DNA from: a virus
Direction: 5' to 3' (one strand)
IMG/VR virus record: IMGVR_UViG_3300038465_000055
Location: 1-64,000 of that record
DNA: 64,000 bases
Positions 1 through 64,000 of this stretch are shown in pieces. Within the stretch, counting starts at the first letter, position 1. The number at the start of each line of letters is the position of its first letter. The position numbers and the translations under genes were made by a program. The notes below the pieces were generated by a model. It made no database searches. It was not told the origin of the DNA and worked only from the letters and a program-made list of their open reading frames with translations.

Positions 1-234
1 CCCGCATCCGCAATAGGCCGATTTGACTTCATTCAGGTAGATCCCCGGTCGCTCCTCCTCCGGACAGTCGACACCGGGACAATCCGCAAAGCCAGCCACG
101 GTATAGACCAAGCCAACCTGCGGCAGATATCTGACCACTCTGCAATTGGCGATGAGTGGAATGACGTTGATCACGCGCTGGCCTACCTTGGTGATTCCCT
201 GCCAGCCGCCGGGCACGATGATATGTTTTGTCAT
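1..234 (-). CDS. partial hypothetical protein, Cys-rich C-terminal part (runs off left edge)
   Basis: The frame opens with ATG at 234 and stays open to the edge of the window, giving 78 codons. The start overlaps the stop of the preceding gene as ATGA, the usual coupling in this operon. The protein begins MTKHIIVPGGWQ. Near the end of the visible part it carries several cysteines (DCPGVDCPEEE and then YCGCG), which suggests a small metal-binding knuckle. I do not recognise the family. It is the last visible member of the leftward early operon, and its 3' end lies outside the window. Confidence 0.7.
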   Translation of the reverse strand, partial: MTKHIIVPGGWQGITKVGQRVINVIPLIANCRVVRYLPQVGLVYTVAGFADCPGVDCPEEERPGIYLNEVKSAYCGCG

Positions 235-452
235 AGTCCCATCTTCCTTATGTTCGCCTTGTCGATGCGACGTTGATTGCGAGGGCGCTTGTCTTGGATC
301 GCGCTGAATTTTGTCGGACTATGAACCTTGGTCACCAACCAACGATCCTGTTTGCCCTGCACTGAGAACGTAACCGTCTCGCCAAACTTATACCCGTGCG
401 GCTTCGCCGTCTCGATCGTCAGAACGCCACCATCCACGGTTAGCGACGTCAT
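231..452 (-). CDS. small beta-rich protein with PHG/V..G module, function unknown
   Basis: A 73-residue protein beginning MTSLTVDGG. Residues 4-50 read as alternating short beta strands, with the pattern G-V-L-T-I-E-T-x-x-PHG-x(6)-V-T-F-x-V-x-G and a later T-K-F. The same pattern appears inside several structural proteins further right in this window (sheath, baseplate J-like, head decoration). Here it stands alone with a basic tail. It overlaps both neighbours by 4 bp, so it is co-translated with them. Function unknown; a standalone copy of a phage beta-module is my inference. Confidence 0.65.
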   Translation of the reverse strand: MTSLTVDGGVLTIETAKPHGYKFGETVTFSVQGKQDRWLVTKVHSPTKFSAIQDKRPRNQRRIDKANIRKMGL

Positions 453-919
453 TGGCTAAACCGATGCAGGCTGGCAAGCACATCATGAGCTGACGACGTG
501 TCGCGCGATGCCTCGGTTTCTTCATCCTGCGACATCGCCGCGACCACATTGACCGCGCGAGTATGATTCGTATATTTTGGAACGAACGGTCGCTGCCTCG
601 GTTCAAATGGAGCGCGTGATTCTTTTTCCGCTTCCGCGACAATAGTCGTCGCTGCCTCGCCGAACATTTTCATCCGCGCGCGCAGCAGCGAGCATTCCCG
701 GTTCGAGCGCGCTAGATCGTTTGTCAGGATATCGATCCGATCCGCCGCCTCATCTTGGATGGTGCGAGAATGCCGCAGCTCCAACGTCAGCGCCGCATTC
801 TCCTCGCGTAGTCGCAACGCTTCGGCCAGCGCTCGATCGCACTCTACCAAGAACGGGAGAATCTTTTCCGAGAGCGTATGTTCCGGCGCCCTCATTGATG
901 CAAATTGCCGTGTGTTCAT
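449..919 (-). CDS. hypothetical protein with central coiled coil
   Basis: A 156-residue protein starting at ATG 919, preceded by AGGA at a proper distance. Residues 25-90 form a long leucine-heptad helix (LAEALRLREENAAL and onward), predicted to be a coiled coil; the last 60 residues are polar and probably disordered. It is coupled by ATGA to the Cys-rich gene upstream and to the small beta protein downstream. I recognise no enzymatic motif. It is most likely a small phage accessory or scaffolding-type oligomeric protein of the early operon. Confidence 0.6.
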   Translation of the reverse strand: MNTRQFASMRAPEHTLSEKILPFLVECDRALAEALRLREENAALTLELRHSRTIQDEAADRIDILTNDLARSNRECSLLRARMKMFGEAATTIVAEAEKESRAPFEPRQRPFVPKYTNHTRAVNVVAAMSQDEETEASRDTSSAHDVLASLHRFSQ

Positions 920-1179
920 GGTTGTCTAATCCTCTTGCATGGCATCGTCAGTGTCCGCGGATCGTCGGGGCGACCGGCGACGGTAACGAGCGCTGTGAAG
1001 TGGCATGTCTCGCATACCACCGAATAGGTTCCGCAGCGAGGTGCCGGATAGGGTAGGTTCCAGCAACATGATTCCTCACCGGGTTTCGCACAAGTCGCGT
1101 CGATCCCGTCAGGGTATTTTGGGTTTGGCTTCTGCGTCGCCGTGCGACCGCTATCGTTGAAATGGATTTTAGCTCCCAC
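916..1179 (-). CDS. small cysteine-rich hypothetical protein (GTG start)
   Basis: An 87-residue protein starting at GTG 1179, chosen because GGAGG sits just upstream at a good distance. It has six cysteines, including a CC pair and a C-x2-C motif (CETC), which suggests a zinc-binding site. The spacing resembles the small zinc proteins that crowd phage early operons. It ends in a 4-bp overlap with the coiled-coil gene. A terminator-like hairpin lies between it and the upstream gene, so it may begin its own transcript. Function unknown. Confidence 0.6.
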   Translation of the reverse strand: MGAKIHFNDSGRTATQKPNPKYPDGIDATCAKPGEESCCWNLPYPAPRCGTYSVVCETCHFTALVTVAGRPDDPRTLTMPCKRIRQP

Positions 1180-1237
1180 CGGCTCGCCTCCTGTTTGTGA
1201 TTCCCGACCCTATGCAGATCGCCGGCAGATTGTCTAT

Positions 1238-1288
1238 GGTAAAAACCAGTGAGGCGCCGACGCCATACAGGTCGTTTGTCGGCGCCTC
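1238..1288 (-). terminator. hairpin with T-run tail (leftward)
   Basis: The arms GAGGCGCCGAC (1251-1261) and GTCGGCGCCTC (1278-1288) are a perfect 11-bp GC-rich inverted repeat. Read leftward, the stem is followed by ACTGG and then TTTTT. This fits a rho-independent terminator in the 145-bp gap between genes at 1325 and 1179. The tail contains GGTTTTTACC (complement of 1238-1247), a motif seen again at two other intergenic sites. Confidence 0.55.
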
Positions 1289-1324
1289 TACCCGTCGCAA
1301 CCGGAACGACACCGGCTCGGCGGA

Positions 1325-1552
1325 TCAGTTAACCAGCTCACGGCCGGCAATCTCGATCATGGGCAATGCGGCAACCATACCGCCCCTCTGGACGCCGGGC
1401 GTGCTGGCAGACAGTTTGCTATCGATGCCAAGGAAGCGAAAGCGTACCCTGCACGCCAGACACCTGACTGCGATCAACAACACCGTGACGTCATCGTCCG
1501 CGAAATATGTCGGCACCGCCGTGATCTGGGTTTCCGGATGCTTGCACTTCAT
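1325..1552 (-). CDS. small zinc-type hypothetical protein
   Basis: A 75-residue protein starting MKCKHPETQ. A Cys/His group at the N-terminus and C-x2-C in the middle (RCLACRVRF), followed by RFLG, resemble a family of short phage and prophage proteins of Hyphomicrobiales that I know only as hypothetical. The four ligands would bind one zinc ion. It overlaps the upstream replication-partner gene by 4 bp. Role unknown. Confidence 0.7.
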   Translation of the reverse strand: MKCKHPETQITAVPTYFADDDVTVLLIAVRCLACRVRFRFLGIDSKLSASTPGVQRGGMVAALPMIEIAGRELVN

Positions 1553-2364
1553 GGCTTGTCCATATCCGCCATCGGCGGCAAAACAGTTTTTGGATTGACC
1601 CCGATGCTTTTCAGCAGCGACGGGCTGATCAATGTGCCGTCAGACGCATAATGCGGCCGGCGCCCCATCGCCTTGTAGGCCCCGATGATATTTGCCTGAC
1701 TTGCGGCAATTGCTTGACTGGATGCCTCCTCCCGCCGCCGTTGCTCCTCCTCCGTGATAGGATCTGGCTTCTGGTTTTTTACCTTCCATTCTTCATGCCG
1801 CGCGCGAATTCCAGCCAGTTCCTCCTCTGAGAGTTGCGGCGCGCGAATATCCTTGATCGATAGAAGGCGCACGAACCGCGACTTTTCCTCGCGCATATCC
1901 ACAGTTTTGTTTTCGCATTGCTGCGCGACGACTGCCGCTGACGGTGGAAACGTCGGATTGACGCCCTCGACTAATCCGCGCGCCAGCGCCTTGCAGACAC
2001 TCTCGATCGCCCAAACCGGATGATCGCCGAGCGCATTCACGTAGGCCGCTGTTACTTTGTGCGGGCTCTCCATTTTATGTAACGGCCAACCATCTCTAAG
2101 CATCGCCGTCACTGCCGCTGCTGTGCGTTCTCGCGCAGCCATGCCCGCGTGGACAGATGGCGATAATGACCTGCCGATAGCCGTAGCCCGATCGTACAAG
2201 GCTTGCTTGTCAGTCTTCGGGATCTCGCGCGACAGTGTAAGGATGCGCCCTTGTTCAAGCACGTCGTTTTCATACGTGTGGAGCAATTGCAGCGCAGCGC
2301 GAGATTTCGTCAGCTCCTCGCTAACGCCGGTAGTGGCCGCCGTCGTCGTCAGATCGTTGCTCAT
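1549..2364 (-). CDS. probable phage replication accessory (helicase-loader-like) protein
   Basis: About 271 residues from ATG 2364 (MSNDLTTT), preceded by AAGG. An upstream in-frame start at 2391 would lengthen the overlap with the previous gene. The middle contains a YVxxLGDHPxWAIExVCKALARG stretch followed by FPPSAAVV. That pattern occurs in phage proteins that sit beside O-like initiators and are thought to recruit the replicative helicase. The C-terminal third is Glu/Arg-rich and probably helical. Position directly downstream of the O-like gene is the main functional argument; the assignment is inference from context and weak motif similarity. Confidence 0.55.
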   Translation of the reverse strand: MSNDLTTTAATTGVSEELTKSRAALQLLHTYENDVLEQGRILTLSREIPKTDKQALYDRATAIGRSLSPSVHAGMAARERTAAAVTAMLRDGWPLHKMESPHKVTAAYVNALGDHPVWAIESVCKALARGLVEGVNPTFPPSAAVVAQQCENKTVDMREEKSRFVRLLSIKDIRAPQLSEEELAGIRARHEEWKVKNQKPDPITEEEQRRREEASSQAIAASQANIIGAYKAMGRRPHYASDGTLISPSLLKSIGVNPKTVLPPMADMDKP

Positions 2365-2824
2365 TGCCTTGGTCCCGCACGCGCTGTTCAAAATGATCGG
2401 CTAGGTCGAACATTGTCTCGCCGCCGTCCGGTGGCCGCCCCGATGGACCGTCAAGCCACCGCTTCTGATGCAGCCATGTCGCCGCCATCGGAATGAATTT
2501 GGAGTCTCCCAGCTTTCGTTCAAGCCGATGTTTCCACTCTGAGCCGAGTCTAACGGCAGCCGCAATAATGATCTCTGGTTTTTCCCCACTCTTGATCGCT
2601 GCGATGAATTTCAGCTCCGCAACGTGTTTAGGCGAGGCCCCGTCACGCCTTGGAAAAACCAGCCAAAATTCCTCGAACGAACCTGCAAGCACTAATTTGG
2701 TTCCTTTGGTCTTTTTGGGCCTCGATCGCACGGCGCCTGCCGTGGCCTGATCTATGATCGGTTGAGGGACGCCGCAGAGCAGCATCATACTCGCCATTTT
2801 CAAAATCTGTACTTCTGTGGCCAT
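2321..2824 (-). CDS. O-like replication protein (C-terminal-domain type)
   Basis: A 167-residue protein. Start ATG 2824 is fixed by a strong GGAGGAG ribosome site; an in-frame extension upstream runs into the AT-rich intergenic region and lacks such a site. After a short N-terminus the protein shows FEEFWLVFPRRDGASPK, then AAIKSGEKPEIIIAAA, then IPMAATWLHQKRWLD. These three blocks are characteristic of the C-terminal domain of phage O-like and DnaT-like replication initiators (FWxxYP ... TWLNQxRW). It lacks an obvious N-terminal winged-helix DNA-binding domain, so it is shorter than lambda O. It heads the leftward replication pair; the AT-rich DNA just upstream could be its origin. Confidence 0.7.
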   Translation of the reverse strand: MATEVQILKMASMMLLCGVPQPIIDQATAGAVRSRPKKTKGTKLVLAGSFEEFWLVFPRRDGASPKHVAELKFIAAIKSGEKPEIIIAAAVRLGSEWKHRLERKLGDSKFIPMAATWLHQKRWLDGPSGRPPDGGETMFDLADHFEQRVRDQGNEQRSDDDGGHYRR

Positions 2825-3222
2825 TTCGTTTTCTCCTCCGCTTATCAACAGGGAATCTTGCTTTCTTCTCTGATTCTGTTTCTTAACAATCTTAGATTCA
2901 ACAAATAATTGAAAATCTATATCGTTTGGCCGATAGGCCGAACCGAGACAGAGTCCACCAAAGGCCGACAAAAGAGCTGTCCGCCTTTGGCTAGACCGGG
3001 AGCCTTGAAAGGCTACTTGCGGACCCGATTCCCCCTCGTCGGCAGAGAGAACAACGGTGAACATATTTCACGCTCGACGTGGCGACCGGGGGCTCGTTCT
3101 TAGCCCTCCCCCATATGACCTATGGCCGCAATTCCATCCTAAGCCTTGGTAGACGCGCGCGACCGGATCGTGGGCGCTTGGGCGGCACGCGACCGATTGA
3201 CACAAGGGGATGGTGGCGAACG
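2825..3222. other. AT-rich intergenic region, possible origin/promoter zone
   Basis: No convincing gene lies here. Bases 2870-2930 are clearly AT-richer than the surroundings and lie directly upstream of the O-like replication gene. This is a suitable place for a leftward promoter and a DNA-unwinding element. An imperfect 13-bp inverted repeat (2958-2990) follows. The remaining bases up to 3222 hold only short Arg-rich frames with no ribosome site or family resemblance. The origin assignment is inference from position and base composition only. Confidence 0.4.
2958..2990. repeat. 13-bp imperfect inverted repeat
   Basis: Arms CCAAAGGCCGACA (2958-2970) and TGTCCGCCTTTGG (2978-2990) match at 12 of 13 positions around an 8-base loop. 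No T-run follows on either strand, so it looks more like a protein-binding site or RNA structure than a terminator. It sits about 130 bp upstream of the replication gene. Confidence 0.6.
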
Positions 3223-3337
3223 TTGACGAACGGGCACAAAGGCACTACATATCGTCTCGGTCCGATCAGCCGCCAAGCTTCTATCGGATTTTAGTTTGCG
3301 GCCTGCCGGTTTATCCCCGGCGGGCCGTTTGCTTTTG
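3223..3337 (+). ncRNA. candidate rightward small RNA with terminator
   Basis: A possible -35 box TTGACG (3223-3228) is followed after 17 bp by a weak -10 (TACATA, 3246-3251). About 80 nt downstream lies a strong rightward rho-independent terminator. Between them a hairpin with arms TCCGAT (3261-3266) and ATCGGA (3283-3288) is followed by TTTT. There is no open frame with a ribosome site and no rightward gene downstream; the next genes read leftward. A standalone phage small RNA of roughly 80 nt is the simplest reading, but the -10 is poor and the call rests on structure alone. Confidence 0.4.
3299..3337 (+). terminator. rho-independent terminator (rightward)
   Basis: Arms CGGCCTGCCGG (3299-3309) and CCGGCGGGCCG (3317-3327) pair over 11 bp with one G-U wobble around a 7-base loop. 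They are followed by TTTGCTTTTG. No rightward protein gene precedes it. Confidence 0.65.
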
Positions 3338-3416
3338 TAGGATTGATTCGCTGGCCGTGTCGAGTCCGGATTATTTTTCCACCGTTATCCACCGGCTGAC
3401 TTGACAGAGCTGGTAT

Positions 3417-3614
3417 TTACAGCCGTTCATCCAAGGCATCTGGTTTCGCGGAGCGGTTCCGACACATACATCGCAAGGCTTCGGCCACTGCACCAAGGGC
3501 AACCAACCAACATTCTGGATCGCAATCGGCCACGGCGTAACTTGTGGCTACCCTTTTCTCCCATAGAATGTCGGCTGCCCGATCCAGTTCCCCCCGGGGA
3601 AATAATACCAGCAC
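3417..3614 (-). CDS. possible small protein downstream of methyltransferase
   Basis: An open frame of up to 65 codons overlaps the end of the methyltransferase gene. The part beyond the overlap contains DCDPECWLVALGAVAEALRC, which looks like a genuine amphipathic helical protein rather than noise. The first 18 codons are only the other frame of the methyltransferase. No good ribosome site is visible, and the start could be an internal GTG. Low-confidence call; the alternative is non-coding DNA. Confidence 0.35.
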   Translation of the reverse strand: MLVLFPRGELDRAADILWEKRVATSYAVADCDPECWLVALGAVAEALRCMCRNRSAKPDALDERL

Positions 3615-4108
3615 GAATTATCTTTGCCCGCCGCCAGCGACCCCGGTATCCACTTCACGCGGCCTATCGCAACAATCTTCGAACACCGCCGCAATAGCCA
3701 CGCGCTTTCGCCGTTGTGCATCCAGTCCGCGTCGAATAGATACCAAGCTGGCTTGATCGAAATAAAGTGTTCGATGATCGCGTGCAGGATCAAGCGCGTC
3801 CATGGCGGATTCGTGATGATGACGTCGCAATGGTTAATCGTGGCCTTGGTGATCTTGAGCGCGTCCCGCTTCTCAATGCGGCAGATGCGCTCAAGTCTTG
3901 TTGATGCGCGTCGTGGGGCGATGTCGCTCGCATAGGCACAGAAGATGTGATCGTTATGCAGGTGACGGATCAGGTTGCCTTGCCCCGCGCACGGCTCCGC
4001 GAAGTAGTCGTCCTTATCCAGATGCGCGAGCAGCGGCCACACCGCGCGCGCTGGCGTGTCATAGGCGTCATTAGCTACGCGCTCGAAATTAGGCGATCGC
4101 TTACCCAT
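3548..4108 (-). CDS. SAM-dependent DNA adenine/N4-cytosine-type methyltransferase (NPPW)
   Basis: About 186 residues from ATG 4108, preceded by AAGGAAG; an in-frame start at 4165 lacks a site. The SAM-binding motif I appears as FAEPCAGQGNLI and the catalytic motif IV as DVIITNPPW, the N/DPPY/F/W signature of amino-methyltransferases. The protein is short and has no evident target-recognition domain. This fits small phage methylases that act on adenine or on other small substrates. No cognate restriction nuclease is adjacent, so a role in protecting phage DNA or altering regulation is likely. Target base and sequence cannot be read from the protein. Confidence 0.75.
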   Translation of the reverse strand: MGKRSPNFERVANDAYDTPARAVWPLLAHLDKDDYFAEPCAGQGNLIRHLHNDHIFCAYASDIAPRRASTRLERICRIEKRDALKITKATINHCDVIITNPPWTRLILHAIIEHFISIKPAWYLFDADWMHNGESAWLLRRCSKIVAIGRVKWIPGSLAAGKDNSCWYYFPGGNWIGQPTFYGRKG

Positions 4109-4139
4109 GTTTACTTCCTTAATGAACCGTCTCTGGTAG

Positions 4140-4634
4140 TTAGTCCCAATACTTCGGCAGCTCAATCATATCGGTGCGATCGGCGCCATAGGCCGCGATC
4201 AGCGCGGCATCAGCGCGGTTGTGATCTTTCACTCGCTTGAACTGATCAGCCGACTTCGGAAACAGCGTCATCGCCAGCGCTCGCGAGTCAGCCTTCATCG
4301 TGTGAAGCAGATTGAAGCGGGTTTTCCATTTTTTCGGCGTAACGCGAACGCAGTTGTCAACCTCGCAAACCGAGATACCTTCGAGGATGCCGACATTGCG
4401 CATGAACACGCCGGCGGCGACAACGCCTTGCCCAATGAATGCGTGGACGTTTTCGAAATACAGGAAATCCGGTTCCCATTTGCGGATCAGGTCGCGGTAC
4501 GCGCGCCCGTCGATCTCGCCTTCCTCCGTGTTGGGAATATCAACACACAAACACTCTGGCCAATTGGAACGGCCTGCCTCAAACAAGAGACAGGCCGCGC
4601 CATTCTTTCCGGGATCGACGCCGACGACACGCAT
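4140..4634 (-). CDS. RuvC-like Holliday junction resolvase
   Basis: A 164-residue protein starting MRVVGVDPGKNGA. The first acidic residue (Asp7 in VGVDPG), a Glu in FLYFENVHAF, and the C-terminal DHNRADAALIAAYG give the four-carboxylate RNase H-fold active site of RuvC-type crossover-junction endonucleases. Length is near that of bacterial RuvC (about 170). In phages such enzymes resolve branched DNA during recombination or packaging, which fits the Bet annealase encoded in the divergent operon. Its start overlaps the stop of the next upstream gene by one base. Confidence 0.8.
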   Translation of the reverse strand: MRVVGVDPGKNGAACLLFEAGRSNWPECLCVDIPNTEEGEIDGRAYRDLIRKWEPDFLYFENVHAFIGQGVVAAGVFMRNVGILEGISVCEVDNCVRVTPKKWKTRFNLLHTMKADSRALAMTLFPKSADQFKRVKDHNRADAALIAAYGADRTDMIELPKYWD

Positions 4635-5218
4635 CAGTGGAGCGGCTGACGATCTTCATCCTGATCGGACTCCATCGTCTGCAGCGAGCCGGCCGCCGGA
4701 TTGTCCTCGTCCATACTGCCGCTGCCAGCGTCGGCTTCGCCGTCATCATCCTCGCCGGGCTTCTTCTTTTTGCTGTTGGCCTTTGCTTGGGCCTTGGCAA
4801 CGACCGGATCGGGAATGAGCTGGCCCTGCTCTGCTGCGCGTTTGCCGAGTTCGAGCGCATCGATATACATTAGAAGATGCGGCAGCGTCGTGGATAGCTT
4901 TCTCGGTGACATGGAGTCGAGTCCGCGGACGATCGACAAAGCCTTGCGATCGAAGTGCTGCGTCTCGCACGCCTTGGCGATCATCTCGCCCATCTTGCCG
5001 GCGGCTTCTGACGCTTCCTTCTGAGAGACCTTGAGACGACGAACGAGCGCGATAACCTGCGCGTCCTGCGGCGCCCGATCCCTGTCGAACGAAAGCTTAG
5101 GCGCGGCGGCGCGTTTTGGCTCTGACGCTGCTTTTACTTTTGGCGACGACTTTTTTGGCGACGACTTTCTTGCGCTCTTTGCTGCGGCCTTCTCGGCGGC
5201 GGACTTCGGTTTGGTCAT
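4634..5218 (-). CDS. basic nucleoid-type protein with helical core, function unknown
   Basis: A 194-residue protein starting at ATG 5218 (MTKPKSAAEK), preceded by AAGGAAAG. Residues 1-45 are Lys/Ala/Ser/Pro-rich, like histone H1 tails. A helical core (about 50-135) contains FDRKALSIVRGLDSM and later LMYIDALELG. The tail is acidic. The core spacing faintly resembles GapR/DUF2312 DNA-binding proteins (FDxKAL ... LxxYxxAL), but I would not assign it. DNA binding is plausible because of the basic tail. Its first 121 bases overlap the upstream gene in another frame. Confidence 0.6.
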   Translation of the reverse strand: MTKPKSAAEKAAAKSARKSSPKKSSPKVKAASEPKRAAAPKLSFDRDRAPQDAQVIALVRRLKVSQKEASEAAGKMGEMIAKACETQHFDRKALSIVRGLDSMSPRKLSTTLPHLLMYIDALELGKRAAEQGQLIPDPVVAKAQAKANSKKKKPGEDDDGEADAGSGSMDEDNPAAGSLQTMESDQDEDRQPLH

Positions 5219-5507
5219 GATTGGTCTTTCCTTCAGGTTGCTGATAGTGGGCGACGTCTTTGACGATCGGCATCGGCTTTCCATCTGGCCACTTCTCAGT
5301 AAACCACGCGGTCAGAAGGTCGTATTTGCGCAGCGTGCAAGATGTCTTGCCGCTTTCGAGATCCGGGAAAAACGTCATCGTCCCGGTCGAGTTAGACCCC
5401 ACGGTCGTGATCTTCAACCCAGCCGCCTCGGCATATGCCTTGGCGAGCGTCACGAGGTTTGCCACAAGAGGGGCCGAAATGGGCTGGATTACTGCGGGCT
5501 GTGTCAT
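5097..5507 (-). CDS. HTH-type early phage protein with basic tail
   Basis: A 136-residue protein starting MTQPAVIQPIS, the first gene of the leftward early operon. Residues 10-85 have the layout of small phage helix-turn-helix-like proteins of Hyphomicrobiales: AKAYAEAAGL, then a short linker, then LLTAWFTEKWPDG. The C-terminal 40 residues are strongly Lys/Arg-rich and lie in the 121-bp overlap with the next gene, whose own N-terminus is also Lys-rich. It sits next to the divergent control region, so a Cro-like regulatory role is possible. That role is inference from position. Confidence 0.6.
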   Translation of the reverse strand: MTQPAVIQPISAPLVANLVTLAKAYAEAAGLKITTVGSNSTGTMTFFPDLESGKTSCTLRKYDLLTAWFTEKWPDGKPMPIVKDVAHYQQPEGKTNHDQTEVRRREGRSKERKKVVAKKVVAKSKSSVRAKTRRRA

Positions 5508-5680
5508 AGGGATATCGTTCTACCCCCTTGGAGTCCGGAAGGGAATCCCCCGGTGGATAAATAACAGGTAAAAACCCCTTGACGGCCGCTCTGGTTTTTA
5601 CCTAGCTTGTTCCGGTCAAAAGGTCCGTGATTCCCCCAAGCTGCCAGACAACCGTTCTCACGCAACAGGAGTCCGCAGAG
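5508..5680. promoter_or_regulatory. divergent early control region
   Basis: 173 bp between the leftward (5507) and rightward (5681) early operons. A rightward -35-like TTGACG (5579-5584) is followed after about 18 bp by TAGCTT (5603-5608). Leftward, TTATTT around 5556-5561 could serve as a -10. The inverted repeat at 5566-5603 covers this ground. The rightward gene start is preceded by AGGAG. Promoter boxes are read by eye and are uncertain; the divergent layout itself is certain. Confidence 0.55.
5566..5603. promoter_or_regulatory. operator-like 11-bp inverted repeat
   Basis: AGGTAAAAACC (5566-5576) and GGTTTTTACCT (5593-5603) are perfect inverted copies, centre to centre 27 bp, flanking the TTGACG box. 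A dimeric regulator bound here could control both early operons. The same 11-mer recurs at 31047-31057 and its inner 10 bases at 1238-1247. Confidence 0.6.
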
Positions 5681-6010
5681 ATGCCCATGATCGCTTACAA
5701 ACTGACAGGCACGAATTTTAGAGGCCAGATCGCCGTCGATTTCGTCGCCGAGATGAAGCCCGGCCATGCCGCCACCCTTTACCGGGAGCGCAACAACGAG
5801 TTGGACAAGATGGCCATCAAGGTCCTCGCCGACCAAGGTCCCAACAGCACGTCGATGGATATCGGGTACATCGGCCGCCCGCATAATGCCAAGCTTTCTA
5901 GGCTGATGGACGCCGATCCCGACGTCACATGGCACGGCAAGTTCGGCTACATGGGCACCGGCAAATCCAAAATCCCAGCGATACAGGTTGAGGTGCCCGA
6001 TGACGACTGA
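5681..6010 (+). CDS. standalone HIRAN-domain protein
   Basis: A 109-residue protein. ATG 5681 is preceded by AGGAG; an in-frame start at 5627 lacks a site. Nearly the whole protein matches a HIRAN domain: an N-terminal GTNFRGQ strand, LYRERNNELDKMAIKVLAD, then MDIGYIGRPHNAKLSRLMD. HIRAN domains bind stalled or damaged DNA ends, typically in Rad5/HLTF-type helicases; phages and bacteria also carry free copies. Here it heads the rightward recombination operon and overlaps the next gene by 11 bp. A role in recognising 3' DNA ends for Bet is inference. Confidence 0.75.
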   Translation: MPMIAYKLTGTNFRGQIAVDFVAEMKPGHAATLYRERNNELDKMAIKVLADQGPNSTSMDIGYIGRPHNAKLSRLMDADPDVTWHGKFGYMGTGKSKIPAIQVEVPDDD

Positions 6011-7079
6011 TCCGTACAAATGGCACGATGACGCGATGAAGGGGATTCGCGGTCCGATCCACGACGGCGATCCGATGACTGGCTGGTACCGCAATCGCCG
6101 ACTGATCAGCCGCAAGGATGAATCGCCCAAGCGATACGAATTTGAGGCAGTGGCTTACTGGAAAGACACCGCGACCGGTGAGCAGCGCTGCCACGTCAAT
6201 GGTAAATCGGTGAACGAGACCACATTGCATACGATGTGGCCCTATGCATCGAAATACCCCATCAGCGAGGAAACATATGATGCGTACCTCGCGACCGGAA
6301 AATGGCCAGAGCACAACGATGTTCTGGCCGAGCAAGAGGCGAAGTCGAACGAGGCCCCCGACGATGATTCTCCGGAAGGCGTGCGGAGTCGCATCGACTC
6401 CCTAGTGGCAGAAGCCAATCGCCTGATGAAGAAAGGCGCTGCCAAGACCAAGGCTGAAGCCGACGCGGCCGGCGACGTTGCCGTGAAGCTGGGCGAGCTG
6501 CACGCGCACGCCGAGAAGCTTCGCAAGGCCGAGAAGAAGCCGCATCAGGACGCCGGCAATGCCGTCGACGCGAAGTGGAATCCGATCCGCGACGCCGCTG
6601 ATATTTACCTCAAGCTTAAAGCGATGGTTGTGCAGCCGTGGCTCAATGCCGAGGACGCGCGGAAGAAAAAGGAAATAGCTGAGGCAAACGCGGAGCGCGA
6701 GCGCGTCTTGCAGAAGGCGCGCGACGAGGCCGCCGCAAAGCAAGCCGAGATTGACAAGGCGCACGCTGCCGCTGCCGAAGCCGCGATCGCGAAGAACAGG
6801 CCGATCCCGCCACCGCCTGAAAAGGTCGAAGCGCAGATCCCTGAAGATTTCTATCGGGACGCACCGCAGACGTTCGTTCCTACCAAGGCCGGCACCGGCA
6901 AAACCATCAGCGCGCGCGCCGTGCGCACCGCGCAAATCGACGACTACGCCAAGACGCTGGCGCACTTCGCAGAGCATCCCGAGATCAAGGCATTGGTGCA
7001 AGAGCTGGCCAACAAACTGGCCAAGGCAAAGATGCCGATACCGGGATGTGTGATCTTGGAAGATGGACGCGCGGTGTAA
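6000..7079 (+). CDS. coiled-coil protein of the recombination cluster
   Basis: A 359-residue protein from ATG 6000 (MTTDPYKWHDD), with GAGGTG upstream. Residues 1-110 look globular and contain two Trp-rich stretches. Residues 120-290 form a long Ala/Lys/Glu-rich helix, predicted as coiled coil, and a Pro-rich linker (PIPPPPEK) follows. The C-terminal 75 residues are conserved in my memory of similar clusters, including a KIxxRxVxxAxIxDYxKxLAHFAxHPE-type block and a closing MPIPGCVI. It lies immediately upstream of an HNH nuclease and Bet. Function unknown; the context suggests a DNA-recombination accessory protein. Confidence 0.7.
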   Translation: MTTDPYKWHDDAMKGIRGPIHDGDPMTGWYRNRRLISRKDESPKRYEFEAVAYWKDTATGEQRCHVNGKSVNETTLHTMWPYASKYPISEETYDAYLATGKWPEHNDVLAEQEAKSNEAPDDDSPEGVRSRIDSLVAEANRLMKKGAAKTKAEADAAGDVAVKLGELHAHAEKLRKAEKKPHQDAGNAVDAKWNPIRDAADIYLKLKAMVVQPWLNAEDARKKKEIAEANAERERVLQKARDEAAAKQAEIDKAHAAAAEAAIAKNRPIPPPPEKVEAQIPEDFYRDAPQTFVPTKAGTGKTISARAVRTAQIDDYAKTLAHFAEHPEIKALVQELANKLAKAKMPIPGCVILEDGRAV

Positions 7080-7081
7080 TT

Positions 7082-7609
7082 ATGCGAACATTGCCTATCA
7101 TAATAACTAGCCCCAAAACGCTGGTTAAGTTCGAAAAACGGTTCATTCCAGAACCTAATACCGGATGCAGCCTTTGGCTGGGAGCGATTAATGATGACGG
7201 CTATGGTCTTTTCTCGCTCGACGGCAAGCTGTTGTTGGCGCATCGCGTTAGCTGGACGCTTAATCATGGTCCTATCCCTGAAGGTAAATTGATCTGTCAC
7301 ACGTGCGATATGCCGCCGTGCGTCAACGACGATCACCTTTACATCGGAACACACGCCAGCAATAACGCCGATGCGCACCGACGAGAACGTCATCCTAAAG
7401 TTCATTCGGTAGTGGCCTGCCGATACGGCCATAGCCGAGAGATTTTTGGTTATCTCTACAATAAGGACGGCAGTAGAAGGTGCCGAGAGTGCGCTCGCCT
7501 AACTGGTATTAGAGCAGAAAATAAATGCAGAGAGCGATTAGGCGACGAGGCGTTTAACCAACGCGCAAGCGCCTATACCGCCAAGTATCTATCCCGTAAA
7601 GGAAAATGA
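7082..7609 (+). CDS. HNH endonuclease (homing-type, HNH_3-like) with zinc ribbon
   Basis: A 175-residue protein from ATG 7082. After an N-terminal GCSLWLGAINDDGYG block come AHRVSWTLNHGPIPEG, ICHTCDMPPCVNDDHLYIGT and a final SNNAD. These are the HNH_3 pattern of phage-encoded nicking or homing nucleases. The C-terminal part adds CRYGH and CRECARL, a second zinc-binding unit. Base composition is AT-richer than its neighbours, for example around 7080-7150 and 7440-7600. It separates the coiled-coil gene from Bet, which suggests a mobile insertion in the operon. Confidence 0.8.
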   Translation: MRTLPIIITSPKTLVKFEKRFIPEPNTGCSLWLGAINDDGYGLFSLDGKLLLAHRVSWTLNHGPIPEGKLICHTCDMPPCVNDDHLYIGTHASNNADAHRRERHPKVHSVVACRYGHSREIFGYLYNKDGSRRCRECARLTGIRAENKCRERLGDEAFNQRASAYTAKYLSRKGK

Positions 7610-7613
7610 TCTA

Positions 7614-9077
7614 ATGGCCAAGACAACCGTGAAAGAGAAGCCCGCGGAGCAAGAGAAGATCGCCGATCAGCCGACGAACCAAGGCGCTGTCGCTGTATTT
7701 CATCCGCCGCGTCTAGCCTATGCGCCAGCTCTTGAGGAGCGCTATGGCGTCGACAAGGGCCAATGGAAAGTTTTGGTCGAAGCGATCTATCCATCGGCCA
7801 AGACCGAAGAAGCCGTCGTGATGGCGCTGGCCTATTGCAAGCAGCGCAAACTCGATCCGTTCAAGCGCCCGGTCCATATCGTTCCTATGTGGGACAGCAA
7901 GAAGGGCGCGTATGTCGAGACGATTTGGCCGTCGATATCTGAGCTACGCACCACAGCGTCACGAACAAAAAATTATGCCGGCATCGAAGAGGCTATATTT
8001 GGCCCGACACTCACCCGAAAATTCATCGGCGAGACTTACGTTAATAGACAACTACGGGAAGTCGAGATCGAGGTAGAATTTCCAGAATGGTGCCGGATGA
8101 CGGTCCACCGCATCGTCGGCAATATTCGCTGCGCGTTCGTCGGCCCCAAGGTTCTTTGGATCGAGAGCTACGCTACGATCGGCAAGACTGACCTTCCAAA
8201 CAATATGTGGCAGGAACGTACCGTTGGCCAGATCGAGAAGTGCGCCGAGGCCGCCGCGCTGCGCCGCGCCTTCCCCGAGGAGATCGGCAACGAATACGCC
8301 GCTGAGGAAATGGAGGGACGTAAGATCCCTGCGGGCATTGAAGTAGTTACGACCGCATCCAAGCGCGACGATGGTCCGCCGAAGCGAGTAGATGCCGCAA
8401 AGGCCACTGAGACCACGAAAGATCCTGCCAAGGAAGAAGTTACCGAAGGCGAATTCACCGAGACCGATGGCACCAAACACGACGCTGACGGTGTGGTGCA
8501 GGAGGATGACGGCGGCAATACATCAATGGATGATCCGGAGCCTGATAAGCCGATAGCTTGCGTTGTCGACTTCGCCGGGATGAATTTCGCCCAAGCCACA
8601 GCCGCCTACATCGCCGCGCTCGAAACATCCAAGACGACCAAAGACGTCATGGAATTTGCCACTCTCAACCGCACAAGCCTCGACAAGATCTTCGGTCGCT
8701 ATGAAAAGGGCGCTGCCGAAATCCGCAGGGCCGCTGAGAATATGCTGACGAAGCTGCGCCCGAAGAACGTCGAGAACGCTGGCAAGAAAAAGGACGATCC
8801 GATATCGAGCGGCCCGCAGAAGAAAGACGATGGTCCGCCGAAGCGCAAGCCGCCCGTTGGCACCACCACTGCTGGCACCAAGGCGCCAGTTGTCGACCCT
8901 GAAGCCGTTCTGAAAGAGATCAAGCGCATCATCGACGGTGTGACTGACCCGAATGAGTTGGATGGCGTCTGGCGTGATTACTGCGAGCCGCTGATGGAAG
9001 ATCTTTCATTCCCCGGCGATAAAACCGCAGCGCAACAGCTTCACAAGGAAGCAGAGAACCGATTAGGGATCGACTGA
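7614..9077 (+). CDS. bet: Bet/RecT-family single-strand DNA annealing protein
   Basis: A 487-residue protein from ATG 7614. Residues 30-230 match the Bet/RecT core: YGVDKGQWKVLVEAIYPSA, then ALAYCKQRKLDPFKRPVHIV, then IWPSISELRTTASRT with YAGIEE, and a C-terminal QIEKCAEAAALRRAFPEE helix. Such proteins anneal complementary single strands and promote phage recombination. The part beyond about residue 250 is a long Lys/Asp/Pro-rich linker plus a helical C-terminal segment (EAVLKEIKRIIDGV onward), so the protein is longer than lambda Bet (261). No partner exonuclease gene is visible; one of the HNH or unknown genes, or the host, may provide the resection. Confidence 0.9.
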   Translation: MAKTTVKEKPAEQEKIADQPTNQGAVAVFHPPRLAYAPALEERYGVDKGQWKVLVEAIYPSAKTEEAVVMALAYCKQRKLDPFKRPVHIVPMWDSKKGAYVETIWPSISELRTTASRTKNYAGIEEAIFGPTLTRKFIGETYVNRQLREVEIEVEFPEWCRMTVHRIVGNIRCAFVGPKVLWIESYATIGKTDLPNNMWQERTVGQIEKCAEAAALRRAFPEEIGNEYAAEEMEGRKIPAGIEVVTTASKRDDGPPKRVDAAKATETTKDPAKEEVTEGEFTETDGTKHDADGVVQEDDGGNTSMDDPEPDKPIACVVDFAGMNFAQATAAYIAALETSKTTKDVMEFATLNRTSLDKIFGRYEKGAAEIRRAAENMLTKLRPKNVENAGKKKDDPISSGPQKKDDGPPKRKPPVGTTTAGTKAPVVDPEAVLKEIKRIIDGVTDPNELDGVWRDYCEPLMEDLSFPGDKTAAQQLHKEAENRLGID

Positions 9078-9078
9078 C

Positions 9079-9417
9079 ATGAAACTGGATCGCAACAACA
9101 TCAACGGCGATGGACGCGGCAAATATGGGCTGATCCGCAACCGCCGCATCAAGCAATTGCTTGAGACAGGGAATGTCCATGTCGCAGCAGCCGTGCAGCA
9201 GGCGCTCGACATCCTCGAACAACACGACGTTATAAATTGGGGGACCGGCGTGGACGATGAATTTTTCGTCATGATGCTCAAGGATCGGTTCACGTCGAGC
9301 GGATTGCAGGGCTACGCGATAAATGCATTCCACGTAGATCCGGAATATGGCGCCGATATATTCGCGCTGGCTGCGCGCTCCGGTCCGTACCATCCAGCCG
9401 TCAAGATGCCTGACTGA
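9079..9417 (+). CDS. conserved small protein of Bet clusters
   Basis: A 112-residue protein starting MKLDRNNINGDGRGKYGLI, two bases after the Bet stop. The fold looks mixed alpha/beta, with a central WGTGVDDEFFVMMLKDR strand-helix and a closing ALAARSG. I recognise the pattern from the same position in related phage recombination clusters but know no function. It ends in a TGATG junction with the next gene, so the two are coupled. Confidence 0.75.
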   Translation: MKLDRNNINGDGRGKYGLIRNRRIKQLLETGNVHVAAAVQQALDILEQHDVINWGTGVDDEFFVMMLKDRFTSSGLQGYAINAFHVDPEYGADIFALAARSGPYHPAVKMPD

Positions 9418-9776
9418 TGGGGCGAATGAAAGAAAAGATGCCTGATCTTTTCGGGGATGGCGCAGGCCAAATTCCGAAACGTATGGTCATGCCGCCTGAT
9501 CCCAAACCGTTGACGACCGATCTGGAGGGGTGTCCGCAGGAGATCGCTAATCTATTTGAGCGCCTAGCCCTTCAACTGCACCGCGAAGGACGAAGCCACT
9601 TTTCATCGGACGCTATCCTGCACCGTATTCGCTGGTACCTGAATGTTGAACGCGGAGACGGTGATTTCAAGTGTAACGACCACTGGACTGCACCGCTCGC
9701 GCGCTGGTTCATGGCATCCCATCCAGAATGTAAAAACTTTTTCGAATTACGTGTACGCAAAAGCAAACAGACATGA
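9417..9776 (+). CDS. conserved hypothetical protein (HFSSDAILHRIRW family)
   Basis: A 119-residue protein coupled by TGATG to the previous gene and by ATGA to the next. The second half contains GRSHFSSDAILHRIRWYL and DFKCNDHWTAPLARWFM, a well-conserved helical block in phage and prophage proteins that I know only as hypothetical. No metal site or catalytic motif is evident. It belongs to the recombination operon. Confidence 0.7.
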   Translation: MGRMKEKMPDLFGDGAGQIPKRMVMPPDPKPLTTDLEGCPQEIANLFERLALQLHREGRSHFSSDAILHRIRWYLNVERGDGDFKCNDHWTAPLARWFMASHPECKNFFELRVRKSKQT

Positions 9777-10213
9777 GCACGGATCTTTCAGGAAGGATGT
9801 TCGAGCGGCGCGGCAATACGTTGGTGCCGTCCGACTTTATGGCCGAAGAATTTTTGCAAAGCCTGAAGGAAGCCAAGCCGGTATTACTCGACTTCAAGAA
9901 GCCACGCAGCCCTGAGAACCATGCGCACTTCTTTGCGATCTTGCACAAGGCGCTCGAACATCTCGAAGGCTTTGAGGACGAGGATGCTTTGCTCGATTCC
10001 ATCAAACTCGCAGTTGGCCACGTCCGGCAAATCATGCTGGTCGACGGCACCATCGCTTTCGTCCCGAAGTCCATCAGGTTCGCCGCTATGCCTGAAGATC
10101 AATTCAAGCGCTTCAAGGATCGCGCGCTGTTCGTGCTGTCCGAATTACTCGGGTTCGATGCAATCACGCTTCTGCCTGAGATCAACAAGGCCAACAGGAG
10201 AAACCGACGATGA
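9773..10213 (+). CDS. DUF1367/NinB-like phage protein
   Basis: A 146-residue protein. The order LVPSDFMAEEFLQSLKEA, then KPRSPENHAHFFAILHKALE, then IKLAVGHVRQIMLVDGTIAF, then PKSIRFAAMPEDQFKRFKDRA follows the DUF1367 layout (KxPRNPxxHRxFFALL ... PKSISFAxMDExEF). Members lie in the recombination or nin-like regions of lambdoid and other phages. A single-strand DNA or junction-binding role has been proposed for related proteins, but none can be proved here. Its start overlaps the previous stop by 4 bp. Confidence 0.7.
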   Translation: MSTDLSGRMFERRGNTLVPSDFMAEEFLQSLKEAKPVLLDFKKPRSPENHAHFFAILHKALEHLEGFEDEDALLDSIKLAVGHVRQIMLVDGTIAFVPKSIRFAAMPEDQFKRFKDRALFVLSELLGFDAITLLPEINKANRRNRR

Positions 10214-10746
10214 CTAAACGGCAGAAGCCAAAGGACGAGATTATCGAAGATCAGCTAGAGAAGATTGAGGATCTGGCAGGATTGCTCGTCGACGAACAAA
10301 CGACAAACAAGCATCTCCTTAACAAGATCGCTTCGGCCGATCATGAATTGGCTGAAGTGCGTGAGAGGGAGCGTGATGCGATCGTGCGTGCCGGCGCCAT
10401 GGCAGCTCAATATGACTCTCTTAAAAAATCCGCCGAGCACACCGACGATCTATTGAGTGAATCCAACGCCGCCCTATCCGAAAGCCGCAAGCACTTCGGC
10501 GAGATGAAGCAACAGCTCCTCGAGTCCGAAAAGACAATCGCCCGGCTGCAAGGCTACGTCGACCGCGTCAAAGAGGATGACAACGCCAGAGATGGATTCG
10601 ACGTGGTCGAGCAAAAGCGAGAGGTCGTTCTACCCCGCCGGCATCCAGATGCGGGTTCTTCATTGAGTGTCCTGCCGGACGCCGCAGGCGGTACATACCG
10701 ATCAATGGCCACCGTCCGCCCCAAGCGGCACTGGACCGATTACTGA
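10210..10746 (+). CDS. coiled-coil hypothetical protein
   Basis: A 178-residue protein; residues 8-125 are almost continuous coiled coil (EDQLEKIEDLAGLLVDEQ onward, and QQLLESEKTIARLQGYVD). The C-terminal 50 residues are basic and probably disordered. It is coupled by ATGA to the previous gene. No family recognised. Confidence 0.65.
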   Translation: MTKRQKPKDEIIEDQLEKIEDLAGLLVDEQTTNKHLLNKIASADHELAEVRERERDAIVRAGAMAAQYDSLKKSAEHTDDLLSESNAALSESRKHFGEMKQQLLESEKTIARLQGYVDRVKEDDNARDGFDVVEQKREVVLPRRHPDAGSSLSVLPDAAGGTYRSMATVRPKRHWTDY

Positions 10747-10753
10747 TATTACA

Positions 10754-10918
10754 ATGGCTTACCGCGACCCCACGAAGATCAAATTCCCTCCCGCCTGCGT
10801 AAAGTGCGGGGAACGGCCGCGAAAGTTACCTTACACGAAATGCTACACCTGCCGATTAAGAATTCTTCGGGCAGCATCCAAAAAGGGATGGGTGTTTCGA
10901 AAGAGGAAAAACAGATGA
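10754..10918 (+). CDS. small zinc-ribbon protein
   Basis: 54 residues from ATG 10754 (MAYRDPTKIKF). Two C-x2-C pairs (ACVKCGER and KCYTCRLR) make a four-cysteine zinc knuckle, and the C-terminus is Arg/Lys-rich. No strong ribosome site is visible. The gene fills the gap exactly and its TGA overlaps the ATG of the ATPase gene, which supports it being real. It is probably a small nucleic-acid-binding protein. Confidence 0.6.
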   Translation: MAYRDPTKIKFPPACVKCGERPRKLPYTKCYTCRLRILRAASKKGWVFRKRKNR

Positions 10919-12657
10919 AACTCCCCATTCCAGCCGCAGCGATCGAACAACACGTCATTGCCCTTGGCAAGACGCGCTCCGGGAAGTCGTCGAAGATGCG
11001 CGTCATCGTCGAGTATTTCCTCGATCGCAAGACGCCTGTTTGCATCATTGACCCGAAGGGCGATTGGTGGGGCCTGAAGTCCTCCGCTGACGGCAAGAGC
11101 GCTGGCTATCCGATCATTATCTTTGGCAGCGAGTACGCGCGCCATGCTGACGTGCGGATCAATGCGACATCTGGCGCCGAGATCGGCCGCCTCGTCGCAA
11201 CCGGCAATCGTCCTGCCCTGATAGACCTGAAGGGCATGAAGGTCGCAGATCGCAACCGGTTTTTTATTGGCTTCGCGGAGTCCTATTTCCGGCACGCCGC
11301 TGGCGAGCGCGTGCTGATGATCGACGAGGTTCATAATTTTGCGCCGCAAGGCAAGATGCTTTCGTTCGAGGCGACCGAGTCATTGCATTGGGCGAACCGG
11401 CTGATCACGGAAGGCGGCGGCCTGGGAATCACGATGTTCTCCGCATCGCAGCGACCGCAGAAGGTCCACAAGGATTTTGTCACCTCGAACGAAACACTTA
11501 TCGCGTGCCGCGTGATCCACAAGCGCGACCGCGACGCTGATAAGGAATGGGTCGACGCCTGCGGAGATCCTGACGTCGCGAAAGAGATGCTGGCATCGCT
11601 GGCGTCGATGCCGCGTACCGATGCATGGGTTTATTCGCCGGAAGTCGGATTCGGTCCGAAGCAAATCACGTGGCCGATGTTTCAGACCTACGATTCGTTC
11701 GCACCGCAAGGCGTGTCGAAAGCCAAGTTGAAGGGCTGGGCCGACGTCGACCTTGGCGAAGTGCAAGCGGCGATCGCCAAGACGGTCGAGGAGCACAAGG
11801 CGAACGATCCAAAAGAATTGAAGGCGGAGATTGCCCGGCTCAAGGCGGATCTGGCCAAGAAAGCAACGCTGGCGCAGATGGTGGCACCTATTACTGTGCC
11901 CGATCAGGACATGCTTTCGCTGGCCGAGGCGCGGGGATTTGAGCGCGGACTGCAATACGGACTACAGGCATTCGCCGGGCTAGAAGTGGCCGCCCGTAAG
12001 CTAGATTCAGCGCTGGGCGATATTGCCTCCGAGGTTCGCGGCGCCATACAGCGGGCTAGCGATCGACTTACACAGGCACCTAAATTCCAATCGGGCCCCC
12101 CAGCGGTTAACGGCAAATTTCCCGCTGACGCCCCGAAGCGAGCGCCGGCCGCACCGGATGTTCGCAAGCCGCCGCCTAGTGGGGAGCGTGGCGGCGGCAC
12201 CAAATTACCCAAGGCGGAACGGTCGATCCTGACTGCGCTGGCGCAGGTTGGCAACGCATCAAAGGTCAAGATCGCTGTCCTGACCCGTTATGCTGTGACC
12301 GGAGGCGGTTTCAACAATGCGCTGGGCGCGCTGCGCCGCAATCTGTGGATCGATGATTATGGCGCTGGCATGTTGTCGATCACCACTGCCGGAATGGAAG
12401 CGCTTGGCGATTGGACGCCCTTGCCGACCGGCGACGCATTGCTCCAATACTGGTTTTCACAATTACCGAAGGCAGAGCGCGCAATCCTAGCAGTGCTTTG
12501 CGAAGGCTATCCCAGCGTGTTCGATAAAGAACGTCTGGCGACACAAGCCGGGTACGAGGCCAAAGGCGGCGGTTTCAATAATGCCCTTGGCAAGCTTCGC
12601 ACCCTTGAACTAATCGAGCGCAAGGAATTGCGAGCATCACAGGATCTATTCGGATGA
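10915..12657 (+). CDS. HerA/FtsK-type ATPase with duplicated C-terminal winged-helix domain
   Basis: A 580-residue protein from ATG 10915, coupled by ATGA to the zinc-ribbon gene. Walker A is GKTRSGKS (residues 18-25) and Walker B is RVLMIDEVHNF. An Arg-containing segment with SASQRPQKVHKD follows, as in the HerA/VirB4-like DNA-pumping ATPases. A coiled linker (about 330-400) precedes a Pro-rich region. Two copies of a roughly 70-residue helical module follow, each beginning LPKAER(S/A)IL and containing GGGFNNALGxLR, probably winged helices for DNA binding. The likely role is DNA translocation or end processing together with the neighbouring nucleases. It is not the terminase, which is found elsewhere. 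Confidence 0.8.
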   Translation: MKLPIPAAAIEQHVIALGKTRSGKSSKMRVIVEYFLDRKTPVCIIDPKGDWWGLKSSADGKSAGYPIIIFGSEYARHADVRINATSGAEIGRLVATGNRPALIDLKGMKVADRNRFFIGFAESYFRHAAGERVLMIDEVHNFAPQGKMLSFEATESLHWANRLITEGGGLGITMFSASQRPQKVHKDFVTSNETLIACRVIHKRDRDADKEWVDACGDPDVAKEMLASLASMPRTDAWVYSPEVGFGPKQITWPMFQTYDSFAPQGVSKAKLKGWADVDLGEVQAAIAKTVEEHKANDPKELKAEIARLKADLAKKATLAQMVAPITVPDQDMLSLAEARGFERGLQYGLQAFAGLEVAARKLDSALGDIASEVRGAIQRASDRLTQAPKFQSGPPAVNGKFPADAPKRAPAAPDVRKPPPSGERGGGTKLPKAERSILTALAQVGNASKVKIAVLTRYAVTGGGFNNALGALRRNLWIDDYGAGMLSITTAGMEALGDWTPLPTGDALLQYWFSQLPKAERAILAVLCEGYPSVFDKERLATQAGYEAKGGGFNNALGKLRTLELIERKELRASQDLFG

Positions 12658-12914
12658 GCGATGATCGTGCAACGCGCGCCGCGCGCGAGAAGGCCATGGC
12701 GCGGCCAGAGTTGCGAGGCACGGAATTCTATTTTGATTTCCCCGCAGCGATACCGCCAGAGGGCGAGAAGCTTTTTACAGTAGTGGTGACAGACGGTCCC
12801 GGCCCGCAATACAAGCTGCCGTTCAACGTCATCTATCGCGACGGGCGATGGTTCAATCCGAGGTATGGCGATAAGCAACTCACTGTCCGCGTGATCAGAT
12901 GGCGGTTCGCATGA
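12654..12914 (+). CDS. small hypothetical protein
   Basis: An 86-residue protein coupled by ATGA to the ATPase gene. The N-terminal 30 residues are charged and helical. The rest is beta-rich (LFTVVVTDGPGPQYKLPF, then GRWFNPRYG). I recognise no family. Confidence 0.6.
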   Translation: MSDDRATRAAREKAMARPELRGTEFYFDFPAAIPPEGEKLFTVVVTDGPGPQYKLPFNVIYRDGRWFNPRYGDKQLTVRVIRWRFA

Positions 12915-13294
12915 GACCGCACCGGAAGGCAATTACCGATCGCGTCAAGCGCATCGTGCTGGAACGCCAGCGCAATATTTGCGACGGATGCGGGGTTCTG
13001 ATGACAACAGACGACAAGAAGCAATTCGACCATCGGCCTGCGCTGGAACAGCGGGAGGTGAACGCAAAATGGACCGACTACATTCCACCGCAGCTCGATC
13101 CGAAGTATATCGACGCGCTTCACGTCGACTGCCATTTGAAGCGAACGGTTGGACGAACGCCCGGCGCCGACAAGACGGTGACGACTAAAGGATCTGACGC
13201 ATGGCTTGCTGCAAAATTCCGCCGCCTTGAGGGAAGAAACAAACCGAAGCGACGCCAGAAGATTCCAGCGCGGCCATTTCAGAAACGAGCCTAA
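12911..13294 (+). CDS. HNH endonuclease
   Basis: About 127 residues. ATG 12911 is preferred because it forms the operon's usual 4-bp overlap with the previous stop; ATG 12899 is possible. The motif order is NICDGCG, a spacer, FDHRPALEQREVN, DYIPPQLDPKYIDALHVDCHLKR and TKGSD. This is the HNH layout with a Cys4 zinc site and catalytic His in FDH, seen in many phage proteins. The C-terminal tail is strongly basic. It probably nicks DNA during recombination or packaging, or acts as a solitary homing nuclease. Confidence 0.8.
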   Translation: MRPHRKAITDRVKRIVLERQRNICDGCGVLMTTDDKKQFDHRPALEQREVNAKWTDYIPPQLDPKYIDALHVDCHLKRTVGRTPGADKTVTTKGSDAWLAAKFRRLEGRNKPKRRQKIPARPFQKRA

Positions 13295-13297
13295 CCG

Positions 13298-13918
13298 ATG
13301 ACGTTTAATCCATACGAGGTGCTAGACGTGCCACGCGATGCCAGCCAGACGGATATCAGCCGCGCCTATAAGCGGAAGGCAAAAATCCATCACCCGGACA
13401 AGGGCGGCGATCGCGATGATTTCGAAAAGCTTGTCCAGTCCAATATGGTTCTGTCCGACCCGAAGAAGCGATCCAAATACGACACCACCGGAAAGATCGA
13501 CGAGGAGCACCCCGACAATACCGAGGGGATTTTTATCGCCCGCGCGATTGCAGCGATTTTGCAAGCCGCCGACGCCGCCGGCAAACACGGCGAGCCGACG
13601 CTTTTCGACCTAGTCCAGATGGCAAAGGAACAGATCAATAAAGACATACTGGCCACACGCCAGAATCAGACAATGGTCGAGATCAACGCCAAGCGGGTGG
13701 AAAATATCGCTTCCAAGATGCTGCGCAAGTCCAAGGATGGCCAACCTGATTTTGTCGTTCGCGGCATTCAGCGTCACGCTGGCATGATGCGCGAGGCTAT
13801 CGAAAAATCTGACATCCAGATCGTGACCATGCAAGGCGCGCTGAAGATCCTCGAAGATTATGACTTCGTCAAAGACGTGCAACAGGCCGTTACAACATTC
13901 TATGTGACAACACGCTGA
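13298..13918 (+). CDS. J-domain (DnaJ-like) protein
   Basis: A 206-residue protein. Residues 1-68 form a J-domain: NPYEVLDVPRDASQ, then AYKRKAKIHHPDKGGD with the invariant HPD, then LSDPKKRSKYD. It has no Gly/Phe region and no zinc-finger domain. The C-terminal 135 residues are helical and of unknown fold. J-domains stimulate host DnaK ATPase; phage copies can redirect DnaK to replication complexes or assembly. Its place among recombination genes suggests recruitment of DnaK to a DNA-protein complex, which is inference. Confidence 0.85.
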   Translation: MTFNPYEVLDVPRDASQTDISRAYKRKAKIHHPDKGGDRDDFEKLVQSNMVLSDPKKRSKYDTTGKIDEEHPDNTEGIFIARAIAAILQAADAAGKHGEPTLFDLVQMAKEQINKDILATRQNQTMVEINAKRVENIASKMLRKSKDGQPDFVVRGIQRHAGMMREAIEKSDIQIVTMQGALKILEDYDFVKDVQQAVTTFYVTTR

Positions 13919-14274
13919 TGCCGATCCGGCCAGAAAACAAAGACCGTTATCCGAAAGACTGGCCAGCCATCAGCCTGAGGATACGCGAGCGCGCAGGCAA
14001 TAGATGCGAAAAATGCGGAGTTCCTAATGGAGAATTTATTGTTCGTCACGATGATGGCACGTGGGAAATTACCGACATGATCTTCGCTGGAACCAAGATA
14101 GTTCTGACCGTAGCGCACCTTGATCACACGCCGGAACATTGCGACGACGAAAACCTGCGCGCATGGTGCCAACGCTGCCACAATCGATATGACGAGCCAG
14201 AGCGACGCCGAGGCATCCGAGCAAGAGCGCGAGCATCGCGCGCATCAGGAGATCTATTCGAGGGTAAGACATGA
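13918..14274 (+). CDS. HNH endonuclease (second type)
   Basis: A 118-residue protein coupled by TGATG to the J-domain gene. It shows RCEKCG, a beta hairpin (VRHDDGTWEI), VAHLDHTPEHCDDENLRAWC and CQRCHNRYD. This is a compact HNH nuclease with a four-cysteine zinc site and HLDH as the catalytic motif. The C-terminus is Arg/Ala-rich. It is the third HNH-type protein within 7 kb of the same operon and shares no close sequence with the other two. Confidence 0.8.
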   Translation: MPIRPENKDRYPKDWPAISLRIRERAGNRCEKCGVPNGEFIVRHDDGTWEITDMIFAGTKIVLTVAHLDHTPEHCDDENLRAWCQRCHNRYDEPERRRGIRARARASRASGDLFEGKT

Positions 14275-14453
14275 CTGCGACCTTGCTGGTTTATTTCATC
14301 CTGACAAAAGCCCTGACGTGGGAATTTTTTGCCGTCGAACACACCGACAAAAGTTATTGCGAGATGTCCAGCGATTCGTTAAAGCGCAATTTCGCTGGCA
14401 AGATCGGCAATATGAAAATCATCTGCGCGCCAGACGTCGGCGCCGATATCTGA
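14271..14453 (+). CDS. small protein with hydrophobic N-terminus
   Basis: 60 residues, coupled by ATGA to the HNH gene. The first 15 residues (MTATLLVYFILTKAL) are hydrophobic and could anchor or export the protein. The rest has two cysteines and no recognised motif. Function unknown. Confidence 0.5.
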   Translation: MTATLLVYFILTKALTWEFFAVEHTDKSYCEMSSDSLKRNFAGKIGNMKIICAPDVGADI

Positions 14454-14503
14454 AAAGAATTGGCGATCGCATGTCGCGCTCGCCGTTACCCCGAGGAGAG
14501 ACT

Positions 14504-15046
14504 ATGAGAAGGTTAATTTACGCTGCGGCTATGATAACCGCGATTTCACCAGCGATCGCCAACGAAGCGCCCGTCAAACCAGAACCGCCCAAGCCCACCA
14601 TGACCATCGACGAATGCATGACGGTGCTGGCTGGCCTCGAAGCGCTCGACGGCTACACGACGATCATCAAGGAGGGAAAGCCCGATGCTCAAGTCGTCGT
14701 TCGTTCCTATGTATTCGGCAACGGTGCGCTGCGAGACGATATCGCCCAAAACCTCACCGCCTTGCGTGACGTTCGCCGATCGACGCAGGAAACTCAGAAC
14801 GCGATCGTCAAAGAGATCGGGAAGGGTGCCAACGATATCCCTGCACAGATCATGGGGCCTGACGGCAAGCAGTTAATCTCGAACCCTGACTATGTCGAAT
14901 ATGTCAGGCAGGTTAACCAGCTCACCGCCAAGCCGTGCAACGCCATCCCCGTTCCCATCAGGCTCAAGGATCTGAAACTGGACATCAACGAAATACCAAA
15001 CTCCACCATCTCAAATCTCGGAAAGATTCTTGTCCGGGATAAGTAA
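14504..15046 (+). CDS. secreted hypothetical protein
   Basis: 180 residues from ATG 14504, fixed by GAGGAG just upstream. An N-terminal signal peptide (MRRLIYAAAMITAISPAIA, then NEAP) predicts export. The mature part has two cysteines and a helical region (ALRDDIAQNLTALRDVRR). No family recognised. It is the only clearly exported protein of the rightward operon; a periplasmic exclusion or host-modifying role is possible but unproved. Confidence 0.65.
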   Translation: MRRLIYAAAMITAISPAIANEAPVKPEPPKPTMTIDECMTVLAGLEALDGYTTIIKEGKPDAQVVVRSYVFGNGALRDDIAQNLTALRDVRRSTQETQNAIVKEIGKGANDIPAQIMGPDGKQLISNPDYVEYVRQVNQLTAKPCNAIPVPIRLKDLKLDINEIPNSTISNLGKILVRDK

Positions 15047-15074
15047 CAAGCATAACAATCTTGGGGATCGATTC

Positions 15075-15113
15075 GCCCGCTGCCGGTGGACCGGTGGCGG
15101 GCTCCTCATTTTT
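15075..15113 (+). terminator. rightward terminator-like hairpin
   Basis: Arms GCCCGCTGCCGG (15075-15086) and CCGGTGGCGGGC (15091-15102) pair over 12 bp with two wobble pairs. TCCTCATTTTT follows. It lies after the secreted-protein gene and before a small gene with its own ribosome site, so it may attenuate rather than end transcription. Confidence 0.55.
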
Positions 15114-15126
15114 GGAGCTGCACACA

Positions 15127-15333
15127 ATGGCCATCAACACAAGCAACGAATTCCAGCAATCAAAGACACACTGCCCGGCAGGACATCCCTACACGCCAGA
15201 GAACACAATTCAGGTAAAATCGACCAAGCCGGGGCACTTCAAACGGCAATGCCGCAAATGCAAGAACCTCTCCGCCTCCAGACGCAACAAAGAAAAAGGA
15301 CCGCAAGCAGATAAGCCAGCGGCCCGAGTCTAG
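15127..15333 (+). CDS. small HNH-associated-type zinc protein
   Basis: 68 residues from ATG 15127, with GGAG upstream. It contains HCPAGHPYTPENT and RQCRKCKN, the Cys4 unit often found at the C-terminus of phage HNH proteins (CxxGHP ... RxCRxC) but without the catalytic histidines. The tail is Lys/Arg-rich. It is probably a DNA- or RNA-binding zinc finger, possibly a remnant of an HNH nuclease. It is the last rightward gene before the convergent late operon. Confidence 0.6.
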   Translation: MAINTSNEFQQSKTHCPAGHPYTPENTIQVKSTKPGHFKRQCRKCKNLSASRRNKEKGPQADKPAARV

Positions 15334-15446
15334 GGAGGAAACGCCCAAGGAGGGCAGCGATAGTGCGAAAGGTCGGACGGACGACTGCGATGCACTACCG
15401 CCGACTCGATCATAACCCTCTATTGCCGATTCCCTCAATAGATTTG

Positions 15447-16253
15447 TCAGCGCGCAGTGCGGCCCTTGGCCATAAAGGGGATTACAGCCGTGACGCCGAC
15501 GAACAGCAGCATCAGGATAGCCTGTATCCACCCGATCACGTCACTGCGGCCTGATCCGACGCTAGAATTATCCGCCTGCGCTCGGCTTAACTTTTGCACC
15601 TCACCAATAAGCGAAGCGAGCGCCGGATCTTGAAATTTCTGTTTGCCAAGACCTTCAGCTCCGGTTTGTTCAAGCGCTGTTAGTCGTGTGCCAATAACTC
15701 CAAATTGTGCTTGGATACCAGCAAAACTGTTCTGCAAATTCCTAGCCTGTTCATCCGCGGTGTTCTTCACAAGCGTTCGCACATCGTCCGCTGATTTTGT
15801 GACCTGAGCGCTCAACACCAACGCGGCGTCGTCGCCCTTCTTCGCCAGCGCCGCAGCCGTTGCGTTTGCGCGCTCGCTGGCGACCGAAACGTTGTTGGTG
15901 TCAACAATACGGATGGCATCCAGCCTGTTGGCTTCCGCTTTGCGCAGCTTGTCTTCGTAGTCAGCTCGCAATGAGGAATTTTCTTTCAGGCTGTTATATC
16001 GCAACTCCTCCAGCGAGGCTTGTGCTACTCTCAAATCGTCCTGCCGCTTGACCGTAAGATCCAGAACATCGTCAATCCGCTTGACGGCGGCTAACACCAG
16101 ATCGAGAACATTCTTGGTGGGATCAATAGCGGAATTGCCTCTGGAATCTACCGGCTGGCCGGGCTTGGACGGCGCTATAGCCGCATCCTGTGCCGACACT
16201 GGCGAAGAAAGCATCGCCATGAAGGTCAATGCTGCTAGAGCCGCCTTTAACAT
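15447..16253 (-). CDS. exported coiled-coil protein with C-terminal membrane segment
   Basis: 268 residues. A signal peptide (MLKAALAALTFMAMLSSPVSA, cut before QDAA) and a C-terminal membrane segment (GWIQAILMLLFVGVTAVIPF, followed by basic residues) bracket a long periplasmic coiled coil containing EDKLRKAEANRLDAIRIVD and later SERANATAAALA. The topology suits a protein spanning from the inner membrane into the periplasm. It lies at the end of the lysis region, so a spanin-like or infection-exclusion role is conceivable; I cannot prove either. Similar proteins are common in Hyphomicrobiales phages and lack a described function. Confidence 0.65.
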   Translation of the reverse strand: MLKAALAALTFMAMLSSPVSAQDAAIAPSKPGQPVDSRGNSAIDPTKNVLDLVLAAVKRIDDVLDLTVKRQDDLRVAQASLEELRYNSLKENSSLRADYEDKLRKAEANRLDAIRIVDTNNVSVASERANATAAALAKKGDDAALVLSAQVTKSADDVRTLVKNTADEQARNLQNSFAGIQAQFGVIGTRLTALEQTGAEGLGKQKFQDPALASLIGEVQKLSRAQADNSSVGSGRSDVIGWIQAILMLLFVGVTAVIPFMAKGRTAR

Positions 16254-16263
16254 TTGTCTTTTT

Positions 16264-16638
16264 TCACCCCCGGCCGAGATAGGACTCTATCAAATGGCCA
16301 GCGAAACCTACCACAGTTCCGACCGCAAGAATGAAGGCCCAGAATAATTTGCTGGCCCACATCACACCGCCTCTGCGAGCGATATCGGTATTATACGCCG
16401 AGATCGTCGGCATGACATTATCGTCGAGATCATTTTTTAATTCTGCGACGTCTTGAATGGCACCGTCGATCTTGCTGGCCATCTGCCCTACTTGTGCTGA
16501 CAGGCCCTCAAAACGTTCGTAAAGTGCCTTGCGTGATGCTGCCGCCGCGGTCTCCTGAGACTTCCATTGATCAGCCATGCCACGCACCGTGCCCTCAAGG
16601 TCACCTAGCGCTCGAATAAGTGAGTTAGGAGTCGCCAT
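16264..16638 (-). CDS. DUF1515-like membrane protein
   Basis: 124 residues. The N-terminal 85 residues are coiled coil (LEGTVRGMADQWKSQETAAA, then KNDLDDNVMPTI). One membrane segment follows near the end (LFWAFILAVGTVVGFAGHLI). This matches the DUF1515 layout found beside lysis genes in Hyphomicrobiales phages. A holin-associated or anti-holin role is possible from context. The ribosome site (GGGGAAAAG) begins right after the inverted repeat at 16657-16685. Confidence 0.65.
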   Translation of the reverse strand: MATPNSLIRALGDLEGTVRGMADQWKSQETAAAASRKALYERFEGLSAQVGQMASKIDGAIQDVAELKNDLDDNVMPTISAYNTDIARRGGVMWASKLFWAFILAVGTVVGFAGHLIESYLGRG

Positions 16639-16656
16639 CGGTTTGTGCTTTTCCCC

Positions 16657-16685
16657 AGCCCGAAGGCGTCTATCACCTTCGGGCT
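16657..16685. repeat. 10-bp inverted repeat between two lysis-region genes
   Basis: AGCCCGAAGG (16657-16666) and CCTTCGGGCT (16676-16685) are perfect inverted copies with a 9-base loop. Read leftward, the stem ends at the ribosome site of the next gene and has no T-run, so it could terminate weakly or limit translation. Read rightward, it is followed by GCTTACCGTTTT. Confidence 0.5.
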
Positions 16686-16704
16686 GCTTACCGTTTTCTC
16701 CTAA

Positions 16705-17517
16705 TCAGAATGCTACCATAACGCCAGCAATATATTTGGTGCCAAGGACTGCCTTAACCTGCGCTGGACCGCCGGTGACGGCACCATTTCCCTGAAACAC
16801 GGTTTCGATGTACTCGCGGATGGCGGAGCCATTGCTCAATTGCTCCATCAAGTCGATCTCGATCTTGGGCGACCAAAGCTCCACCTTGTTCGATCCTGCA
16901 CCGAGATAAGCAATCGTCACGTCATCCATGCGGACGCCAGCGCCGAAGCCTGCTTGGATGTTGGTCGCTGCGATTCCTGTCGGCAGGAGAGGAAACGGCG
17001 CGATCGAGCTGAAGGGATTGGGAAGATTCAGCAGCCCGAATGTGCTCTGGATCAGCGACACTGGCATCCATACGAGGCCAGTGGCCTCTGCGGAAAGCGG
17101 ACCGGCAACTGAGAAGCCTTGGTTGGCGCCATTGAAGTTGGTCGCAGATACCTTGCCTTCAACGGCGTAGGCGAGCAGGCTGGATCTGCTGCCCCACGCA
17201 TAGCCCACGGCGGCGCCGATACCCGCGGTTGTCGTGGTCAAGCTTGCGGAGTTGACGCCCGGTACTGTGGCGTTAACCGGACCACCGCCGGCCTCGGTGA
17301 ACAAGCCGACATAAAGACCGGAGCTGCCATAGGGATATCCGGTAAGCCAAGATGGCCCAATGGCTGATGGCGCCTTCGTATAGAGCACAGGCGATGGAGC
17401 AACTACCGCCTGAGGTAACGGAGCGGCGACGGCAGCACCCGGCCCCGGAGAGTTCTGGGCCATCGCAGAAGTCGAAAACAACGCTGCGATCGCCGTCGCA
17501 AGTAATAGCTTCTTCAT
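16705..17517 (-). CDS. outer-membrane beta-barrel-like protein
   Basis: 270 residues with a clear Sec signal peptide (MKKLLLATAIAALFSTSAMA, then QNSPG). The mature part is Gly/Ala/aromatic-rich with alternating strands (GLYVGLFTEAGGG, GIGAAVGYAWG, NIQAGFGAGVRM) and ends in VAGVMVAF-like sequence with a terminal Phe, as barrel proteins do. It resembles small porin-like proteins of Bradyrhizobium-type bacteria more than phage proteins. A 122-bp gap upstream holds a 13-bp palindrome (CTATCAGCGATAG) and room for its own promoter. It is probably a moron altering the host surface, for example to block superinfection; that role is inference. Confidence 0.65.
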   Translation of the reverse strand: MKKLLLATAIAALFSTSAMAQNSPGPGAAVAAPLPQAVVAPSPVLYTKAPSAIGPSWLTGYPYGSSGLYVGLFTEAGGGPVNATVPGVNSASLTTTTAGIGAAVGYAWGSRSSLLAYAVEGKVSATNFNGANQGFSVAGPLSAEATGLVWMPVSLIQSTFGLLNLPNPFSSIAPFPLLPTGIAATNIQAGFGAGVRMDDVTIAYLGAGSNKVELWSPKIEIDLMEQLSNGSAIREYIETVFQGNGAVTGGPAQVKAVLGTKYIAGVMVAF

Positions 17518-17639
17518 GGTGAAAATCCCCTTTGGTTGCGGAGATCAGAAACTACGCCAGCGCTCTATCAGCGATAGGACGATTTACTAAGCAGACTGAC
17601 GAATTAAGTTAGCTGTGACTTATCCGCAACAAGAGAATA

Positions 17640-18029
17640 TCAGGCAGCCTTCGTCGCATCGGCGGCCATCAGGCTTATGGCCTTCGTCGCATCGGCGGCC
17701 ATCACGTCTGGATGCGTGATCGTCACGACAGCTTTGGCCGTGTCCGCGGCTCCCGTAACAGATGCCGGTTGCATCTTCTTTGCGATCTCAATCGCCGCGG
17801 CCTGCGTCGCGGTATCCGTCAGCTTCTTGAGATACGCTTCTGCTTGCACGTGTCCGTCTTGTACCCACCACGACCAGAACGCTCCACCGGCCGCGACCGC
17901 AGCTCCAGAGAATGCTTCGAGGCCGGGACCGGCCGAGATAAGACCATGGGTAACAAGAGCACCACCCGCGACCTTCAAGACGCTGGTGAACATCAGAGTG
18001 ACGAACGGTTTGATGGCATCCCAATTCAT
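17640..18029 (-). CDS. holin (Pam3 gp28-like) with repeated tail
   Basis: 129 residues from ATG 18029 (MNWDAIKPF), with GGGGAG upstream; the open frame extends further but without a site. The N-terminal half has two hydrophobic segments (VTLMFTSVLKVAGGALVTHG and GAAVAAGGAFWSWWV) in the layout of small phage holins of the Pam3-gp28 kind. The C-terminal half is a helical Ala/Lys-rich extension ending in two copies of an 11-residue unit (MAADATKA...), encoded by a 25-bp direct DNA repeat. It lies between the OMP-like gene and the NlpC/P60-like gene. Confidence 0.65.
   Translation of the reverse strand: MNWDAIKPFVTLMFTSVLKVAGGALVTHGLISAGPGLEAFSGAAVAAGGAFWSWWVQDGHVQAEAYLKKLTDTATQAAAIEIAKKMQPASVTGAADTAKAVVTITHPDVMAADATKAISLMAADATKAA
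17647..17704. repeat. 25-bp direct repeat in holin 3' end
   Basis: Bases 17647-17671 and 17680-17704 are identical (25 bp, period 33). The period is a multiple of three, so the holin frame is kept and the protein ends in two copies of an 11-residue unit. Copy number could vary by slippage. Confidence 0.85.
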
Positions 18030-18553
18030 GATGAAGACTCCCCTGTGTGTGAAATTTCGACATGCGTGCTGAGAATGAGGAACAGCATTAGCGGACTCCA
18101 GCGATGGAATGGCACAACTGTGGGCCATTTGAAATAGGGGAACGGGTTTGTCCGCAACGCCCAACCCATTTCAGCCGAACAGATCAGATTGCCTATTGTG
18201 TGCAGGTTCAAGGCCGGATCGACAAAATTGATGATTGACTTGATATCGTAGGGTGCTCCGACTCGCTTATCGATGTGATCATAGAAGCAGTTTTGCTGAT
18301 CGATCGTGCATGGCAGATCCACAAATTTCTGAGACATTGATCCATCAGGCAGTTTCATCAGGCTTGCTATATCGTACCCCGCCGGTCGCTTCTTCATGCC
18401 GCCGTCCGCGTGCTGCCCGATCCACCATTGCTTGTCGAGAGAAACGCATTCGCAATGGCTAGGGACGAAAGGCATCGCGAGTCCCGCCTGAAATCTGATG
18501 TCGGCTGATATCAAATCGTTCTCGGTAACAAATCTGAGTGTTATGGCCGGCAC
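18026..18553 (-). CDS. NlpC/P60 or YiiX-like cysteine hydrolase
   Basis: 175 residues from GTG 18553, preceded by AAGGG. The order FVPSHCECVSLDKQWWIGQH, then CFYDHIDKRVGAPYDIKSI, then NLICSAEMGWALR follows the permuted NlpC/P60 pattern: an early SHC/SHVE strand, GxPYD helix and (I/F)CSAE with the likely catalytic Cys. Such phage proteins cleave cell-wall peptide or amide bonds. It lies beside holin and endolysin genes, so peptidoglycan or lipoprotein hydrolysis during lysis is likely. Confidence 0.65.
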   Translation of the reverse strand: MPAITLRFVTENDLISADIRFQAGLAMPFVPSHCECVSLDKQWWIGQHADGGMKKRPAGYDIASLMKLPDGSMSQKFVDLPCTIDQQNCFYDHIDKRVGAPYDIKSIINFVDPALNLHTIGNLICSAEMGWALRTNPFPYFKWPTVVPFHRWSPLMLFLILSTHVEISHTGESSS

Positions 18554-18556
18554 AGT

Positions 18557-18742
18557 TTATCCCTTAAGTTTTTCTGCCGCGACCTTTCTGGCGCTCGCTT
18601 GTAAGGCAATCAACAGATCGAAATCCAGCGCCAGCCGCTTTTCCTGCTCGGCGCCCTTCAGCGACGTTGCATTGATGAGCTGACCGGTATGAAGGCTGAC
18701 GAGAGCCGCTTTCAGGATCTCCTCATACTCTTCGAGCGTCAC
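18557..18742 (-). CDS. small helical protein of the lysis region
   Basis: 61 residues from GTG 18742, overlapping the upstream stop by 4 bp (GTGA). Entirely helical and charged (MTLEEYEEILKAALVSLHTG). No family recognised. Confidence 0.6.
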   Translation of the reverse strand: MTLEEYEEILKAALVSLHTGQLINATSLKGAEQEKRLALDFDLLIALQASARKVAAEKLKG

Positions 18743-18996
18743 GGCGACTTCACTTTCTGCTCGATCAGCATGGCGATGGTTTCGACGACCGGAAGCACCT
18801 GAATGGCATCTGGATACATTTTCTTGAGGATCGGAATGGCCCTCGCGATAAGCGGCTTCATCTCCTCCGCGATCGGCTTCAGCTCCTCCCAGCCTGCCAT
18901 TAGTCGGCTGAATTCCGGTTGATCCGAATTGAGCGCTTCGATAGTTGCTTCAGGAACGCCCAAGACTGTTAGGCCAATATCGATGATCGTGCTCAT
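18739..18996 (-). CDS. small hypothetical protein of the lysis region
   Basis: 85 residues, coupled by ATGA to the endolysin gene. Helical, with amphipathic segments (LMAGWEELKPIAEEMKPLIA) and two weakly hydrophobic ends. It is not a clear membrane protein. Function unknown. Confidence 0.6.
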   Translation of the reverse strand: MSTIIDIGLTVLGVPEATIEALNSDQPEFSRLMAGWEELKPIAEEMKPLIARAIPILKKMYPDAIQVLPVVETIAMLIEQKVKSP

Positions 18997-19688
18997 GACA
19001 CAAGCACCGGAGTTGCAACGGTCGGTACCGAAACTGTAGGCATCGAAACCGTAAGACCCTCGATCTGGATCGAGCTGTCGATCGCCATCATCATAGAGAG
19101 CAGCGGCGCCGTTCCCTCCTGCACGTCGATATATTTGGCGTTGTACACGTGATCTCGAACGTACTTTCCGGAAATATAAACGTCACTTCCGGACCACACG
19201 TAGGCCGAGGGAACGCCCATCGCGGCATATCCGAGCCCGTTGAACTCCTCCCAGAGAGTGAGAACACCGCCGATCGTCCAAAGGGGCCACTTCGCTGCAT
19301 AGGGCGCCGAGTTGATCAGGACATCGACGCAGCACCGAGTCCAAGCATCGTGGCCGGGCGTGACATCGCCTTCATGCGCGAGATAAGGCCCCATGTTAGC
19401 CGGGACATTGTGCGAGCGCTGGTTGAGCGGATCACCCTGTCCGAGCTGCTTATCCCAATGCGGAGGCCCGCTATACTCGCGCTCCGATGCGATCGCGATA
19501 AACCACCACGGCACCGGCTGCATCTTCTGTTCGATCAGCCGATCGGTAACGCCCTGATAGCGCGCCTTCGAAACCGGATCACATAGCCGCATCGCGGACT
19601 TGTGGAAGGCCGGAAGTTTGTCGGCCTTGACGTGCATGTTCACCCAGCGATGCGCGTTGACGGCTTCGAGCGCTACAATGTTGACCAT
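18993..19688 (-). CDS. endolysin (lysozyme-like)
   Basis: 231 residues from ATG 19688, preceded by AAGGGAG; an in-frame start at 19727 has no site. The stretch PWWFIAIASEREYSG carries a likely catalytic Glu. LGQGDPLNQRSHNVP, then WTRCCVDVL, then LTLWEEFNGLGYAAMGVPSA and YVWSGSDVYISGKYV follow the pattern of the phage lysozyme family in which Ser-x-Glu precedes GDPL. The C-terminus has three short repeats (VSMPTV, VSVPTV, VATPVL). No signal peptide is seen, so release probably depends on the holin encoded downstream. Confidence 0.75.
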   Translation of the reverse strand: MVNIVALEAVNAHRWVNMHVKADKLPAFHKSAMRLCDPVSKARYQGVTDRLIEQKMQPVPWWFIAIASEREYSGPPHWDKQLGQGDPLNQRSHNVPANMGPYLAHEGDVTPGHDAWTRCCVDVLINSAPYAAKWPLWTIGGVLTLWEEFNGLGYAAMGVPSAYVWSGSDVYISGKYVRDHVYNAKYIDVQEGTAPLLSMMMAIDSSIQIEGLTVSMPTVSVPTVATPVLVS

Positions 19689-19707
19689 GACGATATCTCC
19701 CTTCCTT

Positions 19708-22110
19708 TTATTGCCTCGTGGCAACATCTAACTGCATGACCCCGACACCTCCATTGTATCCAGTGCCAAAATTATTAGCATTTTCTTCTGTGGCTGAAAC
19801 AAAGTGAAACCCAGAGACCGCTGGATAGTTGGCAATTGAGATTGGGCTCGCAAAAAAAGAATTTGCAGTAGCCGTTTCCATCAGAGCACGAGCATCAAAA
19901 CAAGTCGTTCCGTCAAGGCATGTACCTGTGACAGAACCAGACCCCGCCGAAGCGGATGTAAATGCCTGCACCTGATAGCTTGCCGTAAAACCATTCAGGG
20001 GAAGTCCAACGACAAACGATGCCCTGTTATTGACTGAGTTGTCGGCCGCACGGACCGCGCTCGCTCCGGATTGCAACCATACACTCACAGTGTCGGTGAC
20101 CGTCGTTTTGACGTCGACTTGGTTGTACATATTCCAGACACCGAACATCGCAGCGCCGCCACCGCCTGCAGCGCTACCCCAAACATAACTTATCGAACCA
20201 TTTGCAATGGCATACACGGTGCCGAGATACGTGGCTTGGTTCGCAGCGACCGAACCATAGTTCGTCGATCCGTTGAAGCAATTCGCCAGCGCATTCTTGT
20301 TTGTTGGATATGGCCGCGTGATCTGATCGATGACGGTGTAGCCGGTGCCGCGCGACGTATTCGATCCTCCGGTATCGGCCGCCCAGCCGCCGCCGCCGCC
20401 GCCAGCAGTTGACATCGCCAAGCAAATCCTGTTGGCGCCACCATGCACCCACCAAACGTCATAGACCTGAGATCCGACGACCTGACCTGCGCTCGCCGCT
20501 GCGACCATCGCATCGATAACCTCGCATGAGGCGACCGTGTCGATCAGATCAAGCGTGCCATTGAAATACGGGACTCCGCCGCCCACCGCGCAATCATATC
20601 GCAGCGTCGTCTGGTTCGCGCACGACGACCCGCCGCAAGACGTTGCGAGCATGACCGGGGTATTAGCGGCCAGCGTGATGCGACCCTGCGGCGCGATGAC
20701 GGCGCCCGCAACCGTGCATGTTCCGGTGCTTGTAATGCTGCACGTTCCAGAGACAGCTATTCCAGATCCCGCCGCGATAATAACGTTGGTCACCGTTCCA
20801 GTGCCGCCCGCCGTCAGCCAAGCCGGCACGCCGGTCGGCCCTTCGGAAAATACCTGCGTGCCGCTATTGTTACCGGCCAGCGTCGTCCAGATGGTGCCGT
20901 TCCAGAAAGCGAAGTCGCCAACTCGAGTCGGAACAGGCATCAATGCCGTGATCGCAGCCGGCGCCCCGCTCTGACCCGTACCGCCATTTGCGATCGGCGC
21001 AATACCCGTCACGCCTCCGTTGCCGCTGGCGCCTAGATTTATCGCCGACAGCCACGAACCCGAGATCGTCCCAGAGTTGATGGCCGAGCCCGCGATCGAT
21101 GGCGTACCGCCGAGCGCATAAGTTCCGGTGATCGTGCCTGTGATCGCCGGCCCGGTGCCAAACGTGACAGTCGAATTGAATATAGCGCCGCCTGTGACAG
21201 CCAGAAAAAAACCGCCGATGGTCGCGCCGCCCAAAGCCAGCGACGTTCCCGCTGCCACACCGAGCGACGGCGTCGTCAAGGCCATATTGGTGGCGGCGAT
21301 CCCGCTGGGTAGCGTTGCGGAGAATGACGGAACGTTCGATCCGTTCGTCACCAACACCGAATTAGCAGCGAGCGCTGCCGCCGTCATGGTTCCACCGTTC
21401 GTCGAATTGTACGGAACGCCAGTGCCGCCGCTTATGGTCGTGGTTCCATAGGTGATGCCGGTAGCTGGCGCCACGATCGAGCACGTGCTTCCGAGGGCGC
21501 ATGGGATGCCGTTCACGGTCGTGAGGGCAACCGCTCCATTCACATAGTAGTTTCCGCTGACATTGATGGTGCCCGCGCCGGTCAGCGTTCCCATCGTCGT
21601 GCCGACCGTTACGCTGCCGTCTTGCTCGACCCCAAACCTGTCCGTCAACGTCGCGCTGCCATTCGGCGTAACGCCAAAGCGCAAATAGGTTCCATTCTGG
21701 CCCACGCTCCAATTCTGTGCCGCGTAGGTTCTGATCGCCGCCTGCGGGCCGACCACTCCGGTTCCGTTATAGCCGAACGCATTCAACGAACAGACTTCAT
21801 CCGCGGACTGCAACGTTGTCGGCGCCGCTTCCGTGCCATCCCAGCGCACGCAACTATAGCGCGGTACGCTAGCGTAGGCGTCCAGCTCCGTCCTTACCGT
21901 CGTTCCAGCAGCTCCGACAATCTGCAAACCGCTGCCAGCCAAAAAAGCCGGCGTCGTCTGCGAGGCGTTTAGATTGATGATCTGGGGAGAAAGAAACGTG
22001 TTGATCGCGGTCGTGAATGCGCAGTTGACGCACGAAGGCGGACTTGGCTGCGCCGCTGCACCGACAACAGAAACAGCCAGAGCGAATAGTGCCGCGATAA
22101 AACTGCGCAT
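19708..22110 (-). CDS. signal-peptide-bearing large fibre-like protein
   Basis: About 800 residues from ATG 22110 (MRSFIAALFALAVSVVG), with AGAGAG upstream; the longer frame to 22206 lacks a site. A Sec-type signal peptide ends at AAA before QPSPP. The body is Gly/Ser/Thr-rich with repeated collar-like beta segments such as TLTGAGTINVSGNYYVNG and later TLPSGIAATNMALTTPSLG. The C-terminal 300 residues have several cysteine pairs (ATSCGGSSCANQ) and no recognised domain. Position after the tail-fibre genes suggests a fibre or surface appendage. A signal peptide on such a protein is unusual. Confidence 0.65.
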   Translation of the reverse strand: MRSFIAALFALAVSVVGAAAQPSPPSCVNCAFTTAINTFLSPQIINLNASQTTPAFLAGSGLQIVGAAGTTVRTELDAYASVPRYSCVRWDGTEAAPTTLQSADEVCSLNAFGYNGTGVVGPQAAIRTYAAQNWSVGQNGTYLRFGVTPNGSATLTDRFGVEQDGSVTVGTTMGTLTGAGTINVSGNYYVNGAVALTTVNGIPCALGSTCSIVAPATGITYGTTTISGGTGVPYNSTNGGTMTAAALAANSVLVTNGSNVPSFSATLPSGIAATNMALTTPSLGVAAGTSLALGGATIGGFFLAVTGGAIFNSTVTFGTGPAITGTITGTYALGGTPSIAGSAINSGTISGSWLSAINLGASGNGGVTGIAPIANGGTGQSGAPAAITALMPVPTRVGDFAFWNGTIWTTLAGNNSGTQVFSEGPTGVPAWLTAGGTGTVTNVIIAAGSGIAVSGTCSITSTGTCTVAGAVIAPQGRITLAANTPVMLATSCGGSSCANQTTLRYDCAVGGGVPYFNGTLDLIDTVASCEVIDAMVAAASAGQVVGSQVYDVWWVHGGANRICLAMSTAGGGGGGWAADTGGSNTSRGTGYTVIDQITRPYPTNKNALANCFNGSTNYGSVAANQATYLGTVYAIANGSISYVWGSAAGGGGAAMFGVWNMYNQVDVKTTVTDTVSVWLQSGASAVRAADNSVNNRASFVVGLPLNGFTASYQVQAFTSASAGSGSVTGTCLDGTTCFDARALMETATANSFFASPISIANYPAVSGFHFVSATEENANNFGTGYNGGVGVMQLDVATRQ

Positions 22111-22121
22111 GTGATCTCTCT

Positions 22122-22430
22122 TCAAAACCAAACGACAGAAAATTTGTGACCGTTGGAAGCTGCGTTGACCGAGGTTATCGACGTTTGACCGGGAATGATG
22201 GGCCAACTCGCGCCGGGGTATAGCACGAAGGTTGTCCCGTTCCCCACCAAACCCGCCGGATTTACCGGATCGACATACAGATTTTCCGGCGCCCCGAGCC
22301 CCTGATCCGTTGCCGATATCGGATTGGTTATGAATCCGCCATTCGGGGCGCCGGGAATAACCTCGACGGGCGTCCCACCGTTTGTAACCACCGAGGTGAG
22401 ACCCGGTACCGGGGTGACTGCAACGGTCAT
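22122..22430 (-). CDS. standalone copy of the baseplate-protein N-terminal module
   Basis: 102 residues from ATG 22430, preceded by GGGG. Its middle and end (GGFITNPISATDQGL, then ENLYVDPVNPAGLV, then SVNAASNGHKFSVVWF) match the N-terminal 110 residues of the baseplate/tail protein at 24639 (GGIIANPAAARDQGI, YDFINPASLV, NVNAATVGHKFSAII). It is therefore a paralogous free module, probably binding the same partner or forming a small tip or fibre foot. Confidence 0.75.
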   Translation of the reverse strand: MTVAVTPVPGLTSVVTNGGTPVEVIPGAPNGGFITNPISATDQGLGAPENLYVDPVNPAGLVGNGTTFVLYPGASWPIIPGQTSITSVNAASNGHKFSVVWF

Positions 22431-22432
22431 TT

Positions 22433-23278
22433 TTAAGATACCCCTGTGAATGGCGGAATTTTCCAAGCGTCGATGTTTGATTCCGTCAAGTCCTCAATAT
22501 CACTTTGGACCCCAGCGGCCCAGCGCGTAACCGCGTCCATCCCCGCCTTGCTCTGCTTTTGCTGGTTAAGAAATTCGGTATCGGCCGCCGGCCGCTGCGC
22601 AGCCTGAAAGACCACCTGATCAGCGACAGATGCTTGCAGTGGCGCAACGCTGTCTGTGATTACTTTTATTTTTGCCTGCGCCGCAGCGCGATCCGCGTCT
22701 GTCTTGGCCGCCAACATTTGAACCGTTAGATCCTGCAATGGAAGTTGGGCCGTCCTGATTTCCACCATGACAGCTTGCAATCTCTGGCTATCGGATAAAG
22801 CAATATCCCCCTCTCGAATCGTGAGCGCGCGACGTTTCCCCGGAGGTGGCGCAATCTTTTCCATCTCCTGCTGTTCCATGGCCGTTACGGAATTCAGAAG
22901 AACGTTCTTCTTCGATCTTAGGATCTGATCAGCCGTGGGATCGTCGTTCACGACTTCATAGTCAGAGATATATTTTCCATCCTTGCCGAGAACGATGGAC
23001 GCCTCGACATCCTGGGAGCCGATCGGACGTTTTACCGGGGCATGACGCGATAGTTTTTCCTCCTGCCATTTGGCTACAGCATGGCTCAAATCGTTAGAGG
23101 CTGTCTTACTGCTCTTGAATTCCGCCCATGTCGGGCAAGGCTTGACCGGGCCGAGCGCCTTGAGTTCATCCGCCACGATCTTGTTTCGCTCCGCCCACAG
23201 ATTCATTTCATCGACATGGAGCTTGACGGTGTCGTCGAATCCTTCCGGCAATCTTGACTTCAAAATCTGATGCGTCAC
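22433..23278 (-). CDS. helical tail-fibre-region protein
   Basis: 281 residues from GTG 23278, preceded by AAAAGGAA. Mostly helical and charged. A region near residue 100 (DGKYISDYEVVNDDPTADQI) resembles short phage fibre-assembly proteins, and the C-terminal half is a coiled-coil-like helix. Position between two fibre genes suggests a fibre chaperone or connector. No family assigned. Confidence 0.55.
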   Translation of the reverse strand: MTHQILKSRLPEGFDDTVKLHVDEMNLWAERNKIVADELKALGPVKPCPTWAEFKSSKTASNDLSHAVAKWQEEKLSRHAPVKRPIGSQDVEASIVLGKDGKYISDYEVVNDDPTADQILRSKKNVLLNSVTAMEQQEMEKIAPPPGKRRALTIREGDIALSDSQRLQAVMVEIRTAQLPLQDLTVQMLAAKTDADRAAAQAKIKVITDSVAPLQASVADQVVFQAAQRPAADTEFLNQQKQSKAGMDAVTRWAAGVQSDIEDLTESNIDAWKIPPFTGVS

Positions 23279-23293
23279 GACGACATTCCTTTT

Positions 23294-24616
23294 TCAAAGT
23301 TTGAGATACCACGTTCCGCTCATCGCTAGATGGACAGTGTTGTGGGCGCCGCCGCCGGTGTTGTACGAAAGAACCGACTGACCGCTGGTAGCCCCCGATC
23401 CCGATCCGGAAACTGCAATCTGAACCGGAGACGGAGAACCAATCTGTAGGATTGGAGATGGGCCACCTTCGAGGTTAACGTTGTACACCGATCCAGTAAT
23501 GATATCCGTGTAGTTTGATACGCCAGTGATGCTGACGCTGACGGACAATGCTCCTCCGCTCGAATCGATCTGCGGAATCTCGGTCGGAGTCAGCGTATGC
23601 AGGTTTTGTCCAAGAATAGATCCCGGTATAGTCGCGCTCCCCGAGCTGAATGGTACACCGCTCAACAACGTCGTGGCAGGGCCGCCCATCGTGTCGACGC
23701 CGATCGGGCTCTTGCCTCGCATGTCGAGCGTCGTGATCGCGCAGTTTGCCGCAAAGTCCGCCGCTGCATTGACGCCTCTAGCGACAAGAGCGCCAGCGCT
23801 GTTACGAAGCGGACATTGCACGTTCGAAAATTCGTTCCAGTGCCATTCGAACAAATTGATCGTGGTTGGATCAGCAAACCCTGTGGCATTCGACGCCGCA
23901 TTGCCTATCGTCAGTGTATTGGCGGTAACCCAACCCGATATCGTTTCCGACGTCGGACGCCACTTGAAATCGCCAGTGGTAGCTATGCCAGCGCTGGACT
24001 GAGATTCCTGAGATGCACTGATGAGCTGATAAGGGCCGCTCCCGGGATCGTAAATCGTGAAGGCGCCCGCAGCCACAATAGCGCCCGTACCAAGAGCGCT
24101 GCCGTTGGGATTTACGATCGCGAAGCTTCCGGCGCCTAGATTGAGCGTCGATGGTCCAGTGTTGCTTGTGGCAGCAAGGATATCGATCACCATGCCTTGC
24201 TGGCGCGTGGTGACTGCCGGGCTCAAAACGACAGCGTAGGCGTTGACTGTTCCGGTATCCTGCGCTGATGTCGCGCTTCCAGATTGGGCCTGCACGATCT
24301 GCATCATGAGGGCCATCGTTCCAGCGGTCGGTCCCATCTGGAAGATATCGCCAGCATTCCATGCCAGCGCAACGGTGCCTTCCTGACCGCGCAGGATCGT
24401 GAAGGTATCCGCAGCCGTCGCGGTCACCCACACCACCTCGGTGATCAAACTGTTGCCAGCCGCGACAAGAGTGCCGATGAAAAATTTATTACCAGCGATC
24501 ACCGGAAAATTTGAGCCCTCGCCTGCAACCAAGGTCAGACTTGTCGCCGCCGCAGTGATCGGACTCGCCAGCGTGCCAGTCGCGTTATCCTTGAACAGCA
24601 TCAGCGGAAAAGTCAT
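23294..24616 (-). CDS. tail fibre / collar-type protein
   Basis: 440 residues. The N-terminal 100 residues are a beta-rich fold (MTFPLMLFKDNATGTLASP, then TFTILRGQEGTVALAWNAGD) seen at the base of phage fibres. The C-terminal third shows DMRGKSPIGVDTMGG, GQNLHTLTPTEIPQ and a closing NTVHLAMSGTWYLKL, the Tail_Collar layout with the conserved HxLTxxEIP. Such proteins form the receptor-binding or collar part of the fibre tip. Confidence 0.75.
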   Translation of the reverse strand: MTFPLMLFKDNATGTLASPITAAATSLTLVAGEGSNFPVIAGNKFFIGTLVAAGNSLITEVVWVTATAADTFTILRGQEGTVALAWNAGDIFQMGPTAGTMALMMQIVQAQSGSATSAQDTGTVNAYAVVLSPAVTTRQQGMVIDILAATSNTGPSTLNLGAGSFAIVNPNGSALGTGAIVAAGAFTIYDPGSGPYQLISASQESQSSAGIATTGDFKWRPTSETISGWVTANTLTIGNAASNATGFADPTTINLFEWHWNEFSNVQCPLRNSAGALVARGVNAAADFAANCAITTLDMRGKSPIGVDTMGGPATTLLSGVPFSSGSATIPGSILGQNLHTLTPTEIPQIDSSGGALSVSVSITGVSNYTDIITGSVYNVNLEGGPSPILQIGSPSPVQIAVSGSGSGATSGQSVLSYNTGGGAHNTVHLAMSGTWYLKL

Positions 24617-24638
24617 GACGCGAGCCCCTAGCTATTAT

Positions 24639-25616
24639 TTATGATGACGCGATCGAAACATTGAATGTGTACTGAAACGGCAGCTCCACGGCACCCGACT
24701 GAATCGCCTCTTGCAGAATAACCGAATTTGGAGTTAGCGGCAGGATGATATCGATCACGAACCTCGACGGATAGCTCACGCTGACCGAATAGGTATTGTC
24801 TATGACTGGATCTGTCCCGTTTGGCCCATTCAGGAATCGCAAGATGCGCCGCTTTAGCCACTGAGGATTGAACGTCTGGCCGTCCCCGCGATAGAGCCGC
24901 CACGTCATGATTCGCTTGAATATATCGTCTGAGGTCACCGTGACGTTGTCGGCGCCGATTGCCTTGTAGCCGTTCCATACAAGCTGGTTATAGAGCGCCG
25001 TGTTGTAAGGTCCAAGATTTTGATTGAGCCCCGACGAAAGAGTCGGCCGAAGCATCCCGTAAAGACCGTCAGCTACCCAATCGAGCAACGTTCCAGCAAT
25101 CAAAGAAGAGGTATAGATCGGAAGATTTATCTGGTTGAACCAATCCACGAATTGCTGCGCATAGGAATTGTACGACGCGAACATAGCTTGCAGATCTGCG
25201 TCGTCCGCATACTCCTGATAGAGATACGCCTTTATGACATTGACTAGACCGGTTGGCCCCGAGGGAGGAAACGTCGCGCCAGTCGATACCAGAGAAACTA
25301 ACGGCTGAATGATGATAGCGCTGAATTTGTGCCCGACCGTCGCCGCGTTGACATTTAGGTTCGTCGCCAAACCGGGCGGCACTTGGATGGACTGCCCCGG
25401 CGCCAGCCTGAACGTCGTCGGAGATTCGACGAGAGATGCTGGATTGATGAAATCATAGAACAGTGTTTCAGGAATCGGGATTCCCTGATCCCGCGCCGCC
25501 GCCGGATTGGCGATGATGCCACCTTGTACGCCGCCAAAAATCGCAACCTGCGAAACACCACCGATAGCGATGGATGTCGATGCCGCTTTGAAAACTGAAA
25601 CCGGAGCAGCGCCCAT
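24639..25616 (-). CDS. baseplate/tail protein, gpI- or DUF2612-type
   Basis: 325 residues. After the N-terminal module shared with the gene at 22122, residues 120-200 (YLYQEYADDADLQAMFASYN, then NLPIYTSSLIAGTLLDWVADG) match the layout of DUF2612/tail protein I-like baseplate proteins of myoviruses. The C-terminal part is beta-rich (SVSYPSRFVIDIILPLTPNS). It follows the J-like baseplate gene, the usual order J then I, and precedes the tail fibres it probably anchors. Confidence 0.7.
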   Translation of the reverse strand: MGAAPVSVFKAASTSIAIGGVSQVAIFGGVQGGIIANPAAARDQGIPIPETLFYDFINPASLVESPTTFRLAPGQSIQVPPGLATNLNVNAATVGHKFSAIIIQPLVSLVSTGATFPPSGPTGLVNVIKAYLYQEYADDADLQAMFASYNSYAQQFVDWFNQINLPIYTSSLIAGTLLDWVADGLYGMLRPTLSSGLNQNLGPYNTALYNQLVWNGYKAIGADNVTVTSDDIFKRIMTWRLYRGDGQTFNPQWLKRRILRFLNGPNGTDPVIDNTYSVSVSYPSRFVIDIILPLTPNSVILQEAIQSGAVELPFQYTFNVSIASS

Positions 25617-25621
25617 ATATG

Positions 25622-27067
25622 CTACCCCTGCGCAATCGAGATCGCCGCAGCGCTAGTCGAGAAATAGCTTTCCTGATCGCCCGCGACGATCCCCGTGCCG
25701 GCCTGCGGTGGCGTGCTGATCCCGTTGATTGAAACCGTGGGGATGACGCGCGTGAGATATGCCGGATTTAGCACCGTGACGATCGCAGCCTGAAATGCCG
25801 CGATCAGCTCGAATTCGTTGATCGGCTGTCCTACCGTGATCCCATTGATGTATGCAGCCACCGCTGGCGCCCCGAGCTGCGCAATCGATGCCGTGTTTAC
25901 GAAATTAACCTGAGTCGTATTCCAGATGATGCTGACCGTCACCGTCTGCTGCGGCGGCGTGACATAGGTTACGTTGTAGATATCCGGGAAATTATTGATG
26001 GAAACCGAGATATTGCGGGCATTCGGCGTGGCAACTCCGCCGCTTACGTAAGGAGAAAATCCCGTCGAGTTTATGCTGATCGTGAAATTCTTTTCATCTA
26101 TCACCGCAACGACCGTCGTCGGGATGCCGTTGATCTGCACCATGCCGAGAACGCCGTTCAGCTCGACCGGATTTCCTGCGACGTATCCGTGATTAAGCGT
26201 GGTCGTCACTTGCGCATTTGCAGCTTGTGTAATGTTCGACACCGTCATCGACGAGCCGATCAATCCGGTGATGTCGACACCCGAATTCAGGATGGCATTG
26301 GCGACAAGATTTGGATCGCCTCCGCCAACGATGATTTCCCAGCCTCCATTGTTCGGCGCCTGAAGGATAGAAACGAGCTGCGATTGCACGCCGGATATTT
26401 GCTCCAACGCCGTTCGCAAGGTCGTCTGAAAACCGGTGCCTGCGGAAAGAAAACCCTGCTGCACGCGCGCGCGATACGATGCCGCCGTCTCACCTGTGGT
26501 CGAAGGAATTCCTGCAAGCGGATTGTTCACCGTCAACGTCACGTCGTCGGGCACCGATGTCACGAGCTGCTGCACCGTGCCGGGAGGTACCGCCCACGAT
26601 CCCACCACCGAGGCCAGAGCAAAAAGCGGCGCTGTCGTGCCGTTGCCAGATCCATTGTTTGCCCCGATGATTCCTCCGTCTGTGATCGTGTATTGATAAG
26701 TGCCATCGCTGACGATGAATCCGATCCCGATAACGAATCCCGGCGTTCCGGTGAACACAACGAAAACGCTGGTATTGCTGGCACCTCCGATCTGGATTCC
26801 TGTCTGCTGTCCCTGCTGCACAAGCAGGAATTCATTGGCGCCAAGCGCGGTGAGCGAGTTGATAAGATCGACGCGAAATTGGTCGCATTCCAGAATCGCG
26901 AAGGTATCGGTTTGGTTGACGTCGGAAATAAGAGAGGCCGGCAGCCGTCCAGTGTAGCCCGGCGCCGCCGCAGCGATCGCGGCAATGAGACTATCCAGCA
27001 CCGCTTGAGGCTGTAGCGGCGTGAGTCCGGCAGCCGTCACCACAGTCGGAAGATCGGTGGCACTCAT
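25622..27067 (-). CDS. baseplate J-like protein
   Basis: 481 residues, the Mu gp47/P2 J layout: an N-terminal helical region (DSLIAAIAAAAPGYTGRLPA), FLLVQQGQQTGIQIGGASNT, and GETAASYRARVQQGFLSAGTG. A stretch near residues 265-345 (TTTLNHGYVAGNPVELNGV ... NFTISIN) matches the beta-module shared with other structural proteins here. The C-terminal end has the QTVTVSIIWNTTQVNF strand typical of J proteins. It forms the baseplate wedge. Coupled by ATGA to the preceding wedge gene. Confidence 0.85.
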   Translation of the reverse strand: MSATDLPTVVTAAGLTPLQPQAVLDSLIAAIAAAAPGYTGRLPASLISDVNQTDTFAILECDQFRVDLINSLTALGANEFLLVQQGQQTGIQIGGASNTSVFVVFTGTPGFVIGIGFIVSDGTYQYTITDGGIIGANNGSGNGTTAPLFALASVVGSWAVPPGTVQQLVTSVPDDVTLTVNNPLAGIPSTTGETAASYRARVQQGFLSAGTGFQTTLRTALEQISGVQSQLVSILQAPNNGGWEIIVGGGDPNLVANAILNSGVDITGLIGSSMTVSNITQAANAQVTTTLNHGYVAGNPVELNGVLGMVQINGIPTTVVAVIDEKNFTISINSTGFSPYVSGGVATPNARNISVSINNFPDIYNVTYVTPPQQTVTVSIIWNTTQVNFVNTASIAQLGAPAVAAYINGITVGQPINEFELIAAFQAAIVTVLNPAYLTRVIPTVSINGISTPPQAGTGIVAGDQESYFSTSAAAISIAQG

Positions 27068-27432
27068 CCCGGAACCCCTACATTGATCGTCGGTATCACC
27101 GCGCCTGTCTTGGTGACGATGTTAACGTTATAGGTCGGATTGCCATCCTCGTCGGCCGGGCCGGGCGCGATCGATAGATTGGCAAAATATGGAGCGAACT
27201 GCTGCTGCGTGATGGTCGATTGGTAATCCGGATGCGTCTGCGTGATCACCGAGTTCATCGCGTTGATACCATAATTGGCGTTGTACGGAGCCTCATTGAG
27301 ATTGAGTTTCAACACCTGAATCAGCGTCGTTACCCAAACCCAAGTGTCATCGCCGGTCACCGGATCAGTCGCGACCTCAACCCAGATCGTCGGATTTCCG
27401 TTTTCATCCTTGATGCGGCCGAACGTGCGCAT
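27064..27432 (-). CDS. baseplate wedge protein (gp25/W position)
   Basis: 122 residues. Starts MRTFGRIKDENGNPTIWVEV and contains IQVLKLNLNEAPYNANYGIN and later HPDYQSTITQQQFAPYFANL. The gene lies immediately upstream of the J-like gene, where the W/gp25 protein is usual. Sequence resemblance to gp25 is weak, so the call relies on position and on the short acidic beta/alpha layout. Confidence 0.6.
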   Translation of the reverse strand: MRTFGRIKDENGNPTIWVEVATDPVTGDDTWVWVTTLIQVLKLNLNEAPYNANYGINAMNSVITQTHPDYQSTITQQQFAPYFANLSIAPGPADEDGNPTYNVNIVTKTGAVIPTINVGVPG

Positions 27433-27472
27433 CAGGCAGACCTCGCGATTTCACTGGCTTGGGTAAGGTTGG

Positions 27473-28120
27473 TCATACCGGCGGCCCCGTGTCGCCGCTG
27501 CCAGTCTGGACGCCGCTGTGAATGTGAGCGCTCAATATCTTGCCTTCCGAATTTATGGTTCCGGTCGTCGTGATGTTGGCGCTACCGAAATCGATAAGGC
27601 CGTCCGTGATCTTGATGGTTGTGGCGCCCACGGTGATGTCGACTTCCGTTTCTGATCCGACGATCTTGACGTTACCGTTCTGCGATCGAGCGATAAACCC
27701 TTCCGGCCCGTAAATCTCGTATTTGTTCGGATCGGTCGGCGCTGTGAATCCCTTGTTACCCAGAGGGGCAAATACAAGAGCCCCAAGATTGGCTGGTTGA
27801 GCGAGCGTAGCCGTTCCGCCGCCGAGCCCGGTAATCCCACCTAGTCTGGCGTCCGCCGGTTTTACCCAGCCCTTGCAGCCAACCTGAATCGGAACGCGCG
27901 CATATTCCGAGCCCTCTACCGGCACCGTCACAGTGGTGAACGTCGCCGTCTGTCCCGGTGTCTGGATCTGAAAGCTGACGGTAACGACCGATCCCATCAC
28001 CGCGGTCACCGAGCACGGCAGCGCATAGCCTGATCGAACAAGTGCACCGTGTATTTTCTTTTCCGTGAATTGATTGATGTAGCGCTGGAACGGACTGCGC
28101 TGAGAGTCGCCGCTGCTCAT
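27473..28120 (-). CDS. baseplate spike protein (gpV/Mu gp45-like)
   Basis: 215 residues from ATG 28120, with GGAG upstream and an ATGA overlap with the hub gene; the longer frame to 28183 is not needed. Contains an OB-like N-terminal half (CSVTAVMGSVVTVSFQIQTP). The beta-helix-like end (IKITDGLIDFGSANITTTG) runs into SAHIHSGVQTGSGDTGPPV. A terminal HxHxGV...G is typical of the metal-binding tip of central spikes. It forms the membrane-piercing tip of the tail. Confidence 0.8.
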   Translation of the reverse strand: MSSGDSQRSPFQRYINQFTEKKIHGALVRSGYALPCSVTAVMGSVVTVSFQIQTPGQTATFTTVTVPVEGSEYARVPIQVGCKGWVKPADARLGGITGLGGGTATLAQPANLGALVFAPLGNKGFTAPTDPNKYEIYGPEGFIARSQNGNVKIVGSETEVDITVGATTIKITDGLIDFGSANITTTGTINSEGKILSAHIHSGVQTGSGDTGPPV

Positions 28121-29187
28121 GACGTCGATGCTCCCGTGTTCGCAGACTGCTGCGTCGGATAAGCATCGAACACGGTAACCCACGCGCCTGCGTCGGACTG
28201 TCTGAAATTTCCGATATGCCGCATCGACTGGATGAAGAACGAACCTTGAAACGCCACTTTCTGATTAACGAGGAAACCTTGCGCCTGCGCGCTGTTAGTC
28301 ACCAACGTCTGCGGCATCTTCACAGACTGACCGACTTTAAGATCAGCGCGCATCGCGCATTTGAAATTGATCAGCGGCGCGTTCTGCCAAGAGGGCTGGC
28401 CTATCAGATCAACGAAATTGATTTGCGCGGAGTTGCCACCGGGAGTTGTCGTGCTTCCAGCCTGCGAAGGAAATGTCGCCGCCGAAGATCCTGACGTCGA
28501 CGGCGATGACGATCCTGATCCTCCCATGCCGTCGAAAACGTTGAACGTTTTCTGAAACGGAACGATGCTCACTCCGGGATAGTTGGTGCCTCCGATGATT
28601 GCCTTGCTCGTCTCATTCGCCCATTGGGCAAACGAAGTGAGATCCGGATAGTGACCATACTGGCTTTCAGGAAAAACCAGAATCGAGCTTATGTTGCTGT
28701 TCACCGAGAAGTCTGGATAGGCTGTCGTCAACGCGCTCTTGATCGCGGTACCCATCGTTTGACCCTGAGGCCAAACCAGAGAAAGGTTTTTTGGATTAGG
28801 CGTTCCGCCGGTGATCGAGCTATTGCCTGTTGGGGCGTCGCCTGCGCGAATAATTAATGCCAGCCATTGATCAGTGTCGATCCAGTTGCCGAATGCATTG
28901 AGAATGTAACCCTGTGCCAAGAGGCCAGCCTGCGCAGGATTGGCCAGCGGAAGACCCTTCGCAAATCCTCCATAGACGCTGATGCTCTTGTTGATCAGGT
29001 TGTTCGCCTGACTGAGAGTCGAAAGCGGAACGCCCCATATTTTTACCAGCGCGTCGCCAAAGGGAAGATGGGCAGACACAACCGGAAGATCAATCTCAAC
29101 CTGCAAGGCATTCGGATTGGTCGAGCCATCACCGTTGAGGCTCGTATAGGTGGCGCCGCCGCCGATCTGGATTGAGTAATAGCGCAT
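28117..29187 (-). CDS. baseplate hub protein (gpD/Mu gp44-like)
   Basis: 356 residues. N-terminal strands (MRYYSIQIGGGATYTSLNGD) and a central block LINKSISVYGGFAKGLPL, then AGDAPTGNSSITGG, resemble the hub proteins that carry the spike in Mu- and P2-like tails. A Ser/Gly-rich linker (about 235-262) precedes a C-terminal domain with KVGQSVKMPQTLVT. Order with the spike gene supports the call; it is coupled to it by ATGA. Confidence 0.65.
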   Translation of the reverse strand: MRYYSIQIGGGATYTSLNGDGSTNPNALQVEIDLPVVSAHLPFGDALVKIWGVPLSTLSQANNLINKSISVYGGFAKGLPLANPAQAGLLAQGYILNAFGNWIDTDQWLALIIRAGDAPTGNSSITGGTPNPKNLSLVWPQGQTMGTAIKSALTTAYPDFSVNSNISSILVFPESQYGHYPDLTSFAQWANETSKAIIGGTNYPGVSIVPFQKTFNVFDGMGGSGSSSPSTSGSSAATFPSQAGSTTTPGGNSAQINFVDLIGQPSWQNAPLINFKCAMRADLKVGQSVKMPQTLVTNSAQAQGFLVNQKVAFQGSFFIQSMRHIGNFRQSDAGAWVTVFDAYPTQQSANTGASTS

Positions 29188-29190
29188 CGG

Positions 29191-29793
29191 TCAACCCTTC
29201 CATCGACGAAGGGCCGCCTCACTCATTCGTTTCCGAGTTTCCTCAGACCTCTTTCGGCCGACATTGATCGTGTTGCCTTTTTTGAAACAATTGTTCTCCG
29301 TCCTCGGTAGGGTATTGCCCACTCCTCCTCCTCCGCCGATCCTATTTGGCACCAATTCTCCAGATAGAAGCCTGCGAGTCATACGCTCGCTCAATACCCT
29401 CCTCGCTTCTGGGGAAGCGAATTGAGCCTTTGCTTTTCGACTAAGCTTGGCTCGAGTCTGCTCAGAAAAATTATGAGCACCACCACCGCCATCTGACCTA
29501 TTCCAAAGCGGCCCCTTTAATTTGTCAGCACGACCTATCTCATCGATCAAGCGGCGCTCGTTTTCGTAAGCCTCCTCTCTTGTGAGCCCACAAATTATCT
29601 TCTTGGGAACCACAGAAAGACCGCAGCCGATCGCATGAAGGATGCCAAGATTTTTTGAAGGGCTAATATTTTTCGCAAGCTCCCTAGCCGCATTTCTTAT
29701 GTGCATGTTCATGCGGTATCCGCTTCCCATTCCGATATATCTTGGGATGGGATCATCACCGACAAATAGGCCATAGACATAGAACTTGTTCAT
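29191..29793 (-). CDS. GIY-YIG homing endonuclease
   Basis: 200 residues from ATG 29793, overlapping the previous stop by 4 bp. The start MNKFYVYGLF and RYIGMGSGYRMNMHIRNA are the two GIY-YIG strands (here VYG ... YIG) with the catalytic Arg. E in EEAYENERRLIDEIGR is the usual acidic residue. The C-terminal half has repeated DNA-binding motifs of the NUMOD kind (SEQTRAKLSRKAKA, SERMTRRLLSGE, SEETRKRMSEAALRR). It is AT-richer than the flanking baseplate genes, and it interrupts a hub-to-tape-measure operon, as mobile homing nucleases do. Confidence 0.85.
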   Translation of the reverse strand: MNKFYVYGLFVGDDPIPRYIGMGSGYRMNMHIRNAARELAKNISPSKNLGILHAIGCGLSVVPKKIICGLTREEAYENERRLIDEIGRADKLKGPLWNRSDGGGGAHNFSEQTRAKLSRKAKAQFASPEARRVLSERMTRRLLSGELVPNRIGGGGGVGNTLPRTENNCFKKGNTINVGRKRSEETRKRMSEAALRRWKG

Positions 29794-30281
29794 GGCGACA
29801 CTTCTATTTGATTGTTGGCGATACGGTACACCAGAGTCGAGTTGAAGTATCCAGCGGTCAGGCTGATGTTCTCGCTGGCGACGCCAAGCCTCGTCGCAGC
29901 TCCCGGATCGGCCATCAGCGGATAGGTGAATGTGTACCGGCCTGTGACATAGGCGAGCACCTGACCGTTGTAGGCGTCCGGCGTCGAGCCCGTGATCGTG
30001 AGCGCCACCGTACTGCCGATTCGGTATGGAATGGGATTCGCAAGCGTCCCTGTCACAAAACCATTGGCCCATGACAGCTCCGCAAGATTGGCCCCGTTCG
30101 GAGATCCCACCATTGCCTTGTTGACGATCAGCGTGCCGTCGAGACCTGCGATCGCGAGATAGTATCGCTGCGCCGCCATATTAAAGGTGACGGTCGCGTT
30201 GTAGACCTGACCGTCCAGCGTGGGCTGGAACGTATAGTTCGCGGTCGGTACCGGCGTGAAATCATAATAGGTGATGCTCAT
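29790..30281 (-). CDS. tail protein with beta-module
   Basis: 163 residues. The N-terminal part (DFTPVPTANYTFQPTLDG ... YYLAIAGLDGTLIVNK) fits a short beta protein of tail tips. Residues 85-125 carry the shared module (PDAYNGQVLAYVTGRYTFTY, then PLMADPGAATRLG) also found in the sheath and head-decoration proteins. The C-terminal 35 residues (VYRIANNQIEVSP) close the fold. Probably a baseplate or tube-adaptor protein. Coupled to both neighbours. Confidence 0.65.
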   Translation of the reverse strand: MSITYYDFTPVPTANYTFQPTLDGQVYNATVTFNMAAQRYYLAIAGLDGTLIVNKAMVGSPNGANLAELSWANGFVTGTLANPIPYRIGSTVALTITGSTPDAYNGQVLAYVTGRYTFTYPLMADPGAATRLGVASENISLTAGYFNSTLVYRIANNQIEVSP

Positions 30282-31018
30282 AGGCCGTTGCCGCCGATCC
30301 CGCCAATTGATCCGCTACCCGCCACGCTGCTGCCGCTGGACGATCCCAGCGATGGCACCACCGAGGAGCCGGTGAGGGACTGCGGTGACGTCGACGCATT
30401 GGCGCCAGACGTCGATCCGTCCGTCGTCAGGCCGCCAGAGATCTTGCTCATCATGGTATTGAGAACATTCGAAGCATCTGACTGCGTGAGAAGCGGCTTG
30501 CGAAACGTCCATATCCATTCGGACTGAGGTTGTTTCGGATTTGGCGACACGTCATCCAACCCAAGCAAAACCAAATTGGTGTAATAATAGGCCGGCGTCG
30601 CCACCGTATAGGTTCCTCCAGACGCATTGTGCTGGTCGAGTGCAGCCTTCAACGCCGTCATCGTGGCCAGCTTTATCAGCCACGCGCCCGATCCCCGCGC
30701 CGGGCAATACATCTTCAGCATGACTTTGAGTGGATCAGAGATGACCGCATTCGCCGCTGTGGCCTGATTCGCGAACGGATATTCGCCGAGCCGCTGTGCG
30801 ATCAGAGAGCCACCCGGCATCACCACGAAATTAGCAAAGCAGTTATTCAGATCGAGGTTGGCGCCTTGAAGAATTCCAGCGGTGAAATTGATCGCCTCCG
30901 TCAGCGCGATGATCGGCAACATCCCGCCGAGAAGCGTGGCGATCCCATTGGTCAAAATGATAGGCGAGAGCTGATAGCTCAATTGCGCCGCGATCGCCCC
31001 TGTCGGTTGTCCTGCCAT
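30278..31018 (-). CDS. tail/baseplate protein downstream of tape measure
   Basis: 246 residues from ATG 31018. Two hydrophobic stretches near the N-terminus (ATLLGGMLPIIALTEAINFT) and a central KMYCPARGSGAWLIKLATM, then QHNASGGTYTVATPAYYYTN, follow the layout of a conserved myovirus protein between tape measure and hub. The C-terminal 60 residues are Ser/Gly-rich and disordered. Exact role unknown. Confidence 0.6.
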   Translation of the reverse strand: MAGQPTGAIAAQLSYQLSPIILTNGIATLLGGMLPIIALTEAINFTAGILQGANLDLNNCFANFVVMPGGSLIAQRLGEYPFANQATAANAVISDPLKVMLKMYCPARGSGAWLIKLATMTALKAALDQHNASGGTYTVATPAYYYTNLVLLGLDDVSPNPKQPQSEWIWTFRKPLLTQSDASNVLNTMMSKISGGLTTDGSTSGANASTSPQSLTGSSVVPSLGSSSGSSVAGSGSIGGIGGNGL

Positions 31019-31030
31019 TGCCCTGAAGTT

Positions 31031-31057
31031 CCATGACTCGAGTCGTGGTTTTTACCT
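31031..31057 (+). terminator. rightward hairpin-T5 in leftward operon, carrying GGTTTTTACC motif
   Basis: Arms CCATGAC (31031-31037) and GTCGTGG (31042-31048) close a 4-base loop. TTTTTACC follows on the + strand, a compact rightward terminator. It lies in the 38-bp gap between the tape measure and the next gene, all of which read leftward. Bases 31047-31057 (GGTTTTTACCT) equal the right arm of the operator at 5593-5603. Confidence 0.45.
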
Positions 31058-32742
31058 TACTGCGCAACTTGTCTTGTGTTGGTTATGACGGTGCCGCCTG
31101 CCGCATTCTCGATCTTGACCTCGACCTTTGGATTGTAGCCGGGGACACTATGTCCGTGCCTGATATATTTCTGCGTTTCCCATGGCAAAACGTTGATGTT
31201 GTCTCCCGTTCGATGAAACTTGTTGGCGCGACCGGGACCGGCATTGTAGGCCGCAAGGATTTCGTCCGTGTTGCCACCATAGCGCTTGGTCAGATCCGCT
31301 AGAATCGCATCAGCAACCTGCTCATTATACTTCGCATCTTTCAGGCGACTTGGATCAAATCCATACTGCCGCGCCGTGCCGGGCATGACCTGATATCTGC
31401 CGATCGCTCCAGCCGATGAAACCTCCTGATCGCCGCTTCCCTCCAGTTTGCGAACTAGCCCCTTGAGCCACGCGGCATCACCGGTACCTCCGCCAGCGTT
31501 CGCATTTCCGGAGAAAACATCCCATAGCTGCGACACCGCGCTCTTACCGGTCGTCTCGCGCTCCTCGCGCAATGCGCGCGCTCTATTCTTGGTCCCCTCG
31601 TATCCTTCGGAGCCTTCGCCGCCGCCCATCCATTCGATAAACCCACCGATCTTTTTGGCGATCGTCACCATGCCGTCGACGAACGTGCCGATAGCCTTTA
31701 GGAATTCCGGCGTCGAGACATAATCCGCAAATCCTTCTAGCCCTGCCGCAACCCGCTTGATGACGTCCTCGAGTCCCTTGTTACCGAGGAAGCGTTCAAC
31801 GACGTGCGTCGCTGCTTCTGACAGCTTTTGCAGCGGTCCAGTCAAAGGCGTGAGACCGCGAATGAACACCGTTTCGATCGTGTTGCCCGCCGCCCCCAGC
31901 CGCGTATTGAAATCCTGCCAGCGCTTCAGATCTTCCTGCGACACTCCCATCGCACCGCGATCGCGACCGAAGCTTCCGCCCAGCTCGTTCAATTCCTTGT
32001 AGGACGTGGCCTTCAACGCTTGGAACTGTTCCGGGGTAATGATCCCATCCAGCTTGCGCGCCGATAGCGTATCTGACAGCAGCGCATCCGGCGTTCTGTC
32101 TGCAAGCCGCTTCAGGCCGCGTAGGACGCGCATGGAGACGTCTGTAGTATCCCCGGTCAGATCCCGCTCGCTCAAGCCTGCGCCGTACAGGGACGCCCGC
32201 CCAGCCGCGCTATGCAGTGCCGAGTTAACGCCACCAAGGAATTCCGGTCCGACGATTCGGCCGAAGTTCGTGTTGAAAGCTTTCTGATCGCCGAATTGCG
32301 TGTTGTGGCCGAGCCCGTATTGCCGGCCAGCGCTGGCCGATTGCGCCAGCCGCTCGATGCCAAAGAGGCCGCCAGCGCCCAGCAACCCGGTAAAGATCCC
32401 GGTGAGCGTGCCCCATTTCAGCAGCGAATTTGTCGCGCTGGTAATGTTGGCTGCCACCGTCTTGGTATTGCGAGCCAGATCGCGCCAGTATTCCATCTCG
32501 GTCTTGGTGATGCGCAGCGCCTTCTCATGCGCCTCCGTCATCAGCTTCGCCTTGCCGATCGATGCCACCTCCAGCGCCACAAGCTCTTGAAAGCTTTTGA
32601 CGTTGCCTGTGACCATGTTCTGAATGGAGCGCAATTGCTGCGGATGCTTCGCGAGCAACGCCGAATACTGGCGATAGTTCGCATGGAATCGATTGAACGC
32701 GCTATCGTTCAGATCAATGTCGATGATAGATTTGACCGGCAT
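31057..32742 (-). CDS. tape measure protein with C-terminal lytic transglycosylase
   Basis: 561 residues. The first 400 are helical with one hydrophobic segment (WGTLTGIFTGLLGAGGLFGI). A domain near 425-520 has the SLT fold pattern: KLEGSGDQE with the likely catalytic Glu, SSAGAIGRYQVMPGTARQ, then DEILAAYNAGPGRANKF. The enzyme would open peptidoglycan during DNA entry. At about 0.15 nm per residue the measure part predicts a tail near 60-85 nm. It follows the chaperone pair, the usual order. Confidence 0.8.
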   Translation of the reverse strand: MPVKSIIDIDLNDSAFNRFHANYRQYSALLAKHPQQLRSIQNMVTGNVKSFQELVALEVASIGKAKLMTEAHEKALRITKTEMEYWRDLARNTKTVAANITSATNSLLKWGTLTGIFTGLLGAGGLFGIERLAQSASAGRQYGLGHNTQFGDQKAFNTNFGRIVGPEFLGGVNSALHSAAGRASLYGAGLSERDLTGDTTDVSMRVLRGLKRLADRTPDALLSDTLSARKLDGIITPEQFQALKATSYKELNELGGSFGRDRGAMGVSQEDLKRWQDFNTRLGAAGNTIETVFIRGLTPLTGPLQKLSEAATHVVERFLGNKGLEDVIKRVAAGLEGFADYVSTPEFLKAIGTFVDGMVTIAKKIGGFIEWMGGGEGSEGYEGTKNRARALREERETTGKSAVSQLWDVFSGNANAGGGTGDAAWLKGLVRKLEGSGDQEVSSAGAIGRYQVMPGTARQYGFDPSRLKDAKYNEQVADAILADLTKRYGGNTDEILAAYNAGPGRANKFHRTGDNINVLPWETQKYIRHGHSVPGYNPKVEVKIENAAGGTVITNTRQVAQ

Positions 32743-32746
32743 GGCT

Positions 32747-33528
32747 TCAGAATATGCCCTTCTTGGCGATCACTCCGGTTAGCGTCGCCAGCGAGTTTAG
32801 TATATACCGCTGCCGAAACTCATGGGCCGTACTCCAATCAGCCTCCGGATTGAGATCTTCCATGAAATCGTGGAAGCCCTCGTTCGCCGTCCAATTCAGG
32901 ATGGCGGCGACAATCCCTTGGCTGTCTCTCCAGAACTGGCGATCGCGGTCAACGTCGGTAAGGAATTCCGATAGGCCGTAGAGTTCAATGATGTTGTGTG
33001 CGCATCCCAGAGCGTACCGACCTTTCGGCCCACTTCTAACAGCATCGCCAATTCTTTTCGCCTGCGCATAACCGAGTTGACAGTAAAAAAAACGAGGATG
33101 TTTTCGACCTCGTCGGCGTCCTGTTTGTCCAGCACGCCCTTCTTGACTGCCTCGTCCATCCCCATGGAATGCCACGCCGTAGCTTTCCATTGAGGAGATT
33201 TGCCCTCGTCCTCAACCACGACAGCCTTTTCGTTCGGAACGATAACGTGAGCCAACCGCCTGACTTCCCCGATGACGTTCATCTCGACGCCCTGCGGACC
33301 TTCCCACACGCCCTGATCCTTGGCTATGTCCCGGAGCGCCTTTGCCGCGATGCGCGACCCGCCCGCGCTGCCATGGCCGCCGCCGAATATCTTGGAATAG
33401 GTCTGACCGAGAACATCCCAATACACATCGAACGTCTCCGGTGAGATAGGTGCAGCATGGACATAGACGACACCGCGATCTTCAGTTTCAACAGGCACGA
33501 CAAAATTCAACGTCTGATCAATCTTCAT
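32747..33528 (-). CDS. tail assembly chaperone, -1 frameshift product (G-T)
   Basis: A longer product arises if ribosomes shift -1 on the T run (complement of 33085-33092) inside the gene at 32896-33528. The shorter frame reads VFFTVNS here. After a slip at T TTT TTT the next codon is TAC and the frame continues YCQLGYAQAKRIGDAVRSGP, open to 32747 and ending GVIAKKGIF. The new tail is about 113 residues with a well-formed helical sequence (NWTANEGFHDFMEDLNPEAD). This is the standard G/GT arrangement in tailed phages. Confidence 0.8.
32896..33528 (-). CDS. tail assembly chaperone (unshifted G-type protein)
   Basis: 210 residues starting MKIDQTLNFVVPVETED. The layout (VYVHAAPISPETFDVYWDVL, then EVRRLAHVIVP, then DADEVENILVFFTVNSVMRR) matches tail-assembly chaperones that sit between tube and tape measure genes. 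The unshifted tail is Ser/Thr-rich (TTSLNSTAYRNSLPTLTAIA). It binds the tape measure during tail assembly. Overlaps the shifted product in the segment before 33087. Confidence 0.75.
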   Translation of the reverse strand: MKIDQTLNFVVPVETEDRGVVYVHAAPISPETFDVYWDVLGQTYSKIFGGGHGSAGGSRIAAKALRDIAKDQGVWEGPQGVEMNVIGEVRRLAHVIVPNEKAVVVEDEGKSPQWKATAWHSMGMDEAVKKGVLDKQDADEVENILVFFTVNSVMRRRKELAMLLEVGRKVGTLWDAHTTSLNSTAYRNSLPTLTAIASSGETAKGLSPPS

Positions 33529-33576
33529 GCAGACTCTCCCGTTGGCCGCCCGGTGAAGGCGGTTTGTCCTAAGACT

Positions 33577-34023
33577 TTACGCAGCATTCCACATCGCATT
33601 GTTCACGTAGTACGTCGATTTGAAGCGTACCGTGAACGCCGGATTTGTGCCTCCAGAGTCGAGTCCGTCGACGCCTTCGATCGCCGCATTCACCACGTCG
33701 AACGGTGGAATGGCTGCGGTATCGAGCCGGATCGAACAGTTGCCCAACCGCGTGTCGTTTTCCCATGCCGCCTTGTAGAGCGCCGCAAGCGCGACCGTCT
33801 TGACGATCCCCACGCTGAAGGAAAACATCATCCACGGTTCCGGCGACGTGACGGCGCCAGCCATCGCCGCAAGGAATTGCGTCATGTCGCCGTCGATCCC
33901 AAGCTTGATCGCCTCTTTCGTCATGTTTTGAGCATTGACGTCGAGCGACGGGAAGGCGTCAAACAGAACGCTGCCGCGCAGCCTGTTGAGCGAACCGAGC
34001 TGAATGAGAGGATTGGCAGCCAT
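33577..34023 (-). CDS. tail tube protein
   Basis: 148 residues. Between sheath and chaperone genes, the expected place. Contains GSVLFDAFPSLDVNAQNMTK and a beta-rich end (GNCSIRLDTAAIPPFDVVNA, then VRFKSTYYVNNAMWNAA). Length fits contractile-tail tube proteins. Call is by position and size more than by sequence. Confidence 0.65.
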   Translation of the reverse strand: MAANPLIQLGSLNRLRGSVLFDAFPSLDVNAQNMTKEAIKLGIDGDMTQFLAAMAGAVTSPEPWMMFSFSVGIVKTVALAALYKAAWENDTRLGNCSIRLDTAAIPPFDVVNAAIEGVDGLDSGGTNPAFTVRFKSTYYVNNAMWNAA

Positions 34024-34050
34024 GACGATCTCGCCCTTTCAGAAAAAGGT

Positions 34051-35436
34051 TTATGCGTTGACGATGAAATTCGAAACCGAGAGATTGTATATGATCTGTT
34101 TGAACCCGCGCGCCGGGACATAGGCAATCGACAACCCGCGGTATATCCCCGCCGGGAAGTCGGTCGGATTTTCCGCAGCATTGATCAGGAATGGTTCGGC
34201 GTTGACGACGGTCATCCCGGTATAGGCGCCAGATTCAAACGCTGTGATGAAGTCGCTCTGCGAGAGCTGTGTTTGTATAGTGTTGCCATTGAGAACGAGG
34301 CCGTTTGTGACACCTTGCTGCATCGTGCTCAATGCAACCCGCTGTATGCGGTTGATGCCGTTCTGATCATAGTACAACGGATTGTTTTTGTTGTTCGAAT
34401 TGGCGACGACATAATTCGAGGTATTGAGGTCGAGGTTGATTTCAACCCAATCGACCGAATACCAATAGAGCATGTCGTTGCCGTCCAGCGACGTGCCATC
34501 GCGCAGGATGACGTTCGACAACCCGGCTTCCGAAGCTGGGCCACCATAGTTGACGAAAGCCGCTTCGAACTCGGTGGTCTGCGTTCCGAAGCCCGCCGCC
34601 GGCCATGGCGTGATGCCGAAGCCGTAGTTGTAGCAGAACGGAGTCGCCTTGCTTGTGGATGACGGATTCTGCCCGATCAGGCTGCGGAACGGCCATGCCG
34701 CGCCGAATTCGGTTGGCGGCGCATCTGGCGATGGAATGAAGATGAACGCCGACTTGTCCGCGCCAACATAATCGGTGTAGGTCCCCGGCGTGCTGGTCGT
34801 GATGAAGTAAAGCCGCGATGTCGGAGTCGTGTATTGCGCTATCAGCGCGAGATACTGCGACAGGCCATCCCATTCTGACGGGACGAGGAACGCATAGATC
34901 GTGCCGGGATTGGCCGCGATATAGGTCGCCAGCGCAGCGATCGCAGCAACCGGCGCCAGATCGCCCAGCTCAAGCACATAGGGTGCAACCTGACTCCCCT
35001 GCGCCCAGAACGTATTATTCTGCGTGACCAGCTCGTTGACGTCGGCAGATATCCAAGTGCCGGGCACCGTTTCCGCCCCCGGATTCGCCGCCAGCGGATA
35101 AGTAAAGGTGCTGGCACCGGTCACCGTCGCCAAGAATGTGCCGTTGTAAGCAGCCGGCACCGCACCAACGATCGCGACTCCCAACGTCGAAGGATTTGGA
35201 AGCCCATGAGGCGCCGCGGTGGTAACGGTTGCGATACCACTCAGCCACGTGATCGAGGTGATCGCCGCCCCCGGCGTCAGGATCGAATTGATGGAATTGG
35301 ACTGCGTCAGGAGTTGCCTCGTCCCCGGCGCCAGCGTGGTGCCTCCGACCGAAACGATGGCGCCAGTTTGCTGCAAGGTCGAAGGGGCGGGCGCGGAAAC
35401 GATGTTCGCGTTGACGATCGTGATCGGATTGCTCAT
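34051..35436 (-). CDS. tail sheath protein
   Basis: 461 residues. The N-terminal 100 residues contain a beta-module (ATVTTAAPHGL ... PAAYNGTFLATVTGASTFTY, PLAANPGAET). The rest has the alternating alpha/beta layout of contractile sheaths (DUF3383-type), including YVLELGDLAPVAAIAALATY, LVPSEWDGLSQYLALIAQYT and a C-terminal GFKQIIYNLSVSNFIVNA that would link neighbouring subunits. Lies upstream of the tube gene. Confidence 0.8.
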   Translation of the reverse strand: MSNPITIVNANIVSAPAPSTLQQTGAIVSVGGTTLAPGTRQLLTQSNSINSILTPGAAITSITWLSGIATVTTAAPHGLPNPSTLGVAIVGAVPAAYNGTFLATVTGASTFTYPLAANPGAETVPGTWISADVNELVTQNNTFWAQGSQVAPYVLELGDLAPVAAIAALATYIAANPGTIYAFLVPSEWDGLSQYLALIAQYTTPTSRLYFITTSTPGTYTDYVGADKSAFIFIPSPDAPPTEFGAAWPFRSLIGQNPSSTSKATPFCYNYGFGITPWPAAGFGTQTTEFEAAFVNYGGPASEAGLSNVILRDGTSLDGNDMLYWYSVDWVEINLDLNTSNYVVANSNNKNNPLYYDQNGINRIQRVALSTMQQGVTNGLVLNGNTIQTQLSQSDFITAFESGAYTGMTVVNAEPFLINAAENPTDFPAGIYRGLSIAYVPARGFKQIIYNLSVSNFIVNA

Positions 35437-35489
35437 CGGGTGCCCCTAGAGGGAGATGTGATGCTGGTTTCCGCGCCTTTGGCTTGCAA

Positions 35490-35861
35490 TTACTCGTAGT
35501 TTATCGCGATCGTCTGGCCAGCGCCGGGGACGACTACAATGCCAGTGGAGCATGGGAAGTTGAGCTGGGTATTCCCGACCGCGGCTGGCGTCGTAGCGAT
35601 CTGGTTGGCCGCCGCAGCCGCGCCAGTGGTCGCACAATCGTTGATGGTCCCAGCCGCACCGGCCACCACAACTGTAAATGAAATGACGGTTCCCGGCGTC
35701 GCCTTCACGACGGTGGCCACCGTGATATTTTTAAGCGTGGTGGACGCATCGGAAGCCTGACTCGCTGTTTCGAGCCGGCCGGCCGCGTCCGCCAGCGCTG
35801 GCACATAAGCACCTGACGGATTCTTCGCATACATTTTCTGGGCGTTTGCGTTCTGGACCAT
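35490..35861 (-). CDS. small structural beta protein
   Basis: 123 residues, Ala/Thr/Gly-rich with two cysteines (NDCATTGAAAAANQ and LNFPCSTGIVVVPG). Resembles short virion decoration or head-tail proteins. No family assigned. Precedes the sheath gene. Confidence 0.55.
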   Translation of the reverse strand: MVQNANAQKMYAKNPSGAYVPALADAAGRLETASQASDASTTLKNITVATVVKATPGTVISFTVVVAGAAGTINDCATTGAAAAANQIATTPAAVGNTQLNFPCSTGIVVVPGAGQTIAINYE

Positions 35862-35879
35862 CGTCGTCTCGCTCCTATT

Positions 35880-36836
35880 TTAGACAGCTTGAGGAAAATA
35901 ATTGTTTATCACTTTCGTGATCAGTTGCCGGGCGATGTTGCGCGCGGTGAATTGGTGGTACGAGATTTCAAACTCAACCGACTTCTTTTGCGCGATCGTC
36001 ATCAGCTCGGGCTGGATTCGACGCTCGTCCATAACCACAGGCATATTCATAATGCCAAACGTATCATAGTCCAAGCTATACTGGTTGACGGCATCGACCA
36101 AAGTCAGCGCTTCGGCATTGCGCAGCCCGAACATCGTGATTTTGACCCGATCGGATACAAGCTGGAAATGCGTTCCATCTTTGCCGATATAGGCCGTGGA
36201 CTGCAAAGCGATCGGGCTTCCCTGCAAGATATCCACAGAAGCGAATGGAGGGCTCATGTCGAGCGGCAGGAGGTAGGCCGGATACAAGGTCACCGGAAGC
36301 GCCCAGCGAACGCCCGGCACCGGCGGCTGATAGGCGTTCATCGCCAGCCAGAGCGGAAGGCTGTTCGACGCAATGACCTCGTCGGTGGCGAGATGGCTGG
36401 CCGAATTGACGACCTGAGTCCGCATGTCCGGATAGATCGCAGCGCCATAATAGTGATGCAGGCCCGATTGCTTGAAGTATTTTCCACGACCTGAGAAACC
36501 GAACATCAGGCCATCGAATTCGCCGATCCACATCGTCTTTGGATCGACCGCATTCAGCGGCGTGACTTCGCTCAGTGACGTGAATACCACGCGATTGAGC
36601 GCGAATGTCTCCTCGACGTCCTGATGGATCTCGGTGGCATAATGCAGCGAGCCCATCACCTTCATCGTCTTGAGCGGTCGAATCCTCACCCAGAAGCGAT
36701 AATTATCTAGCGGCAGGATCGCTTCTGCGTAGTGCGTAAACTTGATCTCTTGCTGGATCGCGATCGCCTTGACGCCTTCGGCAAGGTCGCTTCCTAGCGG
36801 AGTGTCTGCGCCAGAGGCTTCGTCAATTCCCGGCAA
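35880..36836 (-). CDS. conserved phage structural protein, tail/neck region
   Basis: Frame open from 36998 to 35880. A TTG start at 36836, three bases after the previous gene's stop, fits the operon best; other TTG codons further upstream would overlap that gene. No good ribosome site is seen for any, so the start is uncertain. The protein (about 318 residues) has a long beta-rich centre (VKAIAIQQEIKFTHYAEAIL, then WIGEFDGLMFGFSGRGKYFK) and a helical C-terminus (NIARQLITKVINNYFPQAV). Position between neck and sheath genes suggests a tail terminator or neck protein; family unknown. Confidence 0.6.
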   Translation of the reverse strand: MPGIDEASGADTPLGSDLAEGVKAIAIQQEIKFTHYAEAILPLDNYRFWVRIRPLKTMKVMGSLHYATEIHQDVEETFALNRVVFTSLSEVTPLNAVDPKTMWIGEFDGLMFGFSGRGKYFKQSGLHHYYGAAIYPDMRTQVVNSASHLATDEVIASNSLPLWLAMNAYQPPVPGVRWALPVTLYPAYLLPLDMSPPFASVDILQGSPIALQSTAYIGKDGTHFQLVSDRVKITMFGLRNAEALTLVDAVNQYSLDYDTFGIMNMPVVMDERRIQPELMTIAQKKSVEFEISYHQFTARNIARQLITKVINNYFPQAV

Positions 36837-36837
36837 T

Positions 36838-37284
36838 TTACGTGACCCATGCTCGAAGTGATGATTCGTACAATTCTGTATCAACAAACGACACCGGACG
36901 CGAGTTAGATCGACGTCCGCGCTTCTTCTTCCGCCCGCTCCGCTTCTTCCCCAAGGCACGGTCGATCGCTGCCTGCGTCGGCACGCCGGGATAGCCAAGG
37001 CTGTCCATTTCTCCGTTTGTGATGAATTCCTTCATGCCTTCTTCGATCTTCGAGGCGCCGCCCGCGAACACATCGATGGTTGCCGGGGCCCCCATCAGCA
37101 GACTTTCGAGCGCTCCGCGCGCGCCTTCCTCCATCGCCGTCGCCATGTCCGGCCCGTGAACCTGCGAATAGATTTCGAGGATATGATATTTGTCCTCAAG
37201 CCAGCCTGCGACGTCGCCGGTCGTCACCGTGCCCTTCTGGTCATAAGGCAGATCGTCAATGACTCCGAGATGAAGTACGGGCAT
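36838..37284 (-). CDS. conserved hypothetical phage protein
   Basis: 148 residues starting MPVLHLGVID, with TTGDVAGWLEDKYHILEIYS, then LMGAPATIDVFAGGASKIEE, then GVPTQAAIDRALGKKRSGRK and a closing SFVDTELYESSLRAWVT. I recognise this pattern as a family occurring in similar phage tails but know no function. The basic Lys/Arg patch before the end is unusual for a structural protein. Confidence 0.65.
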   Translation of the reverse strand: MPVLHLGVIDDLPYDQKGTVTTGDVAGWLEDKYHILEIYSQVHGPDMATAMEEGARGALESLLMGAPATIDVFAGGASKIEEGMKEFITNGEMDSLGYPGVPTQAAIDRALGKKRSGRKKKRGRRSNSRPVSFVDTELYESSLRAWVT

Positions 37285-37298
37285 TTATCTCGCTTCCA

Positions 37299-40200
37299 TC
37301 AGTGACCGCTGTTGAAACTCGACGTGCCATTATAATTTTGCCAGAACGGCGAAGTGAGCGGGTTGCAGAACAGACTAGTACACGAACTAAACCCCCATTG
37401 TTGCGAGAGAAGAAAATTCAAAGACGAAGGAGACCCCGAATTAGGCATCAAACCAAAGGTGACTTGATTGATGTCGGTCCCCATGAATCCCTTGTAGTAA
37501 TACTCCCATGTCACGGCGAATGACGGATCATTCTTATACCCGGTAAAAACTGCGTCATTGAAAGCGTTGGCCGCTCCTGTACTCGACGGATCAGAGAACG
37601 TGATGCCTTCTCCCGCGTTCGTTCCCGTGGCATTGCCAGATAGAATCACATAGTTGCCGGTGCATGTTGTAGGGCATCCGCTGTTGATCGACGAAACCGT
37701 CAGCCCCGAAATATCGCCCGCGGCAACCGTCATCCCTGTGTAATAGCCAAGAGCAGTCGAGAGACTGTCGACGACGGTGTTTGTGTGAGTCGACCCGGTA
37801 ATTCCAACCGTAGTGCCGATCTGGATCGGAGGCACCGCCGCAGCGAAGGTAGCTGCCGCATAAGGATTAACTTCAATGTCGCCTTCGTACCACCGCATCA
37901 AAACCGGACCCATCCCAGAAGGTCGAGGATTGGCTGCCGTCCCGCAACTCTGTTGAGTGGAGCTGCTGTAGCTACAGGCAAGAGTTTGCCAGAGCTGAAG
38001 ATTAGTCTGGACCGTGGAATTGTTGCCTTGCGTAAAAGTAAATGGCGTCGATGTGTATATCAGAGAGTTTAGCGACAACGTACCGGTGCCGGGCGTGCCG
38101 CAATTTACATCGCTGCCGTTTTGGATTCCGGCAGTGAACCCTTTCATGGTGAAGTTCCACGGCGAAGTGGTCAGCGCCGCCCCCGCGGATGTTGTGGCTG
38201 CACTTGTGACGTAGAGACCGGCCCCACCGGTCGTGCCCGAGGTCTGGCTGACGATCGTGGTGGTGATGGTGGACGGAACGCCTGTGCCAGCAACCGCAGC
38301 ACCTATCGCAATGGTGCCCGTGACGCCGGTTACGGTGAGGTTGGTTCCGCTGCCAGTCCCCGTGAAGCTGGCTGTGCCGGTGATGGTGTCCGTCGTATAG
38401 ACTTGGTTTCCTGCTAAACCACTTGGAAGCGTTCCACCGGGCGATGTGAACAGGAAGAAGTTGCCATTCCCTCCCGGCTCGTATGACGATGCGCCTGTCC
38501 CCGTCGTGAACGTGGTGCCGCTGCAAGTAAGTGCTTGGGGTGCTCTGCGCGGATAAGTCCCCCTCAGGTCTTGGTCGATGAGCGATATGGCGGCGGCTTC
38601 GCTGCCGTTGATCCAGTCGTTCACGACAGGTTGGAAAAACCAAGCTGATGCTAGCCCGAATCCAGAGCCTCCGACGTCCGACCCGTTCGTGATGTTGTTG
38701 CCGCCAACATATGGCGCACCTCCGATCGTGTTGATGTCGTCGATGGGGCGGTTAGGATAAACATTTCGTCCTGCTACTGAACACCCGCTGGTAAACGTTC
38801 CGCCAAAATGTACGCAAAGTGGAGCGTTCGTTGCTGTGCTTAGAAGTGACCCGCCCAGAGCCAAGATATAATCGCTGGAAGAAAGGGCGCAGCAGAATTG
38901 CCCCATCATGGCGGCTTCGTAACGAGAGCGATTTGAGCCACTAAATACGGACGAAAATGCAAGCGCTGTGTCCGAAGCCAGCACCGCCATGTAGTGCGTA
39001 TAATCGAGCGGAGAGCCGTTGGTTATATTGAGCCAGTTCTCACGCTGGATCGCCAGCCGCCATGGTTGATACGCCGGATTCCAGACCTCATTGCCATCTT
39101 CAGTAAGCACCTTGAGCGGCGCTTTCATCAAACTAAGAATAAGGGAGGCCGTTCTGGTCTTGTAAGTGTTGGTGGCCGTTATCGGAAGATTCAGCCAGAA
39201 GTTCGCGTCGGTCTGATTGGCAAGATTGATGAAATACTCATACGGCGCCATGCCCGGCGAGACGCCGCCGCCCTGTTCGATGACCCCGCCTAAAATGGCA
39301 TCGTAAGCAAACGTGGAGTAGCCGGTGCCGAGCTGGTTGGAATTTATTCCACCACAGTTGTCGTTGTAGCCCTGTCCTTCGCAGTTCAAGATGAACGCTT
39401 GAGCGCCGCCGGCCTTCGTGGAAACAACGATTGCAAATGGACTTATGTAGCCTAGGCAACCGGAACAGGCATGGACAAACGCTGTGTTGAAGGTGACGTG
39501 GTAGCCATCACTTGAGATGTTAGTTATTGTCTGGACGCCACCAGCCTCGGTGGTGCCGCTCGTCAATCCATTGACATAGAGCACATTTCCGACAATGGCG
39601 GCGGACACGTTGCCCGCGTAAAGCGCCTGCGCCGCAACAGTCTGCGAAACGCTGACAGCATAAGTTCCTGTGCCACCGGCCCCCGTGCAAGCAGGCGCAC
39701 AAGCAGATGAATTGGTCGTGGAGTTTCCGACAATCGTGGTGTTGGCCGCAACCGACGTTCCGGAGATAGAAAAGACCGTGTCTCCGAGCAGTACGGAGGC
39801 GCTGCCGCCCCCGTAGCTGTTGAAGGCGCTGACGGTCATCGTCGTACCAGAAATGCTGGCCGTCGTCATCTGGCTGTGCGCGATCGACGCCGAAACGCAC
39901 GGACCGCCGCCGCAGTTGGTCGTGCTGTCTCCGACCGCGTTGACTAGAGTCCATCCCGGCGTCGGTCCTGTGCCGGGATTTCCCATCACGGTGTCGCCAT
40001 CAGCCCATGCCCCTAGGCTCTGGTCGTTGGCGCTGTTGTTCATGTCGTCAGAAGGCGCGCAGGTAAAAATATATGGCGCCTGTCCTGACGAGCCAGCCGT
40101 GAGCGGACACGTCGGCGTAGTATTGCCCGCTCCTCCGGAACGAGCGCTCGGCACATTACGGCTGGTGAATGTGAGATGGAGGTCGGTGATCTGAGCACGA

Positions 40201-41096
40201 TAACCAAACGTCGTCATCTTGGTAGTGTCGGAAGCGCTTGATCCCATATTTCGGAGCCAGCCGAAGCCAGCTCCCTTTATGGCTGCTACAAATTCAGGAA
40301 CGAAGAACGAGCCGGAAGCCCCGCTGGTTGACATCGCAAGCGCGTATTGGGAGCAATCATCGTTCGGCGCGCCGCCGTTATTGGTGCTCCGACAAAGTAT
40401 CCACTCGCCGCTGCCCGGCGCAAAAGCATAACCCGTCGGATAAAGAATGGAGAGACCGAAGCACTGCGACGTGCATTGAAACACTGCCGTGCCAGCCGTG
40501 CTGCCGTTGCACTTGAAATTCTGGTTGCTGCTGGTGAACGTGCCCGGTGTGCCGGAACCGCTGAGCGTCATTCCACCCGTGAAAGACGACACCACAAATG
40601 TCGGCGTGGTCGTATTGCCGAAAACTATCGACATGAACGGACGTGTCGCGGCGCACGACAGCGTATAGGTTGAGTTTAACCACAGACCATTAGTCTGCGA
40701 ACCAATCTGCTGCGTCAGCGTCGTAATCGGATATTGGCTACCATCGACGTCGATGGAAGTATTGTTGTTTGTTGCTTGGTTTCCCCTCAGGGCATTTGTG
40801 TAAGTGATCGGCGTAAGATCCGCGCCGACACTGAGCATTACTTGGGAAATGCCGGCGGGTGGCGATAAGGGCGCTGAACCATGACGATAGCCGACCGGCA
40901 GAAAGCGAGACTCACCTTGGCCGAAAAATTTAACGGCTCCCGACAACGAAGCCTTCTGCTCAATGATTAGATGCTGGATCTGAATCGAGTAGGCCAGAAG
41001 ATTATTGCGCTGCGGATTGACCGGCATCGCAAAGGAAGTCGTCGTCGCCAGTGCGACTACCACACCAGCCAGAGCTGATAAAAATCTTTTGAACAT
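37299..41096 (-). CDS. giant exported virion-region protein (1265 residues)
   Basis: Signal peptide MFKRFLSALAGVVVALATT, cleaved after SFA. The mature protein is Gly/Ser/Thr/Asn-rich. It has at least three copies of a beta-repeat: (a) ISGTTMTVSAFNSYG ... GTGTYAVSVSQTVAAQAL, (b) FTGTGSGTNLTVTGVTG ... GGAGLYVTSAATTSAG, (c) a copy ending TGNYVILSGNATGTNAGEG. Cysteine pairs are common (ACAPAC, GCPTTC, ACSGC), as in proteins folded outside the cytoplasm. The middle (about 600-900) looks globular and Trp/Tyr-rich and has no family I can name. It is the last and largest of a cassette of exported proteins. Confidence 0.7.
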   Translation of the reverse strand: MFKRFLSALAGVVVALATTTSFAMPVNPQRNNLLAYSIQIQHLIIEQKASLSGAVKFFGQGESRFLPVGYRHGSAPLSPPAGISQVMLSVGADLTPITYTNALRGNQATNNNTSIDVDGSQYPITTLTQQIGSQTNGLWLNSTYTLSCAATRPFMSIVFGNTTTPTFVVSSFTGGMTLSGSGTPGTFTSSNQNFKCNGSTAGTAVFQCTSQCFGLSILYPTGYAFAPGSGEWILCRSTNNGGAPNDDCSQYALAMSTSGASGSFFVPEFVAAIKGAGFGWLRNMGSSASDTTKMTTFGYRAQITDLHLTFTSRNVPSARSGGAGNTTPTCPLTAGSSGQAPYIFTCAPSDDMNNSANDQSLGAWADGDTVMGNPGTGPTPGWTLVNAVGDSTTNCGGGPCVSASIAHSQMTTASISGTTMTVSAFNSYGGGSASVLLGDTVFSISGTSVAANTTIVGNSTTNSSACAPACTGAGGTGTYAVSVSQTVAAQALYAGNVSAAIVGNVLYVNGLTSGTTEAGGVQTITNISSDGYHVTFNTAFVHACSGCLGYISPFAIVVSTKAGGAQAFILNCEGQGYNDNCGGINSNQLGTGYSTFAYDAILGGVIEQGGGVSPGMAPYEYFINLANQTDANFWLNLPITATNTYKTRTASLILSLMKAPLKVLTEDGNEVWNPAYQPWRLAIQRENWLNITNGSPLDYTHYMAVLASDTALAFSSVFSGSNRSRYEAAMMGQFCCALSSSDYILALGGSLLSTATNAPLCVHFGGTFTSGCSVAGRNVYPNRPIDDINTIGGAPYVGGNNITNGSDVGGSGFGLASAWFFQPVVNDWINGSEAAAISLIDQDLRGTYPRRAPQALTCSGTTFTTGTGASSYEPGGNGNFFLFTSPGGTLPSGLAGNQVYTTDTITGTASFTGTGSGTNLTVTGVTGTIAIGAAVAGTGVPSTITTTIVSQTSGTTGGAGLYVTSAATTSAGAALTTSPWNFTMKGFTAGIQNGSDVNCGTPGTGTLSLNSLIYTSTPFTFTQGNNSTVQTNLQLWQTLACSYSSSTQQSCGTAANPRPSGMGPVLMRWYEGDIEVNPYAAATFAAAVPPIQIGTTVGITGSTHTNTVVDSLSTALGYYTGMTVAAGDISGLTVSSINSGCPTTCTGNYVILSGNATGTNAGEGITFSDPSSTGAANAFNDAVFTGYKNDPSFAVTWEYYYKGFMGTDINQVTFGLMPNSGSPSSLNFLLSQQWGFSSCTSLFCNPLTSPFWQNYNGTSSFNSGH

Positions 41097-41102
41097 TTTT
41101 TA

Positions 41103-41903
41103 TTAAGTTCCTGGATACCAGTATGCCCACGGATTTTCGGACCACTTCAACAGAGTGTTGAACGACAGCATGTTGCCAAAATTAAAACTATACATATACG
41201 CAGCGATGTGACCCGGAAACGCTGCCACTGCCGCAGTGTGGTTGCCTATGTTGAAGGTGCCGTCACCTGCCGAGGCTCCGACGCTGGCCAATGCAGCCTG
41301 TGTGGCCACTACTTTTCCCGTCGCCAGATTGCGAATGATTCCGTCAATTGAATTTGCACCGTTGGCATAGTTACTGAAGGCCGCAAAGTAAGGCACCCCA
41401 ACCGCAAGCGCATAGCCAGCAGTCGGAAACGCTCCGGCGGTTTCCGGAAATAAAACAGGAGCAGTACTTACAAGCAAAGAGTTGCTCGTATTTGCATTTG
41501 CCGTGCTGTGGAGAGCAGCCGTGACTGTTGGGATGCTGTCCATGACGAAAATGCAACCATACGTAAAACCACCGATCGGATTCCTTGCCGAGAAACCGGA
41601 AAACTCGATCTGATCCGTGCTGGCGCCGTTGAACTTGACGCTTGGACCGATCACCGGGTCTAGAAATCCAGTCGGAGCACCAATGATCGTTCCCGGTTTG
41701 CCACCTAGAAGGTTTGTGAAATTCCCGCCTAAATTGGCCACCGCCGATATCCACGGCTGTCCAGAAACAGGATGACTCTGATTCATCCCCGGAGCCACCC
41801 CAGCCGGAAACGCAAACGGCGGCCTTTGAGCTGCAAACAGTTTGCGCGACGGCAACAGGAGGGCTGGGGCAGCAACTTGGATAAGACGACGGCGCGACAG
41901 CAT
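41103..41903 (-). CDS. Tat-signal, LamG-like lectin protein
   Basis: 266 residues. The N-terminus MLSRRRLIQVAAPALLLPSR has a twin-arginine motif followed by a hydrophobic segment, so a Tat signal is likely. The mature part has the concanavalin A/LamG sandwich layout: VKFNGASTDQIEFSGFSARN, FTYGCIFVMDSIPTV, GKVVATQAALASVGASAGDG, and an end LLKWSENPWAYWYPGT like that of many LamG proteins. A glycan-binding function is plausible. It is the only Tat-type protein in the cassette. Confidence 0.65.
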   Translation of the reverse strand: MLSRRRLIQVAAPALLLPSRKLFAAQRPPFAFPAGVAPGMNQSHPVSGQPWISAVANLGGNFTNLLGGKPGTIIGAPTGFLDPVIGPSVKFNGASTDQIEFSGFSARNPIGGFTYGCIFVMDSIPTVTAALHSTANANTSNSLLVSTAPVLFPETAGAFPTAGYALAVGVPYFAAFSNYANGANSIDGIIRNLATGKVVATQAALASVGASAGDGTFNIGNHTAAVAAFPGHIAAYMYSFNFGNMLSFNTLLKWSENPWAYWYPGT

Positions 41904-42548
41904 TTAGTTTTGTCCTGCAATCGGAGCTAACTTTATCAAATTTCCGGTCCCGCCCAGCGCAGCGCCACAGTTATTTTGGGTCATCACCTTGAACTGAAGT
42001 GCAGGAACGTTAATCGGCCCCGGCGCTTTATAGGTGTTGGTGCTGATCGCAGCAGTGGGAAGAAAAATTATAGCATCTGGAGAGCGGACCATTTGCGCTG
42101 CTGTGGCAGTCTCGAACGTTGTTCCGTCTCCGGTTTGAAGAAACCAGATCGAGATGTTGCCGCCCGCCGTGCACGTCGCGGTGGCGCCAGAGGTGAAGAA
42201 GATTTCACCGAGTTGTGCGCCGCCTGTGTTTGAATTGTTGAACAGTCCAGAGGTGCCACCAACCGAACTGACGGCAACCGCACCATTGGCTAGCGCGTTC
42301 AATTCTATCGATTCCAGCGTCAGCAGCGCCGAGTAAAGACCATTGTTCGACGAGCCGAGATACCATTTGTGCGGCCCTGCATTCGGCGCGCAGTTTCCGT
42401 CATCTCCGGTTTGCGTGCTCATACCGACCGAGGACGGCACGTTGTTGTTGATCGAGATCGGATTGGTGCACGCCGCCAGCGCTGGCGCGGCGAACGCGAT
42501 CAGCCAAAGCACGACTGCTGTTAGTGGTGCTGCGAGACGCTTGATCAT
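41904..42548 (-). CDS. exported structural-type protein
   Basis: 214 residues with Sec signal MIKRLAAPLTAVVLWLIAFA, cut before ACTNP. The mature part is beta-rich with cysteines (NCAPNAGPHKWYLGSSNNGL, then TCTAGGNISIWFLQTGDG, then NNCGAALGGTGN). Its layout resembles the beta-tripod or fibre-domain proteins next to it. No family recognised. Confidence 0.6.
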   Translation of the reverse strand: MIKRLAAPLTAVVLWLIAFAAPALAACTNPISINNNVPSSVGMSTQTGDDGNCAPNAGPHKWYLGSSNNGLYSALLTLESIELNALANGAVAVSSVGGTSGLFNNSNTGGAQLGEIFFTSGATATCTAGGNISIWFLQTGDGTTFETATAAQMVRSPDAIIFLPTAAISTNTYKAPGPINVPALQFKVMTQNNCGAALGGTGNLIKLAPIAGQN

Positions 42549-42560
42549 AGTGATCGCTCC

Positions 42561-42746
42561 TTACCGGAAGATGAGAGAGAAATATTGACTGTTGCAGGCT
42601 TGCGAAAAATCCAGCTCGTTCGAGCACGAGTTCCCGCCACCACTGCCGGCGCCGAGCAGCATGATGCTTGCCGCGCGCGACTGATCGCCGCGAACCGAGC
42701 ACGACGCGATCGCGATGAGAACGAGAATGATAATGCGCTTCTTCAC
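42561..42746 (-). CDS. small lipoprotein
   Basis: 61 residues from GTG 42746, fixed by GAGGAG at a good distance; no ATG lies in frame nearby. N-terminus VKKRIIILVLIAIASC has a lipobox (IASC). The rest is short and Gly/Ser-rich (GAGSGGGNSCSNELDFSQAC). Membrane-anchored; a function in handling its exported neighbours is a guess. Confidence 0.6.
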   Translation of the reverse strand: MKKRIIILVLIAIASCSVRGDQSRAASIMLLGAGSGGGNSCSNELDFSQACNSQYFSLIFR

Positions 42747-42757
42747 GTATCCACTCC

Positions 42758-45700
42758 TCAGAATTGCATGTAGCTGATCGAACCGGCGACAGCCACCGCT
42801 GCCGTTGTAATGGCGCACAGCGCGTTTCCTGACGGCACCTTCAAGATCGTCCCCACACCGCCGCCTTTCGTAAGACCCGGATTGGACGTGCTCAGAGAAT
42901 ATGCCCCGCTAAGTGTGCCCTGCCCTGTAGCGCAAGCCGTTCCAGTTCCGTAAATCCATTGGAACGTGTCCACACCCGCGGCCATGAAATCTTCCGACGT
43001 GACATAGATCGACGTCGAGCCCGACAGCGCGACGATCTGGGTTGTAGTCGCCGTCGAGATGCTGATCGGCGCAGACAGGCTGTCCTGCGACAAAGTCTGG
43101 CGCCCCACGCCAGTTCCGGTCTGACCTTGGCCGGTTGCCGTAGCCGTTCCAGCCGTCTGGGCATTGTTGGTCTGCACCACAACGCTGGGCGCCGAGCCCG
43201 CCAGCGTCGCGGTATCGGTGGCAACGGTGACTCGAGGAACTGTGGCTCCCTGCGCTCCGGTACCGGTGGCCACCGCGGCGTTGCCGACCATCAGGTTGGC
43301 AAAGAGACCGTTCGTGGCACTCAGGACCGCGTTGCCTTGCAGGAGGTTGGAGAAGATGCCGTTGGTCGCTGACAAGGCCGAGCCGCCTTGCGTGAGACCA
43401 GCCGTCCACGTGCCCGATTGCGTGGCTGCAACCGTGCCTGTGATCGTGGTCGACGTCAGCGTCACGGCAAGACCGGAGACACCCGCCGCAACCAGCAATT
43501 CACCGCGCGAACTGAATAGCAGCGCAGCCTGTTGCGTGTTCGTCATTGTCGGCTGCGCCGAAAGATACTGACCGCCGACCGTGAGCGCGCTGGTCGACGC
43601 CGCCGTCGCCGCATTGAGCGGACCCGTAACCTGCGGGATCGGCCCCTTGATATCGTCGTCAAGCTGGCCGAGACAGCCGATGATGGTATTCCCTGCAACC
43701 GAGCAGGTATGCGCCGAGGTGATCGTTCCCTCGACGACGTTGGCGCCGTTGGCGAGCGAGCCCGCTGCGAACGCACCGGACGCGAACGCGCCCGACGCAT
43801 AGGCGCCCGAAGCGATCGAGCCCGACGCATAGGCGCCGCTCGCCACCGCACCGGACACCATCGTGACAGCACCGCCCCCACCGCCCACCTTGACGTTGAC
43901 TAGCAGGTTGCCCGCGGCATCCATCTGGAACGGCGAGAAGTTCCCGGACGTGATCGTGGCCGGCGTCGTGTTGAACTGGCCACCGACTAGAACTGAGCTG
44001 AATGTGCCCGTCGCGTTCTGGCCAGCGAAATCGAGCAGCGCGCCGGCATTGCCGACGATCCGATCGCTCCACGTGCCAGATTGCGTGACTGGAATGGCGC
44101 TCTGGTTGCTGGCGATCGCAACCGAGACGCTATTGGCCATCGTGACTTGGCCGTTTGGATTGACGCTATTCGGCGAGATCGATACGACGATCGCCGTGTC
44201 GGTAGCCAACGGCGGCGTGCTCCCGAGCTTGATTGCCGCCCCGACGACGTTCTGACCAGCCGCGCCCGTGACTGTACCGCCGAACACGACCGGGGGATTG
44301 GCGTTCGCAACGCCCACTGCCGTGGGACCAAAGACCGCCCCCCCGCCGCCGCCGCCGCCGGTGCATCCAGAGATACAAGCGACATTCAGGGCATTCGTGG
44401 TCGAGGCTATGACGTTCCCGGAGCCGTCGACGATCTGGGTTTTTGCCGCGCCGCTGGTTTGCAAGGTGGCCGTGGCCGCGCCCGTGGGAAGGCTGATAGT
44501 TCCTGTGATGTTGTTGATGTTGTTCGTGGCGCCGGTGAGCTGGACGCCAAAGGTACCCGTTCCGACGACGGTCGCATTGAGGGCCGCCGCCGTGGCCTGC
44601 GTCACAGCGAACGAGCTGTTGCCGATCGAACCGCCGGCCTGAAATGGCGTTCCAAGCGCTGCTATGATAGTCGCCTGATTGGCCGCCGTGCCGGCTCCCC
44701 CCAAGGTGCCAAGGTTGACCGTAGGCGTTGCCGCGAAGGCAGGGAGCGTCCCCAAGATGCCAAAGGCCGTATTGGCGATGCTGCCACCGGCTTGGAACGG
44801 CGTGCCCAGCGCCGTCTGGATCGCCGCCAGCGTGGTCTGTGTCGCGACCCCCGCGATGGTCCCCAGATTGACGGTTGGCGTCGCAGCAAACGCAGGCAGC
44901 GTGCCCGTGATGCCAAACCCGGTATTGGTGATCGAGCCGATCGCGTTGGTGCCCGCAGCGAGCCCAATCGACCAAGCGCCAGACTGCGCGGCCGGGAATG
45001 TGCCGCCAGCGCCGGTAACAAGCAGCGCCGAGCCGTTCGAACCGGTATTGGCGAGAGAGACCTGAAGCGGGGCCGCCGATACGCCGACTTCCGCTCCCGC
45101 CGCGTTGCGCAGGTTCATCATGACAGCGCGGAATTCCGTCAACTGCACCATGCCCTGATCGCCAGCCGTCAGGGGATTTGCCGTCACCGTCGTCTGATAG
45201 AAACCGCCCGCGCCAGCGAACAGCGAAGCGCCGGCCGCGAACAGCGCACCATCCGCCGTGCTCACGCCCGAACCCGAGCAGTTCGAGCACTGGATATTCA
45301 GGTTGCCGCCGGTACCGGTGAGCGGAACAAGATTGCCGCCCTGCAACATACCGACGTAGGTGGCCGAGCCCGGCGCCAGCGTGGCCACCGCTCCAACGGA
45401 CGCATTCGGAGCCGCGCCGCAGCCCGTGCCGCAATTGAATGTCGGGGTGGCCGCAAATGCCGGGAGCGTGCCGCCGAGACTGACAGTGCCGCTGACCGGT
45501 TGCGTTACCGCAGATCCGTCGACCATGAGGCCATTGGCGGTCGCGACCAATCCCGTCAGGACGCCGCCGACGCTGGCGCCGAGATAGGTGGCAGAGGCCG
45601 GCACCGCGATCGAGGTGAGCGCAACCGACGCATTCGATCCGTTGCAACCGCTGACGCAATTGACATTCGGCGTGCCCGCAACCGAGACAGGAAGGGTGAC

Positions 45701-46126
45701 CGAAGCCTTGATGCTTACCCATTCTCCATTGGTGACGTCGCCGAGCTGCGGCTGAAAATTACCCGACACATCCTTGAAGCCGCCCGGCGTGCCGAAATTT
45801 CCGATCGGGCTTGCGAAGGTGGCCGAGACGCCAGTGCCGCTGCAATTCGAGCATGTGATGCTGCCGGTGACTGCAAACGTAGCTCCCGCGCCGGGCGAGA
45901 CAAAGATCGGATTGGCCGACACACCCATCGGGTTGCCAGTCTGATCCTGAATGACGTTAGCCGCGCATATGACGCTGTTCGAGCAATTGAACCCATGCAG
46001 TTGGCGCGGGATCTTGTAGGCGTCGAGGAACGAATAATTAGGGAACGTGGCCTGTTGAGCCAGAGCTGGGGAAAGGCCAACGAGCGACAGCGACCAGATC
46101 GCCAATGCCAAGAGAGCTTTTTTCAT
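42758..46126 (-). CDS. giant exported repeat protein (1122 residues)
   Basis: Signal peptide MKKALLALAIWSLSLVGLSP, cleaved after ALA. The mature protein has long imperfect repeats. LPAFAATPTVNLGT and GTPFQAGGSI each occur twice, and a short tandem region reads SGAYASGAFASGAFAAGS. Cys-pair motifs are CSNCSG (twice), CVSGCNG, CISGCTG and CGTGCG. A C-terminal block (VGGQYLSAQPTMTNTQQAAL) and the end AVAVAGSISYMQF are familiar from phage or prophage appendage proteins. The DNA is repetitive. The fibre-tail adaptor is encoded directly upstream. It is probably a surface appendage; why it is exported is unclear. Confidence 0.7.
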   Translation of the reverse strand: MKKALLALAIWSLSLVGLSPALAQQATFPNYSFLDAYKIPRQLHGFNCSNSVICAANVIQDQTGNPMGVSANPIFVSPGAGATFAVTGSITCSNCSGTGVSATFASPIGNFGTPGGFKDVSGNFQPQLGDVTNGEWVSIKASVTLPVSVAGTPNVNCVSGCNGSNASVALTSIAVPASATYLGASVGGVLTGLVATANGLMVDGSAVTQPVSGTVSLGGTLPAFAATPTFNCGTGCGAAPNASVGAVATLAPGSATYVGMLQGGNLVPLTGTGGNLNIQCSNCSGSGVSTADGALFAAGASLFAGAGGFYQTTVTANPLTAGDQGMVQLTEFRAVMMNLRNAAGAEVGVSAAPLQVSLANTGSNGSALLVTGAGGTFPAAQSGAWSIGLAAGTNAIGSITNTGFGITGTLPAFAATPTVNLGTIAGVATQTTLAAIQTALGTPFQAGGSIANTAFGILGTLPAFAATPTVNLGTLGGAGTAANQATIIAALGTPFQAGGSIGNSSFAVTQATAAALNATVVGTGTFGVQLTGATNNINNITGTISLPTGAATATLQTSGAAKTQIVDGSGNVIASTTNALNVACISGCTGGGGGGGAVFGPTAVGVANANPPVVFGGTVTGAAGQNVVGAAIKLGSTPPLATDTAIVVSISPNSVNPNGQVTMANSVSVAIASNQSAIPVTQSGTWSDRIVGNAGALLDFAGQNATGTFSSVLVGGQFNTTPATITSGNFSPFQMDAAGNLLVNVKVGGGGGAVTMVSGAVASGAYASGSIASGAYASGAFASGAFAAGSLANGANVVEGTITSAHTCSVAGNTIIGCLGQLDDDIKGPIPQVTGPLNAATAASTSALTVGGQYLSAQPTMTNTQQAALLFSSRGELLVAAGVSGLAVTLTSTTITGTVAATQSGTWTAGLTQGGSALSATNGIFSNLLQGNAVLSATNGLFANLMVGNAAVATGTGAQGATVPRVTVATDTATLAGSAPSVVVQTNNAQTAGTATATGQGQTGTGVGRQTLSQDSLSAPISISTATTTQIVALSGSTSIYVTSEDFMAAGVDTFQWIYGTGTACATGQGTLSGAYSLSTSNPGLTKGGGVGTILKVPSGNALCAITTAAVAVAGSISYMQF

Positions 46127-46151
46127 CGCTCGAATTCCCCAAAGGAAAGTG

Positions 46152-46592
46152 TCAGCCGCCGATCAGCGGTATGTACTGCGAATTTTCTGCATCCGAAAAA
46201 TCAAGGTCAGGATCTTCTTCGCCTCGTATCCGCAGGTAAACGATTTCCACGAAGATACGGCCCTGCGCCGTCGTCGCATTGTTCATCAGAGCATACACTG
46301 ATCCGATTGCTCCGACCGACAACCAGACGGAAACAAACGGATTATTTATTGCCTTGTTACCTATCACCAAACCTTCATCCGGAGGTTCGATCTGATCCCA
46401 CGTCGAAGTCACGATCGTGTCGCCCGCCGCCGCCGGTGGCACAGCAAGCCGTATCGAATAATCGATACCGAAGTCGAGTTTTTCGATCGAATTCTTTGCT
46501 GGCCATTCAAGCAGTTGGCGCCCGCGACCGGGGGTAACGATTCGCGAAAATCCTGCCGGCAGAATAACCCGCTGTGAATTAACGCCGACCAT
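46152..46592 (-). CDS. fibre-tail adaptor protein
   Basis: 146 residues. It matches the phage fibre-tail adaptor layout: WPAKNSIEKLDFGIDYSIRL, then AAGDTIVTSTWDQIEPPDEG, then FVSVWLSVGAIGSVYALMNN and TTAQGRIFVEIVYLRIR. Such proteins join side fibres or appendages to the virion. Its place right before the exported cassette ties those proteins to the virion surface. Confidence 0.75.
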   Translation of the reverse strand: MVGVNSQRVILPAGFSRIVTPGRGRQLLEWPAKNSIEKLDFGIDYSIRLAVPPAAAGDTIVTSTWDQIEPPDEGLVIGNKAINNPFVSVWLSVGAIGSVYALMNNATTAQGRIFVEIVYLRIRGEEDPDLDFSDAENSQYIPLIGG

Positions 46593-46605
46593 GACCGTTC
46601 ACGCC

Positions 46606-46920
46606 CTATTTATAATATGACACGTTGAGGACAGCGGTTGCCGACTGCTGGATGAATTGCAGCGCGGCCAGATTGGCGAGGGGAATCGGCGCAGCTCCAG
46701 CCGTGATCTGCATCCCGATCGTCGCAGTTGGCGCTGTCCCGTCATCGCGATAATTCACATTTGCGCCCGTGCACATCACCAAGGCATAGGTCGCGCCCGC
46801 CGGCACTGTAAACGCCGCCGCCACTGTCAATGCCGTGATCTGCTGGAATCCCAACGGCTTGCCTGACGGGATGATCGTGACCGGCGTCGACGCACCAGCC
46901 TGCACAAGTTGGTTTGCCAT
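46606..46920 (-). CDS. small structural protein
   Basis: 104 residues, beta-rich, with the phrase NVNYRDDGTAPTATIGMQI that I recognise from phage structural proteins near the head-fibre genes. Role unknown; possibly head decoration. Confidence 0.6.
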   Translation of the reverse strand: MANQLVQAGASTPVTIIPSGKPLGFQQITALTVAAAFTVPAGATYALVMCTGANVNYRDDGTAPTATIGMQITAGAAPIPLANLAALQFIQQSATAVLNVSYYK

Positions 46921-46933
46921 TATCTATTTTCCC

Positions 46934-47452
46934 TCATGTGATCCCGAACAGAGTCGGTCCCCACTTCTGTGCGATCGACAGATAGCGTCGGCCCCATGGC
47001 GTCTTCATGTTTTGCAGATCCGACAGCGAGAGCTGCGCGAGCGAATCAGGAACGACCATCGACTCGCTTGTTCCCTCATCGCTCGCGGACGATATCACGC
47101 CTGAGACGAAACCGTTGACGTTGAATTTTCTTCGCAGATACGCAAAGACAGGCAGCCTGTCCTTACCGATGGTCCCATAAAACGGCGGCGGATTGCCGAA
47201 CGCATCACCGATGTCAGGCGCATAATTGATCAGGATATCCGCTGCCAGATTGTAGACCGCCTGATGATAAAGGAACGGCACAGCACACCTGATGAAGCCG
47301 TTCACCGTTTCCCGCGCCGAGTGAAAAGCAAAGAACACCACCGGCGAGGTTGGTGGCAACTGTGCCGGAGTGATCTGCATAAAACCGTAGACGAATTGAA
47401 GGAATCCATCGACGGTCGGCGGGGGAACGATGAACGGCGGATCATTATCCAT
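46934..47452 (-). CDS. neck / head-tail connector protein (candidate)
   Basis: 172 residues from ATG 47452 (MDNDPPFIVPPPTVDG), sharing one base with the previous stop; a longer frame to 47533 has no better site. Contains VVFFAFHSARETVNGFIRCA and later MKTPWGRRYLSIAQKWGPTL. Position between capsid and tail genes suggests a connector. No family assigned. Confidence 0.6.
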   Translation of the reverse strand: MDNDPPFIVPPPTVDGFLQFVYGFMQITPAQLPPTSPVVFFAFHSARETVNGFIRCAVPFLYHQAVYNLAADILINYAPDIGDAFGNPPPFYGTIGKDRLPVFAYLRRKFNVNGFVSGVISSASDEGTSESMVVPDSLAQLSLSDLQNMKTPWGRRYLSIAQKWGPTLFGIT

Positions 47453-47706
47453 CAGCGCGGTCCCTCGAACGACTCGAGAAACAGGCCCTCTCGATAGGCG
47501 CCATTGTGCAGGACATAATGCCGCGCGCCCCACTTGATGACGTCTGGAGGCCCGCCGGGCGGCAGCCTGATCGTTGTGACGCGCTCCCCTGACTTGGTGA
47601 ACAACTGCACGTCGCCTCTATTTTCAGGACGCTTCATTTCCTGCTGTGGCATGTCAAATCCCGTGATGTTCCAAACCTCGCCTTTTTCATCTGCCCACTG
47701 GCCCAC
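47452..47706 (-). CDS. hypothetical protein, connector region
   Basis: 84 residues from GTG 47706, with AGGGG upstream. Beta-rich (KGEVWNITGFDM, RVTTIRLPPGGPPDVI, HYVLHNGAYREGLF). No family recognised. It shares one base with the downstream start. Confidence 0.6.
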   Translation of the reverse strand: MGQWADEKGEVWNITGFDMPQQEMKRPENRGDVQLFTKSGERVTTIRLPPGGPPDVIKWGARHYVLHNGAYREGLFLESFEGPR

Positions 47707-47712
47707 GGCGCG

Positions 47713-48210
47713 CTACCCCTTTCGCCGCTTCGACGGCCGAGCCGTCCCGGTGTCGATCTCGGTGCGATAGCCATCTGCCCATGCGCCATCTTCATCCTGC
47801 ACCGAAAACTCCGTCTTTCGAATGTTGGGAAGATCGTACTTCTGATTATCGCGCACCATCCGGTTGGTCTCGACGATCGCCGCCACCTTGCGCATTTCCT
47901 GCCCGCGCAGCACAAGCACGTTCTGGTTGGCGTGAAAAAGCTTTTCGATTTTCGACGAGCTGATTTCCTTGCCGACCTGATAGCAAAGCCCGCGGAACAT
48001 CGTGCTCCCTTGGTCGATCGTGTCTACCGACGTCAGGCCGTACTTTTCGCCCTGATGAACGATCGCCGCGACCTCATCCGGTGTAAGATCGCCGCTGATT
48101 TTGATCTGCTCGCCCATGGGAATGATTTCGTGCAGGGCACTCTTTTTCTCCGGAAGCCGGTAATAGAAATCCCAATGCTGTCCCGTAGCGTTTCCAAGAT
48201 ATAGATCCAT
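47713..48210 (-). CDS. conserved hypothetical protein, head-tail region
   Basis: 165 residues from ATG 48210 (MDLYLGNATGQ), with AGGAG upstream. Contains HWDFYYRLPEKKSALHEIIP and ISGDLTPDEVAAIVHQGEKY, then a basic C-terminus. Similar proteins are common in phages of this group but uncharacterised. Confidence 0.65.
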   Translation of the reverse strand: MDLYLGNATGQHWDFYYRLPEKKSALHEIIPMGEQIKISGDLTPDEVAAIVHQGEKYGLTSVDTIDQGSTMFRGLCYQVGKEISSSKIEKLFHANQNVLVLRGQEMRKVAAIVETNRMVRDNQKYDLPNIRKTEFSVQDEDGAWADGYRTEIDTGTARPSKRRKG

Positions 48211-48296
48211 CGTGCCTTCTCCTGTTGATGGTGGTGCCCGGCATTCCACCGGGCGGCGTCCTTAGCGTCCGCTGCATCATTCCTTTATAAACGAAA

Positions 48297-48320
48297 CGCG
48301 GCAGCCGTGAAGCTACCGCG
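48297..48320 (-). terminator. leftward hairpin after the 48349-48510 gene
   Basis: Arms CGCGGCAGC (48297-48305) and GCTACCGCG (48312-48320) pair over 9 bp with one wobble. Read leftward they are followed by TTTCGTTTATAA, a weak T-run. It would separate the capsid transcript from the connector genes, perhaps only partly. Confidence 0.45.
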
Positions 48321-48348
48321 CTGCGTTCCTCCGCCGATATTCAAAAAC

Positions 48349-48510
48349 TCAAAACTTGATGTTGAAGCCGGGACCGCCGCCGCCCTGAAGATGCTGCTCG
48401 ATATGCTCCAAGCGCGCTTTAAGCTGCTCGATCTCCCCCAGCGCTGTTTCCAGCGCCGTCTGTAGCTCTTGCACGACGGCCGGTAGATTTGAATTTAATG
48501 GTGTCGCCAT
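48349..48510 (-). CDS. small coiled-coil protein
   Basis: 53 residues from ATG 48510 (MATPLNSNLPA); a longer frame to 48561 is not needed. A trimeric or dimeric coiled coil (ELQTALETALGEIEQLKARL) with a Gly-rich end. Possibly a short capsid-fibre foot or a chaperone. Confidence 0.55.
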   Translation of the reverse strand: MATPLNSNLPAVVQELQTALETALGEIEQLKARLEHIEQHLQGGGGPGFNIKF

Positions 48511-48603
48511 GTTGTTTTCCTTTTCGTCGCGACTCTCGCGCAAGCCACACATCAAGATCAAGGTTGCTCTGGGCTTTCGTTATAGCAGCAAGTAGCTGAA
48601 ACG

Positions 48604-49626
48604 TCAGCTATATTGCATCGATATCACTTGGACTGCCTCACCACGGAGTCCCCATCCACTCGTAATCCTCATCTCGGACACGACGTCGACGGCGCCACCG
48701 GGCAGAGGCGCGGTCAGTTCGCGCGGCGCGACCATGTCGCAGAGCTGCAAGACGCAAGCGTCTAGCCCCGGAGCGATGTTAGCGAATTCGTTGGTGTTCC
48801 AGTTCGTTGTCGGCTGCGGATTCTCGACTTCCGGCATGACGAGCAAGACCGCATCAAGGCCACCGGCGCCCTTGCCGATCAGCGTGTCGTCATAGGCCCA
48901 GATGATCTCGTCACCGTTCAAGCCACCGACGCCCTCGACCACGCCAGCGGTTGACTGCGAACCGGCGCCTGCGCGCTGATACTGCGTGAGCTGGACGACG
49001 TTGTACTCGAACTGGCCGAGCGTGCGCTGCGATCCGAGGATCGTGAATTTGCGGCCGATGCCGAGCTGGTTGGTGCGAGTCTTCATCGCGAGCAACTGGC
49101 TGATGACGAAGAACGCCATCTCGCCGTTGTCATAGGTGATGACGGTATCGTTGCCGTAACTGTCCGGCGGTAGGTTGATCGCGACGGCGCCTGCCGTATT
49201 CAGCAGGCCCTCGCCGTTGGCCGGGTTCATGCCGTAGAGCAGCGCGGATCGAGTGAGCTGGAAATGCCCCTGACGCATACCTAGGCGATAGGCTTGTTCG
49301 ATCGCCATGCCGCGACGCGCCATCGCCGCTGAATCGTGATGATCCCATTCGGCACGAACCCGCAGCAGGTAGGTCGCCGTCTGGATGTATGAAAGGAAAA
49401 TGCCGATCGACGGGAGCTGGTTATAGGCGCTCTGTCCCGCCGCCATCTTGGTGCGAACATCGGCGCGATTGATGTAGCAGGCCAGATCGCCTTCACCTAG
49501 CCTCACCATCAGGTCGCCGCTTGGAAGTGTCTTGAAGGCGCCCGAAGCTTGGCTATAGGGCAGCAACACTTCCGGAAGCGTGAGCGACGGATTGAGCGTG
49601 ATAAAGGCCGGTGCAATTACGGGCAT
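48604..49626 (-). CDS. major capsid protein (DUF2184-type candidate)
   Basis: 340 residues. Position after protease/scaffold and decoration genes, single copy, and length all suit the HK97-fold capsid. The central part (YIQTATYLLRVRAEWDHHDS, AMARRGMAIEQAYRLGMRQG) followed by HFQLTRSALLYGMNPANGEG resembles the DUF2184 capsid family of some myoviruses. The C-terminal part (GWGLRGEAVQVISMQYS) closes the fold. Confidence 0.7.
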   Translation of the reverse strand: MPVIAPAFITLNPSLTLPEVLLPYSQASGAFKTLPSGDLMVRLGEGDLACYINRADVRTKMAAGQSAYNQLPSIGIFLSYIQTATYLLRVRAEWDHHDSAAMARRGMAIEQAYRLGMRQGHFQLTRSALLYGMNPANGEGLLNTAGAVAINLPPDSYGNDTVITYDNGEMAFFVISQLLAMKTRTNQLGIGRKFTILGSQRTLGQFEYNVVQLTQYQRAGAGSQSTAGVVEGVGGLNGDEIIWAYDDTLIGKGAGGLDAVLLVMPEVENPQPTTNWNTNEFANIAPGLDACVLQLCDMVAPRELTAPLPGGAVDVVSEMRITSGWGLRGEAVQVISMQYS

Positions 49627-49708
49627 TTGTTCGTCTCCGGTATGGGCTCAATCGTCTGATGATGAGCGGGTGATGGCGTCTGTCGGTTTGAGGTTGCGGG
49701 AAACGCGA

Positions 49709-50593
49709 TCAGATCTTGATGAGCGCGCAGGCACCATTGCGGTTGAAAATGTAAGCGCCGGCCGAATTGAGCTGGACCGTCATGCAGTTCGTCGCCTTCA
49801 CGTCGAGCACTTGGACCGGAAGGATGCCGCCGCCAGCGACGAGCGTGCCGAACACTGTGCCGGCGCCGGGCGTCGACGCGAGCGGATTGGCTGTGACAAT
49901 GGTCGAGCCCGTGGTGCCGGCGAGCGTGAGGAAGGTGCCGTTGTAGGCGGCCGGGGTGATACCCGAGAAGGTGACGTATTCTCCGACGCCGATGCCATGC
50001 GCTGACGTCGTGGTGTAGGTCGACTGGCCACCGGCGGTCGCAGCCCACGTCGCCGCTGTGATGACGTTCGCGTTATATATCGCCTGACCTGCGATAAGCT
50101 TCTGGCCGCCAAAATCCCAGCTCACTTGCGAAGTGATGATATTGCCCTGCAAGTCGATCAGGGCCGGGTCCATCGCAACCGCGATGCGAGCCCCACATCC
50201 GAGTCGATAGCCGTGGACACTCATTCCCGAAAGCGCGACGGGCACTTCCTGCGTTGCCGACTGGATCATGGAGTGATCCTGATCGAATACGCTGAAACCA
50301 ACGAGGTTGAAATTTCCGGGAGTGCCTGTTCCGGGATAGAGCCCTGTTGCGCGGCCGAGGATATTGCCGAGCACCGAACCGGGACCGTTCGCCAGCCCGC
50401 CGATCTGCTCATAGATGCCGACACCACCGTACATCGGGAGCGTTTCGGTTACGGCCAGCACGCCGCCGAACAGTTCGTGGCGAATGGCGGGATCGTCCAT
50501 CGCCTGACCTTGGATGTAGCCGGTGCTCTCGACATTGAACGAGCCACTGGCATTCGTCGTGACGATCGGGTTGTAGCTGAGAGAACCTACCAT
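49709..50593 (-). CDS. head structural/decoration protein with beta-module insert
   Basis: 294 residues. Starts MVGSLSYNPIVTTNASGSFN, with a beta-rich body (HGYRLGCGARIAVAMDPALI). Residues 178-255 hold the shared module (YTTTSAHGIGVGEYVTFSGI, PAAYNGTFLTLAGTTGS). Place between scaffold and capsid genes, and the inserted module, suggest head decoration or fibre attachment. Confidence 0.65.
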   Translation of the reverse strand: MVGSLSYNPIVTTNASGSFNVESTGYIQGQAMDDPAIRHELFGGVLAVTETLPMYGGVGIYEQIGGLANGPGSVLGNILGRATGLYPGTGTPGNFNLVGFSVFDQDHSMIQSATQEVPVALSGMSVHGYRLGCGARIAVAMDPALIDLQGNIITSQVSWDFGGQKLIAGQAIYNANVITAATWAATAGGQSTYTTTSAHGIGVGEYVTFSGITPAAYNGTFLTLAGTTGSTIVTANPLASTPGAGTVFGTLVAGGGILPVQVLDVKATNCMTVQLNSAGAYIFNRNGACALIKI

Positions 50594-50675
50594 GGCCCAG
50601 AGTTCCTTGCGTGAGTGCGACGATCGTCGCGATTATGCCAGATCCTAAAAAAGAAAAGACGCCCGCGCGCCGCCC

Positions 50676-52679
50676 TTAGTGTTGGGTCGGCATGCGGGTA
50701 CCGATGAAGTTGACGTTGCGGTGTGGGCGCGACATCTGCGCGAAGATCGTGCCCTTGCCGACGAACCGTGTGATCTTGTGGCCGCCCGGTGCGGTTTCCT
50801 TGATCTCGCGATGCTGGAATGGCTGCGCATCTGTCGGGTCCATCGCCGCCTTGAAGGCGTCTGCCCGAATGCCGTCGAGCGCGATCGTGAAGCCCTTGGC
50901 ATCGGCAGCGATCACCGCCAGATCGACATCCTTCCACGTTTTTGAGTGGGGCTGAAGCTTGCGGGCAAGCCGAATGTTGTAGGCGACAATATCCTCGCCG
51001 GACATCGGCGGATCTGCGCTGTCATTCATGGCGCGCAGCACGACGTCGGCTTTCGCCTGTGCATCTGCGAAGGCATCGCGATCGGCCTGCGTCATCTTGC
51101 GCGGCTGCATCGAGGTGACCATCGCCTGAAGCTTTTCGAATTCAGAGCGAGGAACGCTGTCAGCCTTGGCTGCATCAGCCTTCTCTTTCTCTTTTTCCTT
51201 GTCCTCGGCATCCTTCTTGGCAGCATCAGCCTTTTCTTTTTCCTTCTCTTTTTCCTCAGCGTCCTTGCGCTTCTTGTCGGCTGCCGTCTCCTCGGCTCCC
51301 TCGCCGTCTTTCTTGGCGCCGTCCTTCTTGGCCGCGTCTTTCTTCTTCTCCTCCTCCTCCTTTTCGGAATCGGACTTGGCGGCGTCCTTTTTCTTTTCTT
51401 CTTCCTTCTCTGCGTCGCGCTTCGCCGAGTCGGACTTCACCGCGTCCATCACAGCATCGTACTTCGAATCCATTTTCTGACAGTGCGAGGCCATGTCCTG
51501 ACGGAGACCATCCGCCATCTTCTTGAACGAATCCATGATGGCGTCCATCACACCATTTGCGTGCGAACCAACACCGGCCTCATCAGCAGCCTTCTTATCG
51601 GCATCCGCCTTCTTCTCTGCTTCGGTTTTTTCGGCCACGCTGGAATCTCCTCTGATGATGTGATCGCTGCTAATTCCGGCGGGCTCCCCGCCTTTGTCCC
51701 AAACACCCTGCTGGCAGATCGCGACATGATCTAGCAAACCGGGGTCGCCTTCAATGAGTAACAAGCTCTTGTCGGGAAGTGCTACGGACTGATTTACACT
51801 GAGTTTCGTGAAAACAACAGTGGGACTTGTGGACAGCACGCCTTTTTCCATCTCGGCGTTGGCCTCGTCGTCATAGATCTTGGCCACCGCCCAGACTTCA
51901 TCTTCGTCGATGTAGGGCACAAAAACGGTGCCGACGATCCGCTTGGCGAACTCTTTTGACGTCAGCTTCGCCTTAGCCGGGTGCAGCCAGATAACCGGCA
52001 GCCCGTTGCATCGATCGAGGAAATCCTGATTGAGATAGTGCTCTGGCGGCCGATAGACGTGCTCGTCATAGACGATCGTCTTGCCGTCGTCGTCCTTTCG
52101 CTTCTGCGCCTTGCGGAATGACCGGCCCGTACCCGTGATCCGCATCGTCCACATCGTCATGTTGATGTAGCGCTGCGGCGACATTAGCTCGCCCGCGGCC
52201 ATCGCGCGCGCGATCCCCAGCTCATTCATCGTCAGCTTGTCGAGCGCGATCTGACAGCCGGGATGCAGCGGTTGCGGCGCGTCGCCGATCGACGACCACA
52301 CGAAGCCGTCATGCTCCTCATTCAGCTTAGGTGTGAACTGGACCGGGACGCGGACAAGGAACGTCGTGAAATCAACCATAGGCGGAGGCGGCAGCTCGAC
52401 CACGTCAGGAACAAGCGACGCCGGCTTTTCAGCTACATCCTCCAACACCGGCTTGATGCGCCTTGCGTGCAGACGCAGCGCCGCTGGCTTTACCTTGTAT
52501 CCGGTCTCCTCCTCGACCTCGCGGATTGCCGCACCATCGGCGTCCTCGCCATCCTCGATTTTTCCACCGGGAAACGCCCAACGGCCGATCTGGTCGCCGT
52601 CAGCGCGGCGCAGGAATAAGGCTTTGCCCTCGGGATCGAGGAACAGGATGCCGGCGGCGCGAATCACATTATCGGTCAT
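50676..52679 (-). CDS. Nudix hydrolase - DUF2213 prohead protease - scaffold fusion
   Basis: 667 residues in one frame. Residues 1-140 form a Nudix domain with a complete box GGKIEDGEDADGAA, then IREVEEETGY (residues 39-61, GX5EX7REUXEEXGU). Residues about 160-340 match DUF2213 (MTMWTMRITGTGRSFRKAQ, then FLDRCNGLPVIWLHPAKAKL), the prohead protease class. Residues about 355-520 are a low-complexity Lys/Glu/Ala/Asp helix, scaffold-like. A C-terminal domain (530-667) follows. The protease part matures capsid or scaffold. The Nudix part may hydrolyse a nucleotide or NAD-type molecule. I cannot decide whether the fusion is cleaved. Confidence 0.8.
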   Translation of the reverse strand: MTDNVIRAAGILFLDPEGKALFLRRADGDQIGRWAFPGGKIEDGEDADGAAIREVEEETGYKVKPAALRLHARRIKPVLEDVAEKPASLVPDVVELPPPPMVDFTTFLVRVPVQFTPKLNEEHDGFVWSSIGDAPQPLHPGCQIALDKLTMNELGIARAMAAGELMSPQRYINMTMWTMRITGTGRSFRKAQKRKDDDGKTIVYDEHVYRPPEHYLNQDFLDRCNGLPVIWLHPAKAKLTSKEFAKRIVGTVFVPYIDEDEVWAVAKIYDDEANAEMEKGVLSTSPTVVFTKLSVNQSVALPDKSLLLIEGDPGLLDHVAICQQGVWDKGGEPAGISSDHIIRGDSSVAEKTEAEKKADADKKAADEAGVGSHANGVMDAIMDSFKKMADGLRQDMASHCQKMDSKYDAVMDAVKSDSAKRDAEKEEEKKKDAAKSDSEKEEEEKKKDAAKKDGAKKDGEGAEETAADKKRKDAEEKEKEKEKADAAKKDAEDKEKEKEKADAAKADSVPRSEFEKLQAMVTSMQPRKMTQADRDAFADAQAKADVVLRAMNDSADPPMSGEDIVAYNIRLARKLQPHSKTWKDVDLAVIAADAKGFTIALDGIRADAFKAAMDPTDAQPFQHREIKETAPGGHKITRFVGKGTIFAQMSRPHRNVNFIGTRMPTQH

Positions 52680-52681
52680 CG

Positions 52682-53038
52682 TCAGTCGCTCGCGCTCACG
52701 TTGGCCGGGATAGGCGGCATCGCCACGATATCAGATCGCTTATGCCAACTGTCAGAGCAAAACTGGATTTGTCCATCGGTGATGATGTAGTGGCACGTGC
52801 CGTCTATCGGATGGCCGTCCTCGTCGCGATGCCATTCTCCGTTCCACTTGCCGTCGACCACAACCAAGCGTTTGCCGGAATGCTTGAAACTCGGCGTGAA
52901 CGTCGGCTTGTCGACGTCGCCGTTCCATTTCCAGCCGAAGCCATCGAACACCGGATGCAGCACCTCGCACGCTGGGCACCAATGAAACATCCGGTTGCCG
53001 TTGCGCTCTAGGATTGGGCTCAAACGCTCGACCGCCAT
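52682..53038 (-). CDS. DUF6527-like metal-binding protein
   Basis: 118 residues. Contains HWCPACEVLHPVFDGFGWKW, then DKPTFTPSFKHSGKRLVVV, then TCHYIITDGQIQFCSDSWHK. The pattern (W..NG....PTFTPS ... C.H.I.DG.I.F..D..H) is that of the DUF6527 family found in phages. A zinc site from Cys/His residues is likely. Function unknown. Confidence 0.65.
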   Translation of the reverse strand: MAVERLSPILERNGNRMFHWCPACEVLHPVFDGFGWKWNGDVDKPTFTPSFKHSGKRLVVVDGKWNGEWHRDEDGHPIDGTCHYIITDGQIQFCSDSWHKRSDIVAMPPIPANVSASD

Positions 53039-53039
53039 T

Positions 53040-53390
53040 TTAAGTCATGCTCCCCGGCATAAAACATCGAACCTGCGGCCTACCGTCGATCCAGATGGGC
53101 CAGACGATTGTCCGTCCGTCGAGATTGGGAACGGTGATCAGGGCATCGTCAGGAACGTCAACCCACTCCCGCAGCATGAACACACGGTAATGGCCGCGCT
53201 TTACCTCCCAATCGGCATCCTTGACCACATCCCCGTCAGCGTCAGCGCAGCAGCGCCCTTTGCCCGATTGCAGGCCCTCAAACCACGCATGAAGCGGCGA
53301 TTGCGAATGGCCGTCGCCTTCCTTGGCAAACGAAGCTGCAACCCCCGAGAGGATGATCCAGCAAATTGAGATGGCTCTCGACGAGATCAT
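53040..53390 (-). CDS. exported small protein
   Basis: 116 residues with signal MISSRAISICWIILSGVAAS, then FAKEGDG. The mature part has a CC pair (GRCCADADG), DWEVKRGHYRV, WVDVPDDALIT and RCFMPGSMT. I recall this pattern from similar Hyphomicrobiales phages. Probably periplasmic. Function unknown. Confidence 0.65.
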   Translation of the reverse strand: MISSRAISICWIILSGVAASFAKEGDGHSQSPLHAWFEGLQSGKGRCCADADGDVVKDADWEVKRGHYRVFMLREWVDVPDDALITVPNLDGRTIVWPIWIDGRPQVRCFMPGSMT

Positions 53391-53396
53391 GAAAGG

Positions 53397-53561
53397 TCAT
53401 AGCCTTCCGAGCAGCAGCAGGACGAGCAAGATCACAACGATAAGGCCGAGGCCGCCGCCGCCATAATAACCGCTTCCGTAGAACGGTCCACCGCCGACGC
53501 CCGTGAATCCGCCGAGCAACGCGATAACAAGGATGATCAAGATAATTGTCCCGAGCGACAT
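53397..53561 (-). CDS. DUF3309 small membrane protein
   Basis: 54 residues from ATG 53561, not long enough to stand out by length. Sequence MSLGTIILIILVIALLGGF, a Gly/Tyr-rich loop, then GLIVVILLVLLLLGRL. Two hydrophobic stretches around a GGG loop are the DUF3309 layout, common in Hyphomicrobiales genomes and phages. Function unknown. Confidence 0.75.
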   Translation of the reverse strand: MSLGTIILIILVIALLGGFTGVGGGPFYGSGYYGGGGLGLIVVILLVLLLLGRL

Positions 53562-53566
53562 GGTCT

Positions 53567-53686
53567 TTACTCCTTTGCGTCGCAGCCCTTGCAGATCGAT
53601 GGAGGGCCGGGCTCCATCGGAGGATCTGCCTCCGAGCAGTCGGTAACACCCCCGACATAGTAGCAGCCCTTGCGCGCGGGGACCAT
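53567..53686 (-). CDS. very small Cys-containing protein
   Basis: 39 residues from ATG 53686 (MVPARKGCYYVGGVTDCSE), ending with CKGCDAKE. Four cysteines could bind one metal. No ribosome site is obvious and an upstream frame overlaps the next gene, so the start is uncertain. Real but weakly supported. Confidence 0.5.
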   Translation of the reverse strand: MVPARKGCYYVGGVTDCSEADPPMEPGPPSICKGCDAKE

Positions 53687-53709
53687 TTCAACAATGGGTG
53701 GCTTGCCCC

Positions 53710-53907
53710 CTAGTAAAAAGAATGGTGGCCCGCTCCTATGCCCTGCAAGGGAAAACCAAACTCGGCCAATCCCAGCAGCACGATCAAAATGAGGATAAGC
53801 GCATCGTTGGCCCAACCATATTGCCACGTCGGGCCTCGCCGATAGCCTATGACGCTAAGAATGACGATGACGATAAAAATGCCCCAGAAGATGTATCCAA
53901 GCGGCAT
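53710..53907 (-). CDS. small membrane protein
   Basis: 65 residues with two hydrophobic segments (GYIFWGIFIVIVILSVIGY and LILILIVLLGLAEFGFPL) joined by a short loop. Similar proteins appear near DUF3309 genes in prophages. Function unknown. Confidence 0.65.
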   Translation of the reverse strand: MPLGYIFWGIFIVIVILSVIGYRRGPTWQYGWANDALILILIVLLGLAEFGFPLQGIGAGHHSFY

Positions 53908-53917
53908 GGCGCACTCC

Positions 53918-54748
53918 TCATGAAGCCAGTTCGACTCTCACGCGATCCAACTCAGCTTTACCCTTAACGGTGAGCATGTCCGGCGGCAAGTCCCGCAATG
54001 CGTAAATCCAAACCATGTAGCAGCGGCAGAACGGTTCCTCTCCAACCTTTGTTACCTTGTCGTACCAGCCGGCGCCGACGGGTTTGACTAAACCTTTCTC
54101 GGTCGCCCACGTATCGCGCAGCAAATAGATTTCCTGATCTCGTTCCTTGTGATCCTCGCGATAATCGTACCCCGGCTGTTTCCAATGCGAGCGCCAGCGT
54201 CCCGCGATCGCTTGCCCGCCAATGGCTACCACCTCCGAAATTGACGCTGTCAGCTTGTGACCTTGATCGATAAAAACTCGCCGTTCCTCAAAGGATAGCG
54301 ACGTTATCGATCGGCGAATCTTATCCTTGAGGCCAGCCTTGTTGCCCTGAGACGTCCCGCCCTTCGGCACCGACGTAGCCCAGCCAGAGAAGCGAGACAT
54401 CATGGTGTCGATCGTTGTCTTGCGCTTGCGCTTGATCAGATCTGCCGACGCCATGATGCGCTGATCGAGGATCTTACGAAGCTCCGGTCGCAGCTTGTCG
54501 ACAGTGAATGTGCTGATGCCGGGATGCTTACTATAGATCTGGCCCTTGTCGATCAGGCGCTCGTAAATCTGCGCCAGTCCGTCGCGCAGCATCTTGTCCA
54601 TCTCGGCTTCCGGCAGGAGCGAAGCCCTAGCCGACGTCGCCAGCTTTTCTTCCCATCTGCGCACGCGACCAATTTCGTCAAAGCCGTGATCGAGGATATC
54701 GACCACGGCCTGAGTCACGACGCGATAGAATGTGCTCTTGTCAGCCAT
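53918..54748 (-). CDS. phage head morphogenesis protein (SPP1 gp7/Mu F-like)
   Basis: 276 residues from ATG 54748 (MADKSTFYRVV); a longer frame to 54778 is less likely. Contains the helical N-terminus (VDILDHGFDEIGRVRRWEEK), SGWATSVPKGGTSQGNKAGL and FEERRVFIDQGHKLTASISE. The C-terminus GAGWYDKVTKVGEEPFCRCY carries the CRC signature of minor head proteins. It follows portal-linked genes and joins procapsid assembly. Confidence 0.75.
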   Translation of the reverse strand: MADKSTFYRVVTQAVVDILDHGFDEIGRVRRWEEKLATSARASLLPEAEMDKMLRDGLAQIYERLIDKGQIYSKHPGISTFTVDKLRPELRKILDQRIMASADLIKRKRKTTIDTMMSRFSGWATSVPKGGTSQGNKAGLKDKIRRSITSLSFEERRVFIDQGHKLTASISEVVAIGGQAIAGRWRSHWKQPGYDYREDHKERDQEIYLLRDTWATEKGLVKPVGAGWYDKVTKVGEEPFCRCYMVWIYALRDLPPDMLTVKGKAELDRVRVELAS

Positions 54749-55070
54749 GCTGATCTTGGCCGCTCTCCTGAGGCCCATCAGCCTTTTCGATTAGCGTGTA
54801 GCTTTCGAGGAACGCCTTGCGCGACGAGAACGACCGATAGCCGTCGTCATAGATCACATAGAAGTCGCCCTGCTTCGGCGTGTAGCGCGCGAGCATCTTA
54901 GGGTCGATCTGCTGCGAAGGATATTTCGCATCCATGAAATGCAGGAGACCATCTGCCATGCCCATGATCTCCAGCGCGCGCACCGTCTTGTGTGACTTGT
55001 AGAGCGGGACTTCCTTGTTGATGTTGAGCGTGGGGAAGCCGTTTGAAGTCTCGATATTATCGTCGGTCAT
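54741..55070 (-). CDS. hypothetical protein between portal and head morphogenesis genes
   Basis: 109 residues. Contains LEIMGMADGLLHFMDAKYPS and YTPKQGDFYVIYDDGYRSFS, followed by SRKAFLESYTLIEKADG. Conserved in this kind of operon by memory, no function known. It overlaps the morphogenesis gene by 8 bp. Confidence 0.65.
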   Translation of the reverse strand: MTDDNIETSNGFPTLNINKEVPLYKSHKTVRALEIMGMADGLLHFMDAKYPSQQIDPKMLARYTPKQGDFYVIYDDGYRSFSSRKAFLESYTLIEKADGPQESGQDQHG

Positions 55071-55261
55071 GTTTCAACCTTTCCTCGTTGATTTCGTTGC
55101 TCTTGGGAACGTTTCTGACGGATTCTCTCGTTGGTGTTGATGCGGCTGGCCTGCAACGCATATTCCCGCGCACGTCTGTTGAAATCGGTCTCTGGCGGAA
55201 TTAACCCGACCAGCTCCAAAATCTCTCGCTTCACGACCTTGTAATTATTTTTATGCCTCAT
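55067..55261 (-). CDS. small basic hypothetical protein
   Basis: 64 residues, coupled by ATGA to the gene at 55070. N-terminus MRHKNNYKVVKREILELVGL is helical; the end is Arg/Gln-rich. Function unknown. Confidence 0.6.
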   Translation of the reverse strand: MRHKNNYKVVKREILELVGLIPPETDFNRRAREYALQASRINTNERIRQKRSQEQRNQRGKVET

Positions 55262-56808
55262 GCTGCATTTGGCCTGCGATCTGGCGCGATGATCGGCGAG
55301 TTTGGCGTCTTGCCGCTGCCTGTATATTGCGCCAGCGAATCCCTGTAGGCTGCGAGCGCGTCGGTCCTCGGTTTGAACGAGCCTTCGATGTTCTTCGTCT
55401 CGGCCTGTTTTCCCTCCATCTCCAACTGCTTCTCAGGCGGCACATAATTGACCAGAGCGTCGAAATCCAGATCGAGCCGCACGCCGAACATCAGCTTTTG
55501 ATTGTTGAAGATATCCTGCAACCATTCGAGCAGCTTGGCCTTGTTGTCCGGATCGGCCATCGGCGCCATCATCTCGAAGGCCGCCAGCACCGCGCGGAAG
55601 CGAACGTCCTCGACTTGGATCTTCTCGCTGTCGGGCTCTGTCAGGAGGTTAGGCCACGTCGCCTTCATGTTGTTGGTGACGTCGTAAAACCACGTCTGAT
55701 ATTTGACGCCTCCAAACTCATCCGGAAACTCGCTCTTGATCGTATCGAAAAACTCCTCGTTGAATGCGCGGCGTTGGATGATCGGGTCCATAAACGCATA
55801 GGTTGGCGCCATGTCGTCGCGAATGCGTGTGATGAAGCGAGACTCGGCTGCCGCGTCCTCCGTGCCCTCGCCAAACCCCTCTGCGAAAGTCTCATGGTTC
55901 AACATGCGAGCTGGCATCGGCACAGCCGTGGCAATGTTTTGCAGGACGTTCTTTCGCGACTCGGACATAGCGGTGTTGACGTTAGTGAGGTCGATCCCCT
56001 TGATATCCTCATCCTTCTCGACGCTGATGACGTTCTCGGTGGCCGCCTGCTTGATCATGGCGCGCTTGATGCCGGCCATCAGCAGCATCGCCCGATCGAT
56101 AATCGATCCTGCCGACTTCAGCACCGCGACGATGATGCCGGCTTTCTTCGTAACCATGTCGTCGGTGATCATGGACTGGACGAAAGACTTCAGCGGGAAC
56201 AGCGCGCGCTGGTAGGCCGATCGGCCGACGTAACCGTAAGCGCTGGCCGTGTACTCGATATAGATCGGGCTTTCGTTCATAACCACGATCGCGCGCGAGC
56301 GATGATACGACACCCCATTGATCGCTATGTTGTCGACCTTCTGGAAGTCGGTTGCATTGGGGCGCTGATTAAGGACGAGGCTTCCGGCGGTATTGAGAGG
56401 ATCGAGCACATTCCAGCTAATCGACAATTTGGCAAGTCGATCGAACGGCATAGGCTCAGAGGGCAGGAAATCGTCACTGACGACGCACAGCGTAGAGATG
56501 CCATACACTCTCGCCAGTACATGAGTGTTGAAGATATTTCTGTCGGCATTGTCGGACGTCCACTGCTTGTTCCATTGCTCCTTTAGCCGCTGCTCGATGC
56601 CGGGATGCTTTGGGAACGCGATCTCCCGCGGCTGGCTCATCGCGATGCGAATCGGCTCCTCGACGATCTTGGCGCCGAGCGGGTGGAACACGTAGATGGT
56701 TTTGCAGATCTGGTAACTGGCGGGAGCGCCGGGGACTATCTCAGGGGCCATAAGCAGCCCTTGGAGCGACTGGCCTAGCGTGCTGCCGTTGATGATGACT
56801 TCGGCCAC
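55258..56808 (-). CDS. portal protein (DUF1073-like)
   Basis: 516 residues from GTG 56808, with CGGGG upstream. The order IYVFHPLGAKIVEEPIRIAM, RLAKLSISWNVLDPLNTAGS, ALFPLKSFVQSMITDDMVTK, then PARMLNHETFAEGFGEGTED and IRDDMAPTYAFMDPIIQRRA matches DUF1073-class portals. Directly downstream of the large terminase, as usual. It forms the dodecameric DNA channel. Confidence 0.8.
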   Translation of the reverse strand: MAEVIINGSTLGQSLQGLLMAPEIVPGAPASYQICKTIYVFHPLGAKIVEEPIRIAMSQPREIAFPKHPGIEQRLKEQWNKQWTSDNADRNIFNTHVLARVYGISTLCVVSDDFLPSEPMPFDRLAKLSISWNVLDPLNTAGSLVLNQRPNATDFQKVDNIAINGVSYHRSRAIVVMNESPIYIEYTASAYGYVGRSAYQRALFPLKSFVQSMITDDMVTKKAGIIVAVLKSAGSIIDRAMLLMAGIKRAMIKQAATENVISVEKDEDIKGIDLTNVNTAMSESRKNVLQNIATAVPMPARMLNHETFAEGFGEGTEDAAAESRFITRIRDDMAPTYAFMDPIIQRRAFNEEFFDTIKSEFPDEFGGVKYQTWFYDVTNNMKATWPNLLTEPDSEKIQVEDVRFRAVLAAFEMMAPMADPDNKAKLLEWLQDIFNNQKLMFGVRLDLDFDALVNYVPPEKQLEMEGKQAETKNIEGSFKPRTDALAAYRDSLAQYTGSGKTPNSPIIAPDRRPNAA

Positions 56809-56829
56809 TTGTTACCCCGTCGCGAGAAG

Positions 56830-57081
56830 CTACAGGGCAGCCTTATCATCACCGGGCGCTTTCGTCACTATCGACTTAACATGATCTCTCGGAACAAGCT
56901 TTTGTGCTTTTGCATGGAGCGAGGCAATCTGATCTTCGCCGGTTTCAATCCACGTCCGCGCTGATAACGATCCCAAGCTTTCATCCATGGCCTGCGGAGA
57001 GCACGCAATCGATGCAGTGTGCGTGCTAATGCTTTTCGGCATCGTCCCGGCGCCAACCCTCAAGCCGCTCGCGCAATTCAT
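56830..57081 (-). CDS. possible small protein between terminase and portal
   Basis: 83 codons (MNCASGLRVGAGTMPKS), coupled by ATGA to the preceding small frame. The second half (TWIETGEDQIASLHAKAQKL) reads like a real helical protein. No ribosome site or family is apparent. It fills most of a 460-bp gap between terminase and portal; non-coding DNA is the alternative. Confidence 0.4.
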   Translation of the reverse strand: MNCASGLRVGAGTMPKSISTHTASIACSPQAMDESLGSLSARTWIETGEDQIASLHAKAQKLVPRDHVKSIVTKAPGDDKAAL

Positions 57082-57359
57082 CTATGTTCATGTGTCGCTC
57101 CCAGCGCGCATCTAATTCCGTCCATCGCAGCTTTGCCGCACGCGCAGACGCCGGACCAATCGGTGCAGTCTCTCCCGCTGTCACGCACGGCATTTCCGCC
57201 TATCGCCGCGTTGGCGGCCACGAAAGAGACCGATGCTGCGCCGGGATGCTCTGCGTGGGCAACTATGTCACTGGCCTTCGGAGTTTCCGAGGGCGATGGC
57301 GAGTCCGTAGCAATATGCGTCCAGAAGGTCATCTGCTCGCCGACTGGCATCTTTGTCAC
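57078..57359 (-). CDS. possible small protein overlapping terminase 3' end
   Basis: A frame of up to 93 codons begins inside the terminase gene; the true start may be internal, near 57350 or later. The part beyond the terminase stop reads GAASVSFVAANAAIGGNAVR and a Cys pair (CACGKAAMDG). Support is its ATGA junction with the next frame. Low confidence. Confidence 0.3.
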   Translation of the reverse strand: MTKMPVGEQMTFWTHIATDSPSPSETPKASDIVAHAEHPGAASVSFVAANAAIGGNAVRDSGRDCTDWSGVCACGKAAMDGIRCALGATHEHR

Positions 57360-58674
57360 CGATTCTAAAGCCTGTAACCTGCGTCAACAGATGGTTGCGC
57401 GTCTCGCGCTTGAAAGTAACGGTCTTGTCATAGGCTAGTTGGCTGGTTTTTACAAGGCCGCGATAATGATAACTTGAGACCGAAATGGCTCTTTCGTCCT
57501 TACCGGCCGCCGTCAGGGTTGATTCGATCTCGTTGACGTTCCAGCCACGATTGCGGCCCTGCTGCAGCAGGATAGAACCGGAACCTTTATCCTCGATCCA
57601 TGCGCCAACGCTGCCCTGCCGGGCGCCGCATTCCTTCGCATAGTGCTCCAGCATGTCGAACACCACAGGCATCCAGAGCTCTAGTGTGGCGCCCTCAACC
57701 TGAATGATGTCCCAATCGAGAACGGTCAGAGGATGCTGCGCTGTGCTATTGAGCGCGAAATAGATCACCGCCGTGCCATCGTGCTCGGCGCCATCCTTGA
57801 CGGCGGTGTCGATCACAGCGAACACGGTATCGCACGGCTTGACGCCAGCGATCGGCTTACCTTCCACCATCCACTTCGCTGGATCAAAGAACGCCTTGCC
57901 TGCCCAATCGACGAACTCGGCCTCGTACTCTTGCGCATAAACCAGAGGATCGTTGTCGCGCCGCAGGTCCTCAAGATACGTCGTGCGATTGAGAATCCAT
58001 TGCATTCGGCTTTCGCCCGGCATCCGCTTGGGCAACCGATCGTTGTCGACCGTCTTGGCGTGATACTCAATGAAGCTGTACTGCGGATCGGTGCAGATCT
58101 TGTAAAAGAAATTGTCTGGATTCTTGCCGGCGCTATTCGAGCAGACCAGCGCTTCACCGCGGAAGTCGAACAGCGTTGGCTTGATCGACTTTTCCCAGAT
58201 GTCCATCATCGAACCATCGGTGGTGTTGTCACCATCCTTTGCGAACGCTGCCTCGTCGATCACGATGCGCTGATAGCGGCGCGATCGCCCGGCCATGTGA
58301 TTTTCCAATGTCCAGAAGTCTAGGCGCCCGCCGCTCCATGATCTCATGACCGCTGCGCCCTTGCTGCCACCGTCGACGATCGGCGCAAATGCTCCGCGCA
58401 TTTCTGTGTAGGCCTCCGACCACGTCTTATGCTGCGGAGCGAACCAGCCGCACTCCATGCCGTTGGCGAGCCCGTCACCGATCCACAGCTTTGCATAGTC
58501 GGTCTTGCCCCAGCGCCGGCCGCAACGCAGCGCTTTGAAGCGATGCCCCGCCAGCGCGTGCCATGCCGCAGACTGCCCCTTATGCAGTGTCGGGAGCGAC
58601 AGCCTAACTTGGATCTCTTTGTCGCCGGGATGCCTGTGCTCGCGCTCGTCGTCCAGAATTACAACGTCGCCCAT
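57268..58674 (-). CDS. terL: terminase large subunit
   Basis: 468 residues. Walker A CGRRWGKT (51-58), Walker B RIVIDEA (Asp140, Glu141), then the ATPase coupling region SNSAGKNPDNFFYKICTDPQ. The RNase H-like nuclease has Asp residues in VFAVIDTAVKDGAEHDGTAV and DDLLDAYCYG. Powers DNA packaging and cuts the concatemer. Packaging type cannot be decided from the sequence alone. It overlaps the HTH gene upstream by 16 bp. Confidence 0.9.
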   Translation of the reverse strand: MGDVVILDDEREHRHPGDKEIQVRLSLPTLHKGQSAAWHALAGHRFKALRCGRRWGKTDYAKLWIGDGLANGMECGWFAPQHKTWSEAYTEMRGAFAPIVDGGSKGAAVMRSWSGGRLDFWTLENHMAGRSRRYQRIVIDEAAFAKDGDNTTDGSMMDIWEKSIKPTLFDFRGEALVCSNSAGKNPDNFFYKICTDPQYSFIEYHAKTVDNDRLPKRMPGESRMQWILNRTTYLEDLRRDNDPLVYAQEYEAEFVDWAGKAFFDPAKWMVEGKPIAGVKPCDTVFAVIDTAVKDGAEHDGTAVIYFALNSTAQHPLTVLDWDIIQVEGATLELWMPVVFDMLEHYAKECGARQGSVGAWIEDKGSGSILLQQGRNRGWNVNEIESTLTAAGKDERAISVSSYHYRGLVKTSQLAYDKTVTFKRETRNHLLTQVTGFRIGDKDASRRADDLLDAYCYGLAIALGNSEGQ

Positions 58675-58925
58675 GGGAATACTCCTCTAGCCACGGCATC
58701 ATTTCTATAAAAATGGCGAAGCTTCTGTTCCATCCTAAACCGCGCGCCGTGCTTCACCCCGGCAGCATTGAACAGTCTGCTCAAGATCACGCGATGCCGA
58801 TCGGTGTGTTTGCTGATCTCACGCAACGTGGCGCCGTCCATATAGAGCTGGATCGCTTCGGCGCGCTGCTCGTCGGTCATGTGCCGGCGCCCCGTCGTAA
58901 GCTTGGCGATCTTCCTCCGCTTCAT
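58659..58925 (-). CDS. HTH protein upstream of terminase (small terminase candidate)
   Basis: 88 residues from ATG 58925, coupled by ATGA. Contains MTDEQRAEAIQLYMDGATLR, then EISKHTDRHRVILSRLFNAA, a Hin-like helix-turn-helix. Position directly before TerL suggests the small terminase or a packaging-site binder. The protein at 62976 is a rival candidate for the same role. Confidence 0.55.
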   Translation of the reverse strand: MKRRKIAKLTTGRRHMTDEQRAEAIQLYMDGATLREISKHTDRHRVILSRLFNAAGVKHGARFRMEQKLRHFYRNDAVARGVFPWATL

Positions 58926-59158
58926 TTGCCAGAGCACTCCGGACAGAGCCAGATGCGACCTTGCGGCCCGTTGCGCTCAAGCCAGCCGGCAAGCATCGCT
59001 AGGTTGTGGGCCCCTATGTAACCGTTTGGATCGGAAAAGATCTTGTGCCCATGGCAGAACATCTTCGAGCGATCGTCGCAATCCAGCTCCACTTGTATCG
59101 GAAGCCGGCCAGCTCGATCGGGGGCCAAGGGCATACTATGCGTGATCGAGATGCCCAC
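58922..59158 (-). CDS. small Cys/His hypothetical protein
   Basis: 78 residues from GTG 59158; an in-frame ATG lies eight codons later. Contains FCHGHKIFSDPNGYIGAHNL and ends IWLCPECSGK. Cys/His spacing suggests one metal site. Function unknown. Confidence 0.55.
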   Translation of the reverse strand: MGISITHSMPLAPDRAGRLPIQVELDCDDRSKMFCHGHKIFSDPNGYIGAHNLAMLAGWLERNGPQGRIWLCPECSGK

Positions 59159-59166
59159 GGGAGCGC

Positions 59167-59266
59167 TTACCTAAACCAAAGCCATGTGCCCAGCCCGATC
59201 CCTATTGCCACGGCAAAGGCAGAGAGCACAAAACCAATAAGAAATCCCTCCAAAGCAGCACGGTCC
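59167..59266 (-). pseudogene. frameshifted small membrane protein remnant
   Basis: From ATG 59266 the frame reads MDRAALEGFLIGFVL. A one-base shift then gives AFAVAIGIGLGTWLWFR before TAA (59169-59167). Without the shift the frame continues CLCRGNRDRAGHMALV and stops, losing the membrane helix. The spliced reading would be one regular transmembrane protein of about 32 residues. A deletion/insertion in the genome or a sequence error could explain it. Coupled by TGATG to the gene before. Confidence 0.4.
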
Positions 59267-59267
59267 A

Positions 59268-59441
59268 TCACTTCTTGTCCCATGGTGTTGGCGGTAGCGT
59301 GACAGGCTTCGGAGCGAATCCGCCTCGGCGTTTGTCAATTGTGTATCTCGTACCTGTCCTAGACGACGCCTGCCGCATGATCATAAGCTTTTGCTGCTCT
59401 CTGGCGGTAAGCGGTGGATCGCCTTTCTTCTGGATCGTCAT
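59268..59441 (-). CDS. small basic hypothetical protein
   Basis: 57 residues from ATG 59441 (MTIQKKGDPPLTAREQQKL), coupled by ATGA to the frame upstream; a GTG at 59450 is possible. Contains QKLMIMRQASSRTGTRYTID. Lys/Arg-rich. No family. Confidence 0.55.
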   Translation of the reverse strand: MTIQKKGDPPLTAREQQKLMIMRQASSRTGTRYTIDKRRGGFAPKPVTLPPTPWDKK

Positions 59442-59622
59442 CGTGGCCACCGCCTTGATACCATGCCGGGCTTGAACGCCTTCAACAGATCGACCATGGC
59501 AGATCTCCCATCTTCATCGCTGAAATAGAGCACAGCCGCGTCGACCCCGGCTTAAAGTGATTGACAAAAATACGTTCGATGAGAGCAGTGTATCGGTTCT
59601 CGACAGTCTCTCCCTTAGCCAT
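59438..59622 (-). pseudogene. truncated, frameshifted methyltransferase-partner gene
   Basis: From ATG 59622 (MAKGETVENRYTALIERIF, then VNHFKPG) the frame goes astray after about 26 codons and ends at 59482. A -1 shift at a GGGG run continues VDAAVLYFSDEDGRSAMVDL, then LKAFKPGM and TGA at 59438. The 59439-59441 ATG of the next gene overlaps this TGA, which suggests the shifted frame was once in phase. The N-terminus resembles the start of a nuclease-type family I recall next to C5 methyltransferases (MxxGxxVxNRYxxLIExIF), so a decayed restriction partner is plausible. A real gene with programmed shift is the alternative. Confidence 0.45.
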
Positions 59623-60946
59623 GGAGTTCTCCCAAGGCATGCAGGCGAGCCGCTTCCGTCTCTTGCTGAGTTCGCTTGCGAGCACCACTCTTCCGATCTC
59701 GCCTTCCGTTCGGAGCAGCCACTCCGAAGTAGCTCGCCGCTTGCGACATCTCGATAGAAAGTAGAGCTACGTCCCCGAGCTCGACCGCCTTTCTAGGGCG
59801 GCTCGGCCTGTAGCCAAGTCCCCTAACTATTTCGCTCGCAATTGCCCGAGCTAAAGCGGGAGGGACGGCGTTGCCGATCTGTCGCGCTCCATGCCACTTG
59901 GTCGAATGCAGTCGAAACCAATCGGGAAAGCCGTGCAGTCGCGCCATCTCACGCACAGTGATGCAGCGCGGGTATTTGTAGTGTATCGGTCGCGGGCTTG
60001 TAAAAGCACCTCGGGCTCCGTCAGTGCCGGCCCTAAGCGTGTTCGAGAGACCTTTTGCCGGCAGACGGAAGAACCTGGAAATCGGTTCTACCGAACCCGG
60101 CTCGGTGCGGTCGAACCTCTGTTGGGAAATCACCGAGTGTCCGGTTCGCCAAGACGAGGTCAAAACGGACGGGTCCCAGTTTCTCACGTATCCATAGTGC
60201 CATGCATCGTTCGTTAGGCACCGCAATTCTCTGGCGTAGGTTGATGGCTTATTCCACTTTGTGGGTCGCATGCTATCGCCCCGCTCTAGCGCCGCGTATT
60301 TATCGGCGTTCGGTAAATCACCAAGAGCGTCGGCGCATGTCGGGCCATGTGGCAAATCCAGCGCGGGTTCGTCGGCGGCACTTGTCGTTCGCCGAGGGTA
60401 CTCGGGCAGCCGCACGCCTTTCTTAGCACCGACCAAAATCAAGCGTTCACGATGTTGCGGAACGCCGAAGTGCGCAGCGTCAAACACCTGCCACGGCAGC
60501 CGGACAACATAGCCGGCTTCTGCAAACGCAGCGACAAGCTCGTCCAAGAAGGCGCGGTGCCGCCCGACCGTCAGGCCCTTTACGTTCTCGAAGACAAATG
60601 TCTGAGCGCGCAATTCGCGCACGAGCCGCACAAATTCCAGAACAAGCGAATTGCGCGGATCATCAAGGACGCGATGACCGATCAACGAGAAGCCCTGACA
60701 TGGAGGTCCACCGAACACGCAATCAACTTGCTGATTGCCAATTCCGGCGGCCCGCCTGATCTCCGCGCCGGTAATCTCCGCAACGCTTTTTGGGATAACT
60801 GCGCAATTCGGAAAATTGAATTTGTGAACAGCACAATGGATCGGCTCGATCTCCACCGAGGCGACTACGTCAAACCCCGCCTGCTCGAACCCAAGCGACA
60901 TTCCCCCAGCGCCCGAAAACAGGTCAATTCCAATAGGCCGCGCCAT
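59615..60946 (-). CDS. C5 cytosine DNA methyltransferase
   Basis: 443 residues from ATG 60946, with GGGGTG upstream. Motif I IGIDLFSGAGGMSLGFEQAG, motif IV VFGGPPCQGFSLIG with catalytic Cys83, motif VI FENVKG, motif VIII QHRERLILVGA and motif X RQIGNAVPPALARAI are all present. The target-recognition region (about 230-330) contains DAWHYGYVRNWDPSVLTSSW; no specificity can be read. The C-terminal 70 residues are Arg-rich. It lies among late-operon accessory genes next to a decayed small frame, consistent with a solitary methyltransferase that protects phage DNA. Confidence 0.9.
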   Translation of the reverse strand: MARPIGIDLFSGAGGMSLGFEQAGFDVVASVEIEPIHCAVHKFNFPNCAVIPKSVAEITGAEIRRAAGIGNQQVDCVFGGPPCQGFSLIGHRVLDDPRNSLVLEFVRLVRELRAQTFVFENVKGLTVGRHRAFLDELVAAFAEAGYVVRLPWQVFDAAHFGVPQHRERLILVGAKKGVRLPEYPRRTTSAADEPALDLPHGPTCADALGDLPNADKYAALERGDSMRPTKWNKPSTYARELRCLTNDAWHYGYVRNWDPSVLTSSWRTGHSVISQQRFDRTEPGSVEPISRFFRLPAKGLSNTLRAGTDGARGAFTSPRPIHYKYPRCITVREMARLHGFPDWFRLHSTKWHGARQIGNAVPPALARAIASEIVRGLGYRPSRPRKAVELGDVALLSIEMSQAASYFGVAAPNGRRDRKSGARKRTQQETEAARLHALGELHG

Positions 60947-61074
60947 CGTCACCCCAAATCGATTCGCTATCGACATTAACGGCAACGCCACTCTATTGCT
61001 TTGGACATCGTACGTTGATCACAAGAAATCTTTCATGCTTATCCGGTTTGGACATACGGCCCTAGATGTTGTGG

Positions 61075-61299
61075 TCATGTGTCGTCATCTTCTGCGTAGG
61101 CTCCGGGCTTGCAGGTTTCCCATCCGCCGTCGTGATGGTCGGTGTGGCAGGTTTCGCACCATGTCCGATTGCCTTCACAGACCGGACATTGATGAACGTT
61201 CCTGCGGTTGCCTTCCCCGAGCGCCGCGATATCAGCGTCGCCACGCAACAGATTCTGGCAGGGCTGCGTCCCGACCGTGTAGCGGTGCTGCGGTTTCAT
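61075..61299 (-). CDS. small zinc-finger protein
   Basis: 74 residues with QCPVCEGNRTWCETCHTDHH, a Cys/His cluster fit for two zinc ions. The acidic end EDDDT is noteworthy. It overlaps the upstream gene by 4 bp. Function unknown. Confidence 0.65.
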   Translation of the reverse strand: MKPQHRYTVGTQPCQNLLRGDADIAALGEGNRRNVHQCPVCEGNRTWCETCHTDHHDGGWETCKPGAYAEDDDT

Positions 61300-61550
61300 G
61301 CCATCCTCGCATCCGGGTCATAATCGTCTGGCGGGGTCAATTGGTGCATCAATCTGACCAGGGCGGCATTCGCTTTTGGCCCAAACGCCCCGTGATCGAC
61401 CGGAAACGCCTCAGATACGCGGCTGAATATCTCTTCGCCAACTTCTTGATGCACGAGATCAAGCAGGCTTCCAAAGGCTTCTACGGCGTCGGCTAAATCG
61501 CCAACCAAATCCGCCGCGATTTGCAGGCGGATAGATTTCTGAGCGCTCAT
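61296..61550 (-). CDS. helical hypothetical protein
   Basis: 84 residues from ATG 61550, preceded by AGGAGG. Helical (SIRLQIAADLVGDLADAVEA, then FGSLLDLVHQEVGEEIFSRV). No family recognised. Confidence 0.65.
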   Translation of the reverse strand: MSAQKSIRLQIAADLVGDLADAVEAFGSLLDLVHQEVGEEIFSRVSEAFPVDHGAFGPKANAALVRLMHQLTPPDDYDPDARMA

Positions 61551-61630
61551 TGCGGCCTCCTAGATATAGTGGGTTTCAGCGTTTGTGTGCGGCAACCGGA
61601 TAAGCATGCAAAAGTATTCTACGCTCATGG

Positions 61631-61762
61631 CTACCACCACTTGATCAGGAAATGGACGACGATGACGGCAGCGCCGCCCCACACCATCGTCCAGAAGGCA
61701 GCGTAGACGCCGATTATCAGGAACGCAGCCCACGGCACTGGCGCCTTTTTAGGCTCGCTCAT
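61631..61762 (-). CDS. small membrane protein
   Basis: 43 residues from ATG 61762, with GGGCAG upstream. One long hydrophobic segment (WAAFLIIGVYAAFWTMVWGG, then AAVIVVHFLI) spans the membrane. Function unknown. Confidence 0.6.
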   Translation of the reverse strand: MSEPKKAPVPWAAFLIIGVYAAFWTMVWGGAAVIVVHFLIKWW

Positions 61763-61965
61763 CGTCTGCCCTTCGCAAAATCTTCGGTGCATGACGGGCA
61801 AGCGTGCGCCCATTGTTTGTCTGGGCCTTTGTAGACGCGCCAGCCATTTTGTTTTGCAGCGGCCAGCGCCGCAGTGAAATCCACATGCTCAGTGTCGAAA
61901 GATTCAGGACACTCGTCGCAATGAACCACAAAGGCTTGCGCGCCGGAATCGAGCTGCATCGTCAT
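61759..61965 (-). CDS. small zinc-ribbon protein
   Basis: 68 residues. Contains VHCDECPESFDTEHVDFTAA, then AAAKQNGWRVYKGPDKQWAH and CPSC. Two C-x2-C pairs form a zinc ribbon; the layout with GWR between is common in phage proteins. Coupled by ATGA. Confidence 0.7.
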   Translation of the reverse strand: MTMQLDSGAQAFVVHCDECPESFDTEHVDFTAALAAAKQNGWRVYKGPDKQWAHACPSCTEDFAKGRR

Positions 61966-62192
61966 GACAGCTTCTCCAATAGCTGCTCGGCCTTGTACTT
62001 TACCTTATTGAGCGCGCCATGATCAAACGGCTTGTTATCGGTGGCGCACAATACGCGCCCCACTGGCAGCGCCGCGACGAACTCGCGCAACAGATCCTCG
62101 GCGTTCTCCGCGCGCACGCACAGATCATATGCATCCTTGGCGAGATCAGCAGCTCGCTTGTAGAGTCCCAATAGCCGATCGGTGTCGTTCAT
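61962..62192 (-). CDS. helical hypothetical protein
   Basis: 76 residues from ATG 62192 (MNDTDRLLGLYKRAADLAKD), coupled by ATGA to the next gene. Helical with two cysteines. Function unknown. Confidence 0.6.
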   Translation of the reverse strand: MNDTDRLLGLYKRAADLAKDAYDLCVRAENAEDLLREFVAALPVGRVLCATDNKPFDHGALNKVKYKAEQLLEKLS

Positions 62193-62650
62193 AGCGTGCC
62201 TTTCTTCCTGCGCCGGTACCACGTGCGCCGCGATATCCTCGGCCGCATCTTCTTCCATGGCTTTGTCTGCTCGATCGTGCTGGCCGAGTCCTCAAGGCGA
62301 GGGCGGCCGGGCTTGTGCTTAACAAGCGTTGCTTCCACATCCTTAAGATCGTCGCTGGATGGCGGTCGCCAAGCAGGCGCACTGGCGTAAGATCCAACAG
62401 CTTCGGGTGGCACGCACCGATGCGTGCGCCCGACGAGCGCGAGGTTGGCGCCACATGCCGGGCAGTTGTCAGTCATCATCGTCGTCTTTCGGCACAGTAT
62501 TGTCGCTCGGACCTGCAACATCTCTGGATTTTTCTCAATACAAACGGGGAAGCCGAGAGCGTCCATAATCAATCCGCGCAAATCCTCGGCAGCTCTGAGA
62601 TCGTCACGCTCGAAATCAGTTTCCATTTCCACGACGAACGCTCGCTTCAT
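62189..62650 (-). CDS. zinc finger plus GRPR-motif protein (paralog A)
   Basis: 153 residues. The first 60 are an unrelated domain (MKRAFVVEMETDFERDDLRA). Then NCPACGANLALVGRTHRCVP is a zinc knuckle, KPGRPRLED carries an AT-hook-like GRPR, and ISRRTWYRRRKKG a basic recognition helix. The second half matches the whole of the neighbouring gene at 62647. Probably DNA-binding. Confidence 0.65.
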   Translation of the reverse strand: MKRAFVVEMETDFERDDLRAAEDLRGLIMDALGFPVCIEKNPEMLQVRATILCRKTTMMTDNCPACGANLALVGRTHRCVPPEAVGSYASAPAWRPPSSDDLKDVEATLVKHKPGRPRLEDSASTIEQTKPWKKMRPRISRRTWYRRRKKGTL

Positions 62651-62931
62651 TTGCGGGACGCCTTTTCCTCTGCCTTACGACGACGCCATGTCCTTTCTGA
62701 CATACCGAGAGCAACCCACGGTTCGTGCTTGGGCGACTTTGGATCACCAATGCGAGGGCGACCACGCTTCGGATTGATTGCACCGGGGGGCGAAGGTCTC
62801 GTCGTGACCTGCGAAGGCCCTTGGTTCCTACCGCCCTTGCGCACCATGCCCTCAGTCAACGGTGGGATACACCGATGGCTGATGCCGACCATATCGATGT
62901 TAGCGCCGCATTTGGGACAGGGATTTGCCAT
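62647..62931 (-). CDS. zinc finger plus GRPR-motif protein (paralog B)
   Basis: 94 residues from ATG 62931; a TTG at 62967 is possible. PCPKCGANIDMVGISHRCIP, then RGRPRIGDPKSP, then MSERTWRRRKAEEK follow the same order as the gene at 62189. Likely a small DNA-binding regulator. Coupled by ATGA. Confidence 0.65.
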   Translation of the reverse strand: MANPCPKCGANIDMVGISHRCIPPLTEGMVRKGGRNQGPSQVTTRPSPPGAINPKRGRPRIGDPKSPKHEPWVALGMSERTWRRRKAEEKASRK

Positions 62932-62975
62932 GACCGGATTTATGGCAGAATTTATGGCAGTGCGCAAGGCCGGCG

Positions 62976-63605
62976 CTATTTACGCGGTTCCTCTGGCGGG
63001 ACTTCGTCATAGTCGTCGCCCTCAGGCTTCTCAGGCGTCGACCCCTTCGGCAGCCCGCCCTCGATAATGATGCGCCTTGTGATCGTGGGGCCGCCCGGCG
63101 AGCCATCAGCATTGGGCACGTACTCATCGCCCTTGCCCAGCACCGGCCGCGGATCGAGCGGTTCGCTGCGGAAGCCCATTAGGTTCTTCGACATAAAGAA
63201 TGACGTGCCTTCGAGACCTCGCGCTAGATTTTTCATCAGAGTGCCGCTCAAGATCGCAATCACCGCAGCAACTCCGGTATCCAGCTCTTTCCTGAAATGC
63301 TTGTGCAAAGTCTCAACAGTGATGGGCCATTGCGTGTGCGGATTCATTATCGCGTTGGCGATCACCTCCTCCGATTGCTTCATCCCCTTCATCATCAGGA
63401 CAATACGGCGTTGATCGTCAGTGGGCGAGAATGGCCTCTGTCCTGCCCCAGCGCGCTTGCCGCCTTTCTTTGGAGTGGGGATGCCAAGCTTATGCATCAT
63501 GCGAAGCTCTTTGGCGCGCTTTCGCTTCGCTTTTAGCTTCTGAGCGGCAGTCAGCGGTTTCGCTGGCGCGTCGTCTTTTTTAATTGGGTCCGACTGATCC
63601 GGCAC
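62976..63605 (-). CDS. HTH protein, small terminase-like candidate
   Basis: 209 residues from GTG 63605, preceded by GAGGT. A basic N-terminus (KLKAKRKRAKELRMMHKLGI) is followed by GKRAGAGQRPFSPTDDQRRI, an HTH (EEVIANAIMNPHTQWPITVE, then TLHKHFRKELDTGVAA) and TLMKNLARGLEGTSFFMSKN. The C-terminal 60 residues are Pro/Gly-rich. This layout is used by some phage proteins called small terminase. Here it lies far from TerL, so the role is uncertain. It is the first gene of the leftward late operon. Confidence 0.55.
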   Translation of the reverse strand: MPDQSDPIKKDDAPAKPLTAAQKLKAKRKRAKELRMMHKLGIPTPKKGGKRAGAGQRPFSPTDDQRRIVLMMKGMKQSEEVIANAIMNPHTQWPITVETLHKHFRKELDTGVAAVIAILSGTLMKNLARGLEGTSFFMSKNLMGFRSEPLDPRPVLGKGDEYVPNADGSPGGPTITRRIIIEGGLPKGSTPEKPEGDDYDEVPPEEPRK

Positions 63606-63696
63606 GACGACGAGATGACCTCATAAATTGTTCTGCGCTCAGACTGCGCGGCCCGACTTATAGACCTCATTTCATTTCTGTTGTGGTTCCAGTGAT

Positions 63697-63711
63697 TTGT
63701 CAATTTGACAA
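63697..63711. promoter_or_regulatory. operator-like palindrome between divergent genes
   Basis: TTGTCAATTTGACAA (63697-63711) is a perfect inverted repeat with a single central base. It lies in the 170-bp region between the leftward late operon (starts 63605) and the rightward DUF488 gene (63776). Each arm contains a -35-like TTGACA. A dimeric repressor or activator could act here. No clear -10 is seen for either direction. Confidence 0.5.
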
Positions 63712-63775
63712 TGGGTAACAAGCAAGGCAGGCTTGGCACAATTAAACAGGTGATTTGCTTGTAGGAGGATGGCTC

Positions 63776-64000
63776 TTGATCTGGACGATAGGCTACCAGC
63801 GCTTGGCGCCCTCTCGCTTGCTTGAGCTGGCCGAGCGATTGGATGCGCTGGTTATCGATGTTCGAGCTGTTCCAAAGACGCGGATCAAGGGCTATGGAAC
63901 CCGCCAGCTTGAGACGCTTCTGGGGCGCCGATATCTCTGGGCAGGCAGCGTTCTAGGCGGACGTGGGCATGGTGGGAAGGTGACCGAGGAAGGGATTAAG
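63776..64000 (+). CDS. DUF488 family protein, partial (runs off right edge)
   Basis: 75 codons from TTG 63776, with AGGAGG at a proper distance. The protein starts (M)IWTIGYQRLAPSRLLELAE, then RLDALVIDVRAVPKTRIKGY, then GTRQLETLLGRRYLWAGSVL and GGRGHG. These are the DUF488 signature (TIGY..., DVR, GYG...LGGR). The family is small and its function is not settled. Divergent from the late operon. Confidence 0.75.
   Translation, partial: MIWTIGYQRLAPSRLLELAERLDALVIDVRAVPKTRIKGYGTRQLETLLGRRYLWAGSVLGGRGHGGKVTEEGIK

Follow-up and report, generated by a model that had tools for sequence, protein, structure and literature searches.

A −1 frameshift in the tail assembly chaperone gene of phage lambda, which gives the proteins G and GT, was reportedly described in work by Levin in 1993 and by Xu in 2004 and 2013. 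The lambda system has been reviewed (PMC5009743). In the Vandenendeviridae and Andersonviridae, a poly-T slip site with the motif GTTTTT has been proposed for the corresponding pair TAC-N/TAC-NC (PMC12846349). Which motifs are slippery was worked out with reporters in E. coli: both the heptamer U_UU.U_UU.Y and the tetramer U_UU.Y allow a shift, the tetramers U_UU.U and U_UU.C being shift-prone in the presence of a stimulator, and the A-site tRNA must re-pair (PMC4066793).

In the 64,000-nucleotide stretch of viral DNA analyzed here (the window), a sheath gene, a probable tube gene, a chaperone gene with an extension in the −1 frame (the T frame), and the gene of an SLT-domain tape measure protein follow each other on the minus strand (Table 1). 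The chaperone gene lies between the tube gene, which was named by its position, and the tape measure gene, the placement typical of a G/GT pair, and the tape measure as the next downstream gene is common to the window, lambda, P2, and HK97. A sequence-only reading of this DNA had correctly placed the gene ahead of the tape measure, whose ORF starts at 32742. With lambda, the locus has in common a (here predicted) −1 shift at a heptamer, a chaperone ahead of the tape measure, and short and long forms with a common N-terminus. With P2 E/E′, it shares the contractile tail, the gene order sheath-tube-chaperone-tape measure, and a −1 T-run heptamer (T_TTT_TTG in P2). No sequence relation was found either to lambda G/GT or to P2 E/E′. 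Because position, phase, heptamer, two conserved frames, and suppression of synonymous change all fit, we consider a −1 G/GT tail chaperone frameshift at T_TTT_TTT very probable.

Table 1. Features of the predicted frameshift locus and its neighboring genes in the window
Feature	Position	Strand	Evidence or remark
Tail sheath protein, contractile tail	34051..35436	-	PHROG 205 tail sheath, E=2e-27
Probable tail tube protein	33577..34023	-	PHROG 6566 (unnamed); name from position
Tail assembly chaperone, short form G, zero frame, 210 aa	32896..33528	-	PHROG 11810, E=1.3e-36, residues 1-206
Shine-Dalgarno-like GAGG, possible stimulator	33108..33111, within a base or two	-	16 nt upstream of heptamer
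Slippery heptamer X_XX.Z_ZZ.N = U_UU.U_UU.U	33086..33092, to one base	-	Sequence, phase, conservation
Stretch coded in two frames: 62 G codons past the site and G stop	32896..33084	-	Codon-position substitutions, synonymous suppression
−1 extension, T domain, 112 codons post-slip	32747..33091	-	PHROG 14324, E=7e-12; tblastn matches in 12 phages
Tape measure protein with transglycosylase (SLT) domain	31057..32742	-	Pfam SLT, E=1.5e-11; PHROG lytic tail protein

The G half and the T half represent two separate PHROG families (11810 and 14324), both of unknown function. The same module is present in five inducible Yersinia phages, which are contractile-tailed by electron microscopy; the text on these phages contains no mention of a frameshift (PMC9224151). 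None of the eight phage records carrying relatives has a frameshift annotation, in RefSeq the E. coli W copies bear the name hypothetical protein, and a G-T fusion annotation for the family PHROG 11810/14324 was not found in the records or literature examined. The mechanism is of a known kind, in a family that is so far without frameshift annotation in these sources. The proposed reading corrects the annotation of this widespread family, recorded as hypothetical proteins without a fusion, and the copy of the module in E. coli W, a common laboratory strain, makes the prediction directly accessible to test. Pfam searches with G and T gave nothing useful, and searches of the PDB by sequence and fold revealed no relative of G and nothing useful for T. 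In a viral fold library, G had one unnamed match (E=3e-4), followed by numerous proteins named as tail assembly chaperones, with weak E values (~0.08-1).

Some further features of the window were recorded. A GIY-YIG/NUMOD3-like homing endonuclease (29191-29799, minus strand) is located within the tail module and immediately follows the gene at 30281-29790. In the interval between capsid and tail genes (37299-46126, minus strand), four ORFs of 1265, 266, 214, and 1122 aa show no Pfam or PHROG match, and three of them have signal-peptide-like N-termini. A 667-aa protein encoded near the capsid gene (50676-52679, minus strand; PHROG 6216, function unknown) carries an N-terminal NUDIX domain and, beyond it, weak similarity to head maturation proteases. 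Finally, positions 15284-15362 (minus strand) match Rfam RF00519, the suhB/mmgR small RNA, with 58 bits, above the curated cut-off. This RNA is known from alphaproteobacteria, and the match in a viral contig may indicate the host or a phage-borne copy.

The slip site reads GTTTTTTTTACTG on the minus strand (33093-33081, read directly from the sequence). Within the G ORF, the codons are GTT TTT TTT ACT, confirming the T-run motif that the sequence-only reading had assigned to the chaperone frame. The run comprises eight Ts (33085-33092), and the zero-frame heptamer consists of the last seven of them (33091-33085), after GT. A slip of one base backward changes the reading to TTT TTT TAC and leads into 112 open codons that end with a stop at 32749-32747; the earlier estimate had been about 113 codons with the same end. 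Neither the window nor the rest of the 74.7-kb contig contains a second T8. Shuffled 64-kb sequences contain on average 1.6 such runs, indicating that the presence of T8 alone is not unusual. TTT accounts for 25% of the Phe codons in the structural genes of the window and for 43% in all G ORFs. What goes beyond chance is the place of the run, its phase, and its conservation.

We infer from this arrangement that ribosomes slip here at some frequency and that the two products divide their labor. Most ribosomes would stay in frame at GTT TTT TTT ACT and produce G, whereas a minority would slip one base back on U_UUU_UUU while tRNA-Phe occupies the P site as well as the A site. The slipped tRNAs could re-pair fully, and reading would resume at UAC to give GT. 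The predicted fusion of 260 aa would retain residues 1-148 of G, lack its 62 C-terminal residues, and carry 112 others instead, namely a linker of ~20 residues followed by the helical T domain; NILVFFYCQLGYAQ is the peptide stretch that spans the predicted junction. By analogy to lambda, G would coat the tape measure protein, and the rarer GT would recruit tube subunits. In the AlphaFold2 model of G (mean pLDDT 84), the slip-site Phe residues 147-148 lie within a helix (residues 135-154), which is followed by a helix at 157-170 and a short C-terminal helix. The model of T begins with about 20 disordered residues and continues, from residue ~21, as a helical bundle with a pLDDT of mostly 80-94. 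T is independently conserved.

A single-protein search of viral contigs gave no matches, and alignments were used instead. The homolog set comprised 185 distinct G ORFs, 183 of them readable at the site, with relatives from many bacteria. Conservation of the T run in homologs had been proposed as a check of the frameshift, and it holds: T_TTT_TTT_A is present in the same frame in 165 of the 183 distinct genes, and the full heptamer in 37 of 39 lineages with less than 50% identity to one another. Some of the searches used peptide patterns containing FF. Because such patterns could favor the slip site, we also gathered loci via the neighboring tube protein, a route that does not presuppose FF. 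In this unbiased set the heptamer is retained in 84 of 94 readable genes, in agreement with the main set. An in-phase slippery sequence, as expected for a G/GT pair, is conserved among the homologs.

The other readable homologs carry G|TTT|TTT|A (n=9), TAT|TTT (n=4), T9 (n=2), TTT|TTC (n=1), or C|TTT|TTT (n=1), or are damaged (n=1). G_TTT_TTT occurs in one enterobacterial clade, which includes Serratia, and in a separate metagenomic pair. C_TTT_TTT and T_TTT_TTC were found at one locus each and TAT TTT at four loci, all with both frames intact. A broken T run next to two intact frames had been named by the sequence-only reading as evidence against the frameshift. Such homologs do exist in a few clades, but every intact homolog has a T directly ahead of a TTY codon (T_TTT in 181 of the 183 and T_TTC in one; the remaining gene, with T_TTA, is a damaged copy with a shifted reading frame), and the heptamer model is therefore refined and not refuted. 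For the clade with TAT TTT, a search for alternative slip sites gave no slippery heptamer in phase within 45 nt of the site, and such sites were rejected: the one shift-prone motif that the four members have in common is the T_TTT tetramer, in an unchanged position. Judged by their sequences, the broken-run variants probably represent weakened or re-tuned sites rather than counter-examples. This natural series of heptamer, weakened heptamers, and bare tetramer would allow the required G:GT ratio to be related to slipperiness.

The same variants bear on transcriptional slippage, by which the polymerase would add or drop a U on the T run and the resulting mixed mRNAs would encode G and GT. Most homologs contain T8, a run about as long as those on which polymerases are known to slip. 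However, both frames are also kept with T7 (L003, L013, L107, and others), with T6 (G_TTT_TTT), with the interrupted run TTT TTC, and with only T4 (TAT TTT), and the conserved feature is the codon-phased T_TTY and not the length of the run. We regard this explanation as very unlikely.

The −1 frame had been described as protein-like in the earlier reading, and the homologs bear this out: it is a conserved coding extension, as in other G/GT pairs, and in each of the 180 intact loci it continues for 94-133 codons beyond the site without a stop. After random synonymous recoding of the overlap, it stayed open in only 1-37% of the trials per sequence (13 sequences tested). We further compared substitutions in 350 pairs of related genes. 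Before the site, the first, second, and third codon positions show differences of 0.21, 0.14, and 0.57. Within the overlap the values in the G frame are 0.18, 0.28, and 0.30, and past the G stop those in the T frame are 0.24, 0.18, and 0.50. The level of synonymous change, about 0.5-0.6 ahead of the site, drops to 0.065 at the codon directly before it, and amounts to 0.00 and then 0.06 at the two Phe slip codons. Beyond them it remains low (0.16-0.43) until G ends, and only in this two-frame overlap. A drop that starts at the proposed slip and lasts to the end of G is the pattern that two overlapping coding frames produce. The number of G codons past the site is mostly 53-89 in the family. With about 60 codons in the window, this overlap is a clean case for the study of dual coding.

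A T frame under such constraint might also be translated alone from an internal start codon, without any frameshift, and a start-like codon is indeed found 24 codons into the T frame in 14 of the 39 lineages. Against this, the T frame of the window and of several other lineages contains none of the codons ATG, GTG, and TTG between −15 and +39 codons relative to the site, a Shine-Dalgarno-like sequence is present in few of the remaining lineages, and an internal start leaves the conservation of the T run unexplained. The program-listed −1 ORF opens upstream at an unrelated ATG (33190), which is a mechanical outcome of ORF calling and not evidence for an independent start. As it is not conserved across lineages, we rejected the internal start, which we hold to be even less probable than slippage of the polymerase. 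A sequencing or assembly indel, with G and T truly forming one frame (T9) or T being debris, is hardly credible: homopolymers are error-prone and T9 joins the two frames in two homologs (L168 and L226), but T8 or T7 was seen repeatedly, in independent isolates, in prophages, and in metagenomes, conservation of the G frame continues beyond the site, and the overlap is constrained in both frames.

Two kinds of exceptional loci were observed in the family. In L168 and L226, T9 makes G and T an obligate fusion; either the sequence is in error here, or the switch was lost naturally. In L098 from Kluyvera, a frame change is located upstream of the site and the −1 frame stops early, following what seems to be an internal deletion; this chaperone gene looks like a decaying prophage gene.

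Stimulators of the predicted −1 frameshift were sought on both sides of the site. Downstream, no excess of structure was found over 50 or 90 nt in the window and 39 lineages. The mean folding z-scores across lineages, calculated for pseudoknot-free structures, were −0.1 (50 nt) and −0.4 (90 nt). Downstream structure is not present at every −1 site (PMC4066793). Upstream, anti-Shine-Dalgarno pairing exceeds the background across lineages, and the Glu at codon −7 is encoded by GAG in 29 of 31 lineages versus 56% elsewhere. The spacing range used for upstream Shine-Dalgarno-like sequences is 6-17 nt (PMC4066793), which places the GAGG of the window at its edge. Close pairs show no reduction of synonymous change at GAGG, and a protein motif E-V-E explains part of the signal. 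A role of GAGG as a stimulator is suggestive only.

The locus had been taken for a standard G/GT pair, which applies to gene order, phase, heptamer, and the two frames. It does not apply to the end of G. Because G continues for 62 codons past the slip, GT would swap rather than append a C-terminus. We tentatively propose, as a possibility that we would not yet call probable, a distinct variant of G/GT in which slipping takes place within a helix some two-thirds of the way along G, the next 53-89 codons specify two functional protein ends simultaneously, and the C-terminus is swapped, with an efficiency that was maybe re-tuned several times by single changes, down to the bare T_TTY.

In lambda and P2, the slip is located near the 3′ end of G, a feature that is not a strict requirement for membership and that the window lacks. 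Our comparison of overlaps covers lambda, P2, and HK97, and the same script recovered the heptamers of lambda and P2. Only 5 G codons follow the heptamer G_GGA_AAG of lambda, compared with the 62 behind T_TTT_TTT in the window. In P2, E extends 6 and E′ 57 codons past the heptamer, in the window G extends 62 and T 112 codons, and the overlap in HK97 comprises at most 17 codons. With regard to the E. coli rules, the window site U_UU.U_UU.U fits U_UU.U_UU.Y, and the variants in the family correspond to weaker contexts, the shift-prone tetramer U_UU.U, or U_UU.U_UU.C (PMC4066793). The Vandenendeviridae and Andersonviridae resemble the window as myophages with a poly-T site and a −1 frame that is open in all members (PMC12846349). 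Their site is described near the 3′ end of TAC-N (PMC12846349), whereas that of the window lies two-thirds into G and is followed by a long overlap.
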